Shown here: positions 1-64,000 of the stretch, piece by piece | How positions within the stretch are numbered: position 1 is the first letter of the stretch | Layout of the letters: each line of letters begins with the position of its first letter | NCBI GenBank assembly: GCA_025455885.1 | Contig: JALOLR010000017.1 | Location: forward strand, 1-64,000 | Direction of reading: 5' to 3' | Source: Acidimicrobiales bacterium | GTDB lineage: Bacteria; Actinomycetota; Acidimicrobiia; Acidimicrobiales; Acidimicrobilacustridaceae | DNA: 64,000 nucleotides | Notes under the pieces: model-generated | What the model was told of the DNA's origin: nothing | What the model saw: the letters and a program-made list of their open reading frames with translations, nothing else | Databases searched by the model: none | Position numbers and translations under genes: made by a program

Positions 1-438
1 ATGGTGATCATCGGGTACTCGGCGGCGAACTTCATCTCGTCGTCGAACCAGGTGACCAAGTCCACCCTGGTCCCCGGGGTCCAGATGGGCAACATCAGCA
101 CCATCGTGCCCAACAACGACCCGAACCGCCTCCCGGTGGTGGGTACCGCCCCGAACCTGACCCCGAACACCGCGTACTACGCCAATGCGACCTTCGGGCG
201 TGACGTGTACAACGTGTTCGACGCGTCGCTGTTCGACCCCCTCTTCCCGAGCGCCAACCAGGACATCAAGACGATCTTCGGGGTCGGGGGAGCGATCTGC
301 AACGTGGGCACCGGCACCTTCGCCAACCCGCAGGCCGGAACGCCGCAGGCGACCAGGGCCACCTTCGGCTTCGGTCCGTCGGTGGACACGTGTGGCGGCA
401 CCACGAACACGTCGGCCTTCGGCACCGGCACCGTCTAG
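1..438 (+). CDS. C-terminal part of a secreted or substrate-binding-like protein (cut by window edge)
   Basis: The frame is open at the left edge, so the ATG at position 1 is probably internal and the true start lies outside. The 145 visible residues begin with IGYSAANFIS, which resembles the closing part of PstS-like periplasmic substrate-binding domains. An Asn/Thr/Gly-rich tail follows, with two cysteines (about residues 100 and 131) that could form an extracytoplasmic disulfide. It ends at a TAG followed by a strong hairpin. The next gene is another secreted protein, which fits a surface-protein region. The PstS-like resemblance is from memory and weak; hypothetical secreted protein is the safe call. 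Confidence 0.55.
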   Translation: MVIIGYSAANFISSSNQVTKSTLVPGVQMGNISTIVPNNDPNRLPVVGTAPNLTPNTAYYANATFGRDVYNVFDASLFDPLFPSANQDIKTIFGVGGAICNVGTGTFANPQAGTPQATRATFGFGPSVDTCGGTTNTSAFGTGTV

Positions 439-473
439 GCACTCTCTTCTGGCTCTTCGAGCCACGCCGCTGC

Positions 474-503
474 GACCCGGGGAGCCGCCCGGCTCCCCGG
501 GTC
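474..503 (+). terminator. Hairpin terminator after the first gene
   Basis: A 13-bp perfect stem (474-486 with 491-503, core CCCGGGGAGCC) closes a 4-nt GCCC loop 35 bases after the stop codon. There is no T-run, as is common for actinobacterial terminators. Confidence 0.6.
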
Positions 504-609
504 CACGGCAGACCACGAGGTCGCCGGGCGCATCCCCGACTGACTCGACCATGCAGTAGCCGCCGTCCAGGCGGAGTCCATCAATGAACGAACCTTCGAA
601 AGGATTCGA

Positions 610-2640
610 ATGAGATTCAATCTCAAGAAGACCCTGGCGGGAGCGGCAGCCATCGCTGTCGTCGCCACGGTCGCCCCCTTCGTGAGCCCGGGCGTCGCCT
701 CGGCCGCGACCAACAACGGCGGAGCCGTCGTGAACCCTCCAGGTGGGGGCGCAGCGGCGACGACGCCCTTCCAGATCGTACTCCCCCCCGGAGCTGCCTG
801 CCCGGGTGACTCGGCGAGTGCGTCCGCCTGGCGGGTGCACAGCTTCATCGCCCCGGCGTCGGCCAACCTCGATGCCGACCTCTCCTTCTTGGGCACGGGC
901 TCGCCGGCACCAGTGGCCGGCCAGATCCGGGCGAACCTCTTCAGAGCAGACACGCTGGGGTTCGCGCGGAACTTCTCCACCGACCTCGCCGTCCCGCCAG
1001 CGGTGACCGGGCAGATCTCGGGCCTCCCGAGCTTCACCCTTTCTCCGTTCGCGCCCGGCTTCTTCCCTGACGGTGCCTACCGGGTGGGCCTCGCCTGTGT
1101 CCCCACCGGTGGCACCCCGCCCAACACCACGGCCAACACCTTCTACTGGTCGAAGCTGATCACCCTCACCAACCCCGGTGGGAACCTCACCTGGGCCAAC
1201 GGTGCGGCTGCGGTGGCACCGACGGTGATCGCACCGACGCTGGGCGGACCCAGCCTGAACGGCAACGGGCAGGTCACGGTGGCCTTCACCCCGGGGGCGT
1301 CTGACCCGGCGGTGCCGGCTGGTGGCTTCACGGCCACCGCCACCCCGCCGGTCGGTCCGGCCATCACCGCGACGGGCTCCGGCTCGCCGATCGTGATCCC
1401 CGGCCTGACCAACGGCACGACCTACGCGGTGACCGTCAGCGCCAACAACGGCGTGGGCTCTCCCGCCGTCAGCGCGCCGGTCAACTTCACCCCGACGCTG
1501 CCCCTCGCTCCTCCGGTCACCAACCTCAACGCGGTTGGCAGCCCGGCGGGCGTGACGGTGACGTGGACGCCGGCCGCCTCGGGTCCCACCCCGACCGGCT
1601 ACAGCGTGGCCGTCACCTCCGGTGCCCTCCCGGGCACCCCGGTGGCCGGCTCGCCGTTCACCGTGCCGTTCGGCACCAACACCTTCACCCAGACCGGCCC
1701 GGCCGGGACGGCGTTCAACTTCACGGTGACGCCGACCTTCCCCGCTCCCCAGCTCGGCACCTCGGCCGGTCCGGTGAGCGGCGCCGTGCAGTCGGCCCAG
1801 GTGCTCAACCAGGTCATCACCACGACCCGTCCCAACGGTGCGCTCGTGCTGACCCAGGTGTGCGGCCGCTACGGCACCCTCGACGCCGAGCCGGCGCAGC
1901 TGGGCTTCCCGACCGGCATCCCTCTTGCGGGTCCGGTCAACGACGGTGACAACCCCAACCCCGTGCTGGGCACCGCCCCGTACCTCACCCAGAGCGGCGT
2001 GCCGCTGACCTTCCCGGGTGCCAACCCCGACGTCGCGACGTCGCCGGCCGGCCCCCAGGACGGGCAGTTCCCCGGCTACCCGTACCCGGACGACCCCACC
2101 ACCGGTGAGGCCACCCCGACGTACCCGACGTGGTGCGGCATCGAGCTGGGCGCCGCCCGGTTCGTGGGTACCGGCGACCCGGCGTTCGGTCAGGGCCAGT
2201 TCTACGCCGCTGCTGGGCGCATGAACCAGGTCACCGTCGTCGACACCCGTGACACCGACCCCGGCTTCAACATCGCCGGCCAGGTCACCGACTTCACCGC
2301 TCCCGGCGGCAAGGTCTTCTCCGGCAACCAGCTGGGGTGGACGCCGCGGGTGAACCGTGACACCGGTCCCTTCACCGACGCCCTGGGCAACACCTACAAC
2401 CAGACGGTCGTGGCCGGTCCCGGCTCCGTCCAGAACAACCCGGTGGGCCTCACGGCCATCCCGGCCCCGGGTGCGGCCAACGCCAACACCCTGGTCACCG
2501 CGGCCGCCCGTGCGGGCACGGCGCCCACCTTCACCGGCGGCCTCGGCATCGCCGTGATGGACGCCCGCCTCAAGCTGGCCATCCCGGTCACCGCCCTGTC
2601 GGGCAACTACACCGCAGTCCTCACCATCTCGGCCATCTGA
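610..2640 (+). CDS. Secreted protein with fibronectin type III-like domains
   Basis: A 676-residue exported protein. Residues 1-33 are a classic Sec signal peptide: basic start MRFNLKK, hydrophobic Ala/Val core, cleavage near ASAA. After an unassigned N-terminal region of about 170 residues come two fibronectin-III-like modules (about 205-300 and 300-395), each with the alternating strand pattern and a GLTNGTTYAVTVSA-type loop in the first. The remaining 280 residues are Pro/Gly/Thr-rich and unassigned. Four cysteines are present, and no membrane anchor or LPxTG motif is visible, so it is probably released or held non-covalently at the surface. An AAAGGA ribosome site (598-603) supports the ATG at 610. 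A long hairpin follows. Function is unknown; FN3 modules usually bind proteins or polysaccharides. Confidence 0.8.
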   Translation: MRFNLKKTLAGAAAIAVVATVAPFVSPGVASAATNNGGAVVNPPGGGAAATTPFQIVLPPGAACPGDSASASAWRVHSFIAPASANLDADLSFLGTGSPAPVAGQIRANLFRADTLGFARNFSTDLAVPPAVTGQISGLPSFTLSPFAPGFFPDGAYRVGLACVPTGGTPPNTTANTFYWSKLITLTNPGGNLTWANGAAAVAPTVIAPTLGGPSLNGNGQVTVAFTPGASDPAVPAGGFTATATPPVGPAITATGSGSPIVIPGLTNGTTYAVTVSANNGVGSPAVSAPVNFTPTLPLAPPVTNLNAVGSPAGVTVTWTPAASGPTPTGYSVAVTSGALPGTPVAGSPFTVPFGTNTFTQTGPAGTAFNFTVTPTFPAPQLGTSAGPVSGAVQSAQVLNQVITTTRPNGALVLTQVCGRYGTLDAEPAQLGFPTGIPLAGPVNDGDNPNPVLGTAPYLTQSGVPLTFPGANPDVATSPAGPQDGQFPGYPYPDDPTTGEATPTYPTWCGIELGAARFVGTGDPAFGQGQFYAAAGRMNQVTVVDTRDTDPGFNIAGQVTDFTAPGGKVFSGNQLGWTPRVNRDTGPFTDALGNTYNQTVVAGPGSVQNNPVGLTAIPAPGAANANTLVTAAARAGTAPTFTGGLGIAVMDARLKLAIPVTALSGNYTAVLTISAI

Positions 2641-2660
2641 TCCGAGACGGTTCGCACCAC

Positions 2661-2702
2661 CTCCCGGGAGGGAGCGGGACCCGTCCCGCCTCCTCCCGGG
2701 AG
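2661..2702 (+). terminator. Long GC-rich hairpin terminator
   Basis: A 20-bp stem with two mismatched positions (2661-2680 with 2683-2702, ends CTCCCGGGAG on both sides because each end is itself palindromic) starts 20 bases after the FN3 gene stop and precedes the next gene's start by about 90 bases. Confidence 0.6.
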
Positions 2703-2795
2703 CACCACCCGCAGTAGCGTCGGCGAGCGGTACCGGGCAGTTCCGTCCGGTACCGCTCCCGTCGTTTCCCTCCCCCTTCGCACGGAGTCCTCCCG

Positions 2796-3890
2796 ATGAC
2801 CACCTGGCGCCGAGCTCTCGCCGTCACCACCCTGCTCGCCACCGTCGTGCTCGCTCCCGCGGCCCCCGGTCAGGCCCAGGAGCAACCCCCCCTGCCGGCG
2901 CCGCCGGCCCCCGAGGACCAGATCGTGCAGAGCTGGGCGCTGTTCCCCACCGGCTCCGACGACCCCGACCAGCCGAGCAACCGGCCCAACCTCTCCTACG
3001 AGGTCCCGGCCGGTGAGACCATCGAGGACTCCGTCACCGTCGCCAACTACGGCAGCGTGCCCCTGACGCTGCGTATCTACGCCTCCGACGCCTTCAACAA
3101 CCCCGAAGGCGGCTTCGACGTCCTCTCCGGTGACGAGGTCCCCACCGGCGCAGGCTCCTGGGTGAGCGTGCTCACCGAGTTCGTCACCGTCCCGGCCGGT
3201 ACGCAGTCCATCGTGCCGATCACGATCACCGTCCCGATCGACGCCTCGCCCGGCGACCACGTCGGCGCCGTGCTGGCCTCCCTGCGGGTCCCCGGCACCG
3301 CCCCCGACGGCAACACCGTCACCCTCGACCAGCGCACCGGCACCCGGCTCTACATGCGCGTGGACGGGCCGCTGAACCCCGAGCTGGCCGTCGAGAACCT
3401 CCAGACCGACTACAACCCCACCGCCAACCCGCTGTCGGGCAGCGCCGACGTGAGCTACCGGATCGTGAACCGGGGCAACGTGCGCCTCCAGGGCACCCAG
3501 CAGCTCAGCGTCGGCGGGCCCTTCGGCATCGGGCGCACCACCCTGCCCGCCGAGGACATCCCCGAGCTGCTCCCCGGCGAGGGCTACGACGTCACCGCCA
3601 CCGTCGAGGGCGTCCCCGCCACCGTCGCCGCGTTCACCGAGGTGACGCTCACCCCCGAGGCCCTCGGTCCGGACGTGGGCGAGCTCTCCGAGTCGAAGGG
3701 CACGTCGATCAGCCTGGCCCTCCCGGTCACCGTGCTGGCGATCCTCCTCGCCCTGGGCCTGGCCTGGTACGCCCGGCGGGCCTACCTCCGCCACCGCCGT
3801 GAGGGCACCCCGCCGTCCGGTCCGCCCCGCGGCGACACCCTGCCGCCCGCCCCCGCCCCGCCGCCCACCCCGGTGGGCCAGTCGTCGTGA
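2796..3890 (+). CDS. Membrane-anchored surface protein, DUF916 / WxL peptidoglycan-binding-like
   Basis: A 364-residue exported protein. Residues 1-27 form a signal peptide. The body reads as two beta-sandwich domains: an N-terminal one with SYEVPAGETIEDSVTVANYG and DASPGDHVGAVLASL, the pattern of DUF916-type domains found with WxL cell-surface proteins, and a second Ig-like one (about 190-290). One membrane helix (about 305-326) is followed by an Arg-rich stop-transfer stretch and a short Pro-rich cytoplasmic tail. That topology places the bulk outside the cell, anchored at its C-terminus. The gene overlaps the next by 4 bases (GTGA), so the two are probably translated together and may form a surface complex. 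The domain assignment is by pattern, not search. Confidence 0.7.
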   Translation: MTTWRRALAVTTLLATVVLAPAAPGQAQEQPPLPAPPAPEDQIVQSWALFPTGSDDPDQPSNRPNLSYEVPAGETIEDSVTVANYGSVPLTLRIYASDAFNNPEGGFDVLSGDEVPTGAGSWVSVLTEFVTVPAGTQSIVPITITVPIDASPGDHVGAVLASLRVPGTAPDGNTVTLDQRTGTRLYMRVDGPLNPELAVENLQTDYNPTANPLSGSADVSYRIVNRGNVRLQGTQQLSVGGPFGIGRTTLPAEDIPELLPGEGYDVTATVEGVPATVAAFTEVTLTPEALGPDVGELSESKGTSISLALPVTVLAILLALGLAWYARRAYLRHRREGTPPSGPPRGDTLPPAPAPPPTPVGQSS

Positions 3891-4921
3891 TCCGCACCGT
3901 CGTCCGGGTGGCGGTCCTCGCCGCCGTGATCGCCCTCCTCGCCGGCCTCGGTCCCGGCGCGTCGGCCCAGGAGCCGGCCTCCGCCGACGCCCCCCGCACG
4001 CCCACCGCCGGCCAGGTCTCGGGCGAGTCGATCACCCTCGAGACCAACGTCGTCCAACCCGGTCAGCGCATCCTCATCACCTTCAACGACTGGCAGGCCC
4101 GCACCGCCAGCATCGTGGTGTGCGCCAACCTCGCCAAGCGCGGCTCGGCGGACTGCAACCAGGTGCAGGGCCAGGGCGTCACCATCTCCGGGCTCGGCAA
4201 GACCGGCCCGGTGGCGTCCTTCGTCGTCAACCCGCCCGCCGGCACCTGCCCGTGCCTCATCAAGGCCACCGGGCTCGACAGCGACGAGTCGGCCGTGGCC
4301 CCCATCGAGATCATCGGTCACCCGACCGGCCCGATCGTCGACCCGTTCACCGGCGACCTGATCGCCGTGACCATGGAACCGGAACGGGCCGCCGTCGGAC
4401 TGCTGGCCGCGTTGCGTTCCGAGCTGGGCGGCCCCACCGAGTACGACGTCACCGTCACCGTCGAGAACCTCACCACCGAGACCCTCCTCGCCGTCGACAT
4501 CTTCGGCTCGGTCGGGCGCAGCGCCACCGAGGACCTCGACATCTTCGAGATGGTCCCCGGCGAGCTCGGACCGGGGCTCACCTGGACCGGCGAGGCCCGG
4601 GTCACGCTGCCCTCCCCCGTCTACGGCGACTACCGCTGGGAGGTCGTCGCCTCCGGGGCCGGACCCGTGGTGCGCGCCGAGGAGACCATCCGAGTGGTCC
4701 CGTGGCTGTTGTTGCTGTTGATCCTCGTCCTGGTCGGCGACCTCACCATGATCCTCGTGCGCTACCTGCAACGCCGCCGCCGACGCGCCGACGACCAGCT
4801 CCTCGCCGACGCCGATCCCCCCGACGACGGCGACTGGGCCGACGAGGAGCAGTGGGTCCCGGTGCCCGGCGCGTCGGTTCCCCACGCCGACCTGCCGCCT
4901 CCGCCCGTGCCGGTGCGCTGA
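3887..4921 (+). CDS. Hypothetical membrane-anchored extracytoplasmic protein
   Basis: A 344-residue protein with a signal peptide (1-27, cleavage near GASA), an extracytoplasmic beta-rich region, one C-terminal membrane helix (about 270-291) and an Arg-rich then acidic and Pro-rich cytoplasmic tail. Cysteines pair up in the first third (VVCANLAKRGSADC and GTCPCLI), suggesting disulfides outside the cell. The GTG start at 3887 overlaps the stop of the DUF916-like gene (GTGA), showing translational coupling; the two proteins share the same signal-ectodomain-helix-tail plan. I do not recognise a family. Confidence 0.7.
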   Translation: MIRTVVRVAVLAAVIALLAGLGPGASAQEPASADAPRTPTAGQVSGESITLETNVVQPGQRILITFNDWQARTASIVVCANLAKRGSADCNQVQGQGVTISGLGKTGPVASFVVNPPAGTCPCLIKATGLDSDESAVAPIEIIGHPTGPIVDPFTGDLIAVTMEPERAAVGLLAALRSELGGPTEYDVTVTVENLTTETLLAVDIFGSVGRSATEDLDIFEMVPGELGPGLTWTGEARVTLPSPVYGDYRWEVVASGAGPVVRAEETIRVVPWLLLLLILVLVGDLTMILVRYLQRRRRRADDQLLADADPPDDGDWADEEQWVPVPGASVPHADLPPPPVPVR

Positions 4922-4964
4922 GCACGTTTCCGGTCGACCGGGCCCGGCCGCGGACGGCGGGTGA

Positions 4965-6344
4965 TCAGCGGGCCGCGAGCTCGTCGAAGGCCCGCTCGAT
5001 GCCGGCCACCAGCACGTCGGCGTCGGGGCAGGCGTCGGGGTCCACGGTGATGCCGAGGTCGAGCCGGCCGTCATAGGACAGGATGGCGATGCCGACGGTG
5101 GTGTTGCCGCTCAGCGGCACGTACGGCAGGCACTCGGTCATCCGGGCCCCCAGCAGGTAGAGCGGCGCCTGCACCCCCGGGACGTTGGTGATCACCAGGT
5201 TCACGAGCGGCTGGTGGTTCACGGTGGCGTCGCTCAGCACGGACAGCACCCCCGGTGGCAGCCAGTCGGCCGACCCCAACAGCGCAGCCACGAGCTCGGT
5301 CTCGTGGCTGCCCTTGTGGCGGGCCATCTGGTCGGCCACCGACCGCAGGGCGGCGGCCGGGTCGTCCAGGTCGACGGGCAACGACGCCAGGATGGCGCTC
5401 ACCTTGTTGCCGAGCCCCAGGTGCTCGTCGTCGCCCCGGGTCGACACCGGCACCAGCGCCACCAGGTGGTCGAGGTGGCCCAGCTCGCCCCGTTCGGCCA
5501 TCAGGTCGTGCAGGCCCCCGGTCACGGCGGCCAGCACCACGTCGTTCACCTTCGTGCCGGTGGCGTGGGCCACGGCCTTCACGTCGTCGAGGGCGAGGCG
5601 GATCGGCCGGTAGTCGCGGCGGGGCCCGACGGCGACGTTGAGCGAGCACCGGGGCGCGGTGCGCTCGGCGCGGAGGGCGTGGGCGGCGCTGCGCACCACG
5701 TCGACGAGATCGCCGGGCGCCCGGGCGAGCCCGGCGAGGCCCCGGGCGGCCGCGCCGGGCAGGTGGGCCAGCGCACCGAGGGCCTCGGCCACCTGGTGCA
5801 CGGCGTCGGGCCCGGCCTCGGGCTCCCACCCCACCGGCTCGGGGATCGGTGCGGCGGGGTCGGGGTCGAGCATCGCGACCAGTGACTCCGAGCCCGAGAC
5901 CCCGTCGACCAGGGCGTGGTGGGCGCGGTCGACGAGGACCACCGACCCGTCGGCGAGCCCGTCGAGGAACGTGAGGTCCCAGAGCGGGCGGCGGCGGTCG
6001 AGGGCCTCGCGCTGGATGCCCATCACCGTGGCCCACACCTCGGCGTCGCCGCCCGGGTCGGGCACGGTCACGGCGTGCACGTGGGCGGCGATGTCGAAGT
6101 GCTCGTCGTCGACCCACAGCGGGAGCGTGGCGTTGAGCGGCGTCGACTGGAGGCGTCGTCGGAAGCGGGGGATCGCGGCCAGGTGGGCCTCCACCACCCG
6201 GCGGATCTCGTCGATGCGCACCCGCCCGTCGCCGTCGAGCAGCGGGCCCCCCTCGAAGCGGGCGATGCCCCCGATGTGCAGCGGCACCCCCGGCCGCTCG
6301 GCGGCGAGGAAGCTGGCGTCGAGGGCGCTGAGGTGCTCGCTCAT
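4965..6344 (-). CDS. Wax ester synthase / diacylglycerol O-acyltransferase (WS/DGAT family)
   Basis: A 459-residue member of the bacterial WS/DGAT family, which esterifies acyl-CoA to diacylglycerol or fatty alcohol to make triacylglycerol or wax-ester storage lipid. The N-terminus (LSALDASFLAAE) and the catalytic HHALVDG motif (His142, His143, Asp147) are intact, and length matches the family. The C-terminal half carries the expected NLVITNVPG and a following PLSG-type segment. The ATG at 6344 is preceded by no strong ribosome site. It is transcribed away from the adenylation-acyltransferase gene, so both share a 132-base promoter region that contains an iron-box-like palindrome. Substrate (wax versus triacylglycerol) cannot be told from sequence. 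Confidence 0.92.
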   Translation of the reverse strand: MSEHLSALDASFLAAERPGVPLHIGGIARFEGGPLLDGDGRVRIDEIRRVVEAHLAAIPRFRRRLQSTPLNATLPLWVDDEHFDIAAHVHAVTVPDPGGDAEVWATVMGIQREALDRRRPLWDLTFLDGLADGSVVLVDRAHHALVDGVSGSESLVAMLDPDPAAPIPEPVGWEPEAGPDAVHQVAEALGALAHLPGAAARGLAGLARAPGDLVDVVRSAAHALRAERTAPRCSLNVAVGPRRDYRPIRLALDDVKAVAHATGTKVNDVVLAAVTGGLHDLMAERGELGHLDHLVALVPVSTRGDDEHLGLGNKVSAILASLPVDLDDPAAALRSVADQMARHKGSHETELVAALLGSADWLPPGVLSVLSDATVNHQPLVNLVITNVPGVQAPLYLLGARMTECLPYVPLSGNTTVGIAILSYDGRLDLGITVDPDACPDADVLVAGIERAFDELAAR

Positions 6345-6440
6345 GGGAGAGCATCGTCCTACCGGGGCGGCCGTCCGTCCAGCGCCGCCCGCCGACGGCC
6401 ACCCGGATCCGACGCGCCCACCGGGTGGCGGTCAGTCCTC

Positions 6441-6470
6441 TTGCCGAACAATGTTAGGTCTGCCTAACAT
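6441..6470 (+). promoter_or_regulatory. Promoter of the A-PCP-acyltransferase gene (leaderless)
   Basis: TTGCCG (6441-6446) and TAACAT (6465-6470) are spaced 18 bases apart and the GTG start follows the -10 by only 6 bases, so the transcript probably starts at or next to the start codon. No ribosome site is present. The -10 lies inside the right arm of an IdeR-like palindrome. Confidence 0.55.
6451..6470. promoter_or_regulatory. IdeR/DtxR-like iron box
   Basis: ATGTTAGG and CCTAACAT form a perfect 8-bp inverted repeat around a 4-base centre. Starting at 6454 it matches 14 of 19 positions of the published IdeR/DtxR box (TTAGGTTAGCCTAACCTAA), including 12 of the first 14. It covers the -10 element of the downstream gene, the geometry expected for iron-dependent repression. 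It could also touch the promoter of the divergent WS/DGAT gene. Confidence 0.6.
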
Positions 6471-6476
6471 CGCGCC

Positions 6477-9149
6477 GTGACACCGCCCCCCCCGACCTCG
6501 GCCGGGACGACCCTGCCGCCGCTCGCCACTCCCGGTCCCACGGCCCCTTCCGGTCCGGGTGATCCCACCCCCGGGCGTCGGGTCGTCGGCTTCGCCGCCG
6601 GGTTGGCGGGCCACGGTGGGCGTCCCGCCTTCGTCGACCTCGACGGCCGGACGATCACCTACGCCGAGCTCGCCGGGCTCGTGGCCGCGGCCCGCGAGGC
6701 GCTCGGCCCGACCCGCCGCCTCGTGATGGTCGAGGGGGCCAGCACCGTCGACGCCGTCGTCGCCTACCTCGGGGCGCTGGCCGGCGGGCACCCCGTCCTC
6801 CTCGTCCCCCCGGGCGACGACCGGCCGTGGCGAGACGTCTACGCCCCCGACGTCGTGTCCGACGCGGGCGGCGGCTGGGCCTACGACGAGCTGCGCCCCG
6901 GCACGGCCCACGACCTGCACCCCGAGCTGGCGCTGCTGCTCACCACCTCCGGCAGCACCGGGTCGCCCAAGCTGGTCCGGCTCTCCCACACCAACCTCGA
7001 GTCCAACGCCGCGGCCATCGCCGAGTACCTGGGGCTGCACCCCGGCGACCGTGCGATCACCAGCCTCCCGCTGCACTACTGCTACGGCCTCTCCCAGCTC
7101 CACAGCCACCTCACCGTCGGCGCGACCGTCGTGCTCACCGACCTCTCGGTCACCGATCCGTGCTTCTGGACCCGGGTCCGCGACACCGGCGTCACCGGCC
7201 TCGCCGGGGTGCCCTACACCTTCGAGCTCCTCGACCGCGTCGGCTTCGCCGAGATGGACCTGCCCCACCTGCGCTACGTCACCCAGGCCGGCGGGCGCCT
7301 CCGCCCCGACCGGGTCCGCCGGTGGGCCGAGGTCGGCGCCCGTCACGGCTGGGACCTCTACGTCATGTACGGCCAGACCGAGGCCACGGCCCGCATGGCC
7401 TACCTGCCCCCCGACCAGGCCCTCGTCCGGCCCGGGTCCGTCGGCCGAGCCGTCCCCGGCGGCGAGCTGCGCGTCGACCGCGCCCCCGGCGCCGGCCCCC
7501 ACGATCCCGGCGAGGTCGTCTACCGCGGTCCCAACGTGATGCTCGGCTACGCCGAGCGCCCCGCTGACCTCGCCCTCGGCCGCACCGTCACCGAGCTGCG
7601 CACCGGCGACCTCGGCCGCCTCGACGACGACGGCCACCTCCACCTCGTCGGGCGGGCCCACCGCTTCGTGAAGCTGTTCGGGCTGCGCATCGACCTCGAC
7701 GCCGCCGAGGCCCTCCTCGCCGAGCACGGCACCGAGGCCGTGTGCACCGGCGACGACGAGGTCCTCGTCGTCGGCGTCGAACGCACCCCGGGTGCGCCCG
7801 CACCCGACCCCGACCGGATCCGGACCACCCTGGCCGGCGCCCTCGGCCTCCCCCGTGCCGCTGTGGCCGTGTGGGTGACCGACGAGCTCCCCCGCCTCCC
7901 CGGCGGCAAGCCCGACCTCCTCGCCCTGCGCAGGAGCGCCGTCCCCGAGCCGGCCCTGCACGTCCCCGCCCCCACGGGCTCGGCGCCCGGCTCCGTCGCC
8001 GCCGCCTTCGCCGAGGTGCTCGACCGGCCCCTCGCCGACGTCACCCCCGACGCCACCTTCGTCGCCCTCGGCGGCGACTCGCTCTCCTACGTCGAGGTGT
8101 CGCTGCTGCTCGACGGGCTCCTCACCCGGGTGCCCGACGCCTGGCACCTCACCCCCGTCGCCGACCTCCAGGCCCTCGCCGTCACCCCGTCGGACACCGC
8201 CGCCACCGGCGGGGTGCGCCACGTCCCCCGGACCATGGAGACCGGGGTGGTGCTGCGGGCGGTGGCCATCACCCTCGTCGTCGGCACCCACAGCGGCGCG
8301 TTCCTCCTGCAGGGCGGTGCTCACGTGCTGCTGGCGGTGGCCGGCTACAACTTCGCCCGGTTCCGCCTCTTCGCCACCTCCACCGCCGAGCACCTCCGCG
8401 CCGCCGGCGCCGCCGTCGCCCGCATCGCCGTGCCCACGGCGATCTGGCTGGCCGTGCAGTTCACCTACGCCGAGCCGTTCACCCTCTCCCGGGTGCTGTT
8501 CGCCAACAACTACCTGGGCACCGGCCTCTGGGAGTACTGGTACCTCGAGGCGCTGCTCCAGATCCTGGTGGTGTTCACCCTCGTCTTCGCCGTCCCGGCG
8601 GTGCGGGCCGTCGAACGGCGCCACCCCTTCGGCGTGGCGCTCGGGGTGCTGGTCGCGGCCACGCTGCTGCGCCACGACGCCCTCGGCATCGCCGACGCCA
8701 CCCACCCCATGTACATGCCCGACACGCTGGTGTGGTGCTTCGCCCTCGGGTGGGCCGCCCAGCGGGCCACCACCTGGCCGCGCCGGGCCGTGGTCAGCGC
8801 TGTCGGGCTGGTGGCCCTGCTCGACTTCTTCGACACCACCCCCCGGGGGGTCCTCGTCGGTGTCGGGCTGGCCGCCCTGGTGTGGCTGCCGCGGCTCCCC
8901 GTCCCGACCTTCCTGCGACCGGTCGTGGCGGGCCTCGCCGCCGCCTCGCTGTGGATCTACCTCACCCACTGGGCGGTGCTGTCCCCGTTGCGGGGCGTCC
9001 TCCCGCCCGTCGCCGTGGCGGCGGTGGCGCTCGGGGTCGGCGTGGTCGCCGCCCTGCTGGCCGCCCGGGTCGAGCGGGCCCTCGTCGGGTGGTGGCGGGC
9101 GCGATCGGCGTCGCCCTCCCGGCCGGCGGACGCCGTCGACGTCAGCTGA
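6477..9149 (+). CDS. Fused adenylation domain - peptidyl carrier domain - membrane acyltransferase
   Basis: An 890-residue three-part protein. Residues about 30-490 are an ANL-superfamily adenylation domain: LLTTSGSTGSPKL (P-loop, about 155-168), YGQTEATARM (about 298), LRTGDLG, GRAHRFVKLFG, and a C-terminal PGGKPD whose Lys (about 478) would be catalytic. Residues about 500-580 are a carrier domain with GGDSL, Ser535 being the phosphopantetheine site. From about 590 to the end lie roughly ten membrane helices with THS and YLTHW segments typical of acyltransferase-3 (OafA-like) proteins. By domain logic it activates an acyl or amino acid, loads it on its own carrier and passes it to an acceptor at the membrane, like DltA, DltC and DltB in one chain. 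The substrate is unknown. Control by iron is suggested by the palindrome over its -10. It overlaps the convergent exporter gene by 8 bases. Confidence 0.85.
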   Translation: MTPPPPTSAGTTLPPLATPGPTAPSGPGDPTPGRRVVGFAAGLAGHGGRPAFVDLDGRTITYAELAGLVAAAREALGPTRRLVMVEGASTVDAVVAYLGALAGGHPVLLVPPGDDRPWRDVYAPDVVSDAGGGWAYDELRPGTAHDLHPELALLLTTSGSTGSPKLVRLSHTNLESNAAAIAEYLGLHPGDRAITSLPLHYCYGLSQLHSHLTVGATVVLTDLSVTDPCFWTRVRDTGVTGLAGVPYTFELLDRVGFAEMDLPHLRYVTQAGGRLRPDRVRRWAEVGARHGWDLYVMYGQTEATARMAYLPPDQALVRPGSVGRAVPGGELRVDRAPGAGPHDPGEVVYRGPNVMLGYAERPADLALGRTVTELRTGDLGRLDDDGHLHLVGRAHRFVKLFGLRIDLDAAEALLAEHGTEAVCTGDDEVLVVGVERTPGAPAPDPDRIRTTLAGALGLPRAAVAVWVTDELPRLPGGKPDLLALRRSAVPEPALHVPAPTGSAPGSVAAAFAEVLDRPLADVTPDATFVALGGDSLSYVEVSLLLDGLLTRVPDAWHLTPVADLQALAVTPSDTAATGGVRHVPRTMETGVVLRAVAITLVVGTHSGAFLLQGGAHVLLAVAGYNFARFRLFATSTAEHLRAAGAAVARIAVPTAIWLAVQFTYAEPFTLSRVLFANNYLGTGLWEYWYLEALLQILVVFTLVFAVPAVRAVERRHPFGVALGVLVAATLLRHDALGIADATHPMYMPDTLVWCFALGWAAQRATTWPRRAVVSAVGLVALLDFFDTTPRGVLVGVGLAALVWLPRLPVPTFLRPVVAGLAAASLWIYLTHWAVLSPLRGVLPPVAVAAVALGVGVVAALLAARVERALVGWWRARSASPSRPADAVDVS

Positions 9150-11061
9150 CCTCGGTGGCGGCGGCTGCGAATTGGGCCATGTACAGCGCCGCGTAGGCCC
9201 CGCCCCGGGCCAACAGCTCCTCGTGGTCGCCCTGCTCGACGATGCGGCCGTCCTCCATCACCAGGATGATGTCGGCGTCGCGGATCGTGGAGAGGCGGTG
9301 GGCGATCACGAAGCTCGTCCGGTCGGAGCGCAGCGCGGCCATCGCCCGCTGGATCAACACCTCGGTGCGGGTGTCGACCGAGCTGGTGGCCTCGTCGAGG
9401 ATGAGGATCGCCGGGTCGGCCAGGAACGCCCGGGCGATGGTCAACAGCTGCTTCTCGCCGGCGCTCACCGCCGTGCCGTCGTCGTCGAGCACCGTGTCGT
9501 AGCCGTCGGGCAGCGAGTGCACGAAACGGTCGACGTAGGTGGCCCGGGCGGCGGTCCGGATCTCGTCCTCGGTGGCCCCGGGCCGCCCGTAGGCGATGTT
9601 CTCGCGGATCGTGCCCCCGAAGAGCCAGGTGTCCTGGAGCACCATCCCCATCATCGAGCGCAGGTCGCGTCGGCGCATGGTGGCGATGTCCCGCCCGTCG
9701 ACGGTGATGCGCCCCGCGTCGAGCTCGTAGAACCGCATGAGCAGGTTGACGAGCGTGGTCTTGCCGGCCCCGGTGGGCCCGACGATGGCGATCGTCTGCC
9801 CGGGCTCGGCCACCAGCGACAGCTCGGTGATGAGGGTCCGGTCGGGGTCGTAGGAGAAGGTCACGTCCTCGAAGGCCACCCGGCCGAGGACGGTCCCGTC
9901 GAGCGGGGCGTGGTCGTCGTCGGGCTCCTGCTCCTCGGCGTCGAGCAGGTCGAAGACCCGCTCGGCCGACGCGATGCCCGACTGGAACACGTTGAACATC
10001 GACGCCACCTGGGTGAGCGGCATCGAGAACTGGCGGGAGTACTGGATGAACGCCTGCACGTCGCCAAGGCTCATCTGCCCCGACGCCACCCGCAGCCCGC
10101 CGAGCACGGCGATGATGACGAAGTTCAGGTTGCCGAGCAGGAACATCAGCGGCTGGATGATGCCCGACACGAACTGGGCGCCGAAGCTGGCGCGGTAGAG
10201 TTTCTCGTTGTCGTCGCGGAACCGGGCCTCGACCTCCGGCGCCTGGCCGAAGGCCTTGACGATGGCGTGACCGGTGATGGCCTCCTCGACGAGGGCGTTC
10301 AGGGAACCGGTGTGGTTCCACTGGGCCACGAACCGCTTCTTCGAGTGGCTGGCCACGAGCTTCACCATCAGCAACGAGAGGGGGATGGTGACGAGCGCGA
10401 CGAGCGACAGCAGCGGCGAGATGACGACCATCATCGTGACGACGCCGATGAGGGTGAGCGTCGCGGTGAGCATCTGGCTGAGGGTCTGTTGGAGGCTCTG
10501 GGCGATGTTGTCGATGTCGTTGGTGACCCGGCTCAACAGATCGCCGCGGGGGGTGCGGTCGACGTAGCTGAGCGGGAGCCGGTCGAGCTTCTCCTCGACG
10601 TCGGTGCGCAGCTGGTGCATGGCGCCCTGCACCATGCCGGCGAGCAGCCACGCCTGGAGGTAGGTGAGCGCCGACGCCCCGACGTACAGCCCGAGGGCCA
10701 GGAGCAGCCACCGGTGCAGCGTGGTGAAGTCGATCCCCGCGGCGGGGTCGGTGACCCCGGCGTAGAGCACGTTCGTGGCGTTGCCGAGCACCTTGGGCCC
10801 CACCACCTGCATGCTGACGGCCACCACCGTGAGCGCCACGATCAGCACCAGGCTGCCGCGCCGGCGTTGCAGGCGCCCGAGCATGCGCCGCCACGTGGCC
10901 CGGAAGTCACGGGTCCGCTCGACCGGCATGCCCGGACCGCCGAAGCGGCCGACGCCGCCCATGCTCGTCGTCGGGGGCGTCGGGGTCCCGTCGTCGTCGC
11001 TCGCCGCACCGGTGTCGTCGGCGCGGCCCAGGGGCTCGGCGGGGCGGGTGGGGGCGCTCAT
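9142..11061 (-). CDS. ABC exporter half-transporter with consensus ATPase site
   Basis: A 639-residue type IV ABC exporter subunit: a soluble N-terminus of about 55 residues, six membrane helices (about 75-370) and an ATPase domain with Walker A GPTGAGKT, signature VSAGEKQ, Walker B with catalytic Glu (ILILDEATSS) and switch His (VIAHRLST). Those active-site residues are all intact, unlike its partner. The ATG at 11061 overlaps the partner's TGA by 4 bases (ATGA); a longer upstream frame exists but is antisense-like sequence within the partner. Together they form a heterodimer of the MdlAB / BmrCD kind, exporting drugs, lipids or peptides. Substrate is unknown. The 3' end overlaps the convergent acyltransferase gene by 8 bases. 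Confidence 0.92.
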   Translation of the reverse strand: MSAPTRPAEPLGRADDTGAASDDDGTPTPPTTSMGGVGRFGGPGMPVERTRDFRATWRRMLGRLQRRRGSLVLIVALTVVAVSMQVVGPKVLGNATNVLYAGVTDPAAGIDFTTLHRWLLLALGLYVGASALTYLQAWLLAGMVQGAMHQLRTDVEEKLDRLPLSYVDRTPRGDLLSRVTNDIDNIAQSLQQTLSQMLTATLTLIGVVTMMVVISPLLSLVALVTIPLSLLMVKLVASHSKKRFVAQWNHTGSLNALVEEAITGHAIVKAFGQAPEVEARFRDDNEKLYRASFGAQFVSGIIQPLMFLLGNLNFVIIAVLGGLRVASGQMSLGDVQAFIQYSRQFSMPLTQVASMFNVFQSGIASAERVFDLLDAEEQEPDDDHAPLDGTVLGRVAFEDVTFSYDPDRTLITELSLVAEPGQTIAIVGPTGAGKTTLVNLLMRFYELDAGRITVDGRDIATMRRRDLRSMMGMVLQDTWLFGGTIRENIAYGRPGATEDEIRTAARATYVDRFVHSLPDGYDTVLDDDGTAVSAGEKQLLTIARAFLADPAILILDEATSSVDTRTEVLIQRAMAALRSDRTSFVIAHRLSTIRDADIILVMEDGRIVEQGDHEELLARGGAYAALYMAQFAAAATEVS

Positions 11062-12824
11062 CCGGCCACCCCGGCAGTGGTCTGCGACGCCACGATCTCG
11101 GCGTAGGTCGGGCAGCGCTCCAGCAGCTCCTCGTGACGCCCGAGGCCGACCACCCGGCCGTCCTCGAGCACGATGATCTGGTCGGCCTCCGCGATGGTCG
11201 ACACCCGCTGGGCGACGACGACCACCGTGGCGTCCTCGGTCCAGGGCTTCAGCGCGGCCCGCAGGCGGGCGTCGGTGGCCAGGTCGAGAGCCGAGAACGA
11301 GTCGTCGAACAGGTAGATCTCGGGTCGGCGGACCAGGGCCCGGGCGATGGCGAGGCGCTGGCGCTGCCCGCCGGACACGTTGCTGCCGCCCTGGGCGATG
11401 CGGGCGTCGAGCCCACCGGGCATGGCGGCCACGAACTCGTCGGCCTGGGCGACGCGCAGCGCCGCCCACAGCTCGTCGTCGGTGGCGTCGCTGCGCCCGT
11501 AGCGCAGGTTGGTGGCCACCGTCCCCGTGAACAGGTACGGCTTCTGGGGCACGAGGCCCACCCGGCTCCACAGGGCCTGGGGCTCGAGGTCGCGCACGTC
11601 GACCCCGTCGACGAGCACCGACCCCGAGGTGGCGTCGAACAGGCGGGGGACGAGGTTCAACAGCGTCGTCTTGCCCGAGCCGGTGCTCCCGATGACGGCC
11701 GTGGTCTGCCCGGCGAGGGAGGTGAAGGAGACGTCGGCGAGGACCGGGGCCTCGGCGCCCGGGTACGCGAAGCCCACGCCGCGCAGCTCGAGCGCACCGT
11801 GGGTGGTGACGTGGGTGACCGGGTCGGCGGCGATGACCACCGAGGTCTCGGTGTCGAGCACCTCCACGATCCGGTCGGCGCTCACCGCCGCCCGCGGGGC
11901 CATCATGGCCACGAAGGTGGCCATCATGATCGACATCAGGATGATGGTGAAGTAGCTGATGAACGCGACCATCGTGCCGATCGTGAGCTCGCCGTCGGAC
12001 ACGAGGTTCGAGCCGAACCAGATCACCCCGACGCTCGACGCGTTGACGACGAGCAGCACCACCGGGAAGAGCAGCGCCATCAGGCGCCCCGCGGTGAGGG
12101 AGGTGTCGGTGAGATCGCGGTTCACGGCCTCGAAGCGCACGGCCTCCTCGGGCTGGCGCACGAAGGCCCGCACGACGCGCATGCCGGTGATCTGCTCGCG
12201 CAGCACCCGGTTGACGTTGTCGATGCGCTCCTGCATCAGGCGGAACTGGGGGATCATGCGCCGGATGATGATCGTGAGCACGAGCATCAGCGTGGGGATG
12301 CTCACCACCAGCAGCAGCGAGAGCTGGAGGTCGGCGTTGACCGCCATGATGATCCCGCCGACCGCCGTGATCGGGGCGGCGACGGCCATCGTCATGCCCA
12401 TCACGACGAGCATCTGCACCTGTTGCACGTCGTTGGTGATCCGGGTGATCAGCGACGGGGTGCCGAGGAGGTTGACCTCCTTCTGCGAGAACGAGGTCAC
12501 CTGGTGGAACAGGTCGCTGCGCACGTCGCGCCCGAACGCCATGGCCGTCTTCGCCCCGAAGTAGACCGCCGTGATCGAGAACGCGATCTGCAGCAGCGTG
12601 ACCCCCAACATGAGGGCACCGGTGCGCCAGATGTAGGCCGTGTCGCCGGTCAGCACGCCGTTGTCGATGATCTTGGCGTTCAGGTTGGGCAGGTAGAGGT
12701 TGGCCGCGGCCTGACCGGTCTGGAGCACCAGCACGGCGACGAGCAGCCGCCGGTACGGCCTGAGGTGCGTGCGGAGGAGGCGGAGGAGCAAGGGGGACTC
12801 TCGGAGGGACGGCCCGACGGGCAA
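11058..12824 (-). CDS. ABC exporter half-transporter with degenerate ATPase site
   Basis: A 588-residue ABC exporter subunit, first gene of a two-gene operon with the consensus-site partner. Six membrane helices (about 20-310) precede the ATPase domain: Walker A GSTGSGKT and signature NVSGGQRQR are normal, but the catalytic Glu after Walker B is Asp (LFDDSFSALD) and the switch His is Gln (VVAQRVST). This is the known signature of the degenerate half of heterodimeric exporters, where one of two ATP sites hydrolyses. The start drawn is a TTG at 12824, only 4 bases from an 18-bp palindrome; a later TTG at 12791 is an alternative, as the first 11 residues are not conserved-looking. Confidence 0.9.
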   Translation of the reverse strand: MPVGPSLRESPLLLRLLRTHLRPYRRLLVAVLVLQTGQAAANLYLPNLNAKIIDNGVLTGDTAYIWRTGALMLGVTLLQIAFSITAVYFGAKTAMAFGRDVRSDLFHQVTSFSQKEVNLLGTPSLITRITNDVQQVQMLVVMGMTMAVAAPITAVGGIIMAVNADLQLSLLLVVSIPTLMLVLTIIIRRMIPQFRLMQERIDNVNRVLREQITGMRVVRAFVRQPEEAVRFEAVNRDLTDTSLTAGRLMALLFPVVLLVVNASSVGVIWFGSNLVSDGELTIGTMVAFISYFTIILMSIMMATFVAMMAPRAAVSADRIVEVLDTETSVVIAADPVTHVTTHGALELRGVGFAYPGAEAPVLADVSFTSLAGQTTAVIGSTGSGKTTLLNLVPRLFDATSGSVLVDGVDVRDLEPQALWSRVGLVPQKPYLFTGTVATNLRYGRSDATDDELWAALRVAQADEFVAAMPGGLDARIAQGGSNVSGGQRQRLAIARALVRRPEIYLFDDSFSALDLATDARLRAALKPWTEDATVVVVAQRVSTIAEADQIIVLEDGRVVGLGRHEELLERCPTYAEIVASQTTAGVAG

Positions 12825-12827
12825 TTA

Positions 12828-12845
12828 CGAAACGACGTAGTTTCG
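12828..12845. promoter_or_regulatory. 18-bp palindrome, probable repressor operator of the ABC exporter
   Basis: CGAAAC and GTTTCG arms flank an ACGT centre (16 of 18 positions symmetric). It sits directly upstream of the exporter start, where a TetR, MarR or PadR type repressor would act. No regulator gene is adjacent, so the cognate protein is unidentified. Confidence 0.45.
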
Positions 12846-12907
12846 ATTCTGCCCCACCGGACCCGCAAATGCACCACCCGACCGATCGACCGGTGCCGGT
12901 CGGTCCG

Positions 12908-13792
12908 TCAGGCGGGGAGGTAGTCGTCCAGGCGGGCGATGCGCAGCCCGGCGGCGTCGGCCTGGCGCTTGAGCTCCTGGAGGCTGACCAGCAGGTCGGG
13001 CGTGAAGTGGGTGACGATCACGTCGCCGGGCTTCAACGGCGGCTCCTGGAGGGTGACCACGCCGTCGGCGAGCGTGCCGGTCCACTGGACCGTGGCCCGC
13101 AGCCCGCAGCTGGCGGCCTGCTGGCGCACGCCCAGGTTGTACCGGCCGAACGGCGCCCGGAACAGCCCGCCGCTGGTGCCGTAGGTCTCGTTCAACAGGT
13201 CGACCATCCCGCAGATCTCGGCGCGCTGCTGCTCGGGGGACAGCGCCGGCAGGCTCTTGTGGCCGAGGGTGTGGCTGTTGACCGTGTTGCCCATCTGGCG
13301 CAGCGCCTCGAAGAACTCCGGGTGGGTGCGCACCGGCCCCTCGTTCAGGAACATGGTGATCGGCATGCCCGTGGTGCGCAGGTACTCGAGCACCGCGGGG
13401 TCGGCGACGGTGCCGTCGTCGATCGTCACGAAGATGACCGGGTCCGTGGTGTCGATGCCGAAGACCTCGGGCGCGGCGCCGTCGACGGCGGCGATCGGCG
13501 CCACCGTGGCGCTCGGGCCGGGGACCATGGGAGCCGGCGCGGCGGTGGTCGTCGTTTCGGGGGGCAGCGTGGTGGTCTCGAGCATCGACTCGGTGACCGC
13601 GGCGAGGGTGGTGTCGGTGGCGGCGCTGGCCGTCTCGGCGGTCACGGGCCCGTCGTCGGGGTTGGCGAGGGCGAAGGCCCCGACGCCCACGAGGACGACG
13701 AACACCGCGATCAACGGCCAGGCCCGCCAGGTCGGACGGGGTTCGGGCGCGTCGGGAGTCCGCTCCGGGGCCCCGCTCCCTTCGTCCACCAT
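12908..13792 (-). CDS. Polysaccharide deacetylase (NodB / CE4 family), membrane-anchored
   Basis: A 294-residue protein with a cytoplasmic N-terminus, one signal-anchor helix (about 23-43), a Thr/Ala-rich linker and a CE4 domain (about 115-290). The catalytic motifs are visible: TIDDGT (Asp125, Asp126), the metal-binding NSHTLGH (His174, His178), RAPFGRYN (Arg212) and VTHF near the end. Family members remove N-acetyl groups from peptidoglycan or other amino-sugar polymers outside the cell; which polymer cannot be told. The ATG at 13792 is preferred because the upstream frame is Arg/Pro-rich non-coding-like sequence. Its own transcript is likely, with a possible -10 (TATCCT on the minus strand at 13858-13863). 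Confidence 0.88.
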   Translation of the reverse strand: MVDEGSGAPERTPDAPEPRPTWRAWPLIAVFVVLVGVGAFALANPDDGPVTAETASAATDTTLAAVTESMLETTTLPPETTTTAAPAPMVPGPSATVAPIAAVDGAAPEVFGIDTTDPVIFVTIDDGTVADPAVLEYLRTTGMPITMFLNEGPVRTHPEFFEALRQMGNTVNSHTLGHKSLPALSPEQQRAEICGMVDLLNETYGTSGGLFRAPFGRYNLGVRQQAASCGLRATVQWTGTLADGVVTLQEPPLKPGDVIVTHFTPDLLVSLQELKRQADAAGLRIARLDDYLPA

Positions 13793-13967
13793 CGGTACCT
13801 CGAGATCTCGTCGTCGGGGCCCACCCCGATCCGGGCGCCTCCCGGACCGACCCGGAGAGGATACTCCCCGAGGCGGAGCTCGCGACCTCAGGGACCGGGC
13901 CGGCGATGCCGCGGCTGGTGAGGTGGGATCGGCGATGACCCGGTGCGGCGGGCCGGGTCGGTCCGCA

Positions 13968-15584
13968 TTACGCGCTGCTGCTCGGCACCGGACCGGCGAC
14001 GGCCTCGGTGTCGTCGGCGACGGTGCTCGGGAGGCCCCGGGTCGAGGCCAGCGAGACGAGGGCCAGCCCCGCCGCGGCCAGGAGGCCCGCCTTGAGCGCA
14101 CGGAGCTGGGCTTCCTCGTAGTCGTCGACGATGGCGTCGGCGGTGGCGTCGTCGAGCCCGGCGTCGCGGGCCAGGGCACCGATCTGGTCGGAATCGACGA
14201 AGTCGACGCCCGTGCCGGCGGCGACGCCCACCTGGGCGGCGACCTCGGGGGCGATGCGCTCGTCGGCCTCGATCCCCTGCACGAACGCGGCCGTCAGCCC
14301 GCCGAGCACGATGGCGCCGATGAGGGCCACGCCCAGGGAGGACCCGAGCTGCTGGCCCGTGTACTGGAGTCCGCCGGCCTCGCCGCGCCCCGAGGCGTCG
14401 ACCGACGACTGCACCACGTTGCCGAGCTGGGACACGATGAGGCCCATCCCGACCCCGAGCACCCCCATGCCGACCGCGAAGGCGGCGTCGTCGAGCGTCG
14501 GTTCCACGTTGGCCAACAGGACCAGGACGCCGGCGATGGTGATCCACAGGCCGGTGCGGACCAGCGATCGGACGGAGAAGCGGGTCGACAGCCGGGAGCC
14601 GATGGCGGAGAACGCGAACATCGTGATCGAGACCGGGATCATCTTGATCCCCGTCTCCAGCGCGTCGAGGCCGAGCACCAGCTGCAGGTAGAGCGGGATG
14701 GTGAAGAAGACGCCCATGAGGATCAGGTTCTGGGTGAGCAGCCCGGCCAGTCCCGAGCGCAGCGGCGCGACCCTCAACAGGCTCAGGTGCACGAGGGGGT
14801 CGCGCCCGGTGGCCTCCCGGTGGCCCTGCCAGCGCACGAAGCCCCACAGCAGCACCGCACCGCCGCCGATCACGAAGAGCGTGAGGGAGAAGCCCAGCGG
14901 TTCCAGCGGGGAGTCCTTCGGCTCGACCCACCCCCAGGTGCTCGACTGGAGGACCCCGAGCACGACGGCGCCGAGGCCCGCCGCCGACAACGCGGCGCCC
15001 ACCCCGTCGAGCCTGGGCTGGGGCCCGGTCCTCACGGCGTCGGCGACGAAGCGGGTCATCACCAGGATGAACGCCACGAGGACGACCTCACCCACGAACA
15101 CCACCCGCCAGGTCAGCTCGGTGGTGGCCCAGCCGCCGAGGATCGGGCCGAGGGCGATGCCGGCGCCGGCCACGCCCCCGATCACCGCGTAGGCGACCTT
15201 GCGTTCGGTGCCCTCGAAGTTCCCGGCGATCAGCGCGGCCATGGCCGGGAGGACCATCGCTGCGCCGAGCCCCTCCAGCACCGACCAGCCCAGCGCCAGC
15301 ACCGCAACGGTGGGCGCCACCGCGGTCAACGCCGAGCCGCATGCGTAGACGACCAGTCCGACGACGAAGGTCCGTCGACGCCCGACGATGTCGCCGATCT
15401 TGCCGCCGGTGAGCATGAACATGGCCATGACCAGGCAGTACAAGGTGATGACGGCCTGGATCGTCGAGACGGTCGTGTCGAAGTCCTCGACGAGCTGGGT
15501 GATCGAGACGTTCATGACCGACTGGTCGAGGACCATCACGAACTGGGCGGTGCCCAACGCCACCAACGGCCACCACTTCCTCAT
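13968..15584 (-). CDS. MFS exporter, DHA2 family (EmrB/QacA type)
   Basis: A 538-residue 14-helix drug:proton antiporter. It has the family hallmarks: an N-terminal helix with VMVLDQSVMNVS (motif D1), GGKIGDIVGRRR between helices 2 and 3 (motif A), and a GPILGGW segment in helix 5 (motif C of antiporters). A large extracytoplasmic insert with acidic helices near the C-terminus (about 440-500) precedes the last membrane helix. It would expel small organic compounds; substrate unknown. It diverges from the 2-hydroxyacid dehydrogenase gene with an 87-base gap and has no linked regulator. Confidence 0.9.
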   Translation of the reverse strand: MRKWWPLVALGTAQFVMVLDQSVMNVSITQLVEDFDTTVSTIQAVITLYCLVMAMFMLTGGKIGDIVGRRRTFVVGLVVYACGSALTAVAPTVAVLALGWSVLEGLGAAMVLPAMAALIAGNFEGTERKVAYAVIGGVAGAGIALGPILGGWATTELTWRVVFVGEVVLVAFILVMTRFVADAVRTGPQPRLDGVGAALSAAGLGAVVLGVLQSSTWGWVEPKDSPLEPLGFSLTLFVIGGGAVLLWGFVRWQGHREATGRDPLVHLSLLRVAPLRSGLAGLLTQNLILMGVFFTIPLYLQLVLGLDALETGIKMIPVSITMFAFSAIGSRLSTRFSVRSLVRTGLWITIAGVLVLLANVEPTLDDAAFAVGMGVLGVGMGLIVSQLGNVVQSSVDASGRGEAGGLQYTGQQLGSSLGVALIGAIVLGGLTAAFVQGIEADERIAPEVAAQVGVAAGTGVDFVDSDQIGALARDAGLDDATADAIVDDYEEAQLRALKAGLLAAAGLALVSLASTRGLPSTVADDTEAVAGPVPSSSA

Positions 15585-15671
15585 CGGTCGGGTCCCTCCG
15601 TGGCCGGCATCGCCGGGTCAGCATTGCACGGCGTCGACACCGCGCCCGGTGATGTCGACGAGACTGCGTCG

Positions 15672-16616
15672 ATGGGATCGGTCGTCGTCAACATGGGCCG
15701 CTTCACCGAGGCCTTCCTCCCCGTCCTGCGTGAGCGGCTGCCCGGGGAGCGGGTGGTCGGCTGGCCGGCGCCCCCGGACGACGTGGGCGACGCCGAGGTC
15801 CTCGCCACCCTCGCCATCGCCGGGGAGACCGAGGTCGCCGACGCCGTGCTGCCCACGGTGCGGTGGGTGCACGTCCTCGGGGCGGGCATCGACGGGTTCC
15901 CGCTGGGCGTCCTCGGCGACCGGGTGCTCACCTGCTCGAAGGGGGCGACGTCGACGGCCATCGCCGAGTACGTGCTGGCCGTGATGCTGGCCTTCGAGAA
16001 GCGGCTGCCCGAGCAGTGGCTCACGGCGCCGCCGGCGGCCTGGAACGTGCCCACCGGCGGTCAGCTCGGTGGGCTGGAGGGACGCACGCTCTCGCTCGTG
16101 GGCATCGGTGCCATCGGCGAGGCGGTGGCCCGGCGGGCGCTCGCCTTCGACATGCGGGTCGTGGCCCACCGACGGTCCGACACGGCGATGCCGCTGCCCG
16201 GTGTCGAGCGGGCGGCGTCGTTGGAGGAGGCCTTCGGGGTGGCCGACCACCTGGTGGTCACCGCCCCCTCGACGCCCGAGACCCACCACCTCGTCGACGC
16301 CTCCTCGCTCGGCTGGGTTCGCCCTGGTGTGCACCTCGTGAACGTCGCCCGCGGCGAGCTGGTCGACTCCGCGGCCCTCGTCCGCGCGCTCGACGACGGC
16401 CGGGTGGCCCGGGCGTCGCTCGACGTCGCCGAGGGCGAACCGCTCGGCGCCGGTGATCCCCTCTTCGCCCACCCCGGCGTCCGCCTCACCCCGCACATCT
16501 CGAACAGCTCGGCGGTCGCCGCCCGGCGCACGGTCGATCTGTTCGTCGCCAACCTGACGCGGTGGCGGGCCGGCGACGCCCTCGTCGGGGTCGTCGACCC
16601 GGTACTCGGCTACTGA
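15672..16616 (+). CDS. D-isomer-specific 2-hydroxyacid dehydrogenase family protein
   Basis: A 314-residue cytoplasmic NAD(P)-dependent oxidoreductase. The nucleotide-binding fold shows GIGAIG (about residues 144-149). The catalytic trio of the family is present in order: Arg in NVARGELVD, Glu in VAEGEPLG, and His in LTPHIS. It would interconvert a 2-hydroxyacid and a 2-ketoacid; the substrate is not defined, and some relatives act on glyoxylate/hydroxypyruvate. The ATG at 15672 gives the normal family length; the frame extends far upstream but that part is antisense to the MFS and deacetylase genes. Its end meets the DUF4397 gene tail-to-tail across a shared hairpin. Confidence 0.88.
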   Translation: MGSVVVNMGRFTEAFLPVLRERLPGERVVGWPAPPDDVGDAEVLATLAIAGETEVADAVLPTVRWVHVLGAGIDGFPLGVLGDRVLTCSKGATSTAIAEYVLAVMLAFEKRLPEQWLTAPPAAWNVPTGGQLGGLEGRTLSLVGIGAIGEAVARRALAFDMRVVAHRRSDTAMPLPGVERAASLEEAFGVADHLVVTAPSTPETHHLVDASSLGWVRPGVHLVNVARGELVDSAALVRALDDGRVARASLDVAEGEPLGAGDPLFAHPGVRLTPHISNSSAVAARRTVDLFVANLTRWRAGDALVGVVDPVLGY

Positions 16617-16624
16617 GACGCGCA

Positions 16625-16652
16625 ACGGCCCGGGGCGGGAGCCCCGGGCCGT
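16625..16652. terminator. Bidirectional hairpin terminator (copy 1)
   Basis: A perfect 12-bp stem (ACGGCCCGGGGC with GCCCCGGGCCGT) and GGGA loop lies between the converging dehydrogenase and DUF4397 genes. An almost identical hairpin follows the second DUF4397 gene, so gene and terminator were duplicated together. Confidence 0.7.
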
Positions 16653-16677
16653 CGTCGAATGCTCGGATCGTGGTCGC

Positions 16678-17523
16678 TCAGCCGGTGAAGGCGGGCCGGG
16701 CGGTCACCGCGGCCGCGGCGGGCGGCTCGGTGGGCGTGACCGGCTCGGGCCCGGCGATCGGCTGGTTGCCGACCACGTACACCACGGTCAGGGTGCAGTC
16801 GTCGAGGGTGAGGTCGACCGGGCCGACGATCGGCGTGCCGCCCAGCTTCACCGTCACCTCATAGGTGTCCGGCGGCACGGCGGCGAAGAGCGATTCGCCG
16901 AACGCCAGGGAGCTCTCGGCCGTGGTTCCGTCGATGACCACCTCGACGGGGCCGGCGTTGGCAGCGTGCACCGCGCCGAGCGTGGCGCTGTCGGGCAGTA
17001 CCGCCAGACCCTGCGGGGTGGAGTTGATCCCGTTGAAGCACACCTCGTCGGCCTCCACGTCGAGGACGACGGGGAGGAGCTGGAGCTCGCCGTCGGGGCC
17101 GGCGGTGGCGACGAGGGCTGCGGCGATCACATCGGGCACGGTGACCATCTGGCTGATGACCGGGTCGGTGCCCGCGCAGTCGGCGTCGGCACCCAGGAAC
17201 ACCGTGAGATCGATCTCGCGGCCGACTTCCAGCGCCAGCGGTTCGGCGATCTCGCCGAACTGGAAGTCCGTGAGCAGAGAGGCGCCGTCGGCACAGACGG
17301 TGACGGCGGTGCCACCATCGGTCTGGGCGGTCTGCCCGTCGAGGTTCAGGCCGTGTACGGCGTAGACGAGGGCGCCGGGTGCCTTGGGTGTGGGCAGGTC
17401 GATGGTCTGCACGATGGGCACGACCGGGGTGCTGGTGGCCTGCGCGCCGGCGGAGCCGGTGGAGACGGCGCCGGCGACCACGACGAGGGCGGTGGCTGCG
17501 AGCAGCCCGATGACACGCTTCAT
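16678..17523 (-). CDS. Secreted DUF4397-like protein (tandem copy A)
   Basis: A 281-residue exported protein. Residues 1-27 are a signal peptide ending near SAGAQA. Two repeats of a beta-rich domain follow, each opening with a [11 protein letters not shown]- or [10 protein letters not shown]-type strand, the look of DUF4397 domains. The tail ends in [14 protein letters not shown] and a short RPAFTG end. The ATG at 17523 is chosen because GGAGAGGT sits 8 bases upstream on the coding strand. It is a clear paralogue of the next gene upstream, sharing the same signal peptide plan, tail and terminator. Cysteines occur in pairs and probably form disulfides. Function is unknown; surface or matrix role inferred only from export. 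Confidence 0.8.
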   Translation of the reverse strand: MKRVIGLLAATALVVVAGAVSTGSAGAQATSTPVVPIVQTIDLPTPKAPGALVYAVHGLNLDGQTAQTDGGTAVTVCADGASLLTDFQFGEIAEPLALEVGREIDLTVFLGADADCAGTDPVISQMVTVPDVIAAALVATAGPDGELQLLPVVLDVEADEVCFNGINSTPQGLAVLPDSATLGAVHAANAGPVEVVIDGTTAESSLAFGESLFAAVPPDTYEVTVKLGGTPIVGPVDLTLDDCTLTVVYVVGNQPIAGPEPVTPTEPPAAAAVTARPAFTG

Positions 17524-17659
17524 GGGGTGACCTCTCCGAGGGGGTTCGGGAACCAAGCGATGCTAGTCGACGAACGGTGGCGCTGTCCCGCTCCTGGGGA
17601 TCGCGACCCGGGGCGTCGTCCTGCCGGCTTCGTCCCCTGCGCCCCGAGCGGGGCGCGCA

Positions 17660-17687
17660 ACGGCCCGGGGCGGGTGCCCCGGGCCGT
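17660..17687. terminator. Hairpin terminator (copy 2)
   Basis: The same perfect 12-bp stem as at 16625-16652 with a GGGT loop, placed the same distance after the end of the second DUF4397 gene. The preceding GGGCGCGCAACGG context is also shared. Confidence 0.7.
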
Positions 17688-17713
17688 CGTCGAGCAGTGC
17701 GGTGGTGGGTCGC

Positions 17714-18553
17714 TCAGCCGGTGAAGGCGGGGCGGGCGGCCACCGCGGCCGCGGCGGGCGGCTCGGTGGGCGTGACCGGCTCGGGCCCGGCGATCGGCTG
17801 GTTGCCGACCACGTACACGGTGGTCAGCGTGCACTCGTCGACCGGGATGTCGGCGGGGCCCACGATCGGGGTGCCGCCGAGGGTGACCTCGACGCTGTAA
17901 GAGCCGCCGGGAACGTCGGCGAAGAGCGACTCGCCGAAGCTGAGCTCTCCGGCCGTCGTCCCGTCCACGCTCACGGCCACCTGGCCGGCGTTGGCGGCGT
18001 GCACGGCGCCGAGGCGAGCGTCGGCGATCGGCTCACCCTGCGCGGTGTTGGCGCCGGCCGGAACGGGGAAGCAGACCCGGGGGGTCTCGGTCTCGAGCAC
18101 CACCGGCAGCAGCGCCAGGGCGCCGTCGGGACCGGCGGTGGCCACCAGCGAGGCGGCGGCGACGTCGGGCACGGTGACGGTCTGGGTGATGGCCGGGGTG
18201 CCGGTCCCGCAGGGGACGTCGGCGCCGACGGTGACGGTGATGGGCACCTCGGTGCCGGCGGGGAGGCTGAGCGGACCGGCGATGTCACCGAACTGGAAGT
18301 CGGTGAGGAGCTGGTCGGGCCCGGCGCAGACGGTGACGGCGGTGCCGCCGTCACCCTGGGCGGACTGGCCGTCGAGGTTCAGGCCGTGGACGACGTAGAC
18401 CTGCACCGGTGCCCCGTTGAGGGGGAGGTCGATCGTCTGGATGAGGGGGACCACCGGGGTGCTGGTGGCCTGGGCGCCGGCCGAGGTGGTGCCCAGGAGG
18501 GCTCCGCCGGTGAGAAGGGCGCCGGCGGTGGCCAGGCCGATGAGTCGCTTCAT
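17714..18553 (-). CDS. Secreted DUF4397-like protein (tandem copy B)
   Basis: A 279-residue paralogue of the neighbouring gene: signal peptide (1-27), two DUF4397-like beta domains beginning around [11 protein letters not shown] and [11 protein letters not shown], and an almost identical C-terminal tail with the [20 protein letters not shown] sequence. The ATG at 18553 gives a proper signal peptide ([14 protein letters not shown]). Between this gene and copy A lies a terminator, so the two are probably separate transcripts with similar control. The near identity of the last 90 bases compared with the more diverged bodies suggests recent duplication or gene conversion at the 3' end. Confidence 0.8.
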
Positions 18554-18623
18554 GACGCTTCGTGCTCCTTGGGGTGTACAGGGGCGCGAACGGTCGCGCA
18601 CCCCGATCATAGTCGGTCGAGGC

Positions 18624-18710
18624 CCGGTGGTGGTCGCTCGGCCCCGGACAGGCGGTCACCGCGGCCGCGGCGGGCGACTCGGCGGGCGTGACCGGCGCGG
18701 GCCCGTCGAA
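18624..18710 (-). pseudogene. Scar of a third DUF4397 gene (3' end only)
   Basis: Read on the minus strand, this stretch encodes a [18 protein letters not shown]-like remnant that matches the C-terminal tail of both intact copies, and the flanking GGTGGTGGTCGCTCGG also matches the sequence just past their stop codons. No signal peptide or body remains, and the stop codon is lost. It marks a former third tandem copy. Confidence 0.6.
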
Positions 18711-18797
18711 CGGTTCGGGTCCTTCGGCGATGGCCCGTCGAGCGGCGGCGCGCGAGCATCGTTGTCGTCGGCAGGTCCGTTCCGGGAGGGCGCCACC

Positions 18798-19724
18798 GTG
18801 GCGAACGCCATCGAGGTCAACGGTCTGGTCAAGACGTTCGGGTCCACCCGTGCGCTCGACGGCCTCGACCTGCGCGTCGGCACCGGTGAGGTGCACGGCT
18901 TCCTCGGCCCCAACGGGTCGGGCAAGACGGTCACCATCCGCATCCTGTTGGGGCTCCTCCGCGCCGACGGCGGCTCCGCCCGGCTCCTCGGTGGCGACCC
19001 GTGGCACGACGCCGTGGAGCTCCACCGTCGCCTGGCCTACGTGCCCGGCGACGTGAGCCTGTGGCCGAACCTCTCGGGCGGCGAGGTCATCGACCTGCTG
19101 TCCCGCCTCCGCGGTGGCATCGACCGCCGGCGCCGCGACGACCTCATCGAGCGCCTCGAGCTCGACCCCCGCAAGAAGAGCCGCACCTACTCGAAGGGGA
19201 ACCGCCAGAAGGTGGCGCTGGTCGCCGGCCTGTCCTCCGACGCGGAGCTGCTCCTCCTCGACGAGCCCACCTCGGGTCTGGACCCCCTCATGGAGTCCGT
19301 CTTCCAGGACTGCATCCTCGAGGCCAAGGCCGAGGGGCGCACCGTGCTGCTCTCCAGCCACATCCTCGCCGAGGTCGAGACCCTCTGCGACCGGGTCACC
19401 ATCATCCGTGACGGGGTCGCGGTCGAGGAGGGGACCCTCGCCGAGCTGCGCCACCTCACCCGCACCACCGTCGTGCTCACCACCCGCGTGCCGGTGGACG
19501 GCCTGGGGTCCCTCGACGGCGTCCACGACCTCGTGGTCGACGGCTCGACCGCCACGTTCGAGGTCGACGGCCACGCGCTCGACCACGTGGTCCGCCACGT
19601 CGCGCCCTACGGGGTGCAGGAGCTGGTGAGCCAGCCGCCCACCCTCGAGCAGCTGTTCCTCCGCCACTACGGCGGCTCGGCCACCACTGCGCCGGGCGCC
19701 GGGCCGGGATCGGTCGCCGGGTGA
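18798..19724 (+). CDS. ABC transporter ATP-binding protein (drug-export type)
   Basis: A 308-residue cytoplasmic ATPase: Walker A GPNGSGKT, signature YSKGNRQK (a variant of LSGGQ), Walker [11 protein letters not shown], and switch His in LLSSHIL. The C-terminal 90 residues form the regulatory extension seen in DrrA / CcmA-like export ATPases. It partners the large permease encoded next, whose GTG start overlaps this stop by 4 bases. GTG at 18798 is chosen because GGGAGGG lies 8 bases upstream; the frame runs further up through the DUF4397 scar but with no gene-like content. Likely role: export of an antibiotic-like compound; substrate unknown. Confidence 0.9.
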
Positions 19725-21379
19725 CCTCCACGGTCGTCCGCAACGCGCCGAGCGAGGTGCCGGTCGAGCCCCTCCCGGGCCGCGACGTCGCACTCGGTGG
19801 CACCGGCCGCCTGCTCGGTCTGGTCCTTCGCCGTGACCGGCTCCGCCTCGTGCTGTGGGTCCTCGGCATCGTGGTGCTCGTGGGCGTGTCCGCCGGCAGC
19901 GTGGAGGGCCTCTACGACACCCCGGAGGACCTGGCCGGCTACGCCGCCATCGTCGAGGACAACGCCGCCATGATCATCCAGGCCGGTCCCGGCTACGGCC
20001 TGGAGTCGCCCACCGTCGGTGCGGTGCTCATGAACGAGACGTCGCTGTGGGCGATCATCGGGGTGGCGCTGATGAGCATCTTCATGACCGTGCGCCACAC
20101 CCGGGCCGAGGAGGAGAGCGAGCGGGCCGAGCTCCTCCGGTCCGGCCCGGTCGGTCGCTACGCCGGGGCGACGGCGGCCGTGCTCGGCGTGGCGATGGCC
20201 AACGTGGCGGTGGCCGTCGGGGTCGTCGCCGTGCTGGTGCTCTACGGGTTCGAGGCTTCGGGCAGCGTGGCCTTCGGGGCCGCGCTGGTGGGTGCGGGGA
20301 TGGTGTTCTGCGGCGTCGCCCTGGTGACCGCCCAGGTCGCCGCGTCCTCCCGGGCCGCGCTCGGCCTGGCCGTCGTCGTGCTCGGCCTGTCCTTCGTGGT
20401 GCGCGCCGTCGGTGACGTCGCCGAGAACGGCCTCTCGTGGCTCTCGCCCATCGGGGTGGCCCAGGGGATCCGGGCCTTCGCCGACGAGCGCTGGTGGGTG
20501 CTCGCCGTCCCGGTGCTGTCCGCGCTCGCCCTCTTCGCTCTCGCCGGGGTGCTGGCCGGGCACCGTGACTTCGGCGGGGGTCTGTTGGTCGAGCGGGCCG
20601 GGAGGGCCGAGGCCCGGCCGTCGCTGGCCTCGCCGCTGGCGCTGTCGTGGCGGCTCCAGCGGGCGTCGATCCTGGGCTGGGCGGCGGGGGTCGCCGTCCT
20701 CGGCTTCTTCTACGGGTTCGTGGCCGATCAGGCCGAGAAGATGCTCGAGGAGAACCCCGAGATCGCCGACTACCTGGCCCTGGTCGGCCAGGCCTCGATC
20801 ACCGACGTGTTCCTGGCCACCTCGATCCTCATGGCGGGGCTGTTGGCGTCGGGCTTCACCATCGCCGCCGTCCTGCGGATGCGCAGCGAGGAGACCGCCG
20901 GTCGCGCCGATCCCGTCCTGGCCACACCTGTCTCGCGTGGCGCCTGGGCCGCCGGTCACCTGGGCGTCGTCCTGGCCGGGGCCGCGATCGTCATGGTCGC
21001 CGGCGGTGCCGCGACCGGGTTGGGGGCGGCGGTCAGCATCGGCGGTGCCACCTACGTCACCGAACTGGTGGGAGCGGCGCTGGCCATGCTCCCGGCGGTG
21101 ACGGTGCTCGGCGCGCTGGCCTTCCTGCTCGTCGCTCTCGTCCCCCGCTGGTCGCTGTTGGCCTGGGCGGGGCTCGTGGTGGTCTCCGTGGTCGGGCTGC
21201 TCGGGCCGGTGCTGGGCCTCCCGGACTGGTCGTTCAACCTCTCGCCCTTCGACCACGTGCCGGCCGTGCCGGCCGAGGCGTTCACCGTCCTCCCCGTCGC
21301 CCTGTTGGCGTCGGTCACCGTGGTGCTGGTCGCCGTCGGCCTCGTGGGCCTGCGCCACCGCGATCTCGACACCGCGTGA
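19721..21379 (+). CDS. ABC transporter permease, large polyketide-antibiotic-exporter type
   Basis: A 552-residue membrane protein with about twelve helices in two similar halves, the layout of the long actinobacterial export permeases annotated as polyketide antibiotic exporters. A conserved-looking cytoplasmic segment, [20 protein letters not shown], follows the second or third helix, and a second version ([19 protein letters not shown]) occurs in the second half, which shows internal duplication. The GTG start overlaps the ATPase stop (GTGA), so the two are co-translated. It converges on the TetR gene with a 25-base gap. Confidence 0.88.
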
Positions 21380-21404
21380 ACGGCGCCCCCGTGACGGCGT
21401 CGCC

Positions 21405-22070
21405 TCAGCGGGCGCGCTCGAGGGCGTCGAGCACCAGTTCGAGTCCGTAGGCGAACTCGTCGCCGAAGTCGTAGCCCGGCGACAGGACGTGGTCGCGGGC
21501 CATCTCGGTCAGGTGGGGGTGTTCGTCGGTCGGTATCTCGGTGAGCATGGACGCCGCCACCTCCGCGGTCTCCTCCGGGGTGTCGAAGGGGAGCGAGGTC
21601 TCCTGGAGGGCGAAGCCGTACACGTAGCTGTCGAGCAGTGCGAAGGCGTGGGCCGCCATCGCCACGGTGAAGCCGTGGGCCCGGAGGCACCCGAGGACGG
21701 CGTCGTGGTGGCGCAGCGTCGCCGGCCCGGGGCTGGTGCGTGAGTCCATGAGACCGATCGCCCACCGGTGGCGGGCGAGGGCGGCGCGGGCGGAGTGGCA
21801 GCGGGCGCGCATCTCCTCCATCCAGCCGCGCTCGGCACGGGGCACGGCGATCTCGGCGAAGACGGCGTCGACCATCGCGTCGAGCACGGCGTCCTTGTCG
21901 GCCACGTGGTTGTAGAGCGACATGGCCTCGACACCGAGCTCCCGGCCCAGGCGCCGCATCGTCAGTGCCTCGATCCCGTCACGATCGGCCAGCGCGACGG
22001 CGGCGGCGACCACGCGGTCGCGGTTCAGGGGCGTGCGGCCGCCGGGTTGGGTGTCGCGGGGCGGGGCCAT
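21405..22070 (-). CDS. TetR family transcriptional repressor (TetR_C-type C-terminus)
   Basis: A 221-residue DNA-binding regulator. The helix-turn-helix (about residues 12-58) has the family order: LNRDRVVAAAVALAD, then GIEALTMRRLGRELGVEAMS and LYNHVADKDAVLDAMVD. The C-terminal ligand domain resembles the tetracycline-repressor class. ATG at 22070 is preferred since GAGGAG lies 9 bases upstream; an in-frame ATG at 22103 would add 11 residues. A palindrome matching this subfamily lies in the shared promoter with the divergent oxidoreductase, so it likely represses both itself and that gene. It also sits between two ABC exporters it might control. Confidence 0.9.
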   Translation of the reverse strand: MAPPRDTQPGGRTPLNRDRVVAAAVALADRDGIEALTMRRLGRELGVEAMSLYNHVADKDAVLDAMVDAVFAEIAVPRAERGWMEEMRARCHSARAALARHRWAIGLMDSRTSPGPATLRHHDAVLGCLRAHGFTVAMAAHAFALLDSYVYGFALQETSLPFDTPEETAEVAASMLTEIPTDEHPHLTEMARDHVLSPGYDFGDEFAYGLELVLDALERAR

Positions 22071-22123
22071 GGTCGAGCTCTCCTCGGGGGTAGGGGTTGA
22101 CATCGTCGGTGGTTCCTGGTGAA

Positions 22124-22138
22124 ACTTACATCGTAAGT
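22124..22138. promoter_or_regulatory. TetR-type operator
   Basis: ACTTAC and GTAAGT form a perfect 6-bp inverted repeat with an ATC centre, the form typical of operators bound by TetR repressors of this class. It lies 54 bases from the TetR start and 18 from the oxidoreductase start. Confidence 0.6.
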
Positions 22139-22156
22139 CCAGCCAGGAGGAAGCCC

Positions 22157-23194
22157 ATGCCCCACGATCCGCGCCCCTCCCCCGACGCCTCCCGGATCGC
22201 CGATCCCGAGGCCGGAACCATGGTGGCCGCCGTCCAGGACCGCTACGGCACCGATCCCGATGCCGTGCTCCGGATCGAACGGGTCGCCCGGCCGGTCGTC
22301 GGTGCGGGGGAGGTGCTGGTGCGGGTCCGGGCCGCCGCCGTGGACCAGGGCACCGTCCACCTGATGACCGGGCTCCCCTACCTGGTGCGGCTCGGGTTCG
22401 GGCTCCGGGGCCCGAAGCGCCGCGTCCCCGGTCTCGACCTCGCCGGGATCGTCGAGGAGGTCGGCGCCGGTGTGACCGACCTGGCGCCCGGCGAGGAGGT
22501 CTTCGGGACCAGCCACGGCTCCTTCGCCGAGCTCGCCCCGGCCCCCGCCGACCACCTCGCCCCCAAGCCCCCGTCGCTCACGTTCGAACAGGCCGCCGCC
22601 ATGCCCGTGTCCGGTCTGACCGCGCTGCAGGCCGTGCGCGACCGGGCCGGGGTCACCGCTGGGGAGTCCGTCCTGGTGCTCGGCGCCTCCGGCGGCGTCG
22701 GGTCCTACGTCGTGCAGATCGCGAAGGCCTTCGGGGCCGAGGTGACCGGGGTGTGCCGCACCGAGAAGGTCGACCTGGTGCGCTCCCTCGGCGCCGACCA
22801 CGTCGTCGACCACACCGTCGACGACGTGACCGCCGGGGAACGCCGCTTCGACGTCGTCATCGACTCCGGTGGCAACACCCGGGTGTCGCGCCTGCGGCGT
22901 ATCCTCGCCCCTGCCGGACGCCTCGTCATCGTCGGCGGCGAGAACGGCGGACGCTGGACGGGCGGGATCCAGCGCCAGGCCGGCGCCATGGCGCTCTCCC
23001 CGTTCGTCGGGCAGACCCTGACCACGTTCGTCTCGTCGGAGAACGCCGACGACCTGCGGGCGCTGACCGAACTCGTCGAGGCCGGGCAGCTCCGCCCCGC
23101 GGTCGACCGGACCTACCCCCTCCGCGAGGCCGCCGCCGCCCTGCGCCACGTGAGCGAGGGACGGGTCCGGGGCAAGGTCGTCATCACCGTCTGA
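22157..23194 (+). CDS. Medium-chain dehydrogenase, zinc-independent quinone-oxidoreductase-like
   Basis: A 345-residue NADPH-dependent oxidoreductase of the MDR superfamily. It has a GroES-like N-terminal domain (about 35-150, with PGLDLAGIVEEVGAGV) and a Rossmann domain with VLGASGGVGSYVVQIAKAFG (cofactor-binding AxxGGVG). The zinc ligands of alcohol dehydrogenases are absent. Members reduce quinones, enones or other reactive carbonyls. AGGAGGA sits 6 bases before the ATG at 22157. The TetR operator in its promoter suggests induction by a small molecule, possibly one also handled by the neighbouring exporters. Confidence 0.87.
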   Translation: MPHDPRPSPDASRIADPEAGTMVAAVQDRYGTDPDAVLRIERVARPVVGAGEVLVRVRAAAVDQGTVHLMTGLPYLVRLGFGLRGPKRRVPGLDLAGIVEEVGAGVTDLAPGEEVFGTSHGSFAELAPAPADHLAPKPPSLTFEQAAAMPVSGLTALQAVRDRAGVTAGESVLVLGASGGVGSYVVQIAKAFGAEVTGVCRTEKVDLVRSLGADHVVDHTVDDVTAGERRFDVVIDSGGNTRVSRLRRILAPAGRLVIVGGENGGRWTGGIQRQAGAMALSPFVGQTLTTFVSSENADDLRALTELVEAGQLRPAVDRTYPLREAAAALRHVSEGRVRGKVVITV

Positions 23195-23270
23195 GGCCCG
23201 TCGCTCCGCCGGGCCCCGCCGGTAGCGTTCCCCCGACGGTCGCGCGAGCGCCGTGGTGAGGAGACCAGAC

Positions 23271-23312
23271 GTGCCTGACGGTTGCACCAGGGGCGGTCGG
23301 CGTCGTGGGTGA
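23271..23312 (+). CDS. Possible 13-codon leader peptide before the DrrA-like gene
   Basis: A GTG at 23271, with GAGGAG 7 bases upstream, opens a 13-codon frame (MPDGCTRGGRRRG) whose TGA overlaps the start region of the ABC ATPase gene in another frame. The ATPase's own GTG has no ribosome site, so translation could be handed over from this leader. It is equally possible that it is chance. Confidence 0.3.
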   Translation: MPDGCTRGGRRRG

Positions 23313-24255
23313 GGGCCCCATCGTCGTCGTCGACGACGTCCATCTGGCCTTCGGCGACGTGAAGGCCCTCGACGGGGTCAGCCTCTGCCTCGAGCGGGGC
23401 TCCGTCTACGGGCTCCTCGGCGCGAACGGCGCCGGCAAGACGACGCTCATCAACGTGCTCTCGACGCTGCTCGTCCCCGACCGCGGCCGGGCCACCGTCG
23501 GGGGCGACGACGTCGTGACCTGTTCTCGCGACGTGCGCCGCCGCATCGGTCTCGCCGGGCAGTTCGCGGCCGTCGACGACTACCTCACCGGGCGCGAGAC
23601 GGTGGCCATGGTCGGCGAGCTGTACGGGCTCGACCGGGCCGAGGCGAACCGCCGGGCCGTCGAGGTGCTCGACCGGTTCGACCTCACCGACGCCGCCGAC
23701 CGCCGAGCCGCCGGCTACTCGGGCGGGATGCGCCGCCGCCTCGACCTGGCCGCCTCGCTCGTGGGACGCCCGGAGATCCTCTTCCTCGACGAGCCCACCA
23801 CCGGCATCGATCCGGGGAGCCGCCTCGACATCTGGCGCCTCGTCCGGGAGCTGGTGGCCGACGGCACGACGGTCCTGCTCACCACCCAGTACCTCGAGGA
23901 GGCCGACGAGCTGGCCGACCTCATCGGGGTCATCGACAAGGGCCGCCTGGTCTCGGAGGGCACCGCCGACGAGCTCAAGGACGCCCTCGGCGACAACCGG
24001 ATCCACCTGCGGGTGCGCGGCGCCGATCTCGACGCGGTTCGTCGGGTCACCGCCGGGTTCGTCGGTCGCGAGGAGCACGCCGGGGGCGAGTTCACGTTCC
24101 CGGCCACCGACGGGACGGGCTCGCTGATGGTCATGGTGCGCACCCTCGACGCCGAGGGCGTCGAGCCGCTGGGGCTGAGCTTCGAGCGGCCCACCCTCGA
24201 CGAGGTGTTCCTCTCGCTCACCGGATCCGCCCCGGCCGACGAGGAGGCCCCGTGA
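23305..24255 (+). CDS. ABC transporter ATP-binding protein, DrrA-like
   Basis: A 316-residue ATPase of the daunorubicin-resistance (DrrA) class: Walker A GANGAGKTT, signature YSGGMRRRLD, Walker B ILFLDEPTTG, and TTQYLEEADELAD where Gln replaces the switch His, as is normal in DrrA proteins. The C-terminal region ends with the LGLSFERPTLDEVFLSLTG segment shared by this class. The GTG at 23305 is the most upstream start and lacks a ribosome site; a short upstream leader frame may couple its translation. The permease gene overlaps its stop by 4 bases. Exports an unidentified lipophilic compound. Confidence 0.9.
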   Translation: MGEGPIVVVDDVHLAFGDVKALDGVSLCLERGSVYGLLGANGAGKTTLINVLSTLLVPDRGRATVGGDDVVTCSRDVRRRIGLAGQFAAVDDYLTGRETVAMVGELYGLDRAEANRRAVEVLDRFDLTDAADRRAAGYSGGMRRRLDLAASLVGRPEILFLDEPTTGIDPGSRLDIWRLVRELVADGTTVLLTTQYLEEADELADLIGVIDKGRLVSEGTADELKDALGDNRIHLRVRGADLDAVRRVTAGFVGREEHAGGEFTFPATDGTGSLMVMVRTLDAEGVEPLGLSFERPTLDEVFLSLTGSAPADEEAP

Positions 24256-25085
24256 CCGCCGTCGAGCGTCCCGTCGACGTCCGACCCGGTCGGATCGGCC
24301 GTGACACCTGGGTCATGACGCGCCGCAACCTGCTGCGCTACGTGCGCCTCCCGCAGCTGCTGGCCTTCTCGGTGATCCAGCCGATCATGTTCCTCTTGTT
24401 GTTCACCTACGTGTTCGGCGGGGCGATCGGTTCGGAGATCCCGCCCGCCGCAGGCGGCGAGTACATCAACTTCCTCCTCCCCGGCCTCCTGGTGCAGATC
24501 TCGATGTTCGGGGCGACCCAGACCGCGGTGGGCCTCACCGACGACCTGTCCCGAGGTGTGGTCGACCGGTTCCGGTCGCTGCCCATGACCCGCTCGGCGG
24601 TCCTCACCGGGCGCACCGCCGCCGACCTGCTCCGCAACGCGGTCGTGCTCGGGCTCATGTTCGTGGTCGCCTTCGTGATCGGCTTCCGCTACCAGACCAC
24701 GTTCCTCGGGTTCCTCGCCGGGGTGGGCGTCGTCCTGCTGTTCGCCTACGCGGTGTCGTGGGTCATGGCGGCGATCGGGCTCAAGGTCGTCAACCCCGAG
24801 GCCACGCAGACCGCGGTGTTCCTCATCGTCTTCCCGTTCGTGTTCGCCAGCGCCGTGTTCGTGCCCGTCTCGACGATGCCCGACTGGCTCCAGCCCTTCG
24901 CCGAGCACCAGCCGGTGACCGTGATGGTGGAGGCGGCGCGCGGTCTGATGCTCGGGCAGGGCGCATTGCCGCCGGGTCGCAGCGTCGCCCAGGCCGTCCT
25001 CCTCGCCGTCGGTTGGTGTGCGGTCATCACCGCTGTCGCCGCACCGCTGGCGGTGCGCATCTACCGCCGGACGGCCAAGCGGTGA
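24252..25085 (+). CDS. ABC-2 transporter permease, DrrB-like
   Basis: A 277-residue inner-membrane permease with six predicted helices and the ABC-2 motif region: an N-terminal RRNLLRYVRLPQLLAF interface helix, LTDDLSRGVVDRFRSLPM in the first cytoplasmic loop, and LKVVNPEATQTAVFL before the last helices. The GTG start overlaps the ATPase stop (GTGA). The pair forms a DrrAB-type exporter. It converges on the flippase-like gene with a 7-base gap. Confidence 0.9.
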   Translation: MTAVERPVDVRPGRIGRDTWVMTRRNLLRYVRLPQLLAFSVIQPIMFLLLFTYVFGGAIGSEIPPAAGGEYINFLLPGLLVQISMFGATQTAVGLTDDLSRGVVDRFRSLPMTRSAVLTGRTAADLLRNAVVLGLMFVVAFVIGFRYQTTFLGFLAGVGVVLLFAYAVSWVMAAIGLKVVNPEATQTAVFLIVFPFVFASAVFVPVSTMPDWLQPFAEHQPVTVMVEAARGLMLGQGALPPGRSVAQAVLLAVGWCAVITAVAAPLAVRIYRRTAKR

Positions 25086-25092
25086 GCGCGCG

Positions 25093-26120
25093 TCAGAGGT
25101 AGCCGTTGCGCTCGAGCGAGCGGAAGGCGAAGAAGCCCCAGACGGGGGGCAGGTAGAACGACGCCAGCCGGTAGAGCAGCACCGCCGCGAAGGCCGGTCC
25201 CTCGGGCATGCCTGCTGCCACCAGACCGAAGGTGAGGCCGCCTTCCACGACGCCGATGCCCCCCGGTATCGGGAGCAGGCCGGCCAGCAGCGAGACGCCG
25301 ATGATGATCACGACGAGGTCCGCGAACGAGACGGATGTCCCCAGTGACCGGGCGAAGAGGCCGAGCGCGAGCGAGAAGAGCAGGACCGACGCCAGGTTCC
25401 CGCCCACGAGCAGGCCGATCCGTCGGCCCGACAGGCCCCGGAGGGTGTCGCGCCCGTCGGTGGCGAGGTTGCGCGCCCACCCGGTGAACTGTCGCCGGTG
25501 GTCCGGCAGCAGCAACGAGACGGTCCCCAGCACCACGGCCAGCACGGTGAGCCAGAGCAGGACCGTTCCCCAGTCCGGGAGCGAGGGGGCGTCGAGGTCG
25601 AAGTCGAGTGACGGGGGCTTCAGCAGGAGCAGGCCCGTCAGCAGTGTCGCCTCGACGAGGAAGCCGGCGAAGCTGTCGAGACCCCCGATGCCGAGCGAGG
25701 ATCCGGCGCTGAACCCCTGCTTCTGGAAGAAGCGGACGCTCATGGCGATGCGGGCCGCGCTCGTGGGCACGGCCAGGCCGATGTAGCTCTGGGCGAGCTG
25801 GAGCAGGTAGAGCGGACGCAGGGCGATCGGGTGGGTTGCCGCGCCGAGCGTGGAGAGGGCCTGCGCGAGACGGGGGGCCTGGGCGACGACGAACCCGACG
25901 GCGGCCAGCCACCATGTCGCATCGGCGAGCTCGTCGCTCAACTCCTCGAGGTCGAGGTCGGTGATCTGGTTCACGAGGACGAGACGGCGAGGACGAGGAC
26001 GACGACCTGGAGGACCGACCGCCACGACACCCGCTTGAGGTGCTGCAGGCCCTTGTCGCGGATCACCGCGGCTCTGGAGGGGTCCTCGGGCGCTCTCGAG
26101 TTGCTCGCTCCGGGCTGCAT
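25093..26120 (-). CDS. Flippase-like membrane protein (UPF0104 / LPG-synthase TM region), frameshifted
   Basis: An integral membrane protein of the lysylphosphatidylglycerol-synthase TM / AglD flippase-like family: about eight helices, with a central GGLDSFAGFLVEATLL segment and the conserved LPIPGGIGVVEGGLTFGL near the C-terminus. The best N-terminus, starting with MQPGASNSRAPEDP at 26120 and containing the first membrane helix (VLQVVVLVLAVSS), is in a different frame from the rest. The frames would join if one base were restored near 25980, giving a 342-residue protein that reads on into LVNQITDLDLEELSDEL. As it stands the first 46 or so codons end at a TGA. Either a sequencing error, a real mutation or a rarer downstream start explains it. 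Confidence 0.75.
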
Positions 26121-26235
26121 TCCTCACCGCCTCGGATCGAACCGGGCCGTGCCGTTGGACGACGTCCGGACGCTAGCGCCCCTGTTCGGCGGTACGGGAG
26201 GACCTCAAGCCCGGAGCTCGGCGATCGGGGTCACA

Positions 26236-26309
26236 TGGAGCGGGTGACGGGAATCGAACCCGCGTTCTCAGCTTGGGAAGCTGATGTTCTGCCTCTGAAC
26301 TACACCCGC
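26236..26309 (-). tRNA. tRNA-Gly (anticodon CCC)
   Basis: A complete cloverleaf is readable on the minus strand: acceptor GCGGGTG/CACCCGC, D stem GTTC/GAAC, anticodon stem TCAGC/GCTGA around loop TTCCCAA, short variable loop and T arm with TTCGATT. The discriminator is T and the CCA end is encoded. No integrase or duplicated 3' end is nearby. Confidence 0.95.
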
Positions 26310-26425
26310 AGGGGCCACCCGGGGGCGGCGTGCTGCGGGGGCGACTGTAGACGAACGCCCCGACGGACGACCACCGACGACGAACCTAGAGTTGCGCCGA
26401 CCGCGACTCGCCCCGGGGGGCCACC

Positions 26426-26872
26426 ATGACCATGACGCTGCAGGAGATCTCCGACCGGATGGAGATCCAGGACCTGCTCGTGAAGTACAGCTACGCCATC
26501 GACACCCGTGACTTCGAGGCCCTCGACGACGTGTTCACGCCGGACGCGTGGATCGACTACACGGTCTTCGGCGGCACCGCCGGCAACCTGACCGACACCA
26601 AGAAGTTCCTCACCGACACGATGCCGATGTTCCGGTCCTTCCAGCACATGGTGTCCACCAGCCAGATCACCATCGACGGCGACACCGCCCGGGTCAAGAC
26701 GATCTGCCACAACCCGATGGTCATGCCGGTCGGCGAGGACGAGGTGCAGGTCTTCTACTGCGGCCTCTGGTACGTCGACGACATGGTTCGCACGGCCGAC
26801 GGGTGGCGCATCACGAAGCGCGTCGAGGAGAAGTCCTACGTGCACAACATGCCGGGGATCGGCGACTCCTGA
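26426..26872 (+). CDS. SnoaL-like / NTF2-fold protein
   Basis: A 148-residue protein of the SnoaL_4-type NTF2 fold. The N-terminus EISDRMEIQDLLVKYSYAID and the DFEALDDVFTPDAWIDY segment are the usual opening of this group, and the Asp in VFTPDA is often catalytic in ketosteroid-isomerase-like or scytalone-dehydratase-like relatives. The tail WRITKRVEEKSY also fits. The reaction is not predictable. The next gene starts 25 bases later, so the two may be co-transcribed, though without an obvious functional link. Confidence 0.85.
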   Translation: MTMTLQEISDRMEIQDLLVKYSYAIDTRDFEALDDVFTPDAWIDYTVFGGTAGNLTDTKKFLTDTMPMFRSFQHMVSTSQITIDGDTARVKTICHNPMVMPVGEDEVQVFYCGLWYVDDMVRTADGWRITKRVEEKSYVHNMPGIGDS

Positions 26873-26897
26873 CCCGTACCGAGGACCCGCCGGAGCG

Positions 26898-27839
26898 GTG
26901 AGCGGCGCGACGGCCGGGGCGCGGTTGGCCCTCCCGGCACCGTTGGACCTCGCCGACACCCTCGGGCCCATGCGCCGCGGCCGCGGCGACCCGACGCTGC
27001 GCCTCACCGGCACCGAGGCGTGGCGAGCCACCGCCACCCCCGAGGGCCCGGTGACGATGCACCTGGTCGTCGATCCCCCCACCCGGACCGTCGAGGTGGA
27101 TGGGTGGGGTCCCGGGGCGACGTGGGCGGTGGAGCATGCCCGCGACCTGGTCGGCGAGGACGACGACACGACCGGCTTCGCCGGCCTCCTCGCCCGCGTC
27201 GACGCGCCGGGGGCGGACTTCCTCCGCACGGTCGCGCGACGTCACCCGGGACTGCGCATCCCGCGATCCCGGGCCCTCGCCGAGGCCCTCGTGCCCACCG
27301 TGCTCGAACAGAAGGTGATCGGCAAGGACGCGTGGGCGTCCTACCGGGCCCTCGTCGCCGGTCACGGCTCGCCGGCTCCCGGACCCGGTGAACCCGCCCT
27401 GCGCCTGCCGCCGACCCCCGGCGGGCTCGTCGCCCTCCCCTCGTGGGAGTACCACCGGGCCGGCATCGAGCGGAAGCGGGCCGACACCCTGCGGCGGGTG
27501 GCCCACGTCGCCCCTCGTCTCGACGAGGCCGTCGACGATCTCCCCGTCGTCCGCCGCCGGCTGGCGGCCATCCCCGGCGTGGGGGAGTGGACCGTCGCCG
27601 AGGTGGCCCGCGTCGCGCTCGGCGACGCCGACGCGGTGAGCGTCGGCGACTTCCACCTCCCCCACCAGGTGGCCTGGTGTTTCCTGGGTGAGCGGCGGGG
27701 CGACGATGCGCTGATGCTCGAGTTGCTCGACCCGTACCGTCCCCACCGCGGGCGGGTCCTGCGCCTCGTCACCCTGAGCGGCGAAGGCCCGCCCCGACGC
27801 GGACCCCGGCTGGCCCGTCGCTCGATCCGCGGCCTCTGA
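26898..27839 (+). CDS. DNA-3-methyladenine glycosylase-like protein (HhH-GPD, AlkA-like)
   Basis: A 313-residue base-excision repair glycosylase candidate. The helix-hairpin-helix is clear (LAAIPGVGEWTVAEVA, about residue 225), followed by the loop with the catalytic Asp (GDADAVSVGDFHLP), the order found in AlkA-type HhH-GPD enzymes. An N-terminal beta-rich region of about 120 residues corresponds to the extra domain of AlkA. It would excise alkylated bases. The GTG at 26898 is the most upstream start (VSGATAGARL read from GTG). Confidence 0.85.
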   Translation: MSGATAGARLALPAPLDLADTLGPMRRGRGDPTLRLTGTEAWRATATPEGPVTMHLVVDPPTRTVEVDGWGPGATWAVEHARDLVGEDDDTTGFAGLLARVDAPGADFLRTVARRHPGLRIPRSRALAEALVPTVLEQKVIGKDAWASYRALVAGHGSPAPGPGEPALRLPPTPGGLVALPSWEYHRAGIERKRADTLRRVAHVAPRLDEAVDDLPVVRRRLAAIPGVGEWTVAEVARVALGDADAVSVGDFHLPHQVAWCFLGERRGDDALMLELLDPYRPHRGRVLRLVTLSGEGPPRRGPRLARRSIRGL

Positions 27840-27903
27840 CCGACCGACCTGGCCCCCGACGGCCCCCGCCCGGCGGCCCGGTGGCTGTCCCCGCCGCCGG
27901 CAC

Positions 27904-27909
27904 TACTGT
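27904..27909 (+). promoter_or_regulatory. -10 element for dcd (leaderless)
   Basis: TACTGT lies 8 bases before the GTG start and there is no ribosome site, so the transcript likely begins at the start codon. Confidence 0.4.
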
Positions 27910-27917
27910 GCCCGGCT

Positions 27918-28484
27918 GTGATCCTCTCCGACCGCACCATCCGCGAAGAGCTCGCCGCCGGCCGCATCGTCATCGAACCCTTCGACGAATCGTGCATCCA
28001 GCCGTCGTCGGTCGACCTCCACATCGACCGCTACTTCCGCGTCTTCCGCAACCACACGATGGGCTACATCGACGTGAAGCAGAACCTCGAGGAGCTCACC
28101 GAGCTCGTCGAGATCGGCGAGGACGACGTGTTCATCCTCCACCCCGGCGAGTTCGTGCTCGGCTCGACCAGCGAGCGCGTGCAACTCCCCGCCGACCTCG
28201 TCGCCCGACTCGAGGGCAAGTCGAGCCTCGGCCGCCTGGGCCTGCTGATCCACTCCACCGCCGGGTTCGTCGACGCCGGATGGGACGGCCAGCTCACCCT
28301 CGAGCTCTCCAACGTGGCCACTCTCCCCATCACGCTCTACCCCGGGATGAAGATCGGACAGATCAGCTTCCTGCGCATGACCACCGAGGCCGACAACCCC
28401 TACGGCTCGGCGGCGGTGGGCTCGAAGTACCAGGGCCAGGTCGGCCCCCGCCCCAGCCGCTACTGGGAGAACTTCACGTCGTAG
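27918..28484 (+). CDS. dcd: dCTP deaminase (possibly bifunctional deaminase/dUTPase)
   Basis: A 188-residue pyrimidine nucleotide enzyme that deaminates dCTP to supply dUMP for thymidylate synthesis. The N-terminus ([16 protein letters not shown]), [10 protein letters not shown], and the active-site block [17 protein letters not shown] then [10 protein letters not shown] are all conserved, including the Ser, Arg and Glu used in catalysis. The sequence is close to the mycobacterial type that also hydrolyses dUTP to dUMP, which I consider likely but unproven. The GTG at 27918 gives the usual family start and is preceded by a -10 box, not a ribosome site. Confidence 0.95.
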
Positions 28485-28512
28485 CGGCCGCGGGAGTCGG
28501 TGACCGCCGCCC

Positions 28513-28995
28513 TCATCGGCCCGGCTTGGCTCCCGGCAGGCCGAGCTGGCGCTTGCGGTGCTCCTCGCGGTCCGCCTCGGGCCGGGCGACCGCTTCGGCG
28601 AGCAGGTCCTGGAGCTCCTTGGCGGCGAAGGGGCGGACCAGGTAGCCGTCGACCCCGGTCATCCATGCCTGCGGCCGGGTGTCGTCGTCCCAGCTGCACA
28701 CGACGACCGGCACCTGGCCGGCCGGGCCGGGCAGGCGGCGGATGTCGGCCAGGGCCCGGAGGCTGCTGACGCCGTTGCGCAGCTCGAGGTCCAGGAGGAC
28801 CGCGACGAACGGCGTCTCGGCGTCCTCGAGGTCGATGAGCGCCGCCTCTGGGGAGGCCGCCACCTCGGCGCGGAAGCCGCCACCGGCGACGAGGCGGACC
28901 AGCAGCTCACCCGCGTTCGTGTCGTCGGCGACGACGAGGACGCGATGGGCGTCGTCAGTCGTCGAACGCTCCGGCACCGACCTGGCCCCCCTCAC
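28513..28995 (-). CDS. Orphan single-domain response regulator-like protein
   Basis: A 160-residue receiver-domain protein without an output domain. The acidic pair (Asp24, Asp25), phosphoacceptor Asp69 (VLLDLEL) and the switch Ser101 are present, but the conserved Lys before PF is Arg121 (LVRPF), which may alter phosphorylation. A basic C-terminal tail follows. The GTG at 28995 overlaps the upstream gene by 41 bases; a GTG at 28977 has a better ribosome site (AGGGGGG, 8 bases away) and also keeps the whole domain. Overlap with the EtfD-like gene suggests co-transcription. No histidine kinase is nearby. Confidence 0.75.
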   Translation of the reverse strand: MRGARSVPERSTTDDAHRVLVVADDTNAGELLVRLVAGGGFRAEVAASPEAALIDLEDAETPFVAVLLDLELRNGVSSLRALADIRRLPGPAGQVPVVVCSWDDDTRPQAWMTGVDGYLVRPFAAKELQDLLAEAVARPEADREEHRKRQLGLPGAKPGR

Positions 28996-31168
28996 GCTCG
29001 CCCTGCTCGATGGCGTCGAGGATGTGCATCGAGATGTCGGCCACCCGCACCTCGTCCTCCTCGAGGCCCTGCCCCTTCACCCCGTCGTCGATCATGATGT
29101 AGCAGAAGGGGCAGGCCACCGCGATCTTGCTGGCCCCGGTCGCCACGAGTTCCTGGGAGCGCTCGACGTTCACCTGCTTGCCGGTGTGCTCCTCCATCCA
29201 CATGCGGGCCCCGCCGGCGCCGCAGCACATCCCCTTCGTGCCGTTGCGCTCGGCCTCCACGATCTCGATCCCGGCCAGCGAGCCGATCACGTTGCGCGGC
29301 GCCATGTAGACGTCGTTGTGGCGGCCCAGGTAGCACGAGTCGTGGTACACGACGCGCTCGTCGAGCCGCGCGTTGGACAGGTCGAGCTTGCCCTGGTCGA
29401 TCAGCCACTCGATGAACTGGCTGTGGTGCACGACCTCGTAGTGCCCGCCGAGCTGGGGGTACTCGTTGGCCAGGGTGTTGAAGCAGTGCGGGCACTGGGT
29501 GACGATCTTCTTCACCCCCATGCCGTTGAGCACCTCGACGTTCTGCATGGCGAGCATCTGGAAGATGTACTCGTTGCCCGACCGTCGGGCCGGGTCGCCG
29601 GTGCACATCTCCGACGGGCCGAGGATGGCGAACGACACCCCGGCGCGCTGCATGAGCTGCGCCATCGCCTGGGTGACCTTCTTGTTCTTGTCGTCGAAGG
29701 AGCCCGCGCAGCCGACCCAGTAGAGGTAGTCGGCCTCGAGGGGGCTGGTGCCGTCGAGGATCTCGATGCCCTCGATCTTGTCGGCCCAGTCGGCCCGCTC
29801 GTTCTGGCTCATGCCCCACGGGTTCCCGGAGTTCTCCATCGAGCGGTAGGCGTTGCCCAGCTCGGTGGGGAAGTTCGACTCCATGAGCGACAGGTAGCGG
29901 CGCATGTCGAGGATCTTGTCGAGGATCTCGATGTTCACCGGGCAGTTCTCGTCGCAGGCCTTGCAGGTGGTGCACGCCCAGATCTCCTCGGGCGTGATGC
30001 GCTCGAACACCGAGTTCGCCGAGATCGTGATGTCGGGGTCGACGCCGATCGGGGGCGACACCTGCGGCGAGCCGGTGGCGGCCATCACCTCGCCGGTCTT
30101 GAGCACGATCTCCCGGGGGTCGAGCGGCTTGCCCGTGTTCTGGGCCGGGCACACCGCCGTGCACCGGCCGCACATCGTGCAGGCGTCGGTGTCGAGGAGC
30201 TGCTTCCAGGTGAAGTCCTCGATGGTGGAGGCCCCGAAGCTCTCGAGCTCGGTCTCCATGAGGTTCGGCATCGGCTTCATCGCGCCCTTCGGGCGGTCGC
30301 GGTCCTTCAGGTACATGTTCAGCGGCGACGTGAACATGTGGCGCAGCATGGTGACCGGCAGGATGACCAGGAACGCCATGAAGGTCACGACGTGGGCGAT
30401 CCACCAGAACTGGTGCCAGCCGGCGAGGCTGCTCCCGCCGTCGACGAGCAGGGCGATCGGATAGCCGACGAACGACCACTTCTCGAACGACGGCGTGCCC
30501 TCCTCGGCGATGCGGTACGCCTCGGCCATGAAGCCGGTGACGGCGAGGGACAGGAAGACGCCGAGGATGACCACGTGCTCGGGCTTGGACTTGATCCGGA
30601 TGCGGTAAGGGCGCTGCACGTACCGGCGCACGATGGCCCAGACCACGCCCACGAGGAGCGCCAGCCCGGCGGCGTCGCCGATGAACGAGTAGCCCTGGTA
30701 CACCCGCCCGCTCAGGAACTTGAGCCCCTCCGGCAGCTGGTGGTTGATCTCGAGCACCGTCGTGACGGCGAGCAGCACCAGGAACGAGAAGTAGATCAGC
30801 GAGTGCATGATCCCGGCGGCGGGATCGCGCAGCAACGTCTGCATGTACACGCCGGCGCGGAAGTCCGACAGCCGACGCTTGACGTTCTTCGAGGTCGTGG
30901 CCCGGTTGTCCGGCTTGCCCCTCGTCCAGTTGGCGACCCGCTGGCTGAACATGACGGCGCCGTACATCAACAGCACCGGGATGATCGTGTAGAACGCGAT
31001 CTTCAGCGGCGTGGGGATGCCGCCGAAGACCTCCCGCGTGACCGGGTTGTCCTCGGTCTGGTGGAACACGGCCGACGCGATGCCGGACAGGCCCGTGAAG
31101 ACCGCGATGGCGAGGCCGAGGAGGAGGACCAGTTGGGGTGCCGAGAGGCGCTTCTTCGTGGCGTCCAT
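28955..31168 (-). CDS. Membrane iron-sulfur oxidoreductase, EtfD-like (heterodisulfide-reductase related)
   Basis: A 737-residue protein with about five to six membrane helices in the first 290 residues, a pair of 4Fe-4S sites (CTMCGRCTAVCP at about 340 and CTTCKACDENCP at about 410) and two CCG cysteine-rich domains (WVGCAGS with CPHCFN, then DSCYLGRH, MCCGAGG and ACPFCY). This is the layout of the mycobacterial EtfD (Rv0338c) group, proposed to pass electrons from electron-transfer flavoprotein during fatty-acid beta-oxidation to the quinone pool. The ATG at 31168 is the only sensible start. Pairs naturally with lipid storage enzymes such as the WS/DGAT in this window, though not linked to them. 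Confidence 0.88.
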   Translation of the reverse strand: MDATKKRLSAPQLVLLLGLAIAVFTGLSGIASAVFHQTEDNPVTREVFGGIPTPLKIAFYTIIPVLLMYGAVMFSQRVANWTRGKPDNRATTSKNVKRRLSDFRAGVYMQTLLRDPAAGIMHSLIYFSFLVLLAVTTVLEINHQLPEGLKFLSGRVYQGYSFIGDAAGLALLVGVVWAIVRRYVQRPYRIRIKSKPEHVVILGVFLSLAVTGFMAEAYRIAEEGTPSFEKWSFVGYPIALLVDGGSSLAGWHQFWWIAHVVTFMAFLVILPVTMLRHMFTSPLNMYLKDRDRPKGAMKPMPNLMETELESFGASTIEDFTWKQLLDTDACTMCGRCTAVCPAQNTGKPLDPREIVLKTGEVMAATGSPQVSPPIGVDPDITISANSVFERITPEEIWACTTCKACDENCPVNIEILDKILDMRRYLSLMESNFPTELGNAYRSMENSGNPWGMSQNERADWADKIEGIEILDGTSPLEADYLYWVGCAGSFDDKNKKVTQAMAQLMQRAGVSFAILGPSEMCTGDPARRSGNEYIFQMLAMQNVEVLNGMGVKKIVTQCPHCFNTLANEYPQLGGHYEVVHHSQFIEWLIDQGKLDLSNARLDERVVYHDSCYLGRHNDVYMAPRNVIGSLAGIEIVEAERNGTKGMCCGAGGARMWMEEHTGKQVNVERSQELVATGASKIAVACPFCYIMIDDGVKGQGLEEDEVRVADISMHILDAIEQGEREGGQVGAGAFDD

Positions 31169-31242
31169 ACAGTCGCCAAACGTACTCGCGGGCGCCGCCC
31201 GCCCCCCACTCCGCGGGGCTCAGCGCCTCTGTGTGCGGACGC

Positions 31243-31665
31243 TCAGCTGTTCACCCGCTCGTCGAGCTCCACGTAGCGCTTGGCGAGGTCGTGGAGGATG
31301 CGGTTGGCGAAGCCGGGGATCTCGTCGAGCAGGGCGGCGAACTCGCGCTGACCGATGACGAGGAGGGTGACCGGCCCCTTGGCGGTCACCGTGGCGGTGC
31401 GTTGCCCGCCGGTGAGGGGCGCGAGCTCGCCCACGACGTCGGCGGGGCCGATGGTGGCGACGACCTCGCCCTTGCGGGCCACGGTCGCCTCGCCCTCGAT
31501 CACGATGAAGCACTCGTGGCCGGGCTCGCCCTCACGCGCCAGGACGCGACCGTCGGGCGCCGAGACCTCCATCGTGGCCTGCGCCACCTGCTGGAGCTCC
31601 TTCTTGGAGCAGTGGGCGAACATCGGGACCTGCGCCAGATGGGTGAGCCATGCGTCTCGTGCCAT
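31243..31665 (-). CDS. Cyclic nucleotide-binding domain protein
   Basis: A 140-residue stand-alone cNMP-binding domain of the CAP fold. The opening LTHLAQVPMFAHCSKKELQQV, the REGEPGHECFIVIEGEATV beta-roll and the phosphate-binding loop region (VVGELAPLTGGQRTATVTA, with Glu and Arg in the usual places) are all present. No DNA-binding domain follows, so it would act by binding a partner, or be a sensor without output. It lies 74 bases upstream of the EtfD-like gene on the same strand and may be the first gene of that operon. Confidence 0.87.
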   Translation of the reverse strand: MARDAWLTHLAQVPMFAHCSKKELQQVAQATMEVSAPDGRVLAREGEPGHECFIVIEGEATVARKGEVVATIGPADVVGELAPLTGGQRTATVTAKGPVTLLVIGQREFAALLDEIPGFANRILHDLAKRYVELDERVNS

Positions 31666-31793
31666 CGGGCCAGCTTACGGAGCGCGGCTCCCGGGTGCGC
31701 TGCTCTTCGCGAGGGCCGGGACGAGGTCTGCCCAGGGGGGATGTGGCACCTGTCTCTTCACTTGCGGGAAATGTGCTCGAAACAGCGCCTTCG

Positions 31794-31799
31794 TACGGT
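31794..31799 (+). promoter_or_regulatory. -10 element of the winged-helix regulator gene (leaderless)
   Basis: TACGGT ends exactly 7 bases before the GTG at 31807; no ribosome site is visible. This spacing fixes the start of an otherwise open-ended frame. Confidence 0.45.
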
Positions 31800-31806
31800 C
31801 GGTCGG

Positions 31807-32349
31807 GTGGACGTCGTACTCCTGCGCTGGCCCCAGGAGCAGGAGCGTCGCGATGCCCTCGCCCGCCAGGAGCATCCCCGGCTCCTGCTCCTCGACCAGG
31901 ACACCCCTCCTCCCCCCCTCGCCGACTGCTTCGAGGACTGGGTGCGCCTGCCCGTCAGCAACGATGACCTCGAGGCCCGTTCGCTCGGCCTGCTCCAGAG
32001 GGTGCGCAGCCACCAGCCCGACCGACCGGTGCTCGACCCCGACGGCGTGCTGCGCCGGGGCGGGACGTGGGTCTCGCTCCCGCCCGTCGAGGCCCGCCTG
32101 ATGGGGGCGCTGCTCGAGCGCTTCGGGGCGGTGGTGAGCCGGGAGCACCTGGCCCGCGCCGGATGGCCCCAGGGCGCGCCGGGGCGCAACGCCCTCGACG
32201 TCCACATGCTCCGGGTCCGCCGTCGGATCGCCCCACTGGCCCTCGTCATCAAGACCGTGCGCTCGCGGGGCTACCTGCTCGAGCAGGTGCACGACGGAGC
32301 CGACGAGGAGTCCGGCGGCGATGTCCCCGAGCTCCGGGGGACGGCCTGA
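31807..32349 (+). CDS. Atypical GlnR-like winged-helix regulator
   Basis: A 180-residue protein with a C-terminal OmpR/PhoB-type winged helix (about 77-160): SLPPVEARLMGALLERFG, then SREHLARAGWP, then NALDVHMLRVRRRI as recognition helix and IKTVRSRGYLL as wing. The N-terminal 75 residues are far shorter than a receiver domain and lack its aspartate pocket, retaining only LLLLDQD. GlnR, the actinobacterial nitrogen regulator, also has a degenerate receiver plus this output domain. The gene lies directly upstream of amtB-glnK and of a run of GlnR-type half-sites, so a role in nitrogen control is inferred from context. It could instead be an unrelated orphan regulator. Confidence 0.7.
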   Translation: MDVVLLRWPQEQERRDALARQEHPRLLLLDQDTPPPPLADCFEDWVRLPVSNDDLEARSLGLLQRVRSHQPDRPVLDPDGVLRRGGTWVSLPPVEARLMGALLERFGAVVSREHLARAGWPQGAPGRNALDVHMLRVRRRIAPLALVIKTVRSRGYLLEQVHDGADEESGGDVPELRGTA

Positions 32350-32378
32350 CGCCCGGCGCGACCGCTCGTGTGACCGGC

Positions 32379-32438
32379 GAAACACGCCCGTCACACGAGG
32401 GACCACGAGCCGTAACGACCGAGAGACTCTCCGGAAAC
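32379..32438 (+). promoter_or_regulatory. Phased GlnR-type half-site array upstream of amtB
   Basis: Six pentamers start exactly 11 bases apart: GAAAC (32379), GTCAC (32390), GACCA (32401), GTAAC (32412), GAGAC (32423), GAAAC (32434). The published GlnR box is GTnAC-n6-GAAAC repeated, so four of six are perfect half-sites, one has a single mismatch and one is poor. The array ends 111 bases before amtB and just upstream of a TAAGGT -10 candidate (32449-32454), a position suited to activation. Confidence 0.65.
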
Positions 32439-32549
32439 CACCCTCTCCTAAGGTCAGGATCTGTTCAGACGGACGACCGCCGATGACGTTCCCCGGAGCG
32501 CCCCGGACGTCTCGTCCGACCCGATGAACCACACCGAAAGGATCGAAGT

Positions 32550-33992
32550 ATGCGTTTGAAGATGCTCCTGGGAGGGGGTCTCGTGGCAGCGGTGCTGCTG
32601 CTCGGTGCCCTCCCCGCCCTTGCCCAGGACGGAGGTGCCGACGTCGACGTCACCGTCGTGGAGGTCGAGCTCACCGACCGGTTCACCGGGACGGCCGCCG
32701 ACATCGCGCAGACCGTCATCATCGACAACATCTTCATCTTCATCGCCGGCGTGCTGGTCTTCTTCATGCAGGCCGGCTTCGCGCTCCTCGCCGCAGGTCT
32801 CACCCGGGCGAAGAACTCGTCGAACATGATGATGAAGAGCCTCATGGACGCCGCGCTCGGTGTGCTGGTCTTCGGCCTCGTCGGCTGGGGCCTCGCCTAC
32901 CCGGGCGGCGACGGCGGTGGCTTCCTCGGCTTCGCCGGCTGGGGCGTGCCGGGTCTGATGGACCCCCTGCCGGACCTCAGCGCCCTCGGGCCGGACTTCT
33001 ACCCGCTCAGCGTGTCCACCGACTTCTTCTTCCAGGCCGCGTTCGCCGCCACCGCCGCCACGATCGTGGCCGGGGCCGTCGCCGAGCGGACGAAGTTCAT
33101 CGCCTACCTGATCTACACGGTCCTCATCACCGGCCTCATCTACCCGGTCGTGGTGAGCTGGCAGTGGGGCGGCGGTTGGCTCGCCGAGCGGGGGTTCGTC
33201 GACTTCGCCGGCTCCGGGCTGGTGCACCTCACCGGTGGGATCGCGGCGCTCATGGGCGCCATCATCCTCGGCCCCCGGCTCGGCAAGTTCGGCCCGGACG
33301 GCAAGCCCCGGGCCATCCCCGCCCACTCGATCCCGCTGGCCCTCACCGGCGTGATGATCCTGTTCATCGGCTTCTTCGGGTTCAACCCGGGCTCCGCCCT
33401 CCAGGCCGACATGAGCGTCCCGATCATCGCCGTGCTCACGCTGTTCGCAGCCTGTGCCGGCGCCGTCGGCGCCCTCATCAGCGGCTGGGCGCTGCTCAAG
33501 AAGCCGGACACCTCGATGGCCGGCAACGGCCTCCTGGCCGGTCTCGTCGCCATCTGCGCCGGTGTGGGCAGCATGGACGTGGTCCCGGCCCTCGTCACCG
33601 GCTTCATCGCCGGCATCATCGTGGTCCCCGCCGTGCTCGTCATCGAGCGGGTCTTCAAGGTGGACGACCCGGTCGGTGCCGTGTCGGTGCACGCCGTCTC
33701 CGGCTTCTGGGGCCTCATCGCCACCGGCCTGTTCGCCATCGACGACGGTCTCTTCGACGGTGGCGGCGCAGGCCTCCTCGGCGATCAGGCCCTCGGGGCG
33801 CTCGCCATCATCGTGTGGGTGGCCGTGACCAGCGGCATCCTGTTCGGGGTCCTCAGGGCCGTCGGCATCCTCCGGGTCAGCCCCGCCGAGGAGCTCGAGG
33901 GGCTCGACATCACCGAGCACGGTGCCCCGGGCTACTCCGACGACGTCCTGGCCGGCATGGGCGAGGAACTCCTCGCCTCCACGAAGGGTTAG
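32550..33992 (+). CDS. amtB: Ammonium transporter AmtB
   Basis: A 480-residue Amt/Rh family ammonium channel. Residues 1-25 are a cleavable signal peptide (ending PALAQ), followed by eleven membrane helices. The twin pore histidines are present (GLVHLTGG and SVHAVSGFWG), as are the FFMQAGFALL helix and the GADxxx-type region variants of the family. The C-terminal tail (about 440-480) is the part that meets the PII protein. AAAGGA lies 7 bases before the ATG. glnK follows after 9 bases, the standard amtB-glnK pairing in which PII plugs the channel when nitrogen is ample. GlnR-type sites upstream suggest induction under nitrogen limitation. Confidence 0.96.
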   Translation: MRLKMLLGGGLVAAVLLLGALPALAQDGGADVDVTVVEVELTDRFTGTAADIAQTVIIDNIFIFIAGVLVFFMQAGFALLAAGLTRAKNSSNMMMKSLMDAALGVLVFGLVGWGLAYPGGDGGGFLGFAGWGVPGLMDPLPDLSALGPDFYPLSVSTDFFFQAAFAATAATIVAGAVAERTKFIAYLIYTVLITGLIYPVVVSWQWGGGWLAERGFVDFAGSGLVHLTGGIAALMGAIILGPRLGKFGPDGKPRAIPAHSIPLALTGVMILFIGFFGFNPGSALQADMSVPIIAVLTLFAACAGAVGALISGWALLKKPDTSMAGNGLLAGLVAICAGVGSMDVVPALVTGFIAGIIVVPAVLVIERVFKVDDPVGAVSVHAVSGFWGLIATGLFAIDDGLFDGGGAGLLGDQALGALAIIVWVAVTSGILFGVLRAVGILRVSPAEELEGLDITEHGAPGYSDDVLAGMGEELLASTKG

Positions 33993-34001
33993 GAGATCCT
34001 C

Positions 34002-34343
34002 ATGGCCACCATCATCACCGCAGTCATCCGACCCCATTCCCTCGATTCCGTGAAGGACGCCCTCAAGGCGGCCGGCGTGACGGGGATGACCATCACCGAG
34101 GTGAAGGGTTTCGGCCGCCAGGGCGGACACACCGAGACCTACCGCGGTGCGGAGTACACCGTCGACTTCCTGCCGAAGATCAAGCTCGAGGCCATCGTCG
34201 CCGACGGCGACGTCGCCTCGACGGTCGAGGCGATCACCGGTGCCGCCAACACGGGCAACATCGGCGACGGGAAGATCTGGACCCTGCCGGTCGGGACGCT
34301 CACGCGGATCCGCACCGGCGAGCTCGGGGACGACGCCGTGTGA
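34002..34343 (+). CDS. glnK: PII nitrogen regulatory protein
   Basis: A 113-residue PII signalling protein. The T-loop GFGRQGGHTETYRGAEY carries the modifiable Tyr (Tyr52 here, the Tyr51 equivalent), and the B-loop TGNIGDGKIW and C-terminal RIRTGE are intact, so binding of ATP/ADP and 2-oxoglutarate is expected. AGGAG lies 6 bases before the ATG. Adjacent to amtB, it most likely gates that channel. Actinobacterial PII is adenylylated rather than uridylylated in studied species; the modifying enzyme GlnD is not in this window. A strong hairpin ends the operon. Confidence 0.96.
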   Translation: MATIITAVIRPHSLDSVKDALKAAGVTGMTITEVKGFGRQGGHTETYRGAEYTVDFLPKIKLEAIVADGDVASTVEAITGAANTGNIGDGKIWTLPVGTLTRIRTGELGDDAV

Positions 34344-34371
34344 CCCGGGTGTCGGGAACGACCGAGTGACA

Positions 34372-34403
34372 GGAGGGGCCCGGTCGCGAGACCGGGCCCC
34401 TCC
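34372..34403. terminator. Bidirectional hairpin terminator between glnK and gpmA
   Basis: A perfect 14-bp stem (GGAGGGGCCCGGTC with its complement) and GCGA loop lies between the converging genes. It is the strongest hairpin in this part of the window. Confidence 0.75.
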
Positions 34404-34453
34404 CGCGTCCGGGTGGTCCCGGTGGTCGGCCGCGGAGGTCGGCGCGGGTCCGG

Positions 34454-35212
34454 TCAGCCGGCCTGGCGGGCCACCGCTTCGGCGGCCGCCGCGGCCGCCG
34501 CCACGTCGCCGAGGTAGCGCTCGACGAGCGGGCGTGGCGTGGCGGGCATCATGTCGTCGCCCATCTCGTAGAGGATCGGGACCCCCGTGGGCAGGTTGAC
34601 CTCGGCGATGTCGGCGTCGGAGATCCCGTCGAGGTGCTTGATGAGGGCCCGCAGGCTGTTGCCGTGGGCCACGACGAGCACGGTGCGCCCGGCGCGCAGG
34701 TCACCGACGATGCCGTCGTACCAGTAGGGGAGCATCCGGGCCACGACGTCGGCGAGGCACTCCGACGCCGGCAGCACGTCGGGCGGCAGCTCGGCGTAGC
34801 GGGGGTCGAACCGGGGGTGGCGGGGGTCGTCGGGGGTGAGCTTCGGCGGGGGCGTGTCGTAGCTGCGCCGCCACTCGAACACCTGGTCCTTGCCGTGCTC
34901 CTCGGTGGCCTTCTTCTTGTCCATCCCCTGCAGGGCCCCGTAGTGGCGCTCGTTGAGCCGCCACGACCGGCGCACCGGGATCCAGAGCCGGTCGAGCGCG
35001 TCGAGGGCGAGGTCGGCGGTCCGGATGGCGCGCACCTGCAGCGACGTGTGCACCACGTCGGGGAGGACGCCCGCCTCGGCCATGGCCGGCCCGGCGGCCA
35101 CCGCTTCGGCCCGGCCCTGCTCGGTGAGGTCGGCGTCGTACCAACCGGTGAAGAGGTTCTCCAGGTTCCAGGTGCTCTGGCCGTGGCGCAGGAGGACGAG
35201 TCGCGTGGTCAT
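34454..35212 (-). CDS. gpmA: 2,3-bisphosphoglycerate-dependent phosphoglycerate mutase
   Basis: A 252-residue glycolytic enzyme interconverting 3- and 2-phosphoglycerate. The phosphohistidine motif [10 protein letters not shown] is at the N-terminus, [15 protein letters not shown] and the [15 protein letters not shown] second histidine block are intact, and length matches the family. ATG at 35212 places the RHG motif at the usual residue 8-10; the longer upstream frame is not protein-like. Converges on glnK with a shared terminator and diverges from dnaK. Confidence 0.95.
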
Positions 35213-35347
35213 GGCGCCAGTCTGCCTCAGGGCCGCCCCGGCGCTCGGCGCCTCGCTCGTCGTCGTGCAGGTCGTCGGTCGGCGGCACCGGCGGAACAGG
35301 GCGAGACGGAAACGGTGGGACGGGGAATGAGGGAGCGCCGGATGAAG

Positions 35348-35366
35348 TTGGTACGGTGGCACTCAA
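35348..35366. promoter_or_regulatory. HAIR-like HspR operator before dnaK
   Basis: TTGGT-N9-CTCAA has the spacing of the HAIR element (core TTGAG-N9-CTCAA); the right half is perfect, the left has two differences. An outer AAG/CTT extends the symmetry. It lies about 90 bases before dnaK. Confidence 0.5.
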
Positions 35367-35455
35367 CTTTCCTGGTGGTCTCGTGTGGGCTCTACCCGGA
35401 CCCCCGGAACGACCGCACCAGTCCCCCTACCCCCGCCCGATCACAGGAGCACGAA

Positions 35456-37293
<1,838 letters not shown>

Positions 37294-37297
<4 letters not shown>

Positions 37298-37851
37298 GCG
37301 CGGCCGACGAGGCGGCGGGTGCCGATCCCGCCGCCTCCGACGTCGTCGACGACGAGCTCCTCGAGGCCGCGGCGGTGGCCGAGGGCGGGTTCGACGCCGA
37401 CCCGGCCGATGGCGACGACGGGTCCGGCGACCTGGTCGACCCCGAGGCGCTGGCCGCCGAGCGTGACGAGTACCGCGACACGCTCCTGCGCCTCAAGGCC
37501 GAGTTCGACAACTTCCGCAAGCGGGCGGCCCGCGAGGAGGCCGAGGTCCGGGAACGGGCCGCCACCGCGTTGGTCGACAAGCTGCTCGTGGTGCTCGACG
37601 CCTGCGACGCGGCGATCGGCCACGGCGCCGCCGACGTGGAACCGATCGCCAAGATGCTCGTCGAGGTCCTCGAGCGCGACGGGCTCGAGCGGATGGCCCC
37701 GGAGGGGACGCCGTTCGATCCCAACCAGCACGACGCCGTGCTCCACGAGGCCGGCGACGGAGGTGAGTCCGTCGTCGTCGAGGTCCTGCGGACCGGCTAC
37801 GCCTGGAAGGGTCGGGTCCTGCGCCCGGCGATGGTCAAGGTACGAGGATGA
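37294..37851 (+). CDS. grpE: Nucleotide exchange factor GrpE
   Basis: A 185-residue DnaK co-chaperone that speeds ADP release. An acidic, disordered N-terminus (1-50) leads into the long helix ([20 protein letters not shown]) and the C-terminal beta domain with [10 protein letters not shown] and [16 protein letters not shown]. The GTG start overlaps the dnaK stop by 4 bases (GTGA), giving tight co-translation. Confidence 0.97.
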
Positions 37852-37916
37852 TCCCGGGCGCCCGGGCCGATCACGACGTCGCCGTCGGCGACGGGAAGGG
37901 ACGACGGTGATGCACT

Positions 37917-39053
37917 GTGGCCCCGCAGCGTGAGTGGTTCGAGAAGGACTACTACAAGGTGCTCGGCGTGTCGGAGACGGCGACGGCGAAGGAGATCACC
38001 CGGGCCTACCGGAAGCTGGCCCGCGAGCTGCATCCCGACGCCAACCCCGGCGACACGGCGGCCGAGGACCGCTTCAAGGAGGTCTCCGCGGCCTACGAGG
38101 TCGTCGGCGACGAGACCAAGCGCAAGGAGTACGACGAGGCCCGCAAGCTCGGGCCCATGGGCGGCTTCCCCGGTGGGGGCGGCGGCTTCCCGCCCGGCGG
38201 CTTCGGCGGCCCGGGCGGGGCGACCTTCGACGCCGGCGACCTGGGCGACCTCCTCGGCGGGCTCTTCGGCCGCCGAGGGCGGGGCCCGGCAGGCTCGCGA
38301 GGCCCCGGTCCCCAGCGCGGCGCCGACCTCGAGGCCGAGCTGCATCTGCCCTTCCGAGAGGCCGTCGTCGGGGTCACCACGTCGCTCCACCTCACGTCCG
38401 ACGCGGCCTGCTCCACCTGCCACGGCACCGGCGCCCGCCCGGGCACGATGCCGAGCGAGTGCAGCGCGTGCCACGGTCGCGGCGTGCTCGACGACAACCA
38501 GGGCCTCTTTTCGTTCTCCACGCCGTGCGCGGTGTGCGGGGGCAGCGGCACGGTGGTGGTCGACCCCTGCGACGCCTGTCGGGGCAGCGGGGTCGAACGA
38601 CGCGCTCGTGAGGTCAAGGTCCGCATCCCCGCCGGCGTCGACGACGGCCAGCGCATCAGGCTGAAGGGACGAGGGGGCGCCGGTCGTCACGGTGGCCCGG
38701 CCGGCGACCTGTTCGTCCTCGTCCATGTCGACCCGGACCCGCTGTTCGGGCGCGACGGCGACAACCTCACTCTCGTCGCACCCGTCACCCTGGCGGAGGC
38801 CGTGCTCGGCAGTCGACTCACGGTTCCGACGCTCGACGGCTCCACGGTCACCCTGAAGCTCCCCGAGGGCACCCCGTCGGGCAAGGTGCTGAGGGTGAAG
38901 GGCCGGGGGGTGGCCACCAAGAAGCACGTCGGGGACCTTCTCGTCACCGTCCAGGTGGCGGTGCCGACCGCCCTCAACGACGAGCAGCGCCACGCCGTCG
39001 AGGCCCTGGCCGACGCCTTCCCCGACTCGCCCCGGACCCACCTCGGAGTCTGA
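37917..39053 (+). CDS. dnaJ: Chaperone DnaJ (Hsp40, type I)
   Basis: A 378-residue full-length DnaJ: J domain with HPD (residues 39-41), a Gly/Phe-rich linker (about 80-120), four CxxCxGxG zinc repeats (CSTCHGTG, CSACHGRG, CAVCGGSG, CDACRGSG) and the C-terminal client-binding domains. It delivers substrates to DnaK and stimulates its ATPase. GTG at 37917 is used; there is a 65-base gap after grpE. hspR follows after 2 bases. Confidence 0.97.
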   Translation: MAPQREWFEKDYYKVLGVSETATAKEITRAYRKLARELHPDANPGDTAAEDRFKEVSAAYEVVGDETKRKEYDEARKLGPMGGFPGGGGGFPPGGFGGPGGATFDAGDLGDLLGGLFGRRGRGPAGSRGPGPQRGADLEAELHLPFREAVVGVTTSLHLTSDAACSTCHGTGARPGTMPSECSACHGRGVLDDNQGLFSFSTPCAVCGGSGTVVVDPCDACRGSGVERRAREVKVRIPAGVDDGQRIRLKGRGGAGRHGGPAGDLFVLVHVDPDPLFGRDGDNLTLVAPVTLAEAVLGSRLTVPTLDGSTVTLKLPEGTPSGKVLRVKGRGVATKKHVGDLLVTVQVAVPTALNDEQRHAVEALADAFPDSPRTHLGV

Positions 39054-39055
39054 CG

Positions 39056-39466
39056 ATGAGCGACGCACGCCTCCCGTCCGAGCGGCCCTCCCGTGCCGTC
39101 TACGTCATCTCCGTCGCCGCCGAGATGACCGGCGTCCACCCGCAGACACTGCGCATCTACGAACGCAAGGGCCTGGTGGCGCCGGCGCGCACCGAGGGTG
39201 GGAGCCGCCGCTACAGCGACGAGGACATCCGCCTGCTGCGCCGCATCCAGGACCTCACCGACACCGGTCTCAACCTGGCGGGCGTCAAGCGGGTCCTCGA
39301 GCTCGAGCGCGAGCTCGAGCGGCTCCGCGCCGAGCTCGACCGGACCCTGGCGGAGGCCGATCGGGCCGTCGAGCGCACCCACAAGCAGTACCGGCGCGAC
39401 CTCGTGCCGGTCCGCCAGTCCCTGGCCCGGTTCGGCGAGGGTCGTCGCCTGTTCGAGCGCGACTGA
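39056..39466 (+). CDS. hspR: Heat shock repressor HspR (MerR family)
   Basis: A 136-residue MerR-type repressor. The winged helix spans about residues 15-80 (VISVAAEMTGVHPQTLRIYE, then RKGLVAPARTEGGSRRYSD), followed by a coiled-coil dimerisation helix (ELERELERLRAEL). HspR binds HAIR elements and represses the dnaK operon, with DnaK as co-repressor in studied actinobacteria. HAIR-geometry sites occur here before dnaK and clpB. Its stop codon abuts the convergent egtD stop with no base between (TGATCA). Confidence 0.96.
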   Translation: MSDARLPSERPSRAVYVISVAAEMTGVHPQTLRIYERKGLVAPARTEGGSRRYSDEDIRLLRRIQDLTDTGLNLAGVKRVLELERELERLRAELDRTLAEADRAVERTHKQYRRDLVPVRQSLARFGEGRRLFERD

Positions 39467-40459
39467 TCAGGCCTGGCCCGCAGGATGGGCGAGGGTCAGG
39501 GCGAAGTCCCCGGCGGGGTCGAGCCACTGTTCGTCCACCACCAGCCCGGCCCGGTCGAGCTCGGCGGTCACCTGTTGCGTCGTGAACTTGGCGCTGATCT
39601 CGGTGCGCAGCCACTCGCCCGGCGCGAACGCCACCTCGAGGTCGTCGAGCCCTCCGACCACGACCCGCTGGGCTTCGGTCGCCACGAGGCGCATCTCGAT
39701 CCAGCGGTTCCGGTCGTCCCAGCAGGCGCGGTGGGTGAACCCCTCCGGGTCGAAGTCGGCGCCGAGCTCCCGGTTGAGGACGTGGAGGGCGTTGAGGTTG
39801 AACGCCGCGGTGACCCCGGCGGCGTCGTCGTAGGCGGATTCGAGCCGTGCCGGGTCCTTCACCAGGTCGGTGCCGAGGAGGAACGCGTCGCCGGGGGTCA
39901 GGGTCGCCTCGACGTCGGCGTAGAAACGGGTGCGCTCGTCGGGTGTGAGGTTCCCGACGGTCGACCCGAGGAAGGCGATCAGGCGTCGGCCGCCGGTGGG
40001 CAGCTCGCCGAGGTGCCGGTGGAAGTCGCCGACCACCGGGTGGACCCGGAGGCCCGGGCGGGCACCGGCGGTGGCTTCGGCCGAGGACCGCAGCACCCCT
40101 TCGCTGCAGTCGAACGGGACGAACGTCGACAGGGTGCCGTGCGCGGTGAAGGCGTCGAGCAGCAGCTGGGTCTTCTCCGAGGTGCCGGACCCGAGCTCGA
40201 TGAGCGTCTCGGCGGCGGTGCGCCTCGCGATCTCGGCGGCCGTCTCCTCGAGGATGGTGCGCTCGGCGCGAGTTGGGTAGTACTCGTCGAGGCGGGTGAT
40301 CTCGTCGAACAGCACCGACCCCGCATCGTCGTAGAACCACACCGGAGGGATGGTGGGCGGGCACCGGCGGAGGCCCGCTCTCGTCTGCTCGGCGAGCTGG
40401 TTGGCCCAGTCGGCCGGGTCCAGGTGGACGTCGATGACCAGCTGGCCGGGCTCAGGCAT
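39467..40459 (-). CDS. egtD: L-histidine N-alpha-methyltransferase EgtD
   Basis: A 330-residue SAM-dependent enzyme that trimethylates histidine to hercynine, the first step of ergothioneine synthesis. The SAM site ELGSGTSEKTQLLLDAF, the FDCSEGVL segment, GSTVGNL and DLVKDPA, and the histidine-binding FNLNALHVLNRELGADF region are all present at expected spacing. The ATG at 40459 overlaps the egtB stop by 8 bases, so egtB-egtD form an operon. A longer upstream frame begins inside egtB and is less likely. Confidence 0.95.
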   Translation of the reverse strand: MPEPGQLVIDVHLDPADWANQLAEQTRAGLRRCPPTIPPVWFYDDAGSVLFDEITRLDEYYPTRAERTILEETAAEIARRTAAETLIELGSGTSEKTQLLLDAFTAHGTLSTFVPFDCSEGVLRSSAEATAGARPGLRVHPVVGDFHRHLGELPTGGRRLIAFLGSTVGNLTPDERTRFYADVEATLTPGDAFLLGTDLVKDPARLESAYDDAAGVTAAFNLNALHVLNRELGADFDPEGFTHRACWDDRNRWIEMRLVATEAQRVVVGGLDDLEVAFAPGEWLRTEISAKFTTQQVTAELDRAGLVVDEQWLDPAGDFALTLAHPAGQA

Positions 40460-41705
40460 CGTGAGCCAGGCGCACGCTGGTGAACGGCCAGCGCGAGGGC
40501 GGGGGATAGAAGTTGCGGTACGTGGCGCGTGCATGGCCGCCGGGCGTCACGCAGGCGCCCCCCCGGAGGACGTGCTGGTTCACCATGAACTTCCCGTTGT
40601 ACTCGCCGACCGCGCCGTCGGCGACCCGGAAGCGCGGGTAGGCGGCGTAGGCGCTGGCCGTCCACTGCCACCCGGCCGAGTAGAGGGCCATCGGGTCGTC
40701 CCGGTCGGGGCGCGGGTGCAGGTCGGACGTGGCCCGCGGGGGAGGGGCGACGTCGTCGAAGGCGGCCTCCCACTCGAACTCGGTGGGGAGACGGGCACCG
40801 GCCCAGCGCGCGTAGGCGTCGGCCTCGTAGTAGCTGACGTGGGTGACCGGCTCGTGGGGGTCGAGCGGACGGGCGCCGGTGAGCGCGAACACCGTCGGCG
40901 GGTCGAGGTCCCAGTAGAGGGGGGCGGTCCACTCCTCCGCGGCGACCGTCGCCCACCCGTCGGACAGCCAGAGCTCGGCGCGGCGGTAGCCGCCGTCGTC
41001 GACGAACTCCGCCCACTCGCCGCAGGTGACGAGGCGATCGGCGATGCGGAAGGGCTCGAGGTGCACGGTGTGGCGCGGCCCCTCGTTGTCGAACGAGAAC
41101 CCGTTTGCCGCCGCGCCGACCTCGACCGTGCCCCCGGGGTGCTCGATCCATCCGAGCGGGGAGGGATCCCACCGCCGGGGCTCGGGGTCGGCGCGGTACG
41201 CCGGTCGGAACGGGTTCTGGGCGAGGAGGTGCTTGGCGTCCATCAACAGCAACTCCTGGTGCTGCTGCTCGTGGTGCAGGCCGAGGTCCACCAGCTCGGC
41301 GACGCCGGGCCCGAGACGGTCGAGGCCCTCGAGCAGCGCCTGCATGGCGTCGTCGACGCGTCGCCGGTAGTCGGCGACCTCGTCGACGGTCGGCCGGGTG
41401 ATGAGGCCTCGCCGGGGCCGCGCGTGGCGGGGGCCGGCGGCCTCGTAGTAGCTGTTGAACAGGTAGGCGTAGGACGGGTCGACCGGGGTGTGGCCGGCGA
41501 GGTTCGGGGCCAGCAGGAACGTCTCGAAGAACCAGGTGGTGTGGGCCCGGTGCCACTTCGTGGGGCTGGCGTCGGGCATCGACTGCACGACCTGGTCCTC
41601 GGGGCCGAGTGGTGCGGCCAGCGCCTCGGTGTGGCCGCGGACCCTGCGATAGACGTCGGGGTCGACGCGGACCGGGGGGAGCTGGTGGTCCTGCTCGGTG
41701 CGCAT
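40452..41705 (-). CDS. egtB: Iron-dependent sulfoxide synthase EgtB
   Basis: A 417-residue enzyme that joins hercynine to a cysteine donor with O2 to form the sulfoxide intermediate of ergothioneine. The N-terminal DinB-like half carries the iron ligands: WHRAH (His52) and HHEQQHQE (His145, His149). The C-terminal half is a formylglycine-generating-enzyme-like domain with LPTEFEWEAA, WQWTASAY and VLRGGACVTPGGHARATYRN. ATG at 41705 is preferred to an earlier frame start that would lie in the clpB promoter region. EgtA, EgtC and EgtE are not in this window, so the sulfur donor (gamma-glutamylcysteine or cysteine) cannot be assigned. Confidence 0.94.
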   Translation of the reverse strand: MRTEQDHQLPPVRVDPDVYRRVRGHTEALAAPLGPEDQVVQSMPDASPTKWHRAHTTWFFETFLLAPNLAGHTPVDPSYAYLFNSYYEAAGPRHARPRRGLITRPTVDEVADYRRRVDDAMQALLEGLDRLGPGVAELVDLGLHHEQQHQELLLMDAKHLLAQNPFRPAYRADPEPRRWDPSPLGWIEHPGGTVEVGAAANGFSFDNEGPRHTVHLEPFRIADRLVTCGEWAEFVDDGGYRRAELWLSDGWATVAAEEWTAPLYWDLDPPTVFALTGARPLDPHEPVTHVSYYEADAYARWAGARLPTEFEWEAAFDDVAPPPRATSDLHPRPDRDDPMALYSAGWQWTASAYAAYPRFRVADGAVGEYNGKFMVNQHVLRGGACVTPGGHARATYRNFYPPPSRWPFTSVRLAHDA

Positions 41706-41777
41706 GATGGGACCCCCGCGGCGCTCGGCGTCGGCCGACAAGCTACCGACCCGGCCAGGTGTTGCCACCTCCAGAAC

Positions 41778-41796
41778 TTGATACACTAGCCATCAA
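41778..41796. promoter_or_regulatory. HAIR-geometry palindrome between egtB and clpB
   Basis: TTGAT-N9-ATCAA is a perfect 5-bp inverted repeat with the exact spacing of the HspR operator core (TTGAG-N9-CTCAA), differing by a matched change in each half. A -10-like TACACT (41782-41787) lies inside it on the plus strand. It is 76 bases before clpB and 72 bases from the divergent egtB start. Confidence 0.5.
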
Positions 41797-41871
41797 CTTT
41801 CTTGAACGAACGGGTTTGGGCACCTCGACGGGGAGCCTGTGCCGTTCCCCGAGCCAGGAGCGAGCCGACGC

Positions 41872-44361
41872 ATGGCGCTGGACCCCAACCGCTGGACGCT
41901 GAAGACCCAGGACGCCGTCAACACGGCCATCGCCGCGGCGCGGTCGGCCAGCAACCCCGAGGTGACGCCGACCCATCTCCTCCTGGCCCTGCTCGGCCAG
42001 GAGGAGGGCGTCGTGCTCCCGGTGCTGCAGAAGGTGGGCGTGGCGCCGGCGCAGCTCAAGCAGCGGCTCGAGGAGGACCTGGCCAAGCTCCCGAGCGCCT
42101 ACGGCGGCGAGTCCCGGGTGGGTCGCGAGCTCACCGCACTCATCGACCGCGCCGACGAGTTCCGCCGAGAGCTCACCGACGAGTACCTGTCAACCGAGCA
42201 CCTCCTCGTCGCGCTCGCCGACCTCGTCGGCGTCGACCGCGAGACCCTCCTGGCCGCACTCGCCGAGGTGCGGGGCAGCCACCGGGTCACCAGCCAGAAC
42301 CCCGAGGACCAGTACCAGGCGCTCGAGAAGTACGGCCTCGACCTCACCGAGGCCGCTCGTGAGGGCAAGATCGACCCGGTCATCGGGCGCGACGACGAGA
42401 TCCGTCGCGTGATCCAGGTGCTGTCGCGTCGCACGAAGAACAACCCCGTCCTCATCGGCGAGCCCGGCGTGGGCAAGACGGCGATCGTCGAGGGGTTGGC
42501 CCGCCGCATCGTCGAGGGCGACGTGCCCGAGAGCCTGCGCAACAAGCGGCTCATCTCCCTCGATCTCAGCTCGATGGTCGCCGGCGCCAAGTACCGGGGC
42601 GAGTTCGAGGAGCGCCTCAAGGCGGTCCTGAAGGAGATCACCGATGCCGAGGGCGAGGTGGTGACCTTCATCGACGAGATGCACACCGTGGTCGGCGCCG
42701 GTGCCGCGGAGGGCTCCATGGACGCCGGCAACATGCTCAAGCCCCTGCTGGCCCGGGGCCAGCTGCGCATGATCGGCGCCACGACGCTCGACGAGTTCCG
42801 CAAGCACATCGAGAAGGACCCCGCCCTGGAGCGGCGCTTCCAGCAGGTCTTCGTCGACCAGCCCTCCGTCGAGGACACGATCGCCATCCTGCGTGGTCTG
42901 AAGGAGCGCTACGAGGTGCACCACGGTGTGCGCATCCAGGACGCCGCCCTCGTGGCCGCGGCGGTGCTCTCCGATCGCTACCTCACCGGGCGCTTCCTGC
43001 CCGACAAGGCCATCGACCTCGTCGACGAGGCGGCCTCCAAGCTGCGCATCGAGATCGATTCGATGCCCACCGAGATCGACGTGGTCGAGCGCCGCATCCG
43101 TCAACTCGAGATCGAGCGGGTGGCCCTGGCCAAGGAGACCGACCAGGCCTCCGCCGACCGCCTCGCGACGCTCGACGGCGAGCTGGCCAACCTCGAGGAG
43201 CAGATCACGGGCATGAAGGCCCACTGGCAGTCCGAGCGCGACGCCATCGACCGGATCCGCGGGCTGAAGGAGCAGCTCGAGACCAAGCGCCTCGAGCTCG
43301 AGCGCGAAGTGGATCTCGAGAAGGCGGCCGAGATCCGCTACGGCCAGCTCCCCGAGGTCGAGCGCCAGGTGGCGCTCGCGTCGGCGGCCCTCGACGAGCT
43401 CCAGGCGACCCAGAAGATGTTGAAGGAGGAGGTCGACGAGGAGGACATCGCCGAGGTCGTCGGCAAGTGGACCGGGGTGCCCGTGAGCCGGCTCATGGAA
43501 GGGGAGATGGCCAAGCTCGTTCGCCTCGAGGACGTGCTGCACGACCGGGTGGTCGGCCAGGACGAGGCGGTGGTGGCGGTCGCGAACGCCATCCGGCGGA
43601 GCCGGGCCGGCCTGTCCGACCCCGACCGTCCGATCGGATCGTTCCTGTTCCTCGGGCCCACGGGCGTCGGCAAGACCGAGCTGGCCCGTTCGCTCGCCGA
43701 CTTCCTCTTCGACGACGAGCGGGCGATGGTGCGCATCGACATGAGCGAGTACATGGAGAAGTTCTCCGTGAGCCGGCTCATCGGTGCACCCCCGGGGTAC
43801 GTGGGCTACGACGAAGGCGGTCAGCTCACCGAGGCCGTCCGGCGCCGACCCTACGCGGTGGTGCTGCTCGACGAGATCGAGAAGGCCCATCCCGACGTGT
43901 TCAACGTGTTGCTCCAGCTCCTCGATGACGGCCGTCTCACCGACGGCCAGGGTCGGACGGTGGACTTCACCAACGTGGTCCTGATCATGACCTCCAACCT
44001 GCCCGGTGATCCCCGGGAGTTCTTCAAGCCGGAGTTCGTGAACCGCATCGACGACATCGTCCGGTTCCGGGCGCTGACCGAGGACGACCTCACCCGCATC
44101 GTGCGCATCCAGCTCCAGTCGTTGCGACGTCGACTGGCACAGCGGCGCATCGGGCTCGACGTGACCCCCGCCGCCGAGGCGGCCCTGGCCACCGAGGGCT
44201 TCGATCCCGCCTACGGGGCGCGGCCGTTGAAGCGGGTCATCCAGCGAGAGATCGGGGACGCCCTGGCCCTCGCGCTGCTCGAGGGCAGCTTCGCCGAGGG
44301 CGACACCGTGGTGGTCGACGTCGACGACGACGGGGCCGTGGTCCTCGGCTCGTCGGGGTAG
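41872..44361 (+). CDS. clpB: ATP-dependent disaggregase ClpB (Hsp100)
   Basis: An 829-residue Hsp100 that solubilises aggregates with DnaK. Clp-N domain (1-145), first AAA+ module ([20 protein letters not shown]), the coiled-coil M domain (about 395-520, [10 protein letters not shown] region) and second AAA+ module ([22 protein letters not shown]) are all present, with the GYVG pore loop. It is shorter than usual by roughly 25-30 residues because the stretch between TSNLPGDP and [12 protein letters not shown] is very brief. ATG at 41872 ([11 protein letters not shown]) matches the family start; AGGAG lies 11 bases before it. A HAIR-like site upstream suggests HspR control. Confidence 0.97.
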
Positions 44362-45734
44362 GTCGATCGGCTCATTGTGACGAAGGGTGGCAAGCCGGCC
44401 TTTCCGGCGACCACAGAGGGTGGTACCTTGACCTCCGTCGTTCCAGAGCGACGACAGGGGAAGCAACGATCCGCCGGCCTTCATTGGTCGCTTCGGCCGG
44501 CGAGGAGCTAGAGCGAACCCGGCCCCGACGCACCACTCGAAGTGTGCGCCCGGGGCTCACCCGTGTGCGCACGACGCCGACGGGAGAGGGCTCATGGCTC
44601 AGTTGTCCACGACGCAGAAGAAGCGAGGCGGGGCGATCTTCGCCGTCTTCGCGATCGTCGCGTCCATCGTGATCGGCTTCGCCGCCCCGGCGTTCGCCCA
44701 CCACTCCGAGATCGAGGCGGGGGCCGACTGCGACGGCCTGGTCTCCTGGACCGCCGAGGCGTGGATCGACTCGACGCCCACGCAGCAGGAGCGCACCAAC
44801 CAGAACGTGCGGGTCTGGTACCGCGTCGGCAACGTCGCAGTCCCGAGCGGGAACCCGGTGGCCCCGGCCGCCGGCGACGTCGAGGTCGCCACCGGGGCGT
44901 TCAACATCGGCAACGGCTACTCGTTCGGCGGCACCTTCCCGATGCCCGCCGACCAGACCACCATCACGGTGTTCGTCCAGGAGCAGGGCAAGTGGGGGAC
45001 GGCCACCCCGCCGACGGGAGCCGGCGTGGCCCAGGCCCGGCGGGCCGTGGTCACCCTGCCGACCGACTGCCCGACACCGGACATCACCATCGAGGTGGAG
45101 TGCGAGAAGATCATCATCAGGTCCACCAAGGACCTCTCCAACATCATCTGGCAGAGCGGCGACGACCCCTCCCAACGCGTCGAGGGCCTCACCGGCACCT
45201 ACTACGAGCTCCCCAACGATCCGGCCAACCCGATCACCGCGGTCTGGGTGAAGTCGGGCAACAACAAGGTCGAACCCGGCGACCCGCTGCCCAACCCGCC
45301 GTTCGGCAACAACCAGGGCATCGGCGCTTACTTCGCCGTCGCCGCCCCCACGGGTTGCGAGGGTGATCCGACCGCCACGGCGGAGGTGGAGTGCACCGAC
45401 GAGGGCGGCACCATCACCGTGACGCTGGACAACGAAGGAGGGTCGCTGCCGGCCACCTTCGAGGTCACCAACCCGGCCGATCCCACCGACGTGCGCACCG
45501 TCGTCGTGGCGGTGGACGAGACGGACGAGGTCAGCTTCACCGCCGTCCCCGACGGGACCTACGAGGTTCCGGTCTCGGTCACGTACCCCGGCGGTGAGCC
45601 GATCGACAAGACCATCACCGGCGTGGTCGTGGCGTGTGACGGCGTTCCCGTGGTGCAGGGTTCGGCCGAGTGCTCGACCACGGGCGGCGTCGTGACCCTG
45701 ACGCTGTCCAACGACGCCCCGGCGGGCGGCAAGT

Positions 45735-45862
45735 CCGTGGAGTTCGTGGTGTCGGGTCCGGGCACGCCCGACGGTCCGACGACGGTGAGCGTGGCCGCCG
45801 GTGACTCGACGACGCTGGTGTTCAGCGGTGTCGCCGACGGTACGGCGACCTATGAGATCACC
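45735..45862 (+). repeat. 128-bp near-identical direct repeat, copy 1
   Basis: Identical to 46000-46127 except for one C/T difference. It encodes the second half of one Ig-like module of the surface protein. The reading frame breaks at its last base. Confidence 0.9.
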
Positions 45863-45999
45863 CGGCGTGGCGTTGCCCGACGAGACCTTCGAGATCGACT
45901 GCGCCGGTGTGCCGGCGGTGTCGGCGTCGTCGGAGTGCTCGGCGACGGGTGGTGTCGTGACCCTGGAGCTGTCGAACACCGCCCCGGTCGGCTTCAAGG

Positions 46000-46127
46000 C
46001 CGTGGAGTTCGTGGTGTCGGGTCCGGGTACGCCCGACGGTCCGACGACGGTGAGCGTGGCCGCCGGTGACTCGACGACGCTGGTGTTCAGCGGTGTCGCC
46101 GACGGTACGGCGACCTATGAGATCACC
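46000..46127 (+). repeat. 128-bp near-identical direct repeat, copy 2
   Basis: 127 of 128 positions match 45735-45862. The downstream sequence jumps into the middle of a further module, so about 30 residues of the expected module boundary are missing here. Confidence 0.9.
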
Positions 46128-47174
46128 TCGACAACGACGGCACCGTGACCATCACCGTGTCCAACACCTCGCCGGCCGGGAGCGCGCTCCCCGTCGAGTT
46201 CGTGGTGTCGGGCCCGGGCACGGCGACGACGCCGACCACCGTCTCGGTGGCCGCCGGTAGCTCGGCCCAGGTCGTCTTCACCGGGGTCGCCGACGGTGAG
46301 GTCACCTACACCGTGACCGCCGACGGTGTCGAGATCGACAGCTTCACCTTCGAGGTGGAGTGCGACGATCCCGGGGTGCCCGAGGTCGACGGGTTCGTGG
46401 AGTGCACCGGACTCGGTGGCGACGTCGTCCTCGTGCTCGGCAACGACGGCGTCCCCGGCAAGAACCTGCCCATCACGTTCCGGGTGACCGCCCCCGTCGG
46501 GGGTGAGGTCGCCGACTACACGGTCGACCCGGGCGAGACGGTGAACGTCGTCTTCCCGAACGTGCCCGACGGCAGCTACACCATCGGGGTCAGCGTGATC
46601 GATCCCGCAACGGTCACGAGTGCGTTCCTGGCCCAGGACGCCGGGTTCACCCCGGCGGCCGAGATCTCCTTCGACCAGGAGCTCACGGTGGCGTGCACGC
46701 CGATCGCCGAGATCGAGTGCGCCGAGGGCGGCTTCGACGTGATCCTCAACAACGGTGGCGACACCGAGGTCGAGATGTCGGTGCTGAAGAACGGCTCGGT
46801 CGTGGAGACCGTGACGATCCCCGCCTTCGGCGGCGTCGTCCCGGTGTTCGTGCCTGCCGAGGAGGGCGAGACGCTCTCCATCTCGGTCTCGGTCGACGGG
46901 GAGGTGGCGATCACGGAGACGATCACCCGTGACTGCGACGCTCCGCCGCCCGATGTGCCGCCCGGGCCCGAGGTCCTCGGCGTCACCCAGGCCCAGCCCC
47001 CCGCCGCGGTGGTGACCCCGGCCGGGGCGCTGCCCTACACCGGCGGTGAGGTGATGCGGACCGTGCTGCTCGGCCTGGGCCTCGCCCTCGCCGGGATCGG
47101 ACTGGTGGCCTTCGCCCGGCGACGGGCCTAGCCCCGACACGGTCGGGGGTGCCCCGGCCGTGACCGAACCGTGA

Positions 47175-47205
47175 CCGGAGGGGAGCCCGTGCGGCTCCCC
47201 TCCGG
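47175..47205 (+). terminator. Hairpin terminator after the LPxTG gene
   Basis: A perfect 13-bp stem (CCGGAGGGGAGCC with its complement) and CGTGC loop starts 44 bases after the stop codon. Confidence 0.7.
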
Positions 47206-47265
47206 CGCGTCCGGGATCGGCGCGCGGACCCCAGGCTCTCCGGGTGAACGGGCCGTGTCGCGAAG

Positions 47266-47293
47266 CTGACCTGGGGATGGTCCGAAGTACGCT
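47266..47293 (+). promoter_or_regulatory. Promoter of the first OafA/SGNH acyltransferase (leaderless)
   Basis: CTGACC (47266-47271) and TACGCT (47288-47293) are 16 bases apart, and the GTG at 47301 follows the -10 by 7 bases. No ribosome site precedes any of the possible starts. Confidence 0.45.
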
Positions 47294-47300
47294 GGGACGC

Positions 47301-49415
47301 GTGCGGTCAGGTGTCACACTCGCCGAGCTCGGCATCGATCACCCGGTCCGGCGCAGCGAGGAACCCCCGCCGGTCGCCGCGCCGCCGAGGTTCGCCTTCC
47401 AGCCCGGGCTGGAAGGGCTGCGCGGTCTCGCCGTCGCCGCGGTGCTGCTCTTCCACGGCGGCTTCTCCTGGGCCTCGGGCGGCTTCCTGGGGGTGTCCAC
47501 CTTCTTCACCCTCTCCGGCTTCCTGATCACCACCCTGTTGCTCTCCGAACGGGCCCGCGCGGGGGCCATCGGTCTCAAGCGGTTCTGGGCCCGCCGCTTC
47601 CGCCGCCTCATGCCGGCGTCGCTGCTGTGCCTGGCCGGGGTGCTCGTCTTCGCCGCCACGGTGGCCACTCCGGCGCAGCTCGTGGACCTCCGCGGCGACA
47701 TGCTGGCCGCCCTGCTCTACGTGGCCAATTGGCGCTTCATCGCCGATGGCTCGTCCTACGCCGACCTGTTCGTCGCCCCGTCGCCGGTGCTGCACTTCTG
47801 GTCCCTCGCCATCGAGGAGCAGTTCTACCTGTTCTTCCCGCTCGTCGTCGCCGGGCTCCTGGCGCTGGCCCGAGGGTCCCGACGGGTGCTCGCCGTGGTG
47901 CTGGCGGTCGCGGCCACCGCATCGGTGGCGTACTCGGCGGTGCTGGCGAGCGGCAACATCGACACCGCCTACTACAACACCTTCTCCCGAGCGGCCGAGC
48001 TGCTGGTCGGCGCCCTCCTGGCCATCGCCCTGCTGCGGCCCTCGGTGCAGCGCTCCGTCGAGCGCGCCCATGCCCGCCACCTCGTCACCGCCGGGGGGAT
48101 CGCCGCGCTCGCGGCGTGCGTCTGGCTCTGGCACGTCGCGCTCCAGACCGACCTGTGGCTCTACCGGGGCGGACTCGCCGCGCACGCCCTGCTGACTGCG
48201 GTGATCATCGTCGCCCTGCTCCAGCCCGGTCCGGTTCGAGCGGCCTTCTCGACCCCGGTGCTGCGCTGGCTCGGCCGCTACTCCTACGGGATCTACCTGT
48301 ACCACTGGCCGATCTTCCTGTGGCTCACGCCGCTGCGCACCGGTCTGTCCGAGTGGCCGCTGTTCGGGTTGCGCATGGTGGTCACCCTCGCCGCCGCCGT
48401 GGCGTCCTACCACCTCGTCGAGGAGCCCATCCGTTCGGGGCGGCGGATCACCGGCGTCCAACCGCTCGTCGTGGTCCCGGTGGCCGTGGCGGTGCTGGTG
48501 CTCGGCATCGTCAGGATCGCGACACCTCCCCCGGCCGATGACCTCATCTCCTTCACCGCCTCCGAGCAGCCGGAGGTCCCGGACTTCGTCGCCGCCGAGG
48601 CCGTGGTCGCCACCGTTCCCATCACCGCGCCCCCGGACCTCTCGGCGTTCGAGACCCCACCCGCCCCGGAGCTCCCCCCGATGCCCGCCCTGCGCCCGGG
48701 CGAGAAGCCCCGCTTCCTCCTCGTCGGTGACTCGGCGATGTTCACGCTCGGCGAGGGAGTCGCCAACTGGTCACAGACCACCGGCGAGGGCCTGGTCTGG
48801 AACGCCGGCAAACTGGGCTGCGGGACGGGTCGAGGCGGCTCTTACCGGCACCTCGACGTCGAGTACCCCACCTCGCCCATCTGCGACGCGATGGGCTACT
48901 CCTGGATCGAGGACCTCGCCCGCCTTCGGCCCCACATGGTGGTGCTGATGTCCGGGCTCTGGGACGTCGTCGACCGCAAGATCCCCGGCGACGACCAGTG
49001 GCGATCCCTCGGCGACCCCGTGTACGACCAGTTCATGCGCCGTGAGATCACCCAGGCCATCGACGTGCTCCAGAGCCAGGGCTCCATGGTCGTGCTGCTG
49101 ACCCACCCGAGCGTCCAGGTAGGGGTCACCGAGCAGCTCCTCGGGCCGTTCCCGGAGTCCGACCCGGCCCGGATGGCCCGGCTCAACGCGATCCTCGTCG
49201 AGGCGGCCGCCACCCGGCCGCGCTCGGCCGTCGTCGACCTCGCGGGGTACATGGCCCAGCGCCCCCAGGGCGAGCTCGACCTGGCCGAGCGCCCAGACGG
49301 CATCCACTGGACCACCGCCTCGAGCCGACCGATGGGCGACTGGCTCGGCCCGCACCTCCTCGCCCTCGTCAGAGGTGAGCCCACCGCCCCCGGGGTCGTG
49401 CTCGTCCAGTCCTGA
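47301..49415 (+). CDS. OafA-like membrane acyltransferase with extracytoplasmic SGNH domain
   Basis: A 704-residue polysaccharide O-acyltransferase. The N-terminal acyltransferase-3 domain (about 30-390, ten helices) has PGLEGLRGLAV, the catalytic-type His in VLLFHGGF, FFTLSGFLIT, RRFRRLMPA and FWSLAIEEQFYLFFP. The C-terminal SGNH domain (about 465-700) shows block I GDSAMF and the catalytic pair in DGIHWT. Such proteins move an acetyl or similar group across the membrane and onto sugars of the envelope. The GTG at 47301 is favoured by a -10 box 7 bases upstream; in-frame alternatives are ATG 47277 and GTG 47244. A second OafA/SGNH gene lies 1.4 kb downstream on the other strand. Confidence 0.9.
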   Translation: MRSGVTLAELGIDHPVRRSEEPPPVAAPPRFAFQPGLEGLRGLAVAAVLLFHGGFSWASGGFLGVSTFFTLSGFLITTLLLSERARAGAIGLKRFWARRFRRLMPASLLCLAGVLVFAATVATPAQLVDLRGDMLAALLYVANWRFIADGSSYADLFVAPSPVLHFWSLAIEEQFYLFFPLVVAGLLALARGSRRVLAVVLAVAATASVAYSAVLASGNIDTAYYNTFSRAAELLVGALLAIALLRPSVQRSVERAHARHLVTAGGIAALAACVWLWHVALQTDLWLYRGGLAAHALLTAVIIVALLQPGPVRAAFSTPVLRWLGRYSYGIYLYHWPIFLWLTPLRTGLSEWPLFGLRMVVTLAAAVASYHLVEEPIRSGRRITGVQPLVVVPVAVAVLVLGIVRIATPPPADDLISFTASEQPEVPDFVAAEAVVATVPITAPPDLSAFETPPAPELPPMPALRPGEKPRFLLVGDSAMFTLGEGVANWSQTTGEGLVWNAGKLGCGTGRGGSYRHLDVEYPTSPICDAMGYSWIEDLARLRPHMVVLMSGLWDVVDRKIPGDDQWRSLGDPVYDQFMRREITQAIDVLQSQGSMVVLLTHPSVQVGVTEQLLGPFPESDPARMARLNAILVEAAATRPRSAVVDLAGYMAQRPQGELDLAERPDGIHWTTASSRPMGDWLGPHLLALVRGEPTAPGVVLVQS

Positions 49416-49459
49416 ACCGGTCCGGCGACCGAGGCCACCCACCGTGCCACGATGGCTCG

Positions 49460-50908
49460 GTGGCACATCACCGAGACGGGTACGACGCAGGGCCGGGCGG
49501 GGTGAGTCGCGTCGTGGCGCCGCTCGACGGATCCGCCCGGGCCCGGCTCGTCGTCGTGGCGGCGGTCGTCGTCGGCTTCGTGCTCCGTGTCGCCTGGGCC
49601 GTGTGGGCCACCCGCCAACCCCAGGGGGTCAACGATCCCGTCCTGTACATCCTGCTCGCCGAGCGGTTCGCCGACGGCCAGGGCTACGTGGGCGCGACGG
49701 GCGCCCCGACCGCCTACTACCCGCCCGGGTACCCGGTGGCCCTGGGCACTCTCTTCTGGTTGGCCTCCTCGGTCGGGGTCGACCAGTGGCGCATCGGCCT
49801 CGTCTCCGGGTTCAACGTCGTGCTCGGCACCGCCACCGTCGCGCTGCTGGCCCTGCTCGCCGCCCGGCTCCTCGGCTGGCGGATCGCAGCGGTCGTGGCC
49901 GTCGTGGCGGCCTGTTTCCCCACCCTGATCGGCTACTCGTCGTTGGGGCTCAGCGAGCCGCTGTTCATCTTCCTCGTCGTCGCCGCGCTCGTACTCGCGC
50001 TGTGGCACCCTCTGGCCGAGCGTCGCGCGACGGGGGCGCGACTGGCCGGCGCCGCCGTCCTCCTCGGTCTGGCGCTGCTCGTCCGCCCGGTCGGGGCCCT
50101 GCTCGTCGTGGCGGTCCTCGTCGGCCTGTTCCTCGCCGTCCCGCGTCGTCGGGCGCTCGCCCTCTCGGGGATGCTGGTGGGGGTCGTGGCGGTGGTGCTC
50201 GTCCCCTGGGCGGTGCGCAACGCGGTGGTCCTCGACGCGGGCCTGACCCTGTCGACCAACACCGGCGACAACCTCTGCATCGGCAACAACCCCGAGGCCG
50301 GGGGCACGTTCTCGCTGTCCGGCTACTGCTTCGACGACCTCCCCGACCAGGACGGCCCCGCCGACGTGGCGGAGGTGGCTCGGGCGAGGGTCACCCAGGA
50401 ACGAGCCCTCGACTGGATCGTGGACGACCCCGCCGCTCAACCCCGGCTCGTGCTGTTGCGCACCGCCGCGACCTTCCAGCACGGCCACGAGTTCCGATGG
50501 GCCGCGCAGTCCTACGGCGAGGACCTCTGGCTCGACGACTCGACCATCGTCCTCGTCGACTGGGTGGCCGACGTCGTGTGGTTCGCGCTGATCGCCCTCG
50601 GGCTGTGCGGGCTCCCGATCCTCTGGGACCGTTCGGATCCGCGCCGGATCGTCGTCCTCCTCGCCGTCGTCGGACTGTCCGTGGCGGCCTGGCCGTTCTT
50701 CGGCAACCCCCGCTTCGGGGTCCCGGCCGTGACCCTCATGATCCTGCCCGCCGCCCTCGTGCTCAGCGGCCTGCCCGCCCTGTGGGGCCGGTTCCGGGCC
50801 TCCGACGGCGATCCTCAGGACGGTGGCGGGTCGGCGGGCACCGGGACGGTGGCCACCGGCGACGGAGCCGACGGGGCCGGATCGCGACCGGCGATCGTCA
50901 GCAGCTGA
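49460..50908 (+). CDS. GT39-like polytopic glycosyltransferase (ArnT/PMT family)
   Basis: A 482-residue membrane protein with about ten helices and a first extracytoplasmic loop NDPVLYILLAERFADGQGYVG followed within a few residues by AYYPPGYPVALG, the acidic-plus-YPPGYP pattern of polyprenyl-phosphate sugar-dependent transferases. It would move a sugar from a lipid carrier to an envelope acceptor. The tail after the last helix is Gly/Ala/Asp-rich and runs 94 bases into the end of the convergent acyltransferase gene. GTG at 49460 is the likely start, though no ribosome site is seen. Donor and acceptor unknown. Confidence 0.82.
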   Translation: MAHHRDGYDAGPGGVSRVVAPLDGSARARLVVVAAVVVGFVLRVAWAVWATRQPQGVNDPVLYILLAERFADGQGYVGATGAPTAYYPPGYPVALGTLFWLASSVGVDQWRIGLVSGFNVVLGTATVALLALLAARLLGWRIAAVVAVVAACFPTLIGYSSLGLSEPLFIFLVVAALVLALWHPLAERRATGARLAGAAVLLGLALLVRPVGALLVVAVLVGLFLAVPRRRALALSGMLVGVVAVVLVPWAVRNAVVLDAGLTLSTNTGDNLCIGNNPEAGGTFSLSGYCFDDLPDQDGPADVAEVARARVTQERALDWIVDDPAAQPRLVLLRTAATFQHGHEFRWAAQSYGEDLWLDDSTIVLVDWVADVVWFALIALGLCGLPILWDRSDPRRIVVLLAVVGLSVAAWPFFGNPRFGVPAVTLMILPAALVLSGLPALWGRFRASDGDPQDGGGSAGTGTVATGDGADGAGSRPAIVSS

Positions 50909-52866
50909 CCGGCGAGGAACTGGTCGAGCACCATCCGCCCGGTCTCCTCGGTGACGTGCACCCCGTCGGGGCGCAGCTCGGGCGGTTGCGTGGCGAACCA
51001 GCCGGCGATGTCGACCACCTTCAACACGTCGGGGCGCTGCCCGGCGGCCTCCGAGAGCAGTTGGTTGAAGATGTTGACCCGGCGACGGTTCAGCTCGCTG
51101 TCGACCTCGAGGTTCGGGGCGAGGGTGAGCCACACCACCTGACGGGCTCCGGCGGCGTGCAGTGCGTCGGTGAGGGCCACCATCTCGGATCTCACGTGAG
51201 CGGCCACGATCGGGTCCTCGACGGTCCGCCACCCGTCCCAGAGGAAGCCGTTCTGACGGGGCACCGTGTCCCACACCCCGCCGTAGACGATCGCGACCTC
51301 GGTGCCGACGGCGGCCACCGTGGCCGGCCAGCGTTCCGTCCAGTCGCAGCGCTCGGTCGACTGGGGGTAGCCCTGGTCGGTGTCGTACAGGCCTCGGACG
51401 GGGCCACCCCTCGTGAGCGTGCAGCCGATGTCCGACCATCCCGGGCGGACGTCGATGCGGGGGTCGGCGCCGGTGAGGGCCAGGCGTAGCTGCCAGGCCG
51501 TCGAGTCGCCGAAGAGCGAGATCGCCACCGGTCCGGTGGGGGTCGTCGGAATCGGGTCTGTCGGGACGCCGGAGGGCTCGCCGGGCGGGGCGAGGTCGGC
51601 CGCGGTGAGGTCCTCGATCCCCCGTTCACCGCTGAAGTCGAAGGTGGGCGTCGAAGAGCGCGAGCCGCTCCAGAGGGCGAGACTGCCGACGATCGCGGTC
51701 AGCGGCAACGCCACCGCCACCAGCCGGACCCGGTTCCAGGACCCCAACCGCACGGGGTTCTCGAGCAGGCGCAGCGACAGCTCGGCGAGGACCACCGAGG
51801 CCGTGACGGTGACGACACCGATCACCCACGAGCCCAGCTCGGTGGTGCGCAGCCCCACGAGGATCGGCCAGTGGAAGAGGTAGATCCCGTAGCTGAGCTC
51901 GCCGATCCGCACGAGCGGTCGGAGCGCGAGCGGTCGGCCGAGGAGCCCGGGTTGCGTGGCGCCCACCACGGCCGCCGCCGACAGCAGGGCCACCGCGGTG
52001 AGGCCGCCGTGGGCCCAGATCGGGTCCGTCAGACGGGTGGTGGCGCTCAGGGCCACGAAGGCGGCCAGGGCCAGCGCACCGACGAGGCCGAGCACCCAGC
52101 CCCGGGACGGGCGGCGCAGCCCGAGGGTCACGACGGCGAGCAGCGCCCCCACGATCACCTCCCCCGCCCGGGAGAAGGTCGAGAAGTAGACGGTCAGCGG
52201 CTCGCTCCCGGCCCAGACGGTGTAGGCGAGGCTGGCGGCGAGCAGGGCGGTGAGCAGGATGCCGAGCGTCCGGCGCGGGTGGCTCGTCCGGCGCAGCGCC
52301 ACCCAGACGATGAGGGGATAGGCGAGGTAGAACTGCTCCTCGATGGCGAGCGACCAGAAGTGCAGGACGGGCGACGCCTCGGTGGCCGCCCCGTAGGTGG
52401 TGCCCGTGAACAGGAAGCGCCAGTTGGCGACCTGGGCCAACGACGCCACCACGTCGCCGCCGATGGCGGCGGTCATCCAGCTCGCCGACATCCACACCGC
52501 CGTCACCACACCGAGCGTGAGCAGCGCCGCCGGGGTCAGCCGGCGGTAGCGGCGCGACCAGAACCGTCGCAGGGCGAGGGACCCGGTGCGGAGGTGCTCG
52601 TCGAGCAGGAGGCGGGTGATGAGGAAGCCCGACAGCGTGAAGAACAGGCTCACGCCGAGGAAGCCGGCCGGCATCGCCGCGGGGGCGACGTGGTACACCA
52701 CGACGAGTGCGACGGCCACGGCCCGGAGGCCGTCGAGGGCAGGAATCCGTTCCCGCGTCGACGGGAGCAGCGCGGGACCGGCGGGCGACGACGAGGTGGG
52801 ACCGGCCGGGGGCGGCGTCGCCGGTAGGTCCGAGGGCCCGCCGGCGACGGGGATCGCGGTCGTCAC
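50815..52866 (-). CDS. OafA-like membrane acyltransferase with extracytoplasmic SGNH domain (second copy)
   Basis: A 683-residue relative of the acyltransferase at 47.3 kb: a Pro-rich cytoplasmic N-terminus, acyltransferase-3 domain (about 40-390; PALDGLRAVAV, VVVYHVAP, FFTLSGFLIT, FWSLAIEEQFYLAYP) and C-terminal SGNH domain with GDSTAW and the catalytic DGVHVT. The likely role is O-acylation of an envelope polysaccharide; two such genes suggest two sites or two acceptors. The last 30 or so residues are Pro/Val/Ala-rich and overlap the convergent GT39-like gene by 94 bases, as if an earlier stop was lost. Start is a GTG at 52866 with no clear ribosome site. Confidence 0.9.
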   Translation of the reverse strand: MTTAIPVAGGPSDLPATPPPAGPTSSSPAGPALLPSTRERIPALDGLRAVAVALVVVYHVAPAAMPAGFLGVSLFFTLSGFLITRLLLDEHLRTGSLALRRFWSRRYRRLTPAALLTLGVVTAVWMSASWMTAAIGGDVVASLAQVANWRFLFTGTTYGAATEASPVLHFWSLAIEEQFYLAYPLIVWVALRRTSHPRRTLGILLTALLAASLAYTVWAGSEPLTVYFSTFSRAGEVIVGALLAVVTLGLRRPSRGWVLGLVGALALAAFVALSATTRLTDPIWAHGGLTAVALLSAAAVVGATQPGLLGRPLALRPLVRIGELSYGIYLFHWPILVGLRTTELGSWVIGVVTVTASVVLAELSLRLLENPVRLGSWNRVRLVAVALPLTAIVGSLALWSGSRSSTPTFDFSGERGIEDLTAADLAPPGEPSGVPTDPIPTTPTGPVAISLFGDSTAWQLRLALTGADPRIDVRPGWSDIGCTLTRGGPVRGLYDTDQGYPQSTERCDWTERWPATVAAVGTEVAIVYGGVWDTVPRQNGFLWDGWRTVEDPIVAAHVRSEMVALTDALHAAGARQVVWLTLAPNLEVDSELNRRRVNIFNQLLSEAAGQRPDVLKVVDIAGWFATQPPELRPDGVHVTEETGRMVLDQFLAGQLLTIAGRDPAPSAPSPVATVPVPADPPPS

Positions 52867-52950
52867 GATGACCGTGTCCAGTGCGATCGGACGGGGAGCC
52901 CGGGGGACCCGGTCCGGTCGTCGCAGGGGGCCGTGGTGGCGCCCGCCGGC

Positions 52951-54564
52951 TCACTCACCGGGTGCTCCCGTCGTGACGAAGCTGTCGGAGGGCGGCGTGA
53001 TCGTGTCGTCGCCCGTCGGGTCCTCGGTGCGTGCCGAGACCACGACCCAGGCGCCGAAGGCGACGGCGGTCACGGCCCCGAGGAGCCAGAGCAGAACCGG
53101 CGGCAACGGTGGTTCCCACCCGGTGCCGCCCACGAACGCGAACAGGTCGTTCTCGATGCCCACGACGTGTCGACGCAGGAGGGCGGCCAGACCGATCGAC
53201 TGACCGAGCGCCCAGGCCACTGCGACGGCCACCGCCGTTCGACGCCACCCCGTTTGCCCGCTGCGGGCGCGGACGGCCACGATCCACGCCGCCAGGATCG
53301 GCACGCCCACCGCGACCGGTAGGGCGTAGCGCCCCTGGCCGATGAACCCCTGCCGGGACGCCGACAACGCCTCCGGGACCACGTGGATGGCGACGGCGAG
53401 GGCGACGAGGGCGAGGAGCACGCCTCGGTGGCGCCACGTGCCGACCGCGAGAGCGCCGACGACCAGGACGAGGATGAGGGCGGTCCACAGCACCAGCAGC
53501 GCACGGGGCGCCGGGACCTCGAGCCAGCCGAAGTACCCGAACATCTCGTGGAGCCGGTGCGGCAACCGGCTCCACGACTCCCTCAGGGCCGAACCGAGGG
53601 TGATCCCGACGGCCGGCGCCCCGGCCACGCTGTCGTAGGCCTTCGACCACAGCACCCAACCGCCGGCGGCGATCGCACCGACGGCCATCGTTGCCGCGGT
53701 GATGCGGGCATCGGTGCGCCGAGCGAGGCTCCCGAGGGTGTCGCGGTGGAGGCCGGCGAGGGCCACGGTGGCCAGGATGCCGACGGCGATGGCCGGTGAC
53801 AGCGCCCGGGTGCCCGCGAGCAGGACGAAGGCGACGGCCAGCCGCGCCAGGTCGGCGGTGCGCGGTCCCGAGGGGGACCGCGGATCCGCCTCGGGGTCGC
53901 TTCGTCCGGTCACCACCACGAACGCCGTCGCCCACACGGCGATCGCCGCGGTGATCTCGAACCCGTTCGGGTTGATGACCGACGCGAGGTGCACGGTCAC
54001 CGGGGTCAGTGCCACCAGGACGCCGGCGCCGAGCAAGCCGGAGCGCCCCATTCGCCGACACGCGGCTGCGGCGAGGCCGACCATGGCGGCCGAGGCCGCC
54101 ACGCTGGCCAGACGCATCGCCCAGATGCCCTGCGGTGCGGGGAGGAACCGGGACGGCCAGCCCACGAGCACGTAGTAGGTGGGTGGGTAGGTGCCGACGT
54201 AGGTGATGGCGTCGACGAGGGTCTGGTCGTCGACCGGCTGAGGGGCGCACCCGGAGGGCGTGTCGGGCTGGAACACGAAGCAGGCGTTGAGCTCGTTCAG
54301 GTCGGCATACCCCGCGGGCACCGTCACCACCGTGTCGATCCAGGACGTGCGCAGCTCGTAGTCGGAGGTGCGTTGGATGTCCTCGCCGCGCCACTCGCCC
54401 CGGGCGACGGCGACGGCCTTCACCGTCTGGTCGGGTTCGTCGGGTCCGCCCATGAGGGGAGACGACATCGCCCACACCACGCCGAGCAACGCGAAGAGCG
54501 CGGCGGCCACCAGCCCCACCGTGCCGGCGGAGGGCGGATGGCGGCGGGGAGTTCGGGTGGGCAT
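52951..54564 (-). CDS. DUF2142 family membrane protein
   Basis: A 537-residue polytopic membrane protein with about eleven helices. The first extracytoplasmic loop begins SSPLMGGPDEPDQTVKAVAV, the acidic PDEPDH-like signature of DUF2142 proteins, which sit in polysaccharide or teichoic-acid-like clusters and look like GT-C glycosyltransferases. A second loop with TYPPTYYVLVGWP matches the YPP motif of GT-C enzymes. It lies 84 bases downstream of the OafA/SGNH gene start region on the same strand, so transcription could run from here into that gene's promoter region. Substrate unknown. Confidence 0.82.
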   Translation of the reverse strand: MPTRTPRRHPPSAGTVGLVAAALFALLGVVWAMSSPLMGGPDEPDQTVKAVAVARGEWRGEDIQRTSDYELRTSWIDTVVTVPAGYADLNELNACFVFQPDTPSGCAPQPVDDQTLVDAITYVGTYPPTYYVLVGWPSRFLPAPQGIWAMRLASVAASAAMVGLAAAACRRMGRSGLLGAGVLVALTPVTVHLASVINPNGFEITAAIAVWATAFVVVTGRSDPEADPRSPSGPRTADLARLAVAFVLLAGTRALSPAIAVGILATVALAGLHRDTLGSLARRTDARITAATMAVGAIAAGGWVLWSKAYDSVAGAPAVGITLGSALRESWSRLPHRLHEMFGYFGWLEVPAPRALLVLWTALILVLVVGALAVGTWRHRGVLLALVALAVAIHVVPEALSASRQGFIGQGRYALPVAVGVPILAAWIVAVRARSGQTGWRRTAVAVAVAWALGQSIGLAALLRRHVVGIENDLFAFVGGTGWEPPLPPVLLWLLGAVTAVAFGAWVVVSARTEDPTGDDTITPPSDSFVTTGAPGE

Positions 54565-54756
54565 GTGTGCGTCGACGTGCCGATCGGCACATCAACGGTA
54601 CCAGTCTCCCGGGGCGGTCCGGTGGTCGTCCACGGTCACAGGAGTCGACCGGTCCGGTGACCGCGCCGGCCGCCACCCCCAGCGGCGCCCTGCGTCCCGA
54701 GCACCGGACGACCCTGGTCCAGCCGATCGAACCGCGGACGTCCCCGGACGGAGCAC

Positions 54757-54762
54757 TAGCGT
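54757..54762 (+). promoter_or_regulatory. -10 element of the following membrane protein gene (leaderless)
   Basis: TAGCGT ends 7 bases before the GTG at 54770, where no ribosome site exists. It fixes the start of a frame that otherwise runs 400 bases further upstream. Confidence 0.45.
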
Positions 54763-56693
54763 CCGGATCGTGGACGACGCTGTGGGCCTGGCCGAACCGG
54801 GCCTGGTCGAACCCGTTGGACGTGCCTCGGGCACCGCCCTTCGGTCCTCCCGTGAGCGGCGGGCGGCGTGGCTCGGCACGGCTGTCGCTGTCGGGTTGTT
54901 CTGGTTGCTGGCGACGTCCGGACAGCCCTGGCGGCTGTTCGACGCAGGGCCCTTCACCGCCGACTTCTACGACGCGCAGGCCCATGCCCTGCTCTCGGGG
55001 CGTCTCGACGTGCCGGCCGACGTGGCGCTCATCGAGGGGTTCGACGTCGACGGGCGCACCTATCTCTACTTCGGGGTCGGGCCGGCGCTGCTCCGCCTTC
55101 CCGTCGCGGCGGTGACCGACGCCGCCGACGGTCGGCTCACGGTCCTCAGCATGCTCGTGGCGGTCGCCGTGCTCGGCACCGCGGCGGGCCGGCTGGCCCA
55201 GCGCGCCCGACGGGCGGGCGGCCCCGACCGTGAACGGCCGGTCGCCGTCGGGGTGTTCGCGGCGGGGGCGGCACTCGCCACCCCCGTCCTCTTCCTGGCG
55301 TCTCGGGGAGTCGTGTACCACGAGGCCGCGCTCTGGGGCGCGGCTGCCGCCCTCGTCGGGCTCGATCTTCTCCTCGGGTGGTGGTCCGCGCCGACGACGA
55401 GGCGCCTGCTCGGCGCGGTCGCGGTCGCGGCCTTCGCCCTGGCATGTCGACCCACCTCGGGACTGGCGCCGCTCCTCGCGCTGGGTCTGTTCGTCCTCGT
55501 GCTCCTGGTCCGCCGGCAGTGGCGCGTGGCCCTCCCCGGCGTCGCAGGGGGCGCCGTGGTGGTCGCGTCCTATGTGATCGTCAACTTCCTCCGTTTCGGT
55601 CAGCTCGCCACGGTGCCGTTCGGCGCTCAGCGCTACAGCGCGGTGGACGCCGCCCGCCAAGCCGCGCTGGCCGCCAACGGGGGGAACCTGTTCGGCGTCT
55701 CCTACGCCCCGACCACGCTGTGGCACTACCTCTCCCCCTTCTCGCTCAGCATGGACGTGCAGCGTCTCTTCCCGTTCGTCGAGTGGAACGGGCGGGCGAC
55801 CGTGTTGGGGCGAGCCACGTTCGACACCATCGATCGTGCGAGCTCCATCTGGTTGGCCGCCCCCGTCGCCTGCCTGCTGGCGCTGATCGGGGTCTGGTGG
55901 ATCGTGCGCCACGATCGCACCCAGGGCTGGCGGGTCCTGTTCGCCGCGTCGGTGGTGGCGACCGCCGGCATCTTCACCATCGGGTTCGTGGCGCACCGTT
56001 ACCTCGTCGATCTCGTCCCCGTCCTCGTCGTGGCCGGCGCCCCGGGGCTCTGGGCGCTCGTGCGCTGGGCCGACTCGACGTCGGTGGCGTGGCGACGCCT
56101 GGTCGGCACGCTCCTCGTCGTCCTGGCCGTGGTGGGGGCCCTCGGGCAGGTGGCGCTGGCGGTACAGGCTCGTTACCTGTACGTGGTCCCGTCCGACGGT
56201 GACCGGCTCACCTTCCTGGACGTGCGGTACCGGATCGATGCGCTGCTCACCGACGGTGCCCCGGGGTCGGTGGTCGCGGTCGTCGACGAACTCCCCGCTC
56301 CGGATGACGGGACCGTGGCCATCGTCGGCGACTGTGCCGGGCTGTACGTGGCCGACGGGCTGCGGTGGTACGCCGTCGAGTGGGAGGCCGACGGAGGCCG
56401 ACGGTTGGTCCTGACCCCCGAGGACTCCGTCAGGTCCGACCTCGGCGAGCGATCGGTGGTGGTGGCCGAGGGCGACGAGTGGCGGGTCGTCGCCGAGCCG
56501 GCGGGCGAGAGGCAGGTCGTCTTCGTGTACGACGGACGCACCGGCGCCGACCCGGTCGTGGTCCGGTCCGACCCCGTCGACGTGGGTGGGATCGACCTCG
56601 TCGACGTGATCGCCGATCCGGCGACGACCCAGCTCATCGTTCGCACCGGGTCGGACGAACCGCTCTCGCTCTTCTACGTCGCGACCGAAGGCC

Positions 56694-59692
<2,999 letters not shown>

Positions 59693-59726
59693 CCGGGGTC
59701 CGACAGGTCGACGGGAGGCGGGGTCG

Positions 59727-60938
59727 GTGAGGATCTGCGTCGTCGGCGCCGGTGGGCGTGAGCACGCGTTGGCCGAGGTGCTCGGGCGCCATCACGACGT
59801 CGTCGTGACCCCCGGGAACCCGGGCATCCCCGGATCGGTGCCCACCGCGCCGGAGGATCTCGACGCCGACCTCTACGTGATCGGGCCCGAGGCCCCGCTC
59901 GTCGACGGGCTGGCCGACCGCCTGCGGGCCGCCGGGCGGCTCGTCTTCGGGCCCGGAGCCGACGGCGCCCGCCTCGAGGGCTCGAAGGCGTGGATGAAGG
60001 AGGTGCTCGTCGACGCAGGGGTGGCCACCGCGGCGCACGGCGCTTTCGTCGACGAGGCCGCGGCCTTCGCTTTCCTCGACACGATGCGCCCGCCGTACGT
60101 CGTCAAGACCGATGGCCTCGCCGCCGGGAAGGGCGTGCTCGTCACCGACTCCCTCGCCGATGCCCGGGCCGCCGTCACCGACTACCTGTCGGGGTCGGCC
60201 TTCGGCGACGCCGGGCGCACCGTGGTCATCGAGGAGGGCCTCACCGGTCCCGAGCTGTCCGTCCTGGCGGTGTGCGACGGTACCCGGGCGGTGGCGCTGG
60301 CCCCCGCCCAGGACTACAAGCGCCTCGCCGACGGCGATCAGGGCCCCAACACGGGTGGCATGGGGGCGTACTCGCCGGTGCCGGCGGCCGACACCGAGCT
60401 CGTCGACCGGGTGATGCGCGAGGCGGTCGAGCCCACCCTCGCCGCGCTCCGGGGCCGGGGGATCGACTACCGCGGTGTGCTCTACGCAGGACTCATGCTC
60501 ACCCCCGACGGGCCCAAGGTGCTCGAGTACAACGTGCGCTTCGGCGACCCCGAGACCCAGGTGGTGCTCCCCCGACTCACCAGCGACCTGGGTGAGCTGC
60601 TGGCGTCGGCGGCGCGCGGCCACCTCGGGCCCGCCCCGACCTTCGACGACGGTGCCGCCGTCACCGTCGTCTGCGCCAGCGAGGGGTACCCCCGCCAGGT
60701 GCGCGACGGCGACCGGATCGACGGGCTCGCCGACGCCGCCGCCGTCGAGGGGGTCAGCATCTTCTGCGCCGGTGTGGCCGCCGGGTCCGACGGGGGTCTC
60801 GTCACCGCGGGCGGCCGCGTGCTCGCGGTCACCGGGCGGGGACCCACGACGGCGGAGGCCCGGCGGCGGGCCTACACGGCGGCCGCCTGCATCTCCTGGC
60901 CGGGGCGCCAGATGCGCACCGACATCGCCGCCGGCTGA
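59727..60938 (+). CDS. purD: Phosphoribosylamine-glycine ligase (GAR synthetase)
   Basis: A 403-residue ATP-grasp enzyme of purine synthesis that joins glycine to phosphoribosylamine. The N-terminus ICVVGAGGREHAL, the VTPGNPGIPG loop, VVKTDGLAAGKGV, QDYKRLADGDQGPNTGGMG and YNVRFGDPETQ are all conserved. GTG at 59727 is preceded by GGGAGG at 8 bases. It is somewhat shorter than the E. coli enzyme but within the normal range. purA lies just upstream. Confidence 0.97.
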   Translation: MRICVVGAGGREHALAEVLGRHHDVVVTPGNPGIPGSVPTAPEDLDADLYVIGPEAPLVDGLADRLRAAGRLVFGPGADGARLEGSKAWMKEVLVDAGVATAAHGAFVDEAAAFAFLDTMRPPYVVKTDGLAAGKGVLVTDSLADARAAVTDYLSGSAFGDAGRTVVIEEGLTGPELSVLAVCDGTRAVALAPAQDYKRLADGDQGPNTGGMGAYSPVPAADTELVDRVMREAVEPTLAALRGRGIDYRGVLYAGLMLTPDGPKVLEYNVRFGDPETQVVLPRLTSDLGELLASAARGHLGPAPTFDDGAAVTVVCASEGYPRQVRDGDRIDGLADAAAVEGVSIFCAGVAAGSDGGLVTAGGRVLAVTGRGPTTAEARRRAYTAAACISWPGRQMRTDIAAG

Positions 60939-60975
60939 GGTCGCCCGACGGCCCGATCGGCGGGCACGGCCCCAC

Positions 60976-60981
60976 TACCCT
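60976..60981 (+). promoter_or_regulatory. -10 element of the tandem GT39-like genes (leaderless)
   Basis: TACCCT ends 6 bases before the GTG at 60988 and no ribosome site is present, as at other GTG-started genes in this window. Confidence 0.4.
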
Positions 60982-60987
60982 GAGGCG

Positions 60988-62373
60988 GTGGTCGGCGTGA
61001 GCGAGCCCGGGGACACGACGGTCCGAGACGACACCGAGGGGGCGCCCGGTCCCGCGGCGACGACGCCCTCGCCGGGTCCTCCCACCCGAGGTTTCGTGAT
61101 CGCCGTGGGCCTGGCGGCGGTACTCGCCGCCGTGGTCCGCCTCGTCTACATCTGGTTCGACCGGCGGGACTTCGTCTTCGGAGGCGACGCGTACTACTAC
61201 CACCAGGGCGCGAACCTGCTGGCCGACGGCGAGGGCTTCATCCACCCCTTCGGCTGGCTCGAGGGCAAGTCGGTCGAGTCCGCCGACCACCCGCCGCTCT
61301 ACATCGTCTACCTGGCCGGCTGGTCGCTGATGGGGGTGCGCACCACCACCGGGCACATGGTCGCCAGCGCCCTGATCGGGGTGGCGTCGGTGGTGGTGGC
61401 GGCGCTGGTGGGGCGCCGCGTCGGCGGCGAGCGGGTGGGCGTCGTGGCCGCCGTGCTGCTCGCGCTGGCGCCGAACGTGTGGCGCTACGACGGCATGTTG
61501 ATGTCGGAGACCATGGTGATCCTCGTCGTGCTCGTCACCGTGTTCCTGGCCTATCGATTCTGGGACCGCCGGACGCCGGGCCGACTCGTCGTCCTGGGTG
61601 TGGCGGTCGGCGTCGCGACCCTGGCCCGCTCGGAGCTGCTGCTCCTGGGGCCGCTGCTGGTCCTGCCGCTCGCGTTGTTGACGAAGGAGCGCTCGTGGGG
61701 GTGGCGCATCGGCTGGCTGGCGGCATCTGCGGGAGCGGTGGTGGCTGTCCTGACGCCCTGGCTGGTGCTGAACCAGACCCGCTTCGACGAGCCCGTGTAC
61801 CTGTCCCAGAACCTCGGTGGGACGATCACGGTGTCCTACTGCGACACCGTCTTCGAGGGGCCGTTGCTCGGCTACTGGGACTTCAACTGCGGGCCCCGGG
61901 TCCTCGCCCCGCTCGGGCTCCTCGAGCTCGGTTCACCGGGTGTCGACGCGGCCATGCGCGAGGCCGGCCTGGAGTTCGCCTCCGAGAACCTCGACCGGCT
62001 CCCGGTCGTCGTGGCGGCCCGCCTCGGTCGGATCGTGGGGGTCTTCCGCCCGCAGCAGCAGCGCGACCTCGACGTGTTCATGGAGAGCACCACCCGTACG
62101 GTGGCCACCGCGGGGATGATCACGCTGCCGTTCTCGATCGTGGGTGCCGTCGCCGGCGCGGTGGTGCTGCGGCGCCGCCGGGTACCGGTGATCCCCCTCC
62201 TCGCGCCCATCGCCTGCGTGGTCGTCACGGTGGCGCTGTTCTATGCGGCCACCCGCTTCCGGGCCACCGCCGAGGGGCCGATCTACGTCCTGTCCGCCGT
62301 CGCGCTCGTCGCGCTGTGGGACCAGGGGCGCCGCTGGTTGCGGAGATCGCCGGCCGCCCACGACGGGGGTTGA
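60988..62373 (+). CDS. GT39-like polytopic glycosyltransferase (tandem copy 1)
   Basis: A 461-residue membrane protein with about ten helices. The first extracytoplasmic loop FGGDAYYYHQGANLLADGEG and the ADHPPLYIVYLAGWSL segment are the acidic and PPL motifs of the PMT/ArnT-type transferases (GT-C fold). It would transfer a sugar from polyprenyl phosphate to a surface acceptor. GTG at 60988 is supported by a -10 box 6 bases upstream. The next gene is a paralogue starting 8 bases after the stop, so they form an operon. They may glycosylate different positions of one product. Confidence 0.83.
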   Translation: MVGVSEPGDTTVRDDTEGAPGPAATTPSPGPPTRGFVIAVGLAAVLAAVVRLVYIWFDRRDFVFGGDAYYYHQGANLLADGEGFIHPFGWLEGKSVESADHPPLYIVYLAGWSLMGVRTTTGHMVASALIGVASVVVAALVGRRVGGERVGVVAAVLLALAPNVWRYDGMLMSETMVILVVLVTVFLAYRFWDRRTPGRLVVLGVAVGVATLARSELLLLGPLLVLPLALLTKERSWGWRIGWLAASAGAVVAVLTPWLVLNQTRFDEPVYLSQNLGGTITVSYCDTVFEGPLLGYWDFNCGPRVLAPLGLLELGSPGVDAAMREAGLEFASENLDRLPVVVAARLGRIVGVFRPQQQRDLDVFMESTTRTVATAGMITLPFSIVGAVAGAVVLRRRRVPVIPLLAPIACVVVTVALFYAATRFRATAEGPIYVLSAVALVALWDQGRRWLRRSPAAHDGG

Positions 62374-62381
62374 CCGCCGAG

Positions 62382-63779
62382 ATGCCCGCCGCGGTGGTGC
62401 AGCAGGGCGGACGACGCAGCGAGACGGGCGAGGACCGGCCGACGAGGGGTTTCGTCATCGCCGTGGCAGTGGTCGTGGCGGCGGCGGCGGCGGTGCGGCT
62501 GGCCGCCATCCTGGGTGACCGGGCCGGCGTGGAGATCGGCGGCGACCCGTTCTACTACCACGGCGCCGGGCGCCTCCTCGCCGACGGCGAGGGCTTCGTG
62601 AACCCCTTCGCAGCCATGGGCGGTGAGTCCATCGAGTCCGCCGACCACCCGCCGCTGTACATCGTCTACCTGGCCGGATGGTCGTTGCTCGGCGTCCGCT
62701 CGACCACCGGGCACCTGCTGGTGAGCGCCGTCCTTGGTCTGGTCTCGGTGGTGCTGGCTGCCGTGGTGGGTCGGCGGGTCGGCGGTGAGCGGGTGGGGGT
62801 CGTGGCCGCCGGCATCGTGGCGATCAGCCCGAACGTGTGGCGCTACGACACCATGTTGCTCTCCGAGACCGTCGTCATCGTCGTCGTCCTGGCGACGGTG
62901 TGGCTCTCGTACCGCTTCTGGGACCGTCCCGGTCCGCTCGGACTGGTCCTGTTGGGTGCGGCGGTCGGCCTCGCCGGCTTGGCCCGGTCCGAGCTCTTGT
63001 TGCTCGGGCCGTTCCTCGTCCTCCCGCTGGCGCTGCTCGTGCCGGGACGCTCATGGGGGTGGCGGGTCGGTTGGCTCGCGGCCGCCGGTGGGGCGGCGGT
63101 TGCGGTGCTGACCCCGTGGCTCGTGCTGAACCAGGTCCGCTTCGACGAGCCCGTGTACCTGTCCCAGAACCTCGGCGGCACCCTGGCCGTGTCCTACTGC
63201 GAGCCGGTGTTCGACGGTCCGCTCGTCGGCTACTGGGACTTCGCGTGCGGAGTCCGGGCGCTCGACGACGCCGGCATCACCGGCCTCGGCCAGCCGGGGT
63301 ACGAAGCGGCGATGCGCGAGGCGGGCCTCGAGTTCGCGTCGGAGAACCTCGGCCGTCTCCCGACGGTGGTGTCGGCGCGGGTCGGCCGGATCCTCGGGCT
63401 GTACCGGCCCGACCAGCAGCGGGACCTCGACGTCGACGTGGAGGGCATGACGCCCTGGGTCGCGACCGCCGGCGCGATCGCGTTCCCCCTCACCGCCGTC
63501 GCGGCGGTGGCCGGCACCGTGGTGCTCCGCCGGCGCCGTGTCCTCCTCCTCCCTCTCCTCGCCCCGCTGGCCTGTGTGCTGGTCACCGTCGCCGTCTTCT
63601 ACGCGGCGACGCGCTTCCGGGCCACTGCCGAGGGACCGCTGGCGGTCCTGGCCGCGGTCGGCGTCGTCGCCGGCTGGGACGTGCTGCGGCGTCGCCACCC
63701 GCCGGGCGGCCGCAGACCGGCGAGCGAGGGGTCGCCCCCGGTGCCGGTACAGTCGCCCGGTCCGCCGGTGAGGAGGTGA
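62382..63779 (+). CDS. GT39-like polytopic glycosyltransferase (tandem copy 2)
   Basis: A 465-residue paralogue of the previous gene with the same plan: IGGDPFYYHGAGRLLADGEG, ADHPPLYIVYLAGWSLLG, and long identical stretches such as FDEPVYLSQNLGG and the FYAATRFRATAEGP end. The strong DNA-level likeness shows tandem duplication. ATG at 62382 is preferred; a TTG at 62370 overlapping the previous stop (TTGA) is an alternative. A GT2 gene follows 2 bases after its stop, making a three-gene operon at least. Confidence 0.83.
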   Translation: MPAAVVQQGGRRSETGEDRPTRGFVIAVAVVVAAAAAVRLAAILGDRAGVEIGGDPFYYHGAGRLLADGEGFVNPFAAMGGESIESADHPPLYIVYLAGWSLLGVRSTTGHLLVSAVLGLVSVVLAAVVGRRVGGERVGVVAAGIVAISPNVWRYDTMLLSETVVIVVVLATVWLSYRFWDRPGPLGLVLLGAAVGLAGLARSELLLLGPFLVLPLALLVPGRSWGWRVGWLAAAGGAAVAVLTPWLVLNQVRFDEPVYLSQNLGGTLAVSYCEPVFDGPLVGYWDFACGVRALDDAGITGLGQPGYEAAMREAGLEFASENLGRLPTVVSARVGRILGLYRPDQQRDLDVDVEGMTPWVATAGAIAFPLTAVAAVAGTVVLRRRRVLLLPLLAPLACVLVTVAVFYAATRFRATAEGPLAVLAAVGVVAGWDVLRRRHPPGGRRPASEGSPPVPVQSPGPPVRR

Positions 63780-63781
63780 GC

Positions 63782-64000
63782 ATGGCGTCGGGAGAAGGGT
63801 CGCAGGCGACCGATCAGGCCTGCCTGAGCGTGGTCATGCCCTGCTACAACGAGCTGGCCACGGTGCGCGAGTGCGTGGCTGCGGTCCTGGCGAGTCCGTA
63901 CACGGCGGAGCTGGTCATCGTCGACGACGGCTCGACGGACGGCACGCGCGACGTGCTGGCGGAGCTCGAGACCGGCGACCCCCGGATCCGGGTGCTGCTC
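63782..64000 (+). CDS. Family 2 glycosyltransferase, N-terminal part (cut by window edge)
   Basis: The first 73 residues of a GT2 enzyme. The frame starts MASGEGSQATDQACLSVVMP and contains the nucleotide-sugar motifs VVMPCYNELATV and VIVDDGSTDGTRDVL, typical of polyprenyl-phosphate mannose/glucose synthases. GAGGAGGT lies 5 bases before the ATG at 63782. It follows the tandem GT39-like genes by 2 bases, so it may make the lipid-linked sugar those enzymes use. Confidence 0.85.
   Translation, partial: MASGEGSQATDQACLSVVMPCYNELATVRECVAAVLASPYTAELVIVDDGSTDGTRDVLAELETGDPRIRVLL

Follow-up and report, generated by a model that had tools for sequence, protein, structure and literature searches.

Excerpts of the literature on Streptomyces, Amycolatopsis and Mycobacterium describe GlnR boxes at amtB as a- and b-sites, pentamers separated by 6-bp spacers in 11-bp phase, with GAAAC as the b-site. 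In a review, again in excerpt, four GlnR DNA-binding domains sit head-to-tail beside RNA polymerase, and unknown signals and unknown kinases are mentioned for GlnR-dependent control beyond GlnR. In Streptomyces and Mycobacterium, GlnR also has a DNA-binding partner, NnaR, whose gene it activates and which cooperates with it. The distance from the NnaR motif to the nearby GlnR box varies little, the motif being the upstream one of the two at trHbN, and leaderless features are described (review, excerpt; PMC6277429). NnaR carries a HemD-like domain, recognizes a palindromic motif with a 16-bp gap and acts on nitrate/nitrite genes. Among OmpR/PhoB regulators, atypical members such as 2HQR, which we take to be HP1043, and RitR do not need phosphorylation; they combine an OmpR-type winged helix (wHTH) with a full-size receiver and have no working phospho-acceptor.

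The locus analyzed here lies in a window of 64,000 nucleotides from a genome of the Acidimicrobiales, an order that is common in water and has few cultured species (PMC5962788, excerpt). Between a cyclic-nucleotide-binding gene and amtB, the window encodes a short OmpR-type winged-helix regulator, here called SR. Like 2HQR and RitR, SR has an OmpR-type wHTH and presumably no working phospho-acceptor, but it keeps only about the second half of the receiver. It differs from NnaR in this half receiver, in the in-phase direct repeats that are its proposed sites and in its association with amtB and glnK. The DNA differs from the known a/b boxes as well: its upstream half is mostly of a GTCAG type and tracks a second protein, SR, which stands outside the GlnR clade. 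By analogy, the nearest known logic would be that of NnaR. The half-receiver family, whose proposed logic resembles NnaR-GlnR, was not found among the literature matches listed, nor was any GlnR or SR-like regulator of the Acidimicrobiia, most subscription journals being outside their coverage. We propose, with a probability of roughly 0.6, that SR acts independently of phosphorylation as a co-regulator in the nitrogen response of GlnR and forms a coherent feed-forward loop at amtB.

SR and the GlnR of the same genome

Two divergent genes open the locus:
31243-31665, minus strand: protein consisting of a stand-alone cyclic-nucleotide-binding domain, transcribed away from SR and conserved as its neighbor in many relatives
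31807-32349, plus strand: SR, short OmpR-type winged-helix regulator, GTG start, 180 aa (from the open reading frame, Pfam, family, AlphaFold and fold comparison)

SR is an OmpR/PhoB winged-helix protein, as judged from its Trans_reg_C domain and from fold comparison (Z 11-13 over residues 71-162). Trans_reg_C is the only Pfam domain found (PF00486, residues 89-158, 49.9 bits against a cut-off of 26.2), in keeping with the first-pass annotation, which had placed a short winged-helix regulator beside the array described below. An N-terminal half receiver occupies about residues 1-70 and the wHTH about residues 71-162. No full receiver precedes the wHTH; about 70 residues stand in its place. The AlphaFold model (mean pLDDT 91.8) runs strand-helix-strand-strand-helix and then into the wHTH. 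From residue 1 onward it aligns, at large rmsd, with receiver residues 43-45 onward of VanR (7LZA) and GlnR (8HIH). The two domains are placed differently, so that whole-protein alignments have rmsd values between 7.6 and about 12, and the loss of the first receiver half is read from residue ranges and sequence rather than from a tight superposition. According to the model, SR retains approximately the second half of a receiver. W8, P9, P36, D44, W45, R47 and R58 are invariant in an alignment of 42 rows. R7-W8-P9 falls at the place of the end of receiver strand β3 (R in 35 of the 42 rows, W and P in all 42), and R-W-P would therefore occupy the position of the phospho-acceptor Asp if this mapping is right.

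SR belongs to neither the GlnR nor the NnaR family. Its best PDB sequence matches are the PhoB-family regulator 5DCL/5DCM (titled NsrR) and BasR/PmrA, and GlnR is not its closest relative, with no GlnR chain among the PDB matches at E<=0.01. A tree built from 34 wHTH domains, with several long branches, groups SR as one clade (support 100/99), separate from GlnR and the remaining OmpR-type proteins of its own genome. The presumed recognition helix, mapped by eye, has different residues in SR and in GlnR at two places (N for R, L for R). That SR is a truncated or decaying GlnR was considered and rejected, given an N-terminal part conserved over the 42 aligned rows and a clade of its own. The HemD-like N-terminal domain of NnaR was not found in SR, for which Pfam gives Trans_reg_C alone. 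The model NF005568 (uroporphyrinogen-III synthase), presumably the NnaR family, meets SR in the wHTH alone, at residues 85-161, with 33.8 bits against 273. SR is nevertheless proposed to act like a GlnR co-regulator.

The first-pass annotation had suggested that SR might be the unusual GlnR of this organism. A search of the genome speaks against this, since a full-length GlnR ortholog is encoded directly behind glnA (L077:6872-7552, minus strand) and SR keeps to its separate clade. The gap between glnA (7556-8956, minus strand) and glnR is three bases, and the two apparently form one operon; a second glnA diverges from the first. The best PDB matches of the GlnR ortholog are 8HIH, 8HIG and 8HML, all titled GlnR. 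The M. tuberculosis GlnR chain 8HIH leads with E 4.6e-41 over residues 6-219, the best non-GlnR chain reaching E 7.3e-23, so that this protein is closest to GlnR over both receiver and wHTH. The Pfam receiver domain was not found in it at E<=0.001. Trans_reg_C matches 13 places in the genome, that is, 11 besides SR and GlnR. Searched with SR, the genome yields seven places at E<=1, and GlnR is not one of them. Across the order, 70 of 80 genomes carry a GlnR ortholog at E<1e-60; at E<1e-25 the search gives 76, admitting other OmpR-type proteins too. G009 has SR, and no GlnR ortholog was found in its assembly at E<1e-60. Incomplete assemblies may hide SR (G002, G014) or GlnR (G003, G009, G014).

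SR is widespread in the order. At E<=1e-8 it was matched in 55 of the 80 genomes, its own included, some matches covering the wHTH alone; at E<1e-25 the number is 47. A draw of 396 genomes from the phylum held SR in 11, seven inside the order and four outside. The records of 27 SR contig loci are labelled Acidimicrobiales, Acidimicrobiia, Microthrix-type or unplaced Actinomycetota, and two are labelled Bifidobacterium breve. amtB or glnK lies within 1.5 kb of SR in 21 of 39 loci and neither is nearby in 18, figures that are not a rate because the loci were partly chosen for this linkage: at least seven (L142, L143, L145-L147, L149 and L150) were picked as divergent SR-like matches, mostly near amtB. 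A frequent order without amtB is hdr-like gene, cNMP-binding gene, SR, gpmA and dnaK. SR is the fixed part of the locus and amtB-glnK the optional part. Divergent SR paralogs adjoin further copies of amtB, mostly also of glnK, at L142, L143, L146, L147, L149 and L150. At L063, L064, L067 and L073, SR is directly followed by an antiporter of the type with an ACT domain.

The promoter of SR

The first-pass annotation overlooked the promoter of SR, which spans 31757-31800:
31757-31783, plus strand: three-site GlnR-type box, TTCAC-n6-GAAAT-n6-GAAAC at 31757, 31768 and 31779, 19 of 20 points
31794-31799, plus strand: -10 element TACGGT, with the SR start codon 7 nt later

Upstream sequence was examined for 47 SR genes, 41 of them counted as orthologs at more than 45% identity. 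The general form is TTCAC-n6-GAAAC-n6-GAAAC, with TAnnnT 15 bases after the start of the last site. Every ortholog scores at least 15 of 20 and 37 of the 41 at least 18, a level of 15 or more being reached by 1 of 1025 shuffled upstream regions. The weakest box, at L065, scores 15 and is without TTCAC. The six excluded divergent paralogs have best scores of 10-16, and no GlnR box was found at L142 and L143, the SR paralogs with scored upstream sequence noted above beside amtB. The -10 element is equally constant, with the first T in 41 of the 41 promoters, A in 40 and the final T in 41. The position of SR residue 1 lies 27-30 nt after the start of the last site in 32 of 41 cases (38-138 nt in the other nine), a distance from which the SR transcript is predicted to be probably leaderless.

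A model of the box, R1, was trained on 29 of the 41 boxes (alignment A1; 12 close or weak ones were omitted). It finds the SR box of its own genome, one of the training rows, at E 7.9e-7. Beyond SR, it matches amtB promoters in two genomes without SR (G053, E 1.8e-5; G070, E 0.007) and, in the SR-less G057, an NCS1-type permease gene named by reading the translation (E 2.7e-5). In the genome of the window its match, at E 1.1e-5, is to a creatininase gene with a glutamine synthetase-like gene behind it. The SR box has the form of a GlnR box, with half-sites, 6-bp spacers and an a-site followed by GAAAC, and it agrees with the consensus forms that a review gives, in excerpt, for GlnR in M. smegmatis and S. 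erythraea. From this agreement, the amtB and permease matches in SR-less genomes and the creatininase match in its own genome, the SR promoter box is read as a predicted GlnR box. Since the box also stands at amtB in genomes without SR, SR is not needed to read it.

At the creatininase gene (L078:3774-3837), TTCAC at 3774 and GAAAC at 3796 and 3807 follow each other in multiples of 11 bp and lead into TCCGTACGGT. This GlnR-type box precedes the probably leaderless creatininase gene and the glutamine synthetase-like gene, an operon that is likely to serve nitrogen scavenging. In two genomes (L217, L218), a GlnR-type box with its -10 element precedes a long gene that, by eye, resembles type III glutamine synthetase.

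Two modules of the amtB array

The region between SR and glnK contains the following:
32379-32438, plus strand: amtB-upstream array of six pentamers, 32379 GAAAC, 32390 GTCAC, 32401 GACCA, 32412 GTAAC, 32423 GAGAC and 32434 GAAAC
32379-32411, plus strand: 5' module, sites 1-3 (GAAAC-GTCAC-GACCA), candidate SR sites, nearly confined to SR-bearing genomes
32412-32438, plus strand: 3' module, sites 4-6 (GTAAC-GAGAC-GAAAC), candidate GlnR sites, found without SR too
32449-32454, plus strand: amtB -10 element TAAGGT, at a fixed place ten bases past the end of site 6
32550-33992, plus strand: amtB, ammonium transporter, 480 aa (Pfam PF00909, E 1.8e-113; TIGR00836 above cut-off)
34002-34343, plus strand: glnK, PII signal protein, 113 aa (Pfam PF00543, E 2e-28)

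The six pentamers stand before amtB in exact 11-bp steps, as the first-pass annotation had reported. It had also counted four perfect half-sites; the array is real, and by our count five of the six pentamers fit G[AT]NAC. An array with five of six fitting sites occurs at a single place on both strands of the 64 kb and at none in 100 dinucleotide shuffles (maximum 0), in which arrays with four of six have a mean of 0.01 and a maximum of 1. A chance pattern, also considered, was thus rejected, as the shuffles yield no array with five fitting sites. The phased GlnR-type array is conserved in relatives, among them the congener G001. A scan for arrays before glnA, a check that the annotation had suggested, found none at the two divergent glnA genes; it required three sites scoring no less than 11 of 12 points, or four scoring no less than 14 of 16. 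A plasmid search with the region gave no match.

Eleven arrays align without gaps, with the majority sequence GTCAG-GTCAG-GTnCG-GTAAC-CAAAC-GAAAC-n6-TCCCTACCGTC. The T, A and T of the -10 element stand at their fixed place in 11 of 11 rows, site 5 is weakly conserved, and site 1 is GAAAC in four of the 11. In the genus of the window and in genus g11, sites 1-2 are GAAAC-GTCAC or GAAAC-GACAC, nearer to GlnR sites than GTCAG; in the other families they are mostly GTCAG-GTCAG. Sites 4-6 have the form of a GlnR box, that is, pentamer half-sites, 6-bp spacers and an a-site followed by GAAAC.

The alignment (A2) holds 11 of 12 arrays, the variant L106 being omitted, and a model trained on it, R2, was searched against the 80 genomes. 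The strongest matches are SR-linked amtB promoters in the 11 training genomes, which match by construction, and in G054, of a family outside the training set, where the array lies between SR and amtB (E 1.2e-15). Next come many unlinked amtB or glnK copies in SR genomes, with an in-phase GTCAG pair in G004, G006, G019, G020 and G034. The genome of the window itself (G000) has GTCAG-TTCAG-GACCA-GTAAC-CACAC-GAAAC at a second glnK-amtB operon, a weak match (E 0.005), and G450, of another genus in family f3 of the order, has GTCAG-GTCAG-TTCTC-GCAAC-CACAC-GTAAC before an amtB (E 0.008). With SR called at E<1e-25 and the array at E<1e-4, 32 genomes have both, 15 SR alone, one the array alone and 32 neither, counts that are not independent, since SR as well as the array is passed down the tree. 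By family, the array is present in nine of 17 with SR and none of 27 without (p 3e-5); when families holding training genomes are omitted, the figures are three of 11 and none of 27 (p 0.02). In the 15 SR genomes without a strong array, and in G169, G194, G246 and G263, which have SR, stand outside the order and gave no array at E<=0.02, SR must have other or diverged sites.

The two halves were also scored separately. Of 14 promoters in the SR-bearing group that do not adjoin an SR ortholog, 10 have a 5' module score above 3, which is not a rate because ten of the 14 stretches were fetched as R2 matches; the promoters without it are in G039, G043, G045 and G077. G014 was placed in the SR group here, its genus-mate G004 having SR, and without SR in the genome counts, where its own match is a cut paralog. 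In 35 SR-less stretches, not all proven amtB promoters (L195 is a weak model match), the 5' module never exceeds 0.4, a scale on which 99% of random places lie below -3.4. The 3' module exceeds 15 in nine of the 35 (shuffled maximum 10.9). GTCAG-like remnants persist in G002 (72% complete) and G003 (95%), relatives from the same family that have no SR. At the 41 SR promoters the 5' module is absent throughout, the best score being -3.9. Among 296 genomes of the phylum, R2 gives four full-model matches, all in SR genomes and all in training, and seven further genomes, none on the SR list of the 396-genome draw, match solely from model position 10-32 onward. Sites 4-6 with the -10 element are thus seen without SR, even outside the order, whereas sites 1-3 occur in phase almost only with SR.

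One regulator for all six sites, as the first-pass annotation implied, is unlikely because sites 1-3 and 4-6 are distributed differently. In one form of this idea, all six are GlnR sites, three ordinary boxes, and SR is merely a neighbor. In S. coelicolor, according to a review excerpt, amtB has three GlnR boxes that are all required for regulation, and because sites 1 and 2 of the window array (GAAAC, GTCAC) resemble GlnR sites we give this reading perhaps one chance in four. The GTCAG-GTCAG pair of other families, the absence of sites 1-2 from the SR-less stretches (remnants in two relatives aside) and from the SR promoter, and the seven phylum genomes that match the downstream model part alone all argue against it. 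In the other form, SR alone would bind the whole array and its own promoter, the autoregulation that a receiver-less GlnR would imply. OmpR-type proteins often autoregulate, and both promoters share GAAAC sites and the -10 spacing, but the 3' module and an R1-type box at amtB are kept in genomes without SR, the genome has a full-length GlnR, and the two proteins differ at the two presumed recognition-helix positions; we regard this as improbable. Least probable is a reading in which some other OmpR-type protein, such as a PhoP or MtrA relative, recognizes the 5' module and ties amtB to a second signal, the coincidence of the module with SR being phylogenetic. PhoP competes with GlnR at Streptomyces amtB in a review excerpt, and the 11 further Trans_reg_C places offer candidates, but the 5' module tracks SR across families and lies mostly at amtB/glnK, frequent neighbors of SR.

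R2 also matches outside amtB and glnK. In G045, an array of the SR type precedes a cation/proton antiporter gene (L206:904-3702) of the Na/H-exchanger type, whose product has a C-terminal region with an ACT domain, GlnD-like by eye. Other matches, read from translations, are a GntR-ABC transporter pair (G065, E 1.4e-5; G001, E 5.6e-4) and an adenosine deaminase gene in G014 (E 8.9e-8), both plausible nitrogen-scavenging genes. The array before the latter (L211, G014:C74) has GTCAG three times, and its two modules lie about 12 bases further apart than usual.

A proposed circuit for ammonium uptake

In the co-regulator reading that we prefer, nitrogen limitation would lead full-length GlnR, encoded behind glnA, to bind the three-site box TTCAC-GAAAC-GAAAC of SR. 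From this position just 5' of the -10 element, GlnR would switch SR on. SR would then bind sites 1-3, the upstream half of the composite array, at amtB-glnK and at the second glnK-amtB operon, and GlnR would bind sites 4-6, the downstream half, which stops ten bases short of the -10 element. The two proteins would be aligned head-to-tail on one DNA face, adjoining RNA polymerase. Ammonium uptake would therefore require GlnR twice, directly and via SR, in a coherent feed-forward loop. The input would be the level of SR, not its phosphorylation. The assignment of sites to proteins, the contact between SR and GlnR, and activation rather than repression are what we infer from the DNA and protein sequences.

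A bolder version is tentative and, in our view, has the odds somewhat against it. Here the half-receiver family and GlnR would form a heterotypic head-to-tail filament in one uninterrupted 11-bp register, with the SR half as an obligate upstream extension that is turned on by GlnR. In the half receiver, the invariant W-P and D-W-x-R residues would form the contact surface and touch the receivers of GlnR or the PII protein of the neighboring gene.

The in-phase composite array raises a testable structural question, whether two different OmpR-type proteins can join in one head-to-tail assembly. If true, a partner switched on by GlnR that marks a class of amtB/glnK promoters would give the Acidimicrobiales a defined nitrogen circuit.
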